From: a virus | Strand: one strand, 5' to 3' | IMG/VR virus record: IMGVR_UViG_3300031364_000012 | Coordinates: 1-26,930 of that record | DNA length: 26,930 nt | Translations under genes and position numbers: made by a program | Notes under the pieces: generated by a model | Databases searched by the model: none | Told to the model about the DNA's origin: nothing | What the model saw: the letters and a program-made list of their open reading frames with translations, nothing else | Shown: one piece after another, positions 1-26,930 of the stretch | Numbering within the stretch: the first letter of the stretch is position 1 | How the letters are laid out: every line of letters begins with the position of its first letter

Positions 1-54
1 GGGCGCATTGCGTCGGCTGGAAAGGAAGAGTCAAGCATATCAGGAATTTTCCAT

Positions 55-83
55 TTGACAATACGACCGGTGCATGGAATGAT
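55..83 (+). promoter_or_regulatory. Candidate sigma70 promoter for the late operon
   Basis: A perfect TTGACA -35 (55-60) is followed after exactly 17 nt by AATGAT (78-83; four of six matches to TATAAT). A TG one base upstream of the -10 (75-76) makes it an extended -10 promoter. It lies just ahead of the first gene of the plus-strand block. It would be recognised by host RNA polymerase, and the start site would be near 90. This is read by eye only. Confidence 0.45.
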
Positions 84-103
84 GGGATAAGCGCACCAGC
101 GCG

Positions 104-124
104 ATGGGCAACAGCCCATTTCTT
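104..124 (+). terminator. Short hairpin plus T/C-rich tail in the leader
   Basis: ATGGGC (104-109), loop AACA and GCCCAT (114-119) form a perfect 6-bp stem followed by TTCTT. It could end transcription from the left or act as a 5' UTR hairpin for the transcript from the 55-83 promoter. The T-run is poor, so termination would be weak. Confidence 0.3.
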
Positions 125-141
125 CTCGTTAGGAGGGAATC

Positions 142-879
142 ATGGCAGAGGATGAAAGCAGCTCGAGTTCGAGCGAATCGTTAGCCGGATACTCCGACTT
201 TGGTGGAGCATTCTCCGAAGGAGTGGCGTCGGATGCTATGGCTGCAGAGTCGGAAAGCGACTGGAGCCTTGATGATGCCGGGCCGGGTTATGGCTATGGA
301 AGTTCGTATGATCCCTATGGACCGATGGAAGTAACATCAGATTTTAACATGGACCCGTTTTCAAGCACAGATTTTGCAATTGATACCTCTGGTGTTACAA
401 CGCGGTCGCTTGCTGAACTTGAGACAGCTCGTGATGCAATGACTGCAAAGAGTGTTTGGAACACGTTCAAGACGGCAATTAAGACTTTTACAGTGGTAAC
501 CGGATTTACGTCTAACCCGGTAGCTGGAGGCCTTGCGGCTTTGGGCTACATGGGTTGGAAGTCTATGGGCGCGCCGAGTGGGAAGGACATGTTAAGCTCT
601 GTGGCTACAGGTAAAGCCGGAGAGGCGCTTAGCGCCGGGCTAAGCGGACCGTCTGCGCTGAGTAGCTCCTCTGGTTCCTCGAGCGCGCCCCCTGGCACCG
701 AAGGTTCCGATTCAACGCTTACGCAAACCTACGCCTCGGTTCTTGGTTTTAACAGCAAGTCTTTTGACTCGAAGATCGAGAATCCGGTGGAAGAGTACAA
801 GGACATCTTGAATGGCGAAGGTTCATTCTACGCGAGGATGCAAGCGTACTTCGCTAAACAGAAAGAAGAAATGGCTTAG
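142..879 (+). CDS. Unknown Ser/Gly-rich protein upstream of terminase
   Basis: I do not recognise a family. The 245 aa protein starts with an acidic, Ser-rich low-complexity stretch (residues 1-45, with a run of six serines). It continues with a Tyr/Gly/Pro-rich linker and a mildly hydrophobic patch around residues 115-140 (contains NPVAGGLAALGYMGW). A second Ser/Gly/Pro-rich linker is followed by a charged helical C-terminus ending KQKEEMA. The start has an excellent ribosome site (AGGAGGG). It lies 2 nt before the TerS gene, so it is probably co-expressed with packaging genes. Disordered ends around a hydrophobic core could suit a minor virion or ejected protein, but that is inference. Confidence 0.75.
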   Translation: MAEDESSSSSSESLAGYSDFGGAFSEGVASDAMAAESESDWSLDDAGPGYGYGSSYDPYGPMEVTSDFNMDPFSSTDFAIDTSGVTTRSLAELETARDAMTAKSVWNTFKTAIKTFTVVTGFTSNPVAGGLAALGYMGWKSMGAPSGKDMLSSVATGKAGEALSAGLSGPSALSSSSGSSSAPPGTEGSDSTLTQTYASVLGFNSKSFDSKIENPVEEYKDILNGEGSFYARMQAYFAKQKEEMA

Positions 880-881
880 TT

Positions 882-1397
882 ATGGGACGGTTTCAAGAGG
901 GAGAAGGCGGGACTGGGAAGACTCCAGGGATTCAATGCTTACGTCCTTGGCATATGAGTATTGCGCAGGCAGTAGCCCTTGGTAATGCTCGACCGAATGA
1001 GATTTGCGACCTCTATCATATGAGCCCGAGCCAAGTCTCGGCCATAATGGGAAGTCCTGCGTTTCAAGCAGAGGTGCAAAGGTTGCAAAGCGAACATGCA
1101 CTGGTTCAGCACGATATGGCTGCGGATATTCGGTTGATGGCAAAACGGGCGTTGGAGATTGTGGACGAGGATATGGATGTTAATCCTTCAGAGCCGGCGA
1201 ATCGCAAGCTCCGGCAGAACGCCGCGCTGGAAGTGCTTGGTATTGCAGGGATAAGGAAGGTTGGCGGAGCTGGAGGCCGGGTTAACTTTTTGCAATATAA
1301 TGACAACCGTTCGGTTTCGGCAGATGAGATGGACGAGGACGAGGTTAGGAACGAACTAATGGACTTGCTGAAGGGAAACGATGGTACCTATTCCTAA
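882..1397 (+). CDS. terS: Terminase small subunit (putative)
   Basis: This 171 aa protein directly precedes and overlaps by 17 nt the large terminase gene, the usual place for the small subunit that recognises phage DNA to start packaging. Residues about 27-58 (IAQAVALGNARPNEIC... MSPSQVSAIM) read as a helix-turn-helix with a following recognition helix. Residues 60-120 are helical and charged, as in the oligomerisation core of small terminases. The C-terminus (SADEMDEDEVRNELMDLL) is acidic and could be the TerL-contacting tail. The assignment rests on position plus the HTH-like pattern rather than close similarity. The start site has only a weak purine-rich ribosome site, so translation may be coupled to the upstream gene. 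Confidence 0.7.
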   Translation: MGRFQEGEGGTGKTPGIQCLRPWHMSIAQAVALGNARPNEICDLYHMSPSQVSAIMGSPAFQAEVQRLQSEHALVQHDMAADIRLMAKRALEIVDEDMDVNPSEPANRKLRQNAALEVLGIAGIRKVGGAGGRVNFLQYNDNRSVSADEMDEDEVRNELMDLLKGNDGTYS

Positions 1398-3312
1398 AGG
1401 ACTTGAGTTGAATTGGTCTGTTGAGACATTGGACAAGCTCTATGCCCATTGGCTTAGGTACGAAACGAGTTTGCTCTCGCCTTATCCGAAGTCTTACGAA
1501 GAGAACCTTCGTTGGCGCTTGGAGATTTTGCGCAAGGCGGAGGAGGATGTTGCGTTTCGCGAACGAGTTCGTGCGCTATTCTTCGAGGATATCCTTTTTG
1601 CGTTCAACGCTTTCTATTATACAAAGGATGTCCGGCGAAGGCCGAGACATGACCAGCCGTTTTGTACGTATTGGTATCAGGATTTGTCCATCCTAACTAC
1701 ACTTTGGCATATTACCGAGGGTAGGGATTTGGCTAAGGAAAAGTCTCGGGATATGGGCGCTTCTTGGGATGTTATTGGAACGATAGTTTGGTTGTGGCTT
1801 AGCCCTGAGGGCGGAGGTGACTTTCTTTTCGGTTCGAGGGTCGAGGATTATGTAGATAAGAAAGGCGACATGCGAACGCTTTTCGAGAAGGCAAGGTATC
1901 TTATTCGTAGGCTTCCTTGGTGGCTTTTGCCGAAGGGCTGGTCTAGCAAGTGTGATAATTTTATGAAGCTGGTTAATCCGGAAACTGGTTCTTCGATAAC
2001 TGGAGAATCGAATAACCCAAACTTCTCCACTGGTGGTAGGTATTTGGCAGCGTTTCTCGACGAGTTTGCAAAGTGGGAAGGAACGAGCGAAAGTGCTTGG
2101 ACAGCTGCGGCGGATGCTACGCCATGTCGGATTCCGATTTCCACGGCATTCGGCGCTCATGGCCAGTACTTCACCGTTGTAACTGATGGTAAGACGGATA
2201 AGATCACTATGCATTGGTCGTTGCATCCTAAGAAGGCCGAAGGTTTATATTGTATATTTCCAAAGCCCAAGGAGTTGGTGGAGAAGTTGGCTAAGGGTGT
2301 CTTCGAAGAGGTTAATTGGTTGAACTGGAAGGGTGAGGAAGCTTGGCTAAGGAGCCCATGGTATGATGCAGAATGCAAACGAAGGGGAGCCACAGAGATT
2401 GCGCAGGAGTTGGACATTGACTACATTGGTGCTGGACGGCCTGCTTTTGATGGGCGTGCTGGTCGTAGGGTTCTTGGTTTGCTGCGTAGTGATCGTAGGC
2501 CAATCGGGGCTTTTTATTTTGACGATGATGGATCAATGCATAGAACTGAGTTCGAAGGGCTGGAATCGTATGAAGGGATTCTTGTCATCTACGATGAACC
2601 GACACGTACTTCCGAAGAAGTGGTAGGTGTTGATGTTGTTGAAGGAAAGGAACATGGTGATTATGCTGTGATCAAGGGATTGAACCGCAGTACGAAGTCA
2701 TGTTCCTTTTCTTATTTCTCAAGGATCGACGAGGCGAATTTGGCGGGAATTATTATTTCGATTGAAGCTTGGTTGACTAAGGACAAGGCTTCTTGCGAAT
2801 TGGAACCAACGATAGCTATTGAGACGAACAGTCCCGGTCTGGCCACGTTCGATATTTGTGTGGAGCGCGGTATGACTAACCTTTTCCTTATGCCTAACTT
2901 CGACTCTTTGGCCCAAAAGGTAGTGCATACAAAGGGATGGAGGACTACGGGGTCTTCAAGGAAGAAGGTTGTTTCTGCGTTGAAGGCATGGCTGAGCGAA
3001 GGTGTGGGTTGGGTTGACCAGCGCTGTGCCGGAGAAATGACGTCGTTTGTCTACGTAACGCCAAACAAGCCACAGGCTGCTGCTGGGCGTAACGACGACG
3101 AGGTTATGGCATGGGGCATTGCCCTGGCGGTGGATGAGTTGCTTCCTGGCGGTGAATATGTTCCTCCGCAGGAGATGCGTCGGGATGGCTTGCCAGCGAA
3201 TATTTTCAACATTGAGGATTACAAGCAAGATCACGAACCGACAATCGAAGAGCGTTGTTTTGAAACGGCGCTGCGTAAGAGGAGATCCGGTTATGCCGAA
3301 GAAATTGCATGA
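1381..3312 (+). CDS. terL: Terminase large subunit (ATPase-nuclease)
   Basis: This is the packaging motor that translocates DNA into the prohead and cuts the concatemer. The N-terminal ATPase half carries a degenerate Walker A (KEKSRDMGASW, residues 119-129), typical of terminases that lack GKT. Its Walker B is AAFLDEFAKW, with D227 and the catalytic E228. The C-terminal RNase H-like nuclease has three acidic positions in the expected order: D418 (VGVDVVEGK), E481 (AIETNSPG) and D572/D573 (GRNDDEVMAW). At 643 aa it is at the long end but normal. It overlaps terS at the start, and the next small gene starts inside its last codons. A short AAGGGA ribosome site precedes the ATG. Confidence 0.93.
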   Translation: MVPIPKGLELNWSVETLDKLYAHWLRYETSLLSPYPKSYEENLRWRLEILRKAEEDVAFRERVRALFFEDILFAFNAFYYTKDVRRRPRHDQPFCTYWYQDLSILTTLWHITEGRDLAKEKSRDMGASWDVIGTIVWLWLSPEGGGDFLFGSRVEDYVDKKGDMRTLFEKARYLIRRLPWWLLPKGWSSKCDNFMKLVNPETGSSITGESNNPNFSTGGRYLAAFLDEFAKWEGTSESAWTAAADATPCRIPISTAFGAHGQYFTVVTDGKTDKITMHWSLHPKKAEGLYCIFPKPKELVEKLAKGVFEEVNWLNWKGEEAWLRSPWYDAECKRRGATEIAQELDIDYIGAGRPAFDGRAGRRVLGLLRSDRRPIGAFYFDDDGSMHRTEFEGLESYEGILVIYDEPTRTSEEVVGVDVVEGKEHGDYAVIKGLNRSTKSCSFSYFSRIDEANLAGIIISIEAWLTKDKASCELEPTIAIETNSPGLATFDICVERGMTNLFLMPNFDSLAQKVVHTKGWRTTGSSRKKVVSALKAWLSEGVGWVDQRCAGEMTSFVYVTPNKPQAAAGRNDDEVMAWGIALAVDELLPGGEYVPPQEMRRDGLPANIFNIEDYKQDHEPTIEERCFETALRKRRSGYAEEIA

Positions 3313-3424
3313 TAAGCTAAGGCGAACTGCGGAGAAGAAAGGCCTTACTGGAGATAGGAAGAATGCTTACATCTATGGCCCGTTGGGCAAGGTGCATAAG
3401 GGTAAGGGAGGTAAGAAGAAATGA
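3293..3424 (+). CDS. Small basic protein (43 aa), unknown
   Basis: This very small, Lys-rich protein starts inside the terL 3' end with a good ribosome site (AGGAG about 8 nt upstream). Its TGA overlaps the ATG of the next gene (ATGA), which argues that it is translated. The body MPKKLHDKLRRTAEKKGL is helical and basic, and the tail is Gly/Lys (KGKGGKKK). Short proteins with the pattern LHDKL...KKGLTG...AYIYG are familiar in phage late operons but have no assigned role that I know of. Nucleic acid binding is suggested only by charge. It resembles the 9494-9640 product in size and tail composition, though not clearly in sequence. Confidence 0.7.
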   Translation: MPKKLHDKLRRTAEKKGLTGDRKNAYIYGPLGKVHKGKGGKKK

Positions 3425-3924
3425 TTAAAGCTCGGAAGCTTCATTTAATGAAATGTGCGAGTTATGCTGTTGGTCTCTTGTTTTTGTGCTACGTGAGCTT
3501 GGCTTACGCGGCAGGAAGTGTGAAGTTGACTTCATTTGTCAGTGCCAAAGGTGTTGTGCAAGCAATTATCTGGGCCTGGACAAGTGACGGAAGTGGAGAT
3601 GTTAGTGGTAATGATACATTTACTGTTCAAGGAAATGTTAAGATTTATGGATTTGCCACCGATCCAGAAAGTGGGGTTAGCGCTGATTACGATATTGTTA
3701 TTCCTGCTTCTATTATTATTCCTACGGAGTCAGGGACGAGGACAATAGAGTGGGCAGATGTTCTGGGCGGAGATGGAGCGGATTGTTCGAATTCTACCGA
3801 TGGAACGGTTGCTGCACTTACCACTACATTCACCGTGGTGGATGGAACTACGTTGGATCTGGATATTTCGAACGCGGGTAATGCTACGAGTGGCACGTTT
3901 GTTCTTTTCTTCTCTGAGGAGTAG
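3421..3924 (+). CDS. Exported beta-rich protein, resembling phage minor structural proteins
   Basis: Residues 1-30 form a signal peptide: basic n-region (MIKARKLHLMK), hydrophobic h-region (SYAVGLLFLCYVSLAY) and an AYA-A signal peptidase I site after residue 30. The mature part (about 137 aa) is beta-rich. It follows the pattern of a phage protein family with a start like GSVKLTSF, an AWTSDGSGDVSGN segment, a DYDIVIP strand and a closing DLDISNAGNATSGTFVLFF. Those proteins are usually seen beside head genes and without export signals, so the signal peptide is unusual. The start chosen has a strong GGGAGG site and ATGA coupling. A second in-frame ATG (3448) lies inside the repeated palindrome (3440-3452) and has no ribosome site. 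Confidence 0.8.
   Translation: MIKARKLHLMKCASYAVGLLFLCYVSLAYAAGSVKLTSFVSAKGVVQAIIWAWTSDGSGDVSGNDTFTVQGNVKIYGFATDPESGVSADYDIVIPASIIIPTESGTRTIEWADVLGGDGADCSNSTDGTVAALTTTFTVVDGTTLDLDISNAGNATSGTFVLFFSEE
3440..3452 (+). repeat. Palindrome TTCATTWAATGAA, copy 1
   Basis: Perfect copy (centre T on the plus strand), 19 nt downstream of the start of the exported protein gene at 3421. It encodes part of LHLMK in the signal peptide n-region. The extended match AAGCTTCATTTAATGAAA (18 bp) is shared with copy 2 read on the other strand. Confidence 0.9.
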
Positions 3925-3940
3925 GGAGAAGGATCTTGTT

Positions 3941-3957
3941 GAGGCTTCGGCCTCTTT
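3941..3957 (+). terminator. UUCG hairpin with short T-run
   Basis: GAGGC-TTCG-GCCTC (3941-3954) is a perfect 5-bp stem closed by the very stable UUCG tetraloop, followed by TTT. It lies 16 nt after the stop of the exported protein gene and 2-5 nt before the Shine-Dalgarno of the next gene. It may be a weak terminator, an mRNA-stabilising 3' end or a processing barrier. Confidence 0.45.
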
Positions 3958-3970
3958 GGAGGGAGTGGAT

Positions 3971-4249
3971 ATGGTAAACAGTCTGCCGGTTGATAAGGGG
4001 ACTTTTATGACGGCTAACGAGGAAACGTATCGTGGATTGCAATATGATATGTTGGAGTTTTTGTGCAACAGGCAAGATGCGATACGCAACGAACTGCATG
4101 AGTGTGATAGTAAGTACGTTGGAAAGCAGTGGATTAAGGAGAGGAAGCTGCTGATCGTTGGCGTCTTGATCGGTTTTGGCGTGGTGTCCAAAGGCTCGTC
4201 GATGATGCTGTTTAAGTTGATTGAGTTTTTGCACCAAGCAATGTTGTAA
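3971..4249 (+). CDS. Small single-span membrane protein in the lysis region
   Basis: This 92 aa protein has a charged helical N-terminal half (ETYRGLQYDMLEFLCNRQDAIRNELHECDSK split by charges), a basic stop (KQWIKERK) and one hydrophobic segment around residues 58-82 (LLIVGVLIGFGVVSKG...). The arrangement of coiled N-terminus plus one C-terminal membrane helix, directly before a holin, recalls hemolysin XhlA-type or antiholin-type partners. There is no clear family match. The start is set by GGAGGG six nt before ATG 3971; longer in-frame upstream sequence lies inside the previous gene. The stop is 21 nt before the holin ATG. Confidence 0.72.
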   Translation: MVNSLPVDKGTFMTANEETYRGLQYDMLEFLCNRQDAIRNELHECDSKYVGKQWIKERKLLIVGVLIGFGVVSKGSSMMLFKLIEFLHQAML

Positions 4250-4270
4250 GGTTTGGGAAAGGAAAGTGGC

Positions 4271-4741
4271 ATGAGCTGGTGGAATACGTTAGTTGCTCCT
4301 GTGGCAGGTTTGTTCACCAAGGCGTTGGATATTGTCGATGATTTTGTTCCGGACAAGGATCTTGCGCTGAAGGTCAAGGCCGCGCTTTCGCAAAGGATTG
4401 CAGAGATTGCTCATGGTGAGTACGCTACGTTGGTTAAGACTCAGGGAGGAATTATTGTCGCTGAGGCGAAGGGAGATAGTTGGCTGCAAAGGAATTGGAG
4501 ACCGGTTATTATGATGATCTTTGGTACTATTGTAGCGAATAATTATATTGTTGCTCCTTATATTGAGTTGCTTTTCGGAGCGAAGTACAAGTTGGTGTTG
4601 GAGATTCCTGCAGATATGTGGGGATTGCTAAAGCTTGGGTTGTCTGGTTATGTAGTTGGCCGGTCACTGGAGAAGATTGCTGGGTCGGCTGGTGGAGCTA
4701 AGGGTATTCTTAGTAAGATTGTTGGTGGGAATGGAAGTTAA
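4271..4741 (+). CDS. Holin, three-TM / gene-transfer-agent type
   Basis: Holins permeabilise the inner membrane so that endolysin can reach the wall. This 156 aa protein has the hallmark block of the 3TM (GTA) holin family: SWLQRNWRPVIMM at residues 70-82, then NNYIVAPYIELLF, then an IPADMWGLLKLGLSGYVVGRSLEK block (112-135). N-terminal residues 30-68 are an amphipathic helical region (ALKVKAALSQRIAEIAHGEYATL). The start is the ATG after GGAAAGTGGC; an upstream in-frame TTG (4253) is less likely. Its neighbours are a small membrane protein and an exported protein, so this is a lysis-like cluster. No endolysin gene was found beside it. Confidence 0.85.
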   Translation: MSWWNTLVAPVAGLFTKALDIVDDFVPDKDLALKVKAALSQRIAEIAHGEYATLVKTQGGIIVAEAKGDSWLQRNWRPVIMMIFGTIVANNYIVAPYIELLFGAKYKLVLEIPADMWGLLKLGLSGYVVGRSLEKIAGSAGGAKGILSKIVGGNGS

Positions 4742-4744
4742 TCT

Positions 4745-4775
4745 GGCGGCCTGGCGACTTGCCGCCCTTTCTTGG
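4745..4775 (+). terminator. GC hairpin after the holin gene
   Basis: GGCGGC (4745-4750) pairs perfectly with GCCGCC (4761-4766) across a 10-nt loop, followed by CTTTCTT. It starts 4 nt after the holin stop and ends just before the next Shine-Dalgarno. The segment 4757-4783 closely resembles 10339-10366 (ACTTGCC...CTTGGAGGGAAAG), which is also a hairpin arm plus ribosome site. Weak terminator or leader structure. Confidence 0.5.
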
Positions 4776-4785
4776 AGGGAAAGTT

Positions 4786-5013
4786 ATGTTTAAGTCGGAA
4801 CGTGAGACGTACGAGTCGGTTATTGGTCATTTGAATGGGCATATTGATAGGTTGGAACGGACTATCGATACGCTTATGGTTGAGCGGATGCACTACTTGG
4901 GAGCTGGGCAAGTGCCGGCAAGGATCGAGGACGAAGTTGGGCCGACGGTTAGGGTTGATGTGCCGCTGAGCCCGGAGCCTGGTGAAATAGTGAGCGATAT
5001 TAACAGGGTGTAA
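4786..5013 (+). CDS. Small acidic protein before portal, unknown
   Basis: The 75 aa product is helical at first (RETYESVIGHLNGHIDRLER, residues 4-23), with leucines and charged residues in a coiled-coil pattern. It then has a Pro/Val-rich acidic tail (VDVPLSPEPGEIVSDINRV). The start is decided by CTTGGAGGGAAAG immediately upstream; an upstream in-frame TTG at 4759 falls inside a hairpin and is rejected. It ends 4 nt before the portal ATG, so it is co-translated with head genes. Small helical proteins here are common in podovirus-like operons, but no function is assigned. Confidence 0.7.
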   Translation: MFKSERETYESVIGHLNGHIDRLERTIDTLMVERMHYLGAGQVPARIEDEVGPTVRVDVPLSPEPGEIVSDINRV

Positions 5014-5017
5014 GCCA

Positions 5018-6919
5018 ATGGCGATACTAAGTATGAAAGGTAAACGGAAGACGAAGAATCCGATGGACTCCGTTTGGGGCGAAGTGAAGAACTATGTGGA
5101 CAGAGGGCTCGAGTTGCGAAGGCCTATGGAGAGACAGGCCATTGTGAATTTGGCCTTTTTGACTGGAAACCAACATACGTTCTTCAATGCTACTGCACAT
5201 ACGCTGCATCAGATTTTGTTCCCCGCTGGAACGAAAAAGGTGACGGATAATATCTTGTTGCCAAAGTGGGTTAGGGAGGTTTCGAATCTGATTAAGTCTC
5301 GGCCGAAGATAGCTGTTATTCCCAATTCGACTCAGGAGGAGGATATTCTTGCAGCGAAGATGGGAACTAAGATGGCCGAGTGGTACTATCGGGAAGTGTT
5401 GTTGAAGAGGAAGATTAGGAAGCTTGCTGCTTGGATCTATGCCACAGGTAATGCATTTTTGGATGATAGGTGGAATCCTAAGAAGGGACCTTGGGGAATT
5501 AATAAGGAAACTGGGCAGGTTGAATATGCTGGAGATGTGGATGCGGAAATTTGGAGCCCGTTTGAGGTAGTTGTTCCGGCTTCGTTTGGAGACGATGAGT
5601 TGCAAGATTTTCCTTGGATTGCTAAGATGAAGAGGAAGACGCTGGAGTATTTTGAAGAGAACTATGATAGGGGAGGCGAGGTTAGGGAAGAGCAAATTGG
5701 CTCTGGATATATTACGTTGGAGGCGCTGGTTTCGGGGCTGACTGGGGATCAGCATATTGGTCGCGCACCTTCTGCGTTTTTGATTCAATTCTACCAGAAG
5801 CCTTGTAAGAAGTTTCCTCGCGGTCGTGTGGTGCATATGGCTAATGGTGTTGTGCTGGAGAAGAATGATTATCCTTTTGTGGAATATTCGCTTGAGCATT
5901 TTAAGGATTTGGACTTCCCTGGACTGTTTTGGGGAGTTGCCAAGATGTCTCATGGTATTGGATTGCAGAGGAGCTGGAATAGAAACTTAACCTCGTTGGA
6001 GAATTTTAACTTTGTAGCTGGGAAGGCTAAGTTGCTCACGCCGAGGAAGAGTAATATTGAGGTTATGCCGGATGATGGGCATGGGGAACGATTGGCGTTC
6101 TCTCCGGTGCTTGGGCACGAACCTAAGTTTTTGGATCTCAAAAGCTTGCCTCCGACGATTGATAAATCGATGGACTGGACACAGTTTTCGCTGGAGAACT
6201 TATTCTCGCAACATGAGGTAAGTCGTGGGACGAATAGATCGGATATTCGATCTGGTGATATGGTTGGGATGCTGCTTGAGCAAGATGCTCATGGTGGTAT
6301 TCCTTCGCACTCGGTGTTTGAGGAGAGTTTGGAATCGCATTTGCGTAGGATCCTGCTTCGTATGCAGGCTGGGTATAAGACTGAGCGGTTGATGAAGCTG
6401 GGTGAGACAACGGATGATTTCGAAGCGTTTTATTTTAAGGGTGCAGACTTGCGCGGTAACCGCGATGTTAAGGTGGTTAAGTCATCGAGTTTGCCGGATT
6501 CGCCACTGGCCAGGAAGAAGGAAGTGTTGGATCGACATAGTAGGGGGTTGTATGGAAATCCACAAGACCCTGCAATAGCTCGTAAGGTGCTTCGGCTGAT
6601 CGAGGATAATATCGTAGATGATGTCTATTCGGTGAATAAGCAGGATGAGAATTTGCAGCGCTGGGAGAATGGGCTCATTATGAAGGGGCAACAGCCTATG
6701 GTAAATGACTATGATAATCATGGGATACATGTTGAGGAGATTGATCGGGTGAGAAAGTCGATTAGGTACCAGCAGATGCGATTTTCTGATCCTCAAACGT
6801 TTACCAAGATAGATATTGCGTTTTCACTCCACCGGCAAGAGCATGTGAGATTTTTGAATGAACAAATGATGAAACAAATGCAACTACAAGGAGGGTTGAA
6901 TGGTGAAGCAAGAGGATAA
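5018..6919 (+). CDS. Portal protein
   Basis: The portal is the dodecameric ring through which DNA enters and leaves the head. This 633 aa protein sits after the terminase and before scaffold and capsid genes, where a portal is expected. The N-terminal part (VKNYVDRGLELRRPMERQ ... NLAFLTGNQH) has the helical opening usual for podoviral portals. A TDNILLPKWVREVSNLIKSRPKI-like block (residues about 73-95) and an ATGNAFLDDRWNP motif (about 142-154) match the wing/stem core of this family. A GTNRSDIRSGDMVGMLLEQDA block follows near residue 400. The C-terminus is Gln/Met-rich (NEQMMKQMQLQGG) and helical. The ribosome site is weak (GGGTG), suggesting coupling to the gene 4 nt upstream. Confidence 0.88.
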   Translation: MAILSMKGKRKTKNPMDSVWGEVKNYVDRGLELRRPMERQAIVNLAFLTGNQHTFFNATAHTLHQILFPAGTKKVTDNILLPKWVREVSNLIKSRPKIAVIPNSTQEEDILAAKMGTKMAEWYYREVLLKRKIRKLAAWIYATGNAFLDDRWNPKKGPWGINKETGQVEYAGDVDAEIWSPFEVVVPASFGDDELQDFPWIAKMKRKTLEYFEENYDRGGEVREEQIGSGYITLEALVSGLTGDQHIGRAPSAFLIQFYQKPCKKFPRGRVVHMANGVVLEKNDYPFVEYSLEHFKDLDFPGLFWGVAKMSHGIGLQRSWNRNLTSLENFNFVAGKAKLLTPRKSNIEVMPDDGHGERLAFSPVLGHEPKFLDLKSLPPTIDKSMDWTQFSLENLFSQHEVSRGTNRSDIRSGDMVGMLLEQDAHGGIPSHSVFEESLESHLRRILLRMQAGYKTERLMKLGETTDDFEAFYFKGADLRGNRDVKVVKSSSLPDSPLARKKEVLDRHSRGLYGNPQDPAIARKVLRLIEDNIVDDVYSVNKQDENLQRWENGLIMKGQQPMVNDYDNHGIHVEEIDRVRKSIRYQQMRFSDPQTFTKIDIAFSLHRQEHVRFLNEQMMKQMQLQGGLNGEARG

Positions 6920-7211
6920 GAGGTCGACCCCGTCGGCTGGGCCAAAGGCAAAGCTACCAGAGGTAGCGAAGCGTCCGACTTTGGTCGAGATTGCCGGAAA
7001 ATGGAATGAGATTATTGACAAGGTCGATGAGGTTAGGGCTCTGTGGGCAGATTACACTGAACTCTATGCAGGGAATAGGGACATTGTTGATCAATCTTGT
7101 AGTCCGATTTTTCAGCAGATTGTGCATAGGCAAACGAACTTTTCCTTCTTTCTCGAGTACCTTGAACGGTACGTGAGAGGAGGGTTTGAACAACTAAAGA
7201 TAAAGGAATAG
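6900..7211 (+). CDS. Small protein between portal and scaffold, unknown
   Basis: This 103 aa protein starts 20 nt inside the portal gene, with AAGGAGGG just upstream. It has a Lys/Pro-rich head (KRSTPSAGPKAKLPEVAKRP), then helices with aromatic residues (WNEIIDKVDEVRALWADYTELY) and a C-terminal helix ending FEQLKIKE. Position and size suggest a head-assembly accessory protein, but I see no family signature. It ends 10 nt before the scaffold gene, which has its own strong ribosome site. Confidence 0.72.
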   Translation: MVKQEDKRSTPSAGPKAKLPEVAKRPTLVEIAGKWNEIIDKVDEVRALWADYTELYAGNRDIVDQSCSPIFQQIVHRQTNFSFFLEYLERYVRGGFEQLKIKE

Positions 7212-7221
7212 GAGGGTTACA

Positions 7222-8028
7222 ATGAGTGGTGTTATTAACAATGATGGGCGTCAGCCTGGCGGACCAGGCGCTCAGCCTGATGCACCTGTCGCAACGGAAT
7301 TGAAGGTGGGAGATAAGGTTTATACTCCTGAGAAGATTGCTGAACTTGAGCAAAGTGTGGCGAACGTTGGTGCTCAGGCAGAAAAGATTGCTGCGTTGCA
7401 GGAGACTGCAAAGAAGTATGATTTGACGCCTGAGGAGTTGGCTCGTCGTGCAGAAGGTGCATTTGGCAAGATCTTTCATCTGATGGAGATGGGGATTTTG
7501 GACGAGCAAGGAAATGTTATTAAGCAGGAACCGAAGAAGCCAGAGGAAGTGCCAAAGGCAACTCCTTCGGTGGTGCCCAGTGGTGCCCAAGACATGACCT
7601 CTGTTGAGGCGGCTATTGCAAAGGCGTTGGGACCGATCCAACAAAGCCTGAAACAATTGCAGGATAATGATAGTCGGCTCTTTAGGGATAAGGTGTCGGA
7701 GCACATTAAGGCAAGGTTTCCTGACTTTGACGACGAGGATGTGAGTATTGTTGTGGCCAAGGCCAGTACTACCAGAAAACCCTGGGAGGATGTGGCCAAG
7801 GATCACTTGGGCGGCTTGGAAGCAAGGAAGAACGCCGCGATTGAAAGTTTTGCTAAGGAACACGGGTTGAATATTGAGCAGTTGAACAAGTTGAAGGAGA
7901 TTAAGAAGGGTGGTGGAAGTGAAGCTCAACTGATTACGGAAGGGAGAAAGGTTTCCTTTCGCAAGGGGAAGAGTTCCATAACGCCGAGAAAAGCAACTGC
8001 TGAATACCTCAATCGTGTGTTACAATAA
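7222..8028 (+). CDS. Scaffolding protein (putative)
   Basis: Scaffold proteins organise capsid subunits into a prohead and then leave. This 268 aa protein lies directly before the major capsid gene and has the typical build. A disordered Gly/Pro/Ala head comes first, then a KVYTPEKIAELEQSV segment and a coiled coil (residues about 40-90). After it come a Pro/Lys linker (KQEPKKPEEVPKATPS), a second helical region (AIAKALGPIQQSLKQLQDND) and a basic C-terminal helix region (SFRKGKSSITPRKATAEYLNRVL), likely the capsid-binding end. It has AGGAGGG upstream, and the capsid gene follows after 14 nt. Assignment is by position and composition. A 10-bp tandem repeat (GTGGTGCCCA twice, 7570-7589) lies in the linker region. 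Confidence 0.8.
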   Translation: MSGVINNDGRQPGGPGAQPDAPVATELKVGDKVYTPEKIAELEQSVANVGAQAEKIAALQETAKKYDLTPEELARRAEGAFGKIFHLMEMGILDEQGNVIKQEPKKPEEVPKATPSVVPSGAQDMTSVEAAIAKALGPIQQSLKQLQDNDSRLFRDKVSEHIKARFPDFDDEDVSIVVAKASTTRKPWEDVAKDHLGGLEARKNAAIESFAKEHGLNIEQLNKLKEIKKGGGSEAQLITEGRKVSFRKGKSSITPRKATAEYLNRVLQ

Positions 8029-8042
8029 GGAAGGAGTAAGAA

Positions 8043-9419
8043 ATGGCTTACACAGGTTCTTCGGCTGGTATCCTTTCGAATTACGATGAGGTGTTGAAGC
8101 TTTTTTACACCGACGCAATTCAGGAACAGCTCAATCATGAAACGATTTTGGCTGACATGCTGGAGGTGAATGAGGATGACATTTCCGGTAAGGATGCTAA
8201 GATCGAATGTCACTATGGCAGAAGTGGTGGTACCGGAGCTCGAGCTGATGGCGGGGCCTTGCCTGATGCTGATTACCAAAAGTACATTATGGCTACGGTG
8301 CCGATGAAGTACAACTATGGGACGATTACCTTTTCCGGGCCGACCATTGCTGCTACACGGGCTGCTCGCGGTGCTTATGCAAGTGTTATCGATTCGGAAG
8401 TAACTGGGATCGTGCGCGATGTGAAGGTTGAGATCAATCGCCAGATGTGGGGAGCTGGGTACGGCGTTCTTGCACGGTGGAGAAGTGGTACCGGTACTTC
8501 GCACACGTTGCAAAAGATGTATCGCGGCAATGCTACAGGTGGCGACGGGTTCGGCTCGACCTTTGGTGCCAAGTATCTGAAGGAGAATAACAAGGCTGTG
8601 CCTGTTGTCCTAACTGTGGCCGGTTCGGTGATTACCGCAGCTACTGTTGATGCGACGAACATCGCGGTTTCTGCTATTGCAGAAAGTGCAACCTATGACA
8701 CCATTACCTGTACCGACCCGAGCGTTACCGAGGCTGCAGGCACGTTCTATGTGCGCCCTGCATCTTTGGTGACTTATGATGCCAGTAACGCCACCGGTGG
8801 CGCCAGATTGGAAATGATGGGGCTGCGTGGAATTGTTACCGACGAGGACATTGATGAAATCAACCTGACCGACCGTGCGAACAGTTATACGAGTCCGACT
8901 ACGGATACGCTGCAGGGCCTCGATGCCGACACGTACACTTGGTGGAGAGCTGTGGTTGATACGCATCCTTCTGGCCGGTACCTGGGTACCAGATCCTTGA
9001 CCTATTTACTGATGCAAAAGATGTTCGACAAGGTTGAGGACAATGTTGGAGAAGGAATGGGGCCGAACCTGATCCTACTTCCTAAGCCTATTCGCCGGGA
9101 ATACTTGGAACTTTGTGTTGCAGACCGTAGGTATGTGAACACAAACTTCTTCGACGGTGGTTGGAAGGGGATTGAGTTCAACGGTGTTCTTATGGCTACA
9201 GACAAGGATGCCATTGATGGAGAAGTCTACTTCTTGACCAAGGAAGATCTTCAGGTCTACCGGATGAGCGACTACTCCTGGATGGAGAAGGATGGGGCTA
9301 TTCTCTCTCGGATCAGTGGATACGATGCGTACGAGGCTGTGTTGTTTCGATATGCAGAGTTGGGCTGTCGGCGGAGAAACTCCCATGGCGTCCTGTGTGA
9401 CATTGCTTACACTGCATAA
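8043..9419 (+). CDS. Major capsid protein, HK97-fold type
   Basis: This would be the main shell protein, following the scaffold. At 458 aa it suits an uncleaved HK97-fold capsid protein. The N-terminal arm (YTGSSAGILSNYDEVLKLFY, residues 3-22) leads into an ALPDADYQKYIMATVPMKYN block and a long helix (VTGIVRDVKVEINRQMWG) corresponding to E-loop and spine elements. An inserted beta-rich section (about 185-245) then appears, with repeated A/T/V strands. The C-terminal part contains DTHPSGRYLGTRSL, PIRREYLELCVADRRYVN and FNGVLMATDKDA. The ribosome site is AAGGAGTAAGAA. Codon choice is richer in C-ending codons than in the neighbours, fitting high expression. A large hairpin carrying the repeated palindrome follows the stop. 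Confidence 0.9.
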   Translation: MAYTGSSAGILSNYDEVLKLFYTDAIQEQLNHETILADMLEVNEDDISGKDAKIECHYGRSGGTGARADGGALPDADYQKYIMATVPMKYNYGTITFSGPTIAATRAARGAYASVIDSEVTGIVRDVKVEINRQMWGAGYGVLARWRSGTGTSHTLQKMYRGNATGGDGFGSTFGAKYLKENNKAVPVVLTVAGSVITAATVDATNIAVSAIAESATYDTITCTDPSVTEAAGTFYVRPASLVTYDASNATGGARLEMMGLRGIVTDEDIDEINLTDRANSYTSPTTDTLQGLDADTYTWWRAVVDTHPSGRYLGTRSLTYLLMQKMFDKVEDNVGEGMGPNLILLPKPIRREYLELCVADRRYVNTNFFDGGWKGIEFNGVLMATDKDAIDGEVYFLTKEDLQVYRMSDYSWMEKDGAILSRISGYDAYEAVLFRYAELGCRRRNSHGVLCDIAYTA

Positions 9420-9429
9420 GGATTGTTTG

Positions 9430-9468
9430 CAACCAGGTAGGTTTCATTAAATGAAGCTTGCCTGGTTG
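9430..9468 (+). terminator. Long hairpin after the capsid gene, apex formed by the palindrome
   Basis: CAACCAGG (9430-9437) pairs with CCTGGTTG (9461-9468). With G-T wobbles the pairing runs inward through the 13-bp palindrome (9443-9455) to a tiny loop, giving a 39-nt near-perfect hairpin that starts 10 nt after the capsid stop. There is no T-run after it, so it is more likely an mRNA-protecting or attenuating hairpin than a classical intrinsic terminator. Confidence 0.55.
9443..9455 (+). repeat. Palindrome TTCATTWAATGAA, copy 2
   Basis: Perfect copy (centre A on the plus strand), between the capsid gene and the small gene at 9494 and 38 nt before its ATG. It forms the top of the 9430-9468 hairpin. 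On the minus strand it shares AAGCTTCATTTAATGAAA with copy 1. Confidence 0.9.
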
Positions 9469-9493
9469 TGACAATGGATTGGTTGAGGTGGTT

Positions 9494-9640
9494 ATGGGAA
9501 AGAAGAAAACGATTAAGGACTGGATTGGATTGAATCAGAAACACCCTGTTGGCAAGGCAATTTCGGAACATAACAAGGCGCTACGTGATGCGCTGAGACA
9601 ATCAGGCGGCTCCTCGGGTAAGAAGCCCAAGGGCAAGTAA
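9494..9640 (+). CDS. Small Lys-rich protein (48 aa), unknown
   Basis: The product reads MGKKKTIKDWIGL, then a helix (AISEHNKALRDALRQ) and a Gly/Ser/Lys tail (GGSSGKKPKGK). GAGGTGG sits just before the ATG; an upstream in-frame TTG inside the hairpin is rejected as start. Charge suggests nucleic acid or capsid contact, but no function can be given. It lies between the capsid gene and a probable head protein, and ends 29 nt before the latter. Confidence 0.6.
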   Translation: MGKKKTIKDWIGLNQKHPVGKAISEHNKALRDALRQSGGSSGKKPKGK

Positions 9641-9669
9641 CTTAACGAATTGGCTAAGGAGGCGGTAGG

Positions 9670-10275
9670 ATGCCTATTCAAGACAGAGCAATTGGCTGGA
9701 AGACATGTAGGCTGTGGATTCCCATTCGGGAGTTCGCAGGGTTTGATAACAATGGAACGAATGATCTTACGCTGAGTGAAGGGACTCCAACGCTGGAGCC
9801 GTTGACAACGAGTGAGATTGCTGGATTGCCTATGACCACGGCGGATGAGGTTTGCCATATTATGCCTGTTCCGTGGAATTTGGCAAGGGACAAGAAGGTG
9901 TTAGGAAGGATTGTCTTTCAACATGCTGCTGCGGGAGCTGATACTCCCATTTTTAAGTGGGGAGTTAAGTTCTTTGGCAAGCAGGATGCTATGACGGAGT
10001 TCGTTGCAGGTGCGGATACGGTAACTACGTTTGCTGCGCACACGTGCTCGACGAATAATCCTTCTCTTGAGGCCACAGTGTGGACCGATCTGGATTGGGA
10101 TGATTACCTTACTGCTACGGATATCATGGCAGCGATGCATATTGAGCTGGATGATTTGGGGAGTGCCTCGACAGATGAGTGTAAGGTTATCGGAGTGGAG
10201 CTGGCGTATGAGGTCGCAGCGACAACGAATCATCGACAGAAGACGGAACATATGGTAAACGAGCAGCCGGTTTAG
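9670..10275 (+). CDS. Probable head-associated structural protein
   Basis: This 201 aa protein has AAGGAGG seven nt before its ATG. It is beta-rich, with an early aromatic block (WKTCRLWIPIREFAGFDNNGT) and a middle with FKWGVKFFGKQDAM and Ala/Thr-rich strands. A late block reads CKVIGVELAYEVA, the pattern of jelly-roll or Ig-like virion proteins that report particle geometry or decorate the capsid. The place just after the capsid gene supports a decoration or minor head role. No exact family is recognised. Its stop begins a 98-nt structured intergenic region. Confidence 0.65.
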   Translation: MPIQDRAIGWKTCRLWIPIREFAGFDNNGTNDLTLSEGTPTLEPLTTSEIAGLPMTTADEVCHIMPVPWNLARDKKVLGRIVFQHAAAGADTPIFKWGVKFFGKQDAMTEFVAGADTVTTFAAHTCSTNNPSLEATVWTDLDWDDYLTATDIMAAMHIELDDLGSASTDECKVIGVELAYEVAATTNHRQKTEHMVNEQPV

Positions 10276-10373
10276 CACTGGTTCTCGGCCGGCCGGGAGG
10301 TGGACTCGGCCTAACCGGGTGTGGCAGGCCACCCTCCAACTTGCCACACCCTCCTTGGAGGGAAAGAAGTGTC
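10276..10373 (+). promoter_or_regulatory. Structured leader with possible pseudoknot over the ribosome site
   Basis: This 98-nt gap is GC-rich compared with its surroundings. GGGTGTGGCA (10317-10326) pairs perfectly with TGCCACACCC (10342-10351), a 10-bp stem. The 15-nt loop contains CCCTCCAA (10332-10339), the exact complement of TTGGAGGG (10355-10362), which is the Shine-Dalgarno of the next gene. Together these draw an H-type pseudoknot hiding the ribosome site. Alternatives exist: CCCTCC (10349-10354) can pair locally with GGAGGG, and CCGGTT (10267-10272) with AACCGG (10313-10318). It could be a translational switch or a terminator-like element. Confidence 0.5.
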
Positions 10374-11249
10374 ATGGAAAAGTATGAGAGTTTGAGTAAG
10401 GTTAATGTTGTTGCTACGTTGCGAAGCATTGGGCTCAAGATGGACGTGGCAACGCAAAGGTTTTCTTGGAAGCTTGAGCAAAACTTAAGTATTCCTTGGA
10501 TTGAAAATGGTGTGGATAGGAAGAGGAGTTGTTTGCTTTGGCTGAATTTGTACTTCAAGCATTTTGCATTTATCCCACGTAAGTGCTTTGGGTGCTGGAA
10601 GACTTATTGTAATCCGAGTTCGTTAAAGGAGCTTGTTGAAATCTATGAGTTTCAGCAAAAGGAGTCAAGGAGTGTTGTTGACATACCATGCAAGTGTGGT
10701 ATTGAAACAAGACCATTTACCGGAAATCTTGGTGGCTATGCTGCCTTTTGGTATAATCCCTTGGGATGTAGCTTGGCAGATGCAAGGGTCAATACAAATT
10801 TGCTCTCAGATGCATTGGGTAAGAAGCTGGCTCTTAAGCGCGGGTGCACAGAAATGGAGCAATGGACAAGAAGAAGATTTGGCTTAGGAAGTGATAAGTG
10901 GGATAAGCTTTTGGCTAAGAAGGCGGAGTTTCAAGAGGCTATGCTTGATGCGCTTGTAAGGATTGAAGGGAAGGTTGCAGAGCGGATGCCTACGGCTGTC
11001 GTTGTTGATGTGAAGCAGCGGTGGATTGAACATGCCGCTATGCATGGAGATTCGACCTACTTGGAGTATACGAACGGTCCTATGTTTCCCAAGTTGGTTA
11101 ACTATAGTTCAAGTAAGCATAACGCTGGAGATTTTCCTGGCTGGAGGAAAAGCGATGAAGGAAAGCAAGATCATAACGGAGTTTTCGAAGAAAAAGTTGG
11201 TGGAGCGGTTGGCCAAACGCAATGCTCAAGGATTGAAGGTATCGCGTAG
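10374..11249 (+). CDS. Unknown Cys-containing protein (291 aa)
   Basis: No family is recognised. A possible metal site is formed by C71, C74 and C79 (KCFGCWKTYC) with C106 and C108 (PCKCGIETR), resembling a treble-clef or zinc-ribbon arrangement. Later parts include GCTEMEQWTRRRFG and a helical region (KLLAKKAEFQEAMLDALVRI). The start is the ATG after GGAGGG (spacing 11); an earlier in-frame ATG at 10341 falls inside the stem and is rejected. The last 95 nt overlap the next gene in another frame, more than any other overlap here. The final residues could therefore be an extension caused by a shifted stop. It lies in the head-to-tail part of the operon. Confidence 0.7.
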   Translation: MEKYESLSKVNVVATLRSIGLKMDVATQRFSWKLEQNLSIPWIENGVDRKRSCLLWLNLYFKHFAFIPRKCFGCWKTYCNPSSLKELVEIYEFQQKESRSVVDIPCKCGIETRPFTGNLGGYAAFWYNPLGCSLADARVNTNLLSDALGKKLALKRGCTEMEQWTRRRFGLGSDKWDKLLAKKAEFQEAMLDALVRIEGKVAERMPTAVVVDVKQRWIEHAAMHGDSTYLEYTNGPMFPKLVNYSSSKHNAGDFPGWRKSDEGKQDHNGVFEEKVGGAVGQTQCSRIEGIA

Positions 11250-11661
11250 CGAAGCTGTACCGGATAGGGGTTTTGTTAAGCAGCTTAAGAAGCTGGACTC
11301 TTCATTCGAGGTTCTCTGGGATAAGGGATCGAAGAAATGGGAGATTTGGTCCTTTCCTGACGGTGGCGTTGAACCTTATATGGTTATGAAGGTGCAGACG
11401 GAAGGGAAGACGTTTAGGCAGCTTGGGCAGGACATCTTGGTACAGATGCAACAGAATGTTTTTATGGCGAATAACTTGAGCGCGAAGCAAATTTGCGATT
11501 ACTTGGATGAGATGGATACGCAAGAACAGCGGCGGAAGGAAAAGGATTTTCGGAACAAGATTGACGCGGTGGCGAGGGATACTTTTCTCTACACCCAAGG
11601 TGTGTTGCAGGTGCAAGTGCCAAGGACACTTAAGATAGAAAGGGCGGTGAGTTATGCCTGA
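11155..11661 (+). CDS. Unknown phage protein (168 aa)
   Basis: The start is set by GGAGG eight nt upstream of ATG 11155, inside the preceding gene. Longer in-frame sequence upstream is a shadow. The protein is basic at first (KESKIITEFSKKKLVERLAKR), then has an aromatic beta stretch (SFEVLWDKGSKKWEIWSFP, residues about 50-68). A helix GQDILVQMQQNVFMANN follows, and a charged helical C-terminus (DEMDTQEQRRKEKDFRNKID). The pattern of a small domain that reads FEVLWDKGSKKWEIW then LGQDIL is familiar from phage operons between capsid and tail adaptor genes, but no role is known to me. It overlaps the next gene by 8 nt. Confidence 0.72.
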   Translation: MKESKIITEFSKKKLVERLAKRNAQGLKVSRSEAVPDRGFVKQLKKLDSSFEVLWDKGSKKWEIWSFPDGGVEPYMVMKVQTEGKTFRQLGQDILVQMQQNVFMANNLSAKQICDYLDEMDTQEQRRKEKDFRNKIDAVARDTFLYTQGVLQVQVPRTLKIERAVSYA

Positions 11662-11911
11662 AAGAGTGGAAGACTACAAGATCGATCCGGAGCTAAGGGA
11701 GTTTGTTAAGAAGTACGAGAAGTTGGCTAAGCTTGGAGATCAGTTGCAGATCCAGCTTGCTGGTGAAGCTGACAGGTTGAAAACGATGTCAGATATTCTC
11801 TATGGAGTTGAGAAGCGTAAGGAAGCTATGCTTCGCATGGTACCGAATGGAGGGCAACGACGATTGCCAGAGCAAAAGGAACCCAACCCTAATCTTGCTA
11901 TCCAATACTAA
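11654..11911 (+). CDS. Small coiled-coil protein (85 aa), unknown
   Basis: Almost entirely helical: DPELREFVKKYEKLAKLGDQ (residues 11-30), then a charged helix with MSDILYGVEKRKEAML, and a disordered Gly/Pro/Asn tail. It overlaps the preceding gene by 8 nt, so translation is probably coupled. The stop is followed within 6 nt by palindrome copy 3. It may be a chaperone or head-tail assembly partner, which is inference from position only. Confidence 0.65.
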   Translation: MPERVEDYKIDPELREFVKKYEKLAKLGDQLQIQLAGEADRLKTMSDILYGVEKRKEAMLRMVPNGGQRRLPEQKEPNPNLAIQY

Positions 11912-11916
11912 TCCGT

Positions 11917-11929
11917 TTCATTTAATGAA
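11917..11929 (+). repeat. Palindrome TTCATTWAATGAA, copy 3
   Basis: Perfect copy (centre T on the plus strand). Symmetry extends to TTTCATTTAATGAAA (11916-11930). It is the only element in the 36-nt gap before the adaptor gene, ending 5 nt before the Shine-Dalgarno (GAGGAAGGGG) and 18 nt before the ATG. Confidence 0.9.
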
Positions 11930-11947
11930 AGGGACGAGGAAGGGGCT

Positions 11948-12790
11948 ATGAATACCTACGAAGCGATGGAAGATATTAGGGGAATGCTTGGTGAAGGCAT
12001 TGCTGCGCATTGGACTGATCTTATGATTCTGCGAGCGTTGGAGCGGGTGCAACTGCAGATGTATCGTAAGATGAGCATGACGATGGGGGATTGGTTTGTT
12101 AAGAAGTCTGATGCGTTGACGCCGAATGGAAGTGGACAGGTGAGTTTGCCGAATGATTGCGCGAAGCCTATCTATTTGGAGGAAGTAACGTCTGGGTATG
12201 AGATTCCGTTTTCGGTTACGGTGAGGCAAAGGGGAGCGTTGCGACAGCCTTCGACGGGTCTTGGTGTCTGCCAAACGCAAGGGTTTCTCTTGGAAGATGT
12301 TATTGAGGTTAATAAGGAAGGGTACTCGAACCAGGTGTATCTGTGGTATGAGAGGAAGTGTCCTGGGTTGCACGCAGGAACTGCTGCGGCTGGAGGAGCT
12401 GGAAGTTTGACGTTGCAGGATGCGATGGGAGCTTCGTTGGTCGATGATTGGTACAATGGACTTGTTATTGAGGTTGTGGGCGGGACTGGCGCTGGAACAA
12501 GGACAACGATTTCTGATTATGCCGGGAGTACGAGGGTGTGTACACTCGCTGCAGGGACCTTTGGGTCAGATTCTGTCTATGGGATAGTGCCTATTGTTCC
12601 GGAGGATTGTCATGATGCTTGGGAGCTGAGGACGTTGATGCAGTTGGCAAGTAAGCCTGGGGCTGTGGTTAATGATGAGCATTTGAAGTGGATTGCTGGA
12701 GTGGAAAAGCGTGCTTGGGATTCGTTTGAGGAATGGATAGAGACAAGGGTTAAGAACTCAAGATATGTTACGAGACGAGGAGTAGGCTAA
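11948..12790 (+). CDS. Tail adaptor (head-to-tail connector) protein
   Basis: This would join the portal to the short tail. The 280 aa protein shows the podovirus adaptor layout. It opens with helices (MEDIRGMLGE; LMILRALERVQLQMYRK, residues 24-40), has a DWFVKKSDALTPN strand region and a VSLPNDCAKPIYLEEV motif (65-80), and closes with helices (WELRTLMQLASKPG; KWIAGVEKRAWDSFEEWI). This recalls phage SU10-type adaptors and T7 gp11-like gatekeepers. Between them, residues about 142-215 form an extra Gly/Thr-rich beta module (VVGGTGAGTRTTISDYAG). It is preceded by palindrome copy 3 and overlaps the next gene by one base (TAATG). Confidence 0.75.
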   Translation: MNTYEAMEDIRGMLGEGIAAHWTDLMILRALERVQLQMYRKMSMTMGDWFVKKSDALTPNGSGQVSLPNDCAKPIYLEEVTSGYEIPFSVTVRQRGALRQPSTGLGVCQTQGFLLEDVIEVNKEGYSNQVYLWYERKCPGLHAGTAAAGGAGSLTLQDAMGASLVDDWYNGLVIEVVGGTGAGTRTTISDYAGSTRVCTLAAGTFGSDSVYGIVPIVPEDCHDAWELRTLMQLASKPGAVVNDEHLKWIAGVEKRAWDSFEEWIETRVKNSRYVTRRGVG

Positions 12791-13920
12791 TGTCTAAGAC
12801 TTTTACCGAACTTGGAGCACTGACAAGTCTTGCTGGTGTGGACGTTCTGGCCGTTGTGGATATGACGGATAGTACGACTAAGAAGATTACAGCAACGAAT
12901 ATTGCTGCGTTCTTGGCCGACTTGGAACAAACGTTGACGAGTAAGACGTTGACTAGTCCTGTGCTTAATGGTACGTTGTCTGGAACGGCGTTTCTTGATG
13001 AAGATGATATGGCTTCAGATTCGGCTATTGCTGCGGCTTCGCAGCAGAGTATTAAGGCACATGTGGCGAGTGGTGCTGTTACGTTTAGCAATAAGAATTT
13101 TAGCCAGAGCGGAACGGTAACGATAACGGATACAGGCGCGACGACAGCTGAATATCCATTAAAAATATTTACTCCGAGTCTATCCGACAGCGGTGGGGCT
13201 TATATATATTTTGGTGTGGACGAAACCAGTCTGGACCACGGATATCTTCGATTTTTCAAAGTTGGCGATGGAAATATAGCTAATTCTCTATCGTTAGGGA
13301 TTGTAGGCGTTGGCGCAATATTAAGGCTTGACGGTTCCGGCCACGTCGGTATCAACGCAGACAGTGACGGTGATACGCTTTATGTCTCAGGCACTGGGGA
13401 ATACACCGATACCTTGACGTTGAGCAAGGCCAGTGGGACTGGGTTGTCGGTAACGTCGGATATTGATTTTAATGCTATTGCAAGTGGTGCGACGAAGGCT
13501 GAGCTTAATTCGCGCTGCGACGGAGTGCCGTCTTATTCAGCGGCAGACACATCCGGCGTTACTGTCACTAGTACACCAACAACAGTGACTACACTTGATT
13601 TGGGAACTGTGACAAGTGGAGATGTTTTTTACATCGAGGCTGATATAGAATTTACAAAGGGCGGTACTGGCGGAAAGGATTATTTTTATATAAATAAAAG
13701 TAGCGGAACTGCTACTATTTCTTTTACGACGGGGAGTGAAATTAATGATAGTAATGATGCATCAGCATCAACGACATACGCTCGCCATATTGGCGGGATG
13801 TGCTTTGTAACAGGATCTGGGACGCTTGTAATGCGTCTGCGTGGAACTGCTACTGGTAGTGATGCGACAGTAGGGTCTGGATATGGAGATTTGGCCGCAA
13901 CTTTTATCAAAAAGCAATAG
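12790..13920 (+). CDS. Tail fibre protein
   Basis: Probable host-recognition fibre, 376 aa. The N-terminal residues (FTELGALTSLAGVDVLAVVD...TKKITATNIAAF) and the QTLTSKTLTSPVLNGTLSGTAFLDEDDMASDS...ASQQSIKAHV stretch (split here) are standard modules of tail-fibre attachment and shaft regions. The C-terminal part is beta-rich and ends GSGYGDLAATFIKKQ, typical of fibre tips. From about 13141 on, codons change: ATA, TTA, AAA and TAT become common against TTG, GTT and ACG earlier. This suggests tip exchange. The start is at TAATG after GAGGAG. Confidence 0.82.
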   Translation: MSKTFTELGALTSLAGVDVLAVVDMTDSTTKKITATNIAAFLADLEQTLTSKTLTSPVLNGTLSGTAFLDEDDMASDSAIAAASQQSIKAHVASGAVTFSNKNFSQSGTVTITDTGATTAEYPLKIFTPSLSDSGGAYIYFGVDETSLDHGYLRFFKVGDGNIANSLSLGIVGVGAILRLDGSGHVGINADSDGDTLYVSGTGEYTDTLTLSKASGTGLSVTSDIDFNAIASGATKAELNSRCDGVPSYSAADTSGVTVTSTPTTVTTLDLGTVTSGDVFYIEADIEFTKGGTGGKDYFYINKSSGTATISFTTGSEINDSNDASASTTYARHIGGMCFVTGSGTLVMRLRGTATGSDATVGSGYGDLAATFIKKQ

Positions 13921-13929
13921 GCAGGGCTT

Positions 13930-16392
13930 ATGATTATTTCTGAAAAGTTCAACAAGTCATATCATCCTTTCGAGGTTCCTACGTTGTTGCCACAGGGATT
14001 CGTTTCTGCTGGATTGAATGTGAAGAAGATAGGTAGTGCTGGTGGTTGGAGGCCAAGGCACGGGTATACTTTGATTAATACTGTTGCGCTGGAAAATGAA
14101 GTTAATTCTATCTTTCAATATACCAATCCGAAGTGGGATGATTATCACCTGTTGGTACAGACGAGTGGAGTTATTAGGGATAATACGATAGTAACTGAGG
14201 AGTTGCTTACTGAATCTGGGGAGACGTTGTTGACGGAAGCTGGTGAGCCGCTTCTGGCACAGGAAAGCGGAGACCCGCTGGCGCAGGCGGAGAACTTGGG
14301 AGGAAGTATTCTTTCTGGAGTGAGTGGGACACCGGGGTTCTGGGCTGTTGTGGGAGAGGAATTGACCTTTGCTGACGGAAGTGGAGGACCAGCGGTCTTT
14401 GGTGGTGATACTCCAACGTGTTGTGGGTTCTTAGTGGATGATGGGAGTGAGAATATTAGTGACTATTCACTTGCTGTAGGAGATTTGTCTGATTCGACCT
14501 ATGCCATTGTTCCAGCTAATGCTTCGGTAGCGTACTATGTTTGTTCTAAGGAAATTGCAAGTTCTATTGTTTTGAATTTTGGAAGTTCGAAGAATACGAA
14601 CACTGTTACGCCATCTGTTAAGGCGTGGAGAAGTGGAGCTTGGACGAGCGTTGGATCGCTAAGCGATGAGACAGATACGGCAGAGACGCATGATACTGAT
14701 GGAACGCTGAACTGGACAGCTGGGACTGATGAGATGCGAGTTCTTGGGAATCGTATGGGGTACTGGTACCAGGTTACGTTTAGTGGAGCGCCTACGGCTA
14801 TTCATATTACAACGTGTCGGGTTACTTATGGCATGGCTCGTATGACTAATAAGTGGGATGGTACGTTTCAGTATGCTACGGGTGCAATGTTCTATGACCA
14901 GTCTGCAGGAAGGTATCAGGATAAGCTTGGCCTTGTCTCGAACGATTCTGAAGAACAGTATATGGATATCTCTGATGCGACGACAAGTGATTTTATCTAT
15001 GTTAAAGCACCGGAGAAGGCTGTTGGATTTGGCTTTGGAATTGTTACTGGGAAGGAGAATACGAACAATGCGCAGGTAGATCAGATTGAGTATTGGAATG
15101 GAAGTGCTTGGGTTGCGATTACCGCGCTGGTGGATGAGACATTGGATGGAACTGGGATTTCGAGTTTTGCCCAGGCTGGGTCTATTTGGATAGATCAAGC
15201 GGATTACGCGGTGCAGCGGAGGACGATTGGTGGTGATCCTGTTCCTGGGTATTGGTATAGGATCTCTTGGGATGCAAGTTTGGGAAGTGCTGTGCAGCTT
15301 TCGTTCATCGTCTATGCAGCGAGACCGGAGGCATTTCCTACGGTAACTGGATGTTGTGAGTTTAATGGAAAGCTTGTGCTTTGGGGAATGAAGAACTGGC
15401 CTAATCGACTTCTCATTTCGCCATATGATAAGCCAGACCAGATGACAGATCTGGAAGGAAGATTGACTTATCCATTTGGCGGAAAGCAAGTTATTAAAGC
15501 AGCGGCTTCGCTTGGTGAATATTTGCTTGTCCTGAAGGGCCAAGGTGCGTTTCTTATGGACAAGAACTATGCGATCTTGCAGTTGTCAAGTACTGTTGGT
15601 ATTGCGAGTCCTAAGACGTTGGCTGTTGCAGAAGTTGGAACGGCGGAGGTTAGGACGGAGGAATTGATTGCTGTGGCTATGTGGCAGGACTTGGATGGTG
15701 TCTACATGGGCTCGGCGCAGCAGAATATAAAGAAGGTTTCCGATTCGGTGAGGAATTATTTTGATCCGGAGGAAAGCGAGTATATTGGAGCGGATAGTAT
15801 TACTAACTTGCAAGGGTATATTTCACCCTACGATGGAATGTACCATCTGATCCTTTCTGACAAGGTTCTTCCTTATTCGATTTTGTATAGTGAATGGTTT
15901 CCACCTTGGGAGAGAGCACTGTCTGTTGTAACGGGTACCATCGTTAAGGGGACGGATAATAAGTACACTGTGTTGGGTGGGACCTCCGAGGGTTTCTTGT
16001 TAAACTTGGCGAGCGGAACTTCTGATCGTGATGCGGATAATGCAGAAGTTGCGATTGAGCACTACGTACGGTCAAGAGCTATTGAGTTTACCGAGGCGGA
16101 GGGTATTTTGGAATCCCTTGTGCGCAAGCTCTATGGTGAGTTCGAGGTGGATTCTGGTACGATTACAACTAACTTTTACGGTAATCGTGCGAGTGCTGGG
16201 ACGGAGATTGCAATACCTTCTGCGATGTCATTGGCACAGACTGGAAAGGCGAGCGTCTCGCGTTATGTCGATGCGTCGAAGGAGGCGATTTGGTGCTTTC
16301 AAGTAGAATTTTATTCAAACACTGTTAATCAAGTTATGAAGGTTACTGGTTTTGGTGGTGTGCTACATCCACAAACAGCATTAGGAGGCTAA
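13930..16392 (+). CDS. Tail nozzle-type protein (tail tubular protein B-like)
   Basis: This 820 aa protein would form the tip of the short tail. The N-terminus (NKSYHPFEVPTLLPQGFVSAGLNVKK...GGWRPRHGYTLIN, shown in parts) matches the opening of phage nozzle proteins, in which the first strand describes a list of inputs and a reference text position. Beta-propeller-like segments follow (YEVQL-type strands), including KLVLWGMKNWPNRLLISPYDKPDQM (in parts) and YLLVLKGQGAFLMDKNYA. Residues about 93-119 hold a run of four related short units (LLTESGE, LLTEAGE, LLAQESGD, LAQAENLG). The ribosome site is weak (GGCAGGG). It is followed after 1 nt by the next gene. Confidence 0.72.
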   Translation: MIISEKFNKSYHPFEVPTLLPQGFVSAGLNVKKIGSAGGWRPRHGYTLINTVALENEVNSIFQYTNPKWDDYHLLVQTSGVIRDNTIVTEELLTESGETLLTEAGEPLLAQESGDPLAQAENLGGSILSGVSGTPGFWAVVGEELTFADGSGGPAVFGGDTPTCCGFLVDDGSENISDYSLAVGDLSDSTYAIVPANASVAYYVCSKEIASSIVLNFGSSKNTNTVTPSVKAWRSGAWTSVGSLSDETDTAETHDTDGTLNWTAGTDEMRVLGNRMGYWYQVTFSGAPTAIHITTCRVTYGMARMTNKWDGTFQYATGAMFYDQSAGRYQDKLGLVSNDSEEQYMDISDATTSDFIYVKAPEKAVGFGFGIVTGKENTNNAQVDQIEYWNGSAWVAITALVDETLDGTGISSFAQAGSIWIDQADYAVQRRTIGGDPVPGYWYRISWDASLGSAVQLSFIVYAARPEAFPTVTGCCEFNGKLVLWGMKNWPNRLLISPYDKPDQMTDLEGRLTYPFGGKQVIKAAASLGEYLLVLKGQGAFLMDKNYAILQLSSTVGIASPKTLAVAEVGTAEVRTEELIAVAMWQDLDGVYMGSAQQNIKKVSDSVRNYFDPEESEYIGADSITNLQGYISPYDGMYHLILSDKVLPYSILYSEWFPPWERALSVVTGTIVKGTDNKYTVLGGTSEGFLLNLASGTSDRDADNAEVAIEHYVRSRAIEFTEAEGILESLVRKLYGEFEVDSGTITTNFYGNRASAGTEIAIPSAMSLAQTGKASVSRYVDASKEAIWCFQVEFYSNTVNQVMKVTGFGGVLHPQTALGG

Positions 16393-16393
16393 T

Positions 16394-16939
16394 ATGGCCA
16401 GCGGTGATTTTGCAAGATTCCTTCCAAGTGAGAGTGCGTATGTTAATCCTGGAGAATATGAGTCTACGCAGCGAGCTATTGCACTGCAAAACGCAACTTA
16501 CCAATCTCAAATGGACACGTTCTATAAGGAGTTGGAGGAACGGAAGCGAGAGTTCGACATAGGCTTTGGGTTAGAGGAAAAGAAGCTGGGATTGGAAGAG
16601 GAAAAATTTGGTGAGACTCAGCGGCAATTTGATGTTTCAGCTGGGCTTGAAAAGGAAAAGCTTGGCTTGTCAAAGTGGATGTTCACTGAGGAACAGGGAT
16701 TGAGGGAAGCCCAGTTGGAGGAGCAGAAGAGTGAGTTCGCACAGTCGTTGGAGCAGCAGCAAACTGAGTTTGAAACTGGTAAGGAACAATGGTCGGCACA
16801 GTTTCTTGAAACGGTAAGGCAGTTCAACGAACAGCTCAAGGTCGAACGGAAGAAGGTTAACTTGGCAGAATCCAGTCAGGAACATGATACCACTATGGAT
16901 TGGATTGCTACGATAAGTACGCTTTTGGATTCATTTTAG
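16394..16939 (+). CDS. Coiled-coil virion protein (181 aa), likely ejected
   Basis: Residues 35-155 are an almost uninterrupted coiled coil rich in Glu, Gln and Lys, built from similar short units (KKLGLEEEKFGETQRQFD, then EKEKLGLSKWMFTEEQGL and later variants). A short non-helical N-terminus and a hydrophobic C-terminal helix (DWIATISTLLDSF) frame it. TTAGGAGG precedes the ATG. The place after the nozzle gene and before two large proteins fits the smallest of the three internal virion proteins in short-tailed phages (positions of T7 gp14-16), but this rests on order and build, not on sequence similarity. Confidence 0.65.
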   Translation: MASGDFARFLPSESAYVNPGEYESTQRAIALQNATYQSQMDTFYKELEERKREFDIGFGLEEKKLGLEEEKFGETQRQFDVSAGLEKEKLGLSKWMFTEEQGLREAQLEEQKSEFAQSLEQQQTEFETGKEQWSAQFLETVRQFNEQLKVERKKVNLAESSQEHDTTMDWIATISTLLDSF

Positions 16940-16955
16940 CGATTAGGAGAAGCAG

Positions 16956-18242
16956 ATGCCAGGACAAGTTTTTCAACGCTGGATAGATGATCAATATCGA
17001 AGGCAAGCTGAAAAGCGTGCTTGGTCGAGGCAATTGGAATTTTTTGCCATTGAGCAAGAGGCAAGGAAAGCTGCGGAGAAAGAAGGACGTATCTGGCAAG
17101 CGCATAGGGATAATGTGAATGGATTTCTCCAACTGTACCAGGGAGCAAATACGCCAGAGGAACGGGAAAGCGTTCGAACAAGGTTTTTGTCTTATTCGAA
17201 AAGTCTCCCTCCTGCATATCGAGGCGCTGTTGAAAAGCTGGTTGGGGGAAGCCCGTTCGATGATATTGAGATGCGTGTTGCGCGCTGGAGAAAGTTCAAC
17301 CCACCTCCGCCAGCGCCTACGGCGGATATGGCAAAGAACGATCCTGGTGCGTATCTTAATAGAAAGATTCTTGAGGACAACTACCGAGCGCAAGAAGCAC
17401 AAGTACGCGGAGTTCCCTATGTTCCTAAGGGCGAGTTCGAGGTTAACGAAGAATTGTTTGGGACAAGGGATGGGAGGCTGCATTCGAGAGAATCAAGGAA
17501 TAAGCTCTACGACGAGATAGGTCCGGCATATGATACTAATGGAGCGCAGCTTGCACTTAGTGGTGGATGGGCTCCGCCTAAGCAGACAAAGCTTCTTTCT
17601 GTAGATGAAAATGGAATGCAGAAGGAAACTGTGATGAACATCATCGAGCATATTGATGGAAGGACTAAGTTGGAGCCCATTTATACTGGTAAGCGTCCAG
17701 GGCCAGAAGATAAGCTTAAGGTATCAGTGATTCCTTCGCAAGAGACGGTTAAGATGATTAACTTTCTCGAAACGGACACCGTACCTAATGCCAAGCATCC
17801 ACTTTACAAGACGGTCAAGGAGTTCAAGAGCCTTGAAGAAGAGTTGTACAAGAAGTGGAACTCGGCAAGAAGCGACATTGAGAAGGAGAAGGTGTTCAAC
17901 GTCTTTGAGGATTCAATTAATTCTATGCTTCAATCTGGCCAGTTCGACAACCGTTTTACCTATGTTCTTGTTCCAGCTGAGAATGGACAACCTACTGTTG
18001 GATTGGAAGAGCCTTGGATTGGTTGGAACAGATTGACTGTTGGAAAGAATGTGAGGATCAAGGCCATTCCAGGGCAACGTGTTGCACTTACAACGAAAGA
18101 TGGAAAGAGGAACTATGTCATTCATGATCAGACAAGAAACCTTGTCTACTCAATGGATGGACAGCTTATTGGTTCCTGGCATCAAGCTATGGAGTTGCAT
18201 AGCAATATGACCCTCGACGATCTTAGAAAGTGGAAACCATGA
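16956..18242 (+). CDS. Probable internal virion (ejection) protein, 428 aa
   Basis: No enzymatic motif is seen. Residues 1-60 are strongly helical and charged (RWIDDQYRRQAEKRAWSRQL, then FFAIEQEARKAAEKEGR). The middle has a Pro-rich linker (KFNPPPPAPTADM) and the C-terminal third is beta-rich (FTYVLVPAENGQ; RTLVYSMDGQLIGSW-like). It has AGGAGAAGCAG before the ATG, and its TGA overlaps the start of the very large next gene (ATGA). Together with the 181 aa coiled-coil and the 1071 aa protein it forms a block like the T7 gp14-gp15-gp16 set that leaves the virion with DNA. The role is inferred from context. Confidence 0.6.
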   Translation: MPGQVFQRWIDDQYRRQAEKRAWSRQLEFFAIEQEARKAAEKEGRIWQAHRDNVNGFLQLYQGANTPEERESVRTRFLSYSKSLPPAYRGAVEKLVGGSPFDDIEMRVARWRKFNPPPPAPTADMAKNDPGAYLNRKILEDNYRAQEAQVRGVPYVPKGEFEVNEELFGTRDGRLHSRESRNKLYDEIGPAYDTNGAQLALSGGWAPPKQTKLLSVDENGMQKETVMNIIEHIDGRTKLEPIYTGKRPGPEDKLKVSVIPSQETVKMINFLETDTVPNAKHPLYKTVKEFKSLEEELYKKWNSARSDIEKEKVFNVFEDSINSMLQSGQFDNRFTYVLVPAENGQPTVGLEEPWIGWNRLTVGKNVRIKAIPGQRVALTTKDGKRNYVIHDQTRNLVYSMDGQLIGSWHQAMELHSNMTLDDLRKWKP

Positions 18243-21200
18243 GAGTAGTGGAGCCGGAAGGCGAAGAAGGCGGAAGAAGCATTCGTGTTGTATCTCCGGA
18301 TGAACTTAGCTCCTCGTATGTTTCATTAAATGAAGCAGATCTGGTTGCGATGAAAAAGCCCGAGTTGTTTGGATGGGAAAAGGCTTGGGATCAAGCAGCG
18401 AAACAGGCATCTGCTGCAATGGAACAAGTGGCACAGGAGCGTGGATCGTTTGGAAGGCCTACAGCGGAGTTGCTTTGGGGAGATCCTATTTCTTGGTCAC
18501 ATCAGCTTGGACCGAGGGAGGCTTCGACTGCTCTTTCTATGGTTCCATTTGCAAAGTATTTGATGCCGTCGGAAAGAAGGTTTTATGAAGAGGCCTCGAC
18601 GGAGGAGAAGAATGAGGCTATGCTGTGGGAGTCCTTCGGTGTGCTTCTCTGGAGCTTTGGGACGATATGGGGCAAGGGAGTTAAGCCGGCAGTTAAGGCT
18701 ATGTCCAAGTGGCGTAAGGCAAGAAGCTTGATGGAGATTAAGCCAGTTGAAGAGGCTATTGAGGCTATTTCTACTAAGCGTGGATTTTGGAAAGGGTTTG
18801 ATTTTAAGCAAAGTGCGCAAAAGGTACTGGGTGGAAAGCGCTTTGGCTTTGCTAAGGATGAAGCTGCGGGGTTGGCAAGGTATGCAGAGAATCCGACTTC
18901 ACCTGTGCTTAAGGTGGTGGAGTATGAGAAGGGACTGGCTGGAAAGCCGATGAGCAAAGCCTGGAAGGACTATGTTAAACGGACATCTGGAGCTATGTAT
19001 GGAGGACCTACACCTGCGGAGGAAGTGATTAAGGCGTTGGACTATTCGACGTTGCAGTCGAAGCATTATGCGTCGGTTTACCGAGAGAACCTTAAGATGC
19101 TTGGATTTAATATGCCACATGCCGAGGCTGTGCTTAAGGCACAAGCTGGGAAGTTTTTTGGCAGCGAAGCGGCGAAACATATTAAGTTTGCTACGTTGTC
19201 TATTGACGAGTCGGCGAATTTGATATCAAACATGTTGGCTCCTGAAGGGCAAAAGTTTCTCCGTGCAGTGCACACGTTGGGGTCGGATAGGTATATCTTG
19301 CCTTGGTTCAATCCTGTGCGCTCGGTCATGGGTGCTGGAGAATCGGTATGGGGAACCATGTCTAAGGTTTTTGAGCCGCTTCGCCAGATCAAGTTGAATG
19401 TCGGGACGTATAAGACTAATAAGATGGTTACGTTCTTGAAGATGCTTGATGAGAGGGGATTTGGAAAGCTTACTGTGAAGGATGGAATTCCTAAGTTCGC
19501 GGCGAATAAGGAGGTTTGGACGAAGCCAATCTTGGAAGAAGCAGCTTCGTTGATGAGGAAAGCGGATACGCTGGCGGAGATGGGGAGAAAGGGATTGGTG
19601 AATAAGGAAGTTGCGGTTAGGACTATTGAGGAATCGCTTAAGAGGACAAGGGAAAGTTCGCCTGTTGTGGCTCAGCTTGTTGATGCGGTTTATGACTATC
19701 ATAACTTGTTGTACAAGGATCTTCTTACTAAGTGGCTACCGAAGGTGTTTCATTCAACTGGGCTGACGCCGCGCGGAGCTGCGCTTGTTGGACAGTTGGG
19801 CGGGAAGCTTGGGCCTAAGATTGATGCGGTCTTTGCAAGTAGCACTGGACTTACTCATCTTGAGCGCAGCTCTGCTGTTAAGCAGATCTTGGCCAAGTAC
19901 CGTGCGTTGCTTAAGACAAATGGTGTCTTTGCCTTGGAAGGAAAGGAGTTGGAAAAGGCTGTTGGGGAAGTTGGAAAGCGGTTGTCCTATGGCAAGGAGT
20001 TTGGATTCCCGGCTTATCTTTCGTACTACTTTCCTCGGATGCGCCAGGCTGGAGCTGCGATGGAGACGAACTGGTCATTGGCACTGGCTGGCGAAGCCGG
20101 ATTTATGAGGACAAGGAAGTTGCCTGTTCCGCAGGATGTGATAACGGATTTGTCCAAAATGATTGAGCTGCGTACAACGCAGATGGCTAAGCAATTGTAC
20201 TTCTACGATGATGTTGGGAAGGTGGTTGAGTATGCAAAGACGTTGCCGCAGTCGTGGAAGTTGCATACGGAAAGTGTTATCTCGCGGGCAGTTGGCCGAC
20301 CAAGTGTTCTGGATGAATTTGTGGCTAATGTGTTGCAGAAGACGCCGTTGGCAGGAAACTGGGATGCCTATCGTGCTATGCGAGCGGCAAGGGTAATTAC
20401 TGGGATGCAGTACTCCGGGCTACTTGGCTTTCGCCCATTCGCTATGTTCCGCAACCTTACGCAGCCTTATTTGACTGTGGGTACAGATCTTGGTGGAGGA
20501 ATCTTTGACCATGTTGCAGTGGCTAAGGGAACGGCTTTAGCCGCAACGAAGGAGCATAGGAAATACATCCAGTCTATCGGCGCGATTACCGAGTACATGC
20601 CAGATCAAGTAGCTGGGCGCATGCTGCCTGGTGCCAAAGGCATTCTTCCTTCTTCGGATTCAGTTCGAGATGCTTTTATGAGCATGTTCCAAATGTCAGA
20701 TAGGTGGAATCGCTATGTTTCTGGTGGAGCCGCTGTAGCAAAGTGGGATGGTGCTATGAGCAGAGCTGGAGGAAACATGGCTAAGTTTCTCCGAAAGGTT
20801 AAGTTGGATGCAAGGCAACCTTGGGTTAGGGACCAGATTGAGAACTTGCTCCATTTGGGAAAGACAGAGGAAGCCAAAGCTGCGTTTGTTAAGGATGTTA
20901 TCTCTGATACGCAATTCTTATACGGTACGTTGGAAGCGCCTATGGCACTCGGCCGGGGCGGTGCTCCACGAATGATCACTTCGTTTAATTCTTGGTGGAT
21001 GAACTATGGGCATCTGATTCATAAGTGGGTTAGGACTGGGGATGCGAGTACCAAGGTTTCCCGAATGGTTAGCTTTGTGCTTAGTGGTGCGCTTGTTGAG
21101 CAGGGTATTGAGTGGTGGGCTGGTCGGGATCGCGCTGTAGCTACTACGTTTTTGGGTCCATTTCCGCTGGGCGGCTTCGGTACTCCGCCGGCTTTAGAGC

Positions 21201-21454
21201 CTGTGCGCAAGATGCTTGCTGCTGCAGGGCAGATGCGCGAGGCCCGACCAGATGATATGGAAGGAATGGAGCGGGCTTATGAGGAAATGGTTGGTGCGAT
21301 GAAAAGCTCGTTTGAGACTTTTGTTCCTGGCGGATTGCAAGCAAGCCAATTGTATAAGGCGTATCAGGAGTATGGAACTGAAGGTTTGCCAAAGGCTATT
21401 CTTGGTCGTGCCCAGGATCAAGAGTTTGTTCCTTTCTGGGGACTGGGCGATTAG
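18239..21454 (+). CDS. Very large probable ejection protein (1071 aa)
   Basis: The largest gene in the window is a helical protein with several hydrophobic patches (LLWSFGTIWGKGVKPAV near residue 140; TGMQYSGLLGFRPFAMFRNL near 725; VSFVLSGALVEQGIEWWAG near 950) and a SFNSWWMNYGHLIHKWVR block. No lytic transglycosylase motif was recognised at the N-terminus, unlike T7 gp16. Length, late position and hydrophobic repeats fit a protein injected to carry DNA across the cell envelope. The start is the ATG overlapping the previous stop; an in-frame GTG at 18230 is the alternative. Palindrome copy 4 lies at codons 28-32. The stop overlaps the opposing gene. Confidence 0.7.
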   Translation: MRVVEPEGEEGGRSIRVVSPDELSSSYVSLNEADLVAMKKPELFGWEKAWDQAAKQASAAMEQVAQERGSFGRPTAELLWGDPISWSHQLGPREASTALSMVPFAKYLMPSERRFYEEASTEEKNEAMLWESFGVLLWSFGTIWGKGVKPAVKAMSKWRKARSLMEIKPVEEAIEAISTKRGFWKGFDFKQSAQKVLGGKRFGFAKDEAAGLARYAENPTSPVLKVVEYEKGLAGKPMSKAWKDYVKRTSGAMYGGPTPAEEVIKALDYSTLQSKHYASVYRENLKMLGFNMPHAEAVLKAQAGKFFGSEAAKHIKFATLSIDESANLISNMLAPEGQKFLRAVHTLGSDRYILPWFNPVRSVMGAGESVWGTMSKVFEPLRQIKLNVGTYKTNKMVTFLKMLDERGFGKLTVKDGIPKFAANKEVWTKPILEEAASLMRKADTLAEMGRKGLVNKEVAVRTIEESLKRTRESSPVVAQLVDAVYDYHNLLYKDLLTKWLPKVFHSTGLTPRGAALVGQLGGKLGPKIDAVFASSTGLTHLERSSAVKQILAKYRALLKTNGVFALEGKELEKAVGEVGKRLSYGKEFGFPAYLSYYFPRMRQAGAAMETNWSLALAGEAGFMRTRKLPVPQDVITDLSKMIELRTTQMAKQLYFYDDVGKVVEYAKTLPQSWKLHTESVISRAVGRPSVLDEFVANVLQKTPLAGNWDAYRAMRAARVITGMQYSGLLGFRPFAMFRNLTQPYLTVGTDLGGGIFDHVAVAKGTALAATKEHRKYIQSIGAITEYMPDQVAGRMLPGAKGILPSSDSVRDAFMSMFQMSDRWNRYVSGGAAVAKWDGAMSRAGGNMAKFLRKVKLDARQPWVRDQIENLLHLGKTEEAKAAFVKDVISDTQFLYGTLEAPMALGRGGAPRMITSFNSWWMNYGHLIHKWVRTGDASTKVSRMVSFVLSGALVEQGIEWWAGRDRAVATTFLGPFPLGGFGTPPALEPVRKMLAAAGQMREARPDDMEGMERAYEEMVGAMKSSFETFVPGGLQASQLYKAYQEYGTEGLPKAILGRAQDQEFVPFWGLGD
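18322..18334 (+). repeat. Palindrome TTCATTWAATGAA, copy 4
   Basis: Perfect copy (centre A on the plus strand), 83 nt downstream of the start of the 1071 aa gene. It is read in frame as part of VSLNEA. This is the copy farthest inside a coding region. Confidence 0.9.
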
Positions 21455-21873
21455 TCAAACCTCATGGTGAGACCGATGGAGTAGTTGTTGACAACACAAG
21501 TTGCGCTGACGCTGATTGAGATTGCCTGCCAAATTCCCCTTGGATGCCATTCAAAACCAAAGGTTCTGGCCTTCTTAGGAAGAAGTTGTGTTATAACTGG
21601 ATGAAGCAAGGCGCTGAGGGCCATGTAAGTATCCACTTGACTTGTTGATGGATGAGAACCAATGATTGGATTGAGTTCATAGTAATTGTCTTCCTTTGTA
21701 ATATTCCTTGTAGTACCCCAATCAACCATGTGTAAGACTTCCCAAGTAGCCTCGAGGATGATGTCCTCCTTGGCCCACTGGTCGGCCAGAGTGGGGCTTG
21801 TCGCGACAAGCAATAGTGCGCAAGCGATCCAGATTGATTTCATTAAATGAAGATTACGAGTAGAGTACGTCAC
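21451..21873 (-). CDS. Secreted or envelope protein (140 aa), unknown
   Basis: Residues 1-30 form a signal peptide: MTYSTRNLHLMK, hydrophobic SIWIACALLLVATSP, and a TLA-D signal peptidase I site after residue 30. The mature part has a WEVLHMVDWGTTRNI segment, a YYELNPIIGSHPSTSQVDTY block and a hydrophobic C-terminal half (ALSALLHPVITQLLP; WQAISISVSATCVVNNYSIG), so it may be membrane-associated. I recognise this pattern as a recurring phage/bacterial hypothetical protein without known role. The start is GTG 21873, preceded by AGGAGGA at 7 nt. ATG 21843, inside the palindrome, has no ribosome site. It overlaps the upstream gene by 20 nt and the opposing gene by 4 nt. Confidence 0.78.
   Translation of the reverse strand: MTYSTRNLHLMKSIWIACALLLVATSPTLADQWAKEDIILEATWEVLHMVDWGTTRNITKEDNYYELNPIIGSHPSTSQVDTYMALSALLHPVITQLLPKKARTFGFEWHPRGIWQAISISVSATCVVNNYSIGLTMRFD
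21839..21851 (-). repeat. Palindrome TTCATTWAATGAA, copy 5
   Basis: Perfect copy (centre A on the plus strand, T on the coding strand), 22 nt downstream of the GTG start of the secreted 140 aa protein gene. It encodes LHLMK, exactly as copy 1 does in the other exported protein. Confidence 0.9.
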
Positions 21874-23104
21874 TGTCTTTTCCTCCTATCCAAGTAATTG
21901 ATTCTTCTGTCTTCTGTCCTTCGATGGTATGAAGTCCTCGTTTGATAATACGCATTGTCTCGAGGGTGTCAAGCGCAGCCTCAACGGTTTCGCGTGGAGT
22001 ACGTCCGGCGCTGCCATGACGCCAATTGAGACGCATGAGTGTTGTTATGTCTGTTTGGCCAAGGGTTCGAATTTGAGTGCAGATGCGACGAATGTCCTCG
22101 CCAAAGACGTTGGAACCTTGAGAGCCAAAGGCTTTCGGTGCCTCGATTAGGACTTGCTCGCAAAGTAGGATGGCGTCTCTTATGTCCTCTTCTTCTATGA
22201 CAAGGGAATCCTTCTTTGCTACGTGCAAGCACATTGCCGTTTTGATGGAGATTATGTGAATACGGGCAAGGTATGCATGGAGGCGCTCATCGTAAGTTGC
22301 AGAGTAGAGTTTGTCGATTTTGTAGTTGTACCAGTTGTCAAAGTACTTTCTTGCCTCTGGTGCCCAGGTGAATTCTCCAGCTATGGAATGGATTATTTTC
22401 AGGTCGTGGACCAGATCTGGGCATAGAGGTACTACTGGTGGAATGGGAACTTTCTTGTAGGCTTTGTCAGCAAAGACTATTACGCAGCGCGAAGTCCAGC
22501 CACCGCCAATGGCCTCTGCGGGAAGGTTGTTCGACATCCAAGTTGGGGTTGTGGCCAAATAGCACGTTGTGTAAGGAGCTACGATGAAGTCTTCGCCGGA
22601 CTTGCTGGTCTTGTAGACCCACTTTTCATGGAAGTCGAAAAGGTCGGTCAGCGCTTCGATCATACCTTTTGGATCTACGGCAAGGAAGGAGGAGAGTTCT
22701 GATGAGGCGATGATGATTGGAGACTGGGTTCTGTTGTGAAGTACTCCCTTTTCATCTCTCATTTGGTACATACGTCTTCCACCAATTTCACTCATCTGCT
22801 GGGTGAGCGCACGTTTAGTTGGAGAGTCAACGAACAGTTCTGCTGCGATTCCTTCCTTGCCGAGAAGCTTTTTGGCAAAACTTACCGGAGGGCCTTTGCG
22901 GGCTTTGCCCGGAGGACCGACACTGATTATGTAGAGGTTGGGGAGCAAGGGATCGACACCGTAAGGGAGCCAAACTTTGCGTTCCAGCGCGGAGCTGATG
23001 CAGAATAGTCCTGACCAAAGCCAAAAGGAACGAGCTGACTCTGTGTCCTCTACATGTTGTGCGAGTGCATGGAGCCAATTAGAAAACTTGCGTTTAGTTG
23101 CCAT
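21854..23104 (-). CDS. DUF3987/helicase-like NTPase
   Basis: A probable replication or recombination ATPase of 416 aa. LLPNLYIISVGPPGKARKGP (residues 53-72) is a strand plus P-loop in which the usual GKS/T is replaced by RKG, a variant I associate with phage DUF3987-type proteins. IIIASSELSSFLAVD (131-144) looks like the Walker B/acidic strand. CYLATTPTWMSNNLP (181-195) fits a sensor strand and GGGWTSR (201-206) an arginine-finger loop. Residues about 330-400 read as a C-terminal winged helix (DITTLMRLNWRHG; VEAALDTLETMRIIKR). The start is ATG 23104; an upstream TTG lacks a ribosome site. It lies downstream of polymerase and MazG genes. Confidence 0.68.
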   Translation of the reverse strand: MATKRKFSNWLHALAQHVEDTESARSFWLWSGLFCISSALERKVWLPYGVDPLLPNLYIISVGPPGKARKGPPVSFAKKLLGKEGIAAELFVDSPTKRALTQQMSEIGGRRMYQMRDEKGVLHNRTQSPIIIASSELSSFLAVDPKGMIEALTDLFDFHEKWVYKTSKSGEDFIVAPYTTCYLATTPTWMSNNLPAEAIGGGWTSRCVIVFADKAYKKVPIPPVVPLCPDLVHDLKIIHSIAGEFTWAPEARKYFDNWYNYKIDKLYSATYDERLHAYLARIHIISIKTAMCLHVAKKDSLVIEEEDIRDAILLCEQVLIEAPKAFGSQGSNVFGEDIRRICTQIRTLGQTDITTLMRLNWRHGSAGRTPRETVEAALDTLETMRIIKRGLHTIEGQKTEESITWIGGKDSDVLYS

Positions 23105-23128
23105 TGTCGACTTTCTATGCAAGAAGGA

Positions 23129-23602
23129 TTAGCGCGAGGTTGGGGCTATCTCAAGGTATGCATCACCCAGGTATTGGGTGCAGCGCCAGCAACTAATTGC
23201 ATCGGATCTGTTAATGGCTGCACATTTTGGGCAGAGCACTGTTCCAGATGGCGCTGATCCAACAGATTCCATTTCTAATGGTGTAGCTCCAACAGGCTCC
23301 TTTTGTTCTTCCTCCTTAACAAACTTTCCATCTATCATCTTGCCTTTGCGATCTTTGATCTCGCTCCATGCATGAGCAAGGCATTGCTCCAAATGATACC
23401 CGAACATGTGGGAGAGGTTGGTTAGGACGACGATGCAGTCGCCTACAGCGTCTTTGACTTCGGTGCGATCTCGCTTATCAATGGCGAGTTTGAGTTCGTT
23501 CATTTCTTCCTGAAGCTTTTCGTATTGCTTTTCCACAGTTGAATAGGCGAAGATGCCCCGTTCTGCTGACCAGTTAACGATGTCTTTGAGTAGGTGATCC
23601 AT
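23129..23602 (-). CDS. MazG-like nucleotide pyrophosphohydrolase with C-terminal zinc ribbon
   Basis: MazG-type enzymes hydrolyse NTPs or dNTPs to monophosphates. The first 95 residues hold the metal-binding pattern EExxE (E32, E33, E36 in KLQEEMNELK) and ExxD (E48, D51 in TEVKDAVGDCIVVL), followed by the AWSEIKDRKGKMIDGKFVK ending typical of phage MazG-like proteins. After an acidic Pro/Gly linker comes a four-Cys zinc ribbon (C124-x2-C127 and C138-x2-C141). The added ribbon is unusual for such a short enzyme. GGGAG lies about 8 nt before the ATG. It is between the polymerase and the NTPase genes, consistent with control of the nucleotide pool. Confidence 0.82.
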   Translation of the reverse strand: MDHLLKDIVNWSAERGIFAYSTVEKQYEKLQEEMNELKLAIDKRDRTEVKDAVGDCIVVLTNLSHMFGYHLEQCLAHAWSEIKDRKGKMIDGKFVKEEEQKEPVGATPLEMESVGSAPSGTVLCPKCAAINRSDAISCWRCTQYLGDAYLEIAPTSR

Positions 23603-23626
23603 GTTATTTGTCTCCCTTCGTTTTGC

Positions 23627-26218
23627 TTAGGTTTGGTTAGGTTCGAACTCGTGCAGTTCTCCCCAGTTGGCTCCGGCTTTGAACTCTGCAGGGATGATGA
23701 GTTCTCTGCCTTTTATCGTAAGTGGTATCTCCATTGCAGCTTTGATTCTTGGTATTGACCAAGCGATAAGATGTGGTGCTATCTGAGTTACAACTTCGTC
23801 GTGCACGTTGAGAAGGATTTGGATTTTTGGTTCGTAGTTCTCGAAGATTGTTTCTATTCCTTGCTCAACGATTTCGCCTACAGTGTTTTGTGGAGAGAAG
23901 GCATAGGCTGCTTTCCAAAGATTGTTGTTGAAGCGACCTTGGAACACACGTCTTCTTCCAAAAGAACTGGTTAGAGTGCGTGTTGCGCGGAGTTGTTCTT
24001 GGATTCCCCTATGCCATTCACGGAGCAAAGGCTTGCTGGAAAGGCGACCTTCGAGTAGCTGGTTGCACACCGCGTATGGAAGGACAAAGCCTTGACGAGC
24101 CAGGCTCATCTGGAATTGCTTTGGCCCCATGCCATAGGAGACGCCGTATTCGATCTCCTTTCCCATTTGTCGAAACTCAAAGTGGGTGAACTCATCTCCA
24201 GTTAGGTAGAACTTTGCCATTTCCTTAAGCTTGCCATAGGAAAGTTCGTCAGGGAATTGAAAGATTTCCTTTGCATTTTCCCAGTGGATGTTACATGTTG
24301 GATCGAGGAAGCGGTTGATCATGCGCAAGTCTTCTGATTCCCATGCAACAACACGAGCCTCGGCTTGGGACAAGTCAGATGCAAGCATGAGCATCTTTCC
24401 ATTGACCAGCGTCGAAGCGACTTTTGGACCAGCGACCTTGGTGACAAGGGCTACGATCTTTTCCCATTCCTCTGGAGGGTAAGGTTCCATGTCATCTGTG
24501 ATGAACATGGTTCGAATTGCTCGACCTTCGTCAGAACGCACTGGGATGTTTTGAAGGTTTCCTCCCGCGCCAAAGTGACTTTCTGAAGAGGACAAGCGGT
24601 ATGTTGAGACAAAGCCATAGGATGTACGGACACGTCCGTCTGTGTTCATTTCCATTGAGGCATAGGTGGAATGGAGCTTGGAAAACTTCTTATACTCCAT
24701 GATCTGTTGAATGACCTCTTCGCCAGGGTACAAACGCTTCAGCTTCTGCATTGCATCTTTATCTGCGGTGAGCGGTTGGTCTTTCTTTTTAAAATTCCTT
24801 TGCGGCTTGAAGTTGTGCTTGTAGTAGAGAAGGGCGATGAGCTGTTTGGAAGAGTTTAAGTTTATGTATTCTCCTTCCATGCGGCAAACTGTCTGATGGG
24901 CGATGTTAGCTCTGTCGAAATACTCCTTTTCCAGCTCTGCTTTTCTTTCAACGTCCATTCGAACTCCACGAATTTGCATAGCGAGCAAGCTTGGCATAAA
25001 GCTCATGCTTCGTTTGTAACCTTGCCAGGTTCCCATTTGCGCAGCAATATCGCGAAGCTGCGGATGGATTTCCTTGGTGCAGGCGCAATCTTTTAAGTTG
25101 TATTCGAACTCGGCTTTGTCACCTCCACGCTTGCCATAGTTGACTTTGCCCTCGTCCTTGTAGTAGGCCTCCCAGGTGTACATGGAGGTAAGGGTTTCCA
25201 AGCTTTTTCTCATAGCTGGAAAACTTGCATGGTGCAGCCACATTGTGTCCTCGTAAGTCTTTGCATCAACGCGGAGCCCATAGTATTTGCCAAGAATGCT
25301 TAAGTCGTAGCCTCCATTTTGAAAGATCTTCTTTGCCTTTGGATTGAGGAAGTAAGCGGAGATAAGGCGAAGGAGCTGCGCCTCTTCTGCTGCGGTCCAT
25401 GCAAAGCGCTGCTGTCTTAGAAAAGGTACGACGAACCCATACTCTGGATTTGGTGCAAAACCAATACACCAAAGGATCGGCCCTTCTGGACCGTATAATG
25501 TCTCAATGTCAACTGAGCAGTCAATGCTTTCCCTGTTGAGCTTTTCCAATCGTGCGACCAGACCGCCAAAAGCCACATCGATATCAAGGTTCCGTTTAGG
25601 ACGTCTGATTTCCGCAAACTCGCCCTGAACCCGTATTCGCTCAAGGTCGCGGAGGAATAGTGGCAAAGCGTTGTTGGCAAGTTCTTTTTTAACTCCAATG
25701 AGTTTCTCTTCTGGCTCGCTGATAAGGCGAAGGACACCACTGGGGTGGAGAGTAACATAGACCTTGTATCCATCAACCAGTGTGCAGGGAAGAACACTCC
25801 CTCTCCATTTCCATACGCGCTTCTTGCCAGTGAGCACGAACATAGACTCGTATCCGAGGGCGACAATAAGATTCGGCCGTGGATCGAGTTCGATAAGCCA
25901 ATTACGAAGATTTTCAACATGTTCCCTTCCCTCCCAAGTAAGTATTGTCTTACGTTTGTCTTCAAAGAAGTAACCTGCATCGTTGCCTGGAGGCCGTTGG
26001 ACAAAGACATTGTTTAGCAGAACCTCGTTGCGCAGCAATCCTATCTGCTTGGCACAGCGAAACATGAATTGGCCGGCGCTGCCAATGAATGGCTCAAGTC
26101 CGTTGTCTTCTTCTTCTCCTGGGCTTTGCCCAATCATAAGAATCTTTGCGTCCAGCGGACCGGAGGGTGGAACGATGTTAGTGGTAAGGCGCTCTGGTGC
26201 TGAGTTTTGTTCGTTCAT
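23627..26218 (-). CDS. Family A DNA polymerase with N-terminal UDG-like domain
   Basis: Replicative polymerase, 863 aa, in three parts. Residues 25-165 are uracil-DNA-glycosylase-like (family 4/5): GQSPGEEEDNG (30-40), NNVFVQRPPGN (69-79) and LHPSGVLR (157-164). The 3'-5' exonuclease keeps D237/E239 (VDIE), D305 (NGGYDLS) and Y373/D377. The polymerase has motif A DLSQAEAR (D615), motif B R683/K687/Y691 (RQMGKEIEYGVSYG) and motif C VHDEV (805-809). About 35 extra residues (574-609) lie before motif A. The UDG part lacks the four Fe-S cysteines, and Gln31 replaces the motif-1 Glu. AAGG lies 8 nt before the ATG; palindrome copy 6 lies just upstream. Confidence 0.93.
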   Translation of the reverse strand: MNEQNSAPERLTTNIVPPSGPLDAKILMIGQSPGEEEDNGLEPFIGSAGQFMFRCAKQIGLLRNEVLLNNVFVQRPPGNDAGYFFEDKRKTILTWEGREHVENLRNWLIELDPRPNLIVALGYESMFVLTGKKRVWKWRGSVLPCTLVDGYKVYVTLHPSGVLRLISEPEEKLIGVKKELANNALPLFLRDLERIRVQGEFAEIRRPKRNLDIDVAFGGLVARLEKLNRESIDCSVDIETLYGPEGPILWCIGFAPNPEYGFVVPFLRQQRFAWTAAEEAQLLRLISAYFLNPKAKKIFQNGGYDLSILGKYYGLRVDAKTYEDTMWLHHASFPAMRKSLETLTSMYTWEAYYKDEGKVNYGKRGGDKAEFEYNLKDCACTKEIHPQLRDIAAQMGTWQGYKRSMSFMPSLLAMQIRGVRMDVERKAELEKEYFDRANIAHQTVCRMEGEYINLNSSKQLIALLYYKHNFKPQRNFKKKDQPLTADKDAMQKLKRLYPGEEVIQQIMEYKKFSKLHSTYASMEMNTDGRVRTSYGFVSTYRLSSSESHFGAGGNLQNIPVRSDEGRAIRTMFITDDMEPYPPEEWEKIVALVTKVAGPKVASTLVNGKMLMLASDLSQAEARVVAWESEDLRMINRFLDPTCNIHWENAKEIFQFPDELSYGKLKEMAKFYLTGDEFTHFEFRQMGKEIEYGVSYGMGPKQFQMSLARQGFVLPYAVCNQLLEGRLSSKPLLREWHRGIQEQLRATRTLTSSFGRRRVFQGRFNNNLWKAAYAFSPQNTVGEIVEQGIETIFENYEPKIQILLNVHDEVVTQIAPHLIAWSIPRIKAAMEIPLTIKGRELIIPAEFKAGANWGELHEFEPNQT

Positions 26219-26230
26219 AATCTGGTCCTT

Positions 26231-26243
26231 TTCATTTAATGAA
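26231..26243 (-). repeat. Palindrome TTCATTWAATGAA, copy 6
   Basis: Perfect copy (centre T on the plus strand, A on the coding strand). It contains the TAA stop of the 130 aa gene and ends 12 nt before the polymerase ATG, abutting its AAGG ribosome site. It fills most of the 17-nt gap between the two genes. Confidence 0.9.
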
Positions 26244-26628
26244 CCGGGCGAGGCTTACGGGTCTTGCAAGCCTTGGCGAAGGCCTTCTTGAGCTCTGGAA
26301 TGATCTTGACAAGGCCCAGGGAGGCTTTGGAAATTACTTCGGAAAACTGGGCGTGGTCAAAGTGAAATGTGAAACGGTCGGTCCCCCAGCTTACCGATGG
26401 TGCTTGCTCAAAACGAAACCCACTTATGGCAAGGAGGCATTCTATGACCTCGTGAAGAAGAACATTGAATAGTTGGTACCATTCATTATGTTCATAGTCA
26501 ATGCCAATGACAATCCGAGGCAGTGCTGTCCCGTCGTATTTGGAATAGAACTCTCCGCCGAGTCCGTCACGGATGTAGATGTCTGCTTTGTAATGGCCAA
26601 AGTCTGTTGTCATAAGCTTCTTTAGCAT
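26236..26628 (-). CDS. Unknown protein with HEVIE motif (130 aa)
   Basis: The protein begins with beta strands (HYKADIYIRDGLGG; LPRIVIGIDY) and then has a helix NVLLHEVIECLLAIS (residues 55-69). The H59-E60-x2-E63 pattern resembles, but does not equal, the HExxH zinc site of metallopeptidases, so catalysis cannot be claimed. After FTFHFDHAQFSEVI a helical, Lys-rich tail follows. It starts at ATG 26628 (TAATG overlap with the previous stop) with AGGAGAAGG upstream, so it is translated. Its stop lies in palindrome copy 6. Phage early-operon proteins of this kind commonly have no assigned role. Confidence 0.72.
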   Translation of the reverse strand: MLKKLMTTDFGHYKADIYIRDGLGGEFYSKYDGTALPRIVIGIDYEHNEWYQLFNVLLHEVIECLLAISGFRFEQAPSVSWGTDRFTFHFDHAQFSEVISKASLGLVKIIPELKKAFAKACKTRKPRPVH

Positions 26629-26849
26629 TATCCTTCTCCTAAGTTAGGATCGCTGCTTTCATTTGGTGGAACGTCCAGGCGAACAACTTCCATATAGAGA
26701 AGAAGATCGGAAAGATAAGCTTCGTGGACGGCGCGAGTGTTGCAGTGAATGCACTCTGTGCTTATGACAATCTTAACGTGTGGTCCGTAGTTGTAGTTTT
26801 CCATATTTCTTACTTCTGGGGTGCAAATTGCACATCGTTTAGTTCCCAT
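26628..26849 (-). CDS. Small Cys-rich protein, possible zinc finger (73 aa)
   Basis: Two CxxC pairs (C6/C9 in RCAIC and C33/C36 in ECIHC) frame a strand (HVKIVIS), the outline of a small zinc ribbon. The C-terminal half is a helix (AYLSDLLLYMEVVRL) and an acidic tail. The start has an excellent ribosome site (AGGAGG seven nt before ATG 26849). Its stop shares one base with the ATG of the next gene. It could be a DNA- or protein-binding regulator, but only the Cys pattern supports that. Confidence 0.7.
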   Translation of the reverse strand: MGTKRCAICTPEVRNMENYNYGPHVKIVISTECIHCNTRAVHEAYLSDLLLYMEVVRLDVPPNESSDPNLGEG

Positions 26850-26930
26850 TTTGCTGACCTCCTTTTTGCCAATCTGTCATTTCGTTGCGAAGCTCTGGAT
26901 GGCTGGTCCAAATTCTTATCCAGTCGGCAG
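26839..26930 (-). CDS. 3' end of an upstream gene (partial)
   Basis: Reading inward from the right edge, one frame stays open for 29 codons: ADWIRIWTSHPELRNEMTD, then WQKGGQQNGN and TAA at 26839-26841. The stop overlaps the start of the following gene by 11 nt, as other genes here do. The other two frames stop at once or look non-coding. The Trp-rich, charged helix could end a replication or DNA-binding protein, but the fragment is too short to identify. Confidence 0.5.
   Translation of the reverse strand, partial: ADWIRIWTSHPELRNEMTDWQKGGQQNGN

Follow-up and report, generated by a model that had tools for sequence, protein, structure and literature searches.

A family-4-type uracil-DNA glycosylase domain with a changed motif 1 in a phage family A DNA polymerase

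What does a uracil-DNA glycosylase (UDG) domain do on a phage replicative polymerase when the usual glutamate of its motif 1 is replaced and its Fe-S cysteines are missing? The question is raised by a single 863-residue open reading frame (ORF) at 23627–26218, on the minus strand of the 26,930-nucleotide stretch of viral DNA analysed here (IMG/VR record IMGVR_UViG_3300031364_000012; hereafter the window), which starts with ATG and has AAGGA upstream. Pfam finds UDG at residues 17–165 (E 3.7e-15), DNA_pol_A_exo1 at 280–390 and DNA_pol_A (1.8e-41), PHROGs assigns the ORF to phrog_17 (DNA polymerase), and the NCBIfam models for UdgX (4.6e-21) and family 4 UDG (6.6e-19) match its N terminus, each under its curated cut-off. 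The features of the locus are given below, the roles of the motif 3 Asn residues being taken from PMC5387724.

23627..26218, minus: fusion of UDG, 3′-5′ exonuclease and family A DNA polymerase, 863 aa
25715..26194, minus: N-terminal family-4-like UDG domain, residues 9–168 (PF03167; AF2 pLDDT 96.7; Z 22.5 to 1ui0)
26105..26131, minus: motif 1, G30-Q-S-P-G-E-E-E-D38 (Q31 codon 26126–26128)
25982..26011, minus: motif 3 region, N70...RPPGN79, with the uracil-binding Asn and the water-coordinating Asn kept and Q74 at an Fe-S Cys position
25922..25981, minus: lengthened loop, residues 80–99, replacing the Fe-S loop
25727..25747, minus: motif 2, H158-P-S-G-V-L-R164, kept
24989..25531, minus: 3′-5′ exonuclease domain with all catalytic acids (D237, E239, D305, D377)
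23639..24988, minus: family A polymerase domain (D615, R683, K687, Y695 and H806-D807-E808 kept; Y691 at the E. coli 762 position)
23129..23602, minus: MazG-like nucleotide pyrophosphohydrolase, downstream of the polymerase
21854..23122, minus: DUF3987 primase/helicase-like protein, a neighbour also in related phages

The catalytic residues of both the family A polymerase and its 3′-5′ exonuclease are intact, and the NCBIfam model for the aminoadenine polymerase DpoZ scores 25.9 bits against a cut-off of 500. Where the structural block meets the replication block lies a 140-aa ORF (21451–21873, minus) with a signal-peptide-like stretch and no match in Pfam or PHROG. In L137 (3236–4762) and L138 (3408–4955), the two closest relatives, a gene directly upstream of the polymerase encodes an N6/N4 DNA methyltransferase whose N terminus is ParB-like, at a spot that in the window's phage lies beyond the window end.

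The UDG-exonuclease-polymerase fusion is found in many phages, and the same order is seen in the phiLo polymerase (structure 9qhs), Bacillus phage SP-15, Mel-JY34, Herelleviridae and Brevundimonas phages; the initial annotation had suspected that the fusion might not be new, and the structure and database entries bear this out. UdgX database entries are titled 'Phage SPO1 DNA polymerase-related protein', and we found no paper describing 9qhs. The window differs from those fusions in belonging to an Fe-S-free lineage, in which the position of residue 762 is nearly always His, and in itself having Tyr762 and Gln31. What appears to be new is this lineage, its His762 signature, the count of independent active-site losses and a remnant of the domain in T5-family phages; the window is one member of the lineage with one private change.

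The UDG domain and its uracil pocket

Because a fold search with the full-length model returned polymerases and nothing on the UDG (residues 208–856 are Klenow-like, Z ~30), the UDG domain was folded alone with AF2, from an alignment of 35 sequences. The full-length model (pLDDT 81.6, pTM 0.72) does not fix how the UDG and the polymerase are arranged. The domain model (mean pLDDT 96.7, pTM 0.91) finds its best structural match in Thermus thermophilus UDGa (1ui0; Z 22.5, rmsd 2.1 Å, 168 residues), with further matches to Thermotoga TM0511 (1vk2; Z 21.5), UdgX (Z ~20.5) and 9qhs (Z 15.5), so that it superposes on both family 4 and UdgX, a comparison which the initial annotation had called for. 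Taken with the profile matches, the Z of 22.5 places the UDG assignment far beyond chance.

The motifs earlier reported in this domain, PGEEED, NxVxxRPPGN and HPS, are all found, as G30-Q31-S32-P-G-E-E-E-D, N70-V-F-V-Q74-R-P-P-G-N79 and H158-P-S. Residues E41, G42, E47, F54, N80, N89 and H155 of the Thermus enzyme correspond to Q31, S32, E37, F44, N70, N79 and H158 (numbering of PMC5387724). The pocket residues E37, F44, N70, N79, H158 and R164 are retained, the difference being limited to the motif-1 doublet. The domain thus shares with family 4 UDGs (1ui0, TM0511) the fold, this pocket, the uracil-binding Asn with RPPxN (N70, N79) and motif 2 HP[SA] (H158), and departs from them in having GQSPG where family 4 has GE[AG]PG (Q31-S32 for Glu-Gly/Ala), in lacking Fe-S cysteines at all four positions, in a loop about 10 residues longer and in its fusion to a polymerase. 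UdgX of Mycobacterium smegmatis, the top NCBIfam UDG match by E-value, is alike in fold and has a longer segment in the same place after motif 3; the window lacks its GEQPG, its Fe-S cluster and its KRRIH R-loop with the nucleophilic His109. UdgX-type cross-linking was considered and rejected, there being no R-loop His (none occurs in residues 80–99, and H100 aligns with the fourth cysteine).

The replacement of the usual motif-1 Glu by Gln31, which the initial annotation had pointed out, is real. It is part of a Glu-Ala to Gln-Ser doublet (E31Q, A32S; codons CAA AGC) that is private to the window's phage within its clade, Glu31 and Ala32 being present in 7/7 closest relatives and E31 in 129 of 153 fusions. 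Because the adjacent codons 31 and 32 are both changed relative to the sisters, Gln31 does not look like an obvious base-call error. In Thermus UDGa, E41Q reduces k2/Km from 2.4e5 to 2.7e2, about 900-fold, and leaves binding to uracil DNA undetectable, whereas in the E41Q-G42D double mutant activity is restored to ~1/5 of wild type (PMC5387724). Residue 31 therefore matters, but its effect hinges on the neighbouring residue, and the window has changed both. In light of the loss of k2/Km upon Glu to Gln substitution in the Thermus enzyme, weakened excision is a fair prediction, and the window's domain is expected to be poor at uracil excision, with a reduction that probably spans orders of magnitude.

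An Fe-S-free lineage and its active sites

As first reported, the Fe-S cysteines are absent: there is no N-terminal CxxC, and Gln74 and His100 occupy the third and fourth positions. The accompanying interpretation of this loss as decay is not supported by the relatives, because 148 of 153 full-length fusions lack the cysteine at position 74 and with it the cluster, most of them with a whole active site, and this state changes once on the exonuclease-polymerase tree. Q74 and H100 are invariant in the window's clade, and its seven closest relatives are likewise without Fe-S cysteines. Among 172 distinct UDG domains, E31, E37, N70, N79 and H158 are all kept in 133, and Cys occurs at position 74 in only seven, each of which also has the N-terminal CxxC; the complete five-residue set is present in 111 of the 153 fusions. 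The loop after motif 3 has a median of 20 residues in the fusions versus 10–12 in Fe-S family 4 references. By these comparisons, the cysteines were lost in an ancestor of a large phage lineage that is, as judged from its residues, mostly catalytically equipped. One close relative of the window, L140 (4923–8369), carries an intein exactly inside UDG motif 1 (GEAPG / CFTEES...FITGN / SDED); inteins favour sites such as motif 1, and its position fits a catalytically equipped lineage. Scored as 'lost' solely through this intein, L140 was dropped from the losses.

The nearest UDG domains are 65% (L011) and 62% (L012) identical to that of the window, followed by L013–L018 at 53–56%, with full-length identities of 46–57%. 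Short exact peptides of P0001 alone, searched against IMG/VR and GTDB, retrieved no relatives. Pattern-based scans favour an intact motif 1, and the counts of relatives are therefore not population frequencies. In L006, L008, L009, L105, L108, L110, L114, L116 and L130 the fusion is split into at least two ORFs with intervening sequence or genes, which suggests introns or homing elements, and a different fusion (L084, 4947–8315) has an intein in its polymerase domain (GKK / CVVGS ... VTGN / SNHSLNY).

The five catalytic positions show 22 changes of state on the tree of 153 fusions, a few of which may be alignment errors, and E31 alone shows 11; G122 and G140 are constant, and changes at R139 and P159 are rare. 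Among these relatives the active site has been altered about 20 times independently. Clear motif-1 changes occur in the window (Q), L039 (Q), L135 (Q), L144 (M), L183 (P) and L168 (S), and other clearly altered cases are the L101–L106/L119 group (VAEFPS, VTDAPS) and L004. In a clade of 14 with GARPG, whose members are 49–92% identical, Ala is fixed at motif 1 with N70 and H158 kept, and N70 or H158 has been lost in several lineages. None of 16 sampled phages with changed sites has a dUTPase or a second UDG (each has exactly one).

The domain nevertheless stays in place. In scans with the whole polymerase as query, the UDG was present wherever the contig included the N terminus of the locus. 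Identity between the window and its two sisters is 68% and 64% for the UDG, against 53% and 51% for the polymerase domain, and the UDG branch length relative to that of the polymerase, compared between window and sisters, gives a ratio of 1.04 (95% 0.63–1.67), from which the window's UDG is judged not to be a decaying domain. To call it degenerate, as was done initially, is only partly right: Gln31 and the missing cysteines are real, but the rest of the pocket is intact and the constraint on the domain is not relaxed. The persistence of fold and attachment while the active site is repeatedly altered argues for a function independent of excision.

Polymerase signatures and remnants of the domain

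Of the 137 aligned fusions, 132 are Fe-S-free, and 126 of these have His where E. coli Pol I has F762; the five Fe-S fusions have Phe. Three fusions have Tyr there, among them the window (Y691, 24146–24148). Only Phe, Tyr and Leu types were described at this position in virioplankton (PMC6302109). The second acid of polymerase motif C (E883; E808 in the window) is Ser in 96 of the 137, Glu in 21 (including the window) and Ala in 14. Losses of Glu31 and of His762 at first seemed linked (three of four non-His members), but the link weakened as relatives were added and is not claimed: the association (Fisher p 0.01) is uncorrected for descent, and the clade with Ala31 and His762 is a counter-case.

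More eroded forms of the domain are found in other phages. The polymerase of Gordonia phage Biskit has an N-terminal UDG remnant without motif 1 (E 7.8e-18; profile match 97.8%). The N terminus of T5-family (Demerecviridae) polymerases, the region before the exonuclease, matches the UDG profile with a probability of 94.4% and a score of 50.8 (L348, L351–L353), compared with maxima of 22.1 for 100 column-shuffled versions and 14.5 for four other profiles from the same alignment, and Biskit itself matches at 85.5%. In addition, Foldseek weakly matches the window's UDG model to a predicted polymerase structure from Escherichia phage Gostya9 (Tequintavirus; E 2.6e-3). Pfam detects no UDG in the T5-like polymerase, and the phiYS40 polymerase has none. 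These matches suggest that the N terminus of T5-family polymerases is UDG-derived and far more decayed than the window's domain, motifs 1 and 3 being unrecognisable. We know of no earlier report of a link between T5 and UDG, within a literature search restricted to open papers. Andraos reportedly found in 2004 that removal of the first 30 residues of T5 polymerase has little effect on processivity.

What the domain may do for the polymerase

We favour, with a probability of roughly 0.5, the reading that the domain mainly grips or scans DNA for the polymerase and that excision is weakened here. According to this proposal, a replicative family A polymerase would carry a fused, fully folded family-4-type UDG whose lineage lost its Fe-S cluster long ago, with the uracil pocket usually kept; in the window's phage, the change of Glu-Ala to Gln-Ser in motif 1 would have made uracil excision weak, and the domain would have been retained since its main task is not excision but gripping or scanning DNA beside the polymerase, in the manner of vaccinia D4. 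This is favoured because the active site has been altered repeatedly with the domain kept and because D4 is the nearest precedent: D4 is required for processive synthesis by E9, possibly via DNA scanning, and its glycosylase activity is dispensable for replication (PMC3946371). The likeness to the D4-A20-E9 holoenzyme lies in a UDG that serves a replicative polymerase and is an analogy, not homology of the assembly, D4 being a separate, catalytically active subunit that A20 joins to a different polymerase. Against a gripping or scanning role stand the complete active site of most relatives and the intein in motif 1 of L140, according to which excision probably matters in many of these phages, as well as the small effect reported for the T5 N-terminal deletion.

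It is rather unlikely, on our assessment, that the domain is an active UDG in which Q31-S32 forms an alternative doublet that still excises, the fusion coupling removal of misincorporated or deamination-derived uracil to replication. Gln is the natural residue at the motif-1 Glu position in family 1 UNG, every other pocket residue is kept and the site is complete in most fusions, so Q31-S32 might still work; GQSPGEEED recurs in fusions with all four Fe-S cysteines (L133, L134 and L135, with L134 and L135 being separate fusions), and one prokaryotic family-4-like UDG (L311) has GQNPGEEED. The recovery of the E41Q-G42D mutant also points this way (PMC5387724), but the window has Ser rather than Asp at the second position, E41Q alone is severely impaired, none of the seven closest relatives has Q31-S32, and excision on a single-stranded template would create abasic sites ahead of the polymerase.

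The initial annotation had proposed that the domain binds uracil or a modified base without excising it, as a sensor or clamp. The clamp half of that proposal fits the family-wide pattern, whereas sensing of uracil is not expected from the change, because binding of the E41Q mutant to uracil DNA was undetectable (PMC5387724), with the proviso that residue 32 is changed here too. A role in reading uracil or a modified template base without excising it, so as to pause or adapt the polymerase, would agree with the retention of the uracil-contacting N70 and H158 both in the window and in the clade whose motif 1 has Ala, with the UDG-like N domain of 9qhs, entitled 'phiLo family-A DNA polymerase with modified template', and with the DNA methyltransferase adjoining the polymerase in close relatives. 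We consider it quite unlikely, since the absence of N70 or H158 from several lineages means that base reading is not the general role, and 13 sampled relatives have no thymidylate synthase or PurZ-type adenylosuccinate synthetase. Replacement of a base throughout the phage genome was rejected on the same 13 relatives, which also lack dUTPase, although their records may be incomplete and this evidence is weak. A decaying domain that is carried along without function is very improbable: catalytic residues are indeed often altered in the family, and only remnants are left in T5 and Gordonia phages, but the window shows no increase in rate, its UDG is better conserved than its polymerase domain, and in the scans with polymerase queries no relative with its N terminus on the contig has dispensed with the UDG.

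Returning to the gripping or scanning role, we tentatively extend it to the family as a possible history, in which UDG became a part of replication in one large group of phage family A polymerases, lost its Fe-S cluster once and its active site many times independently, the window being one case, and persists as a remnant in the N-terminal extension of T5-like polymerases, with holding or scanning DNA as its constant job. The textbook example of a repair glycosylase that replication has taken over for a task other than catalysis is vaccinia D4. If our proposal is correct, a D4-like recruitment would have occurred in phages as well, inside a single polypeptide, and these polymerases would offer a natural series that runs from the intact Fe-S enzyme through Fe-S-free and single-residue-changed forms to those with erased motifs. 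The contribution of the UDG to the polymerase would be directly testable with small soluble proteins, and the N-terminal extension of T5 DNA polymerase, hitherto unexplained, would have an origin.
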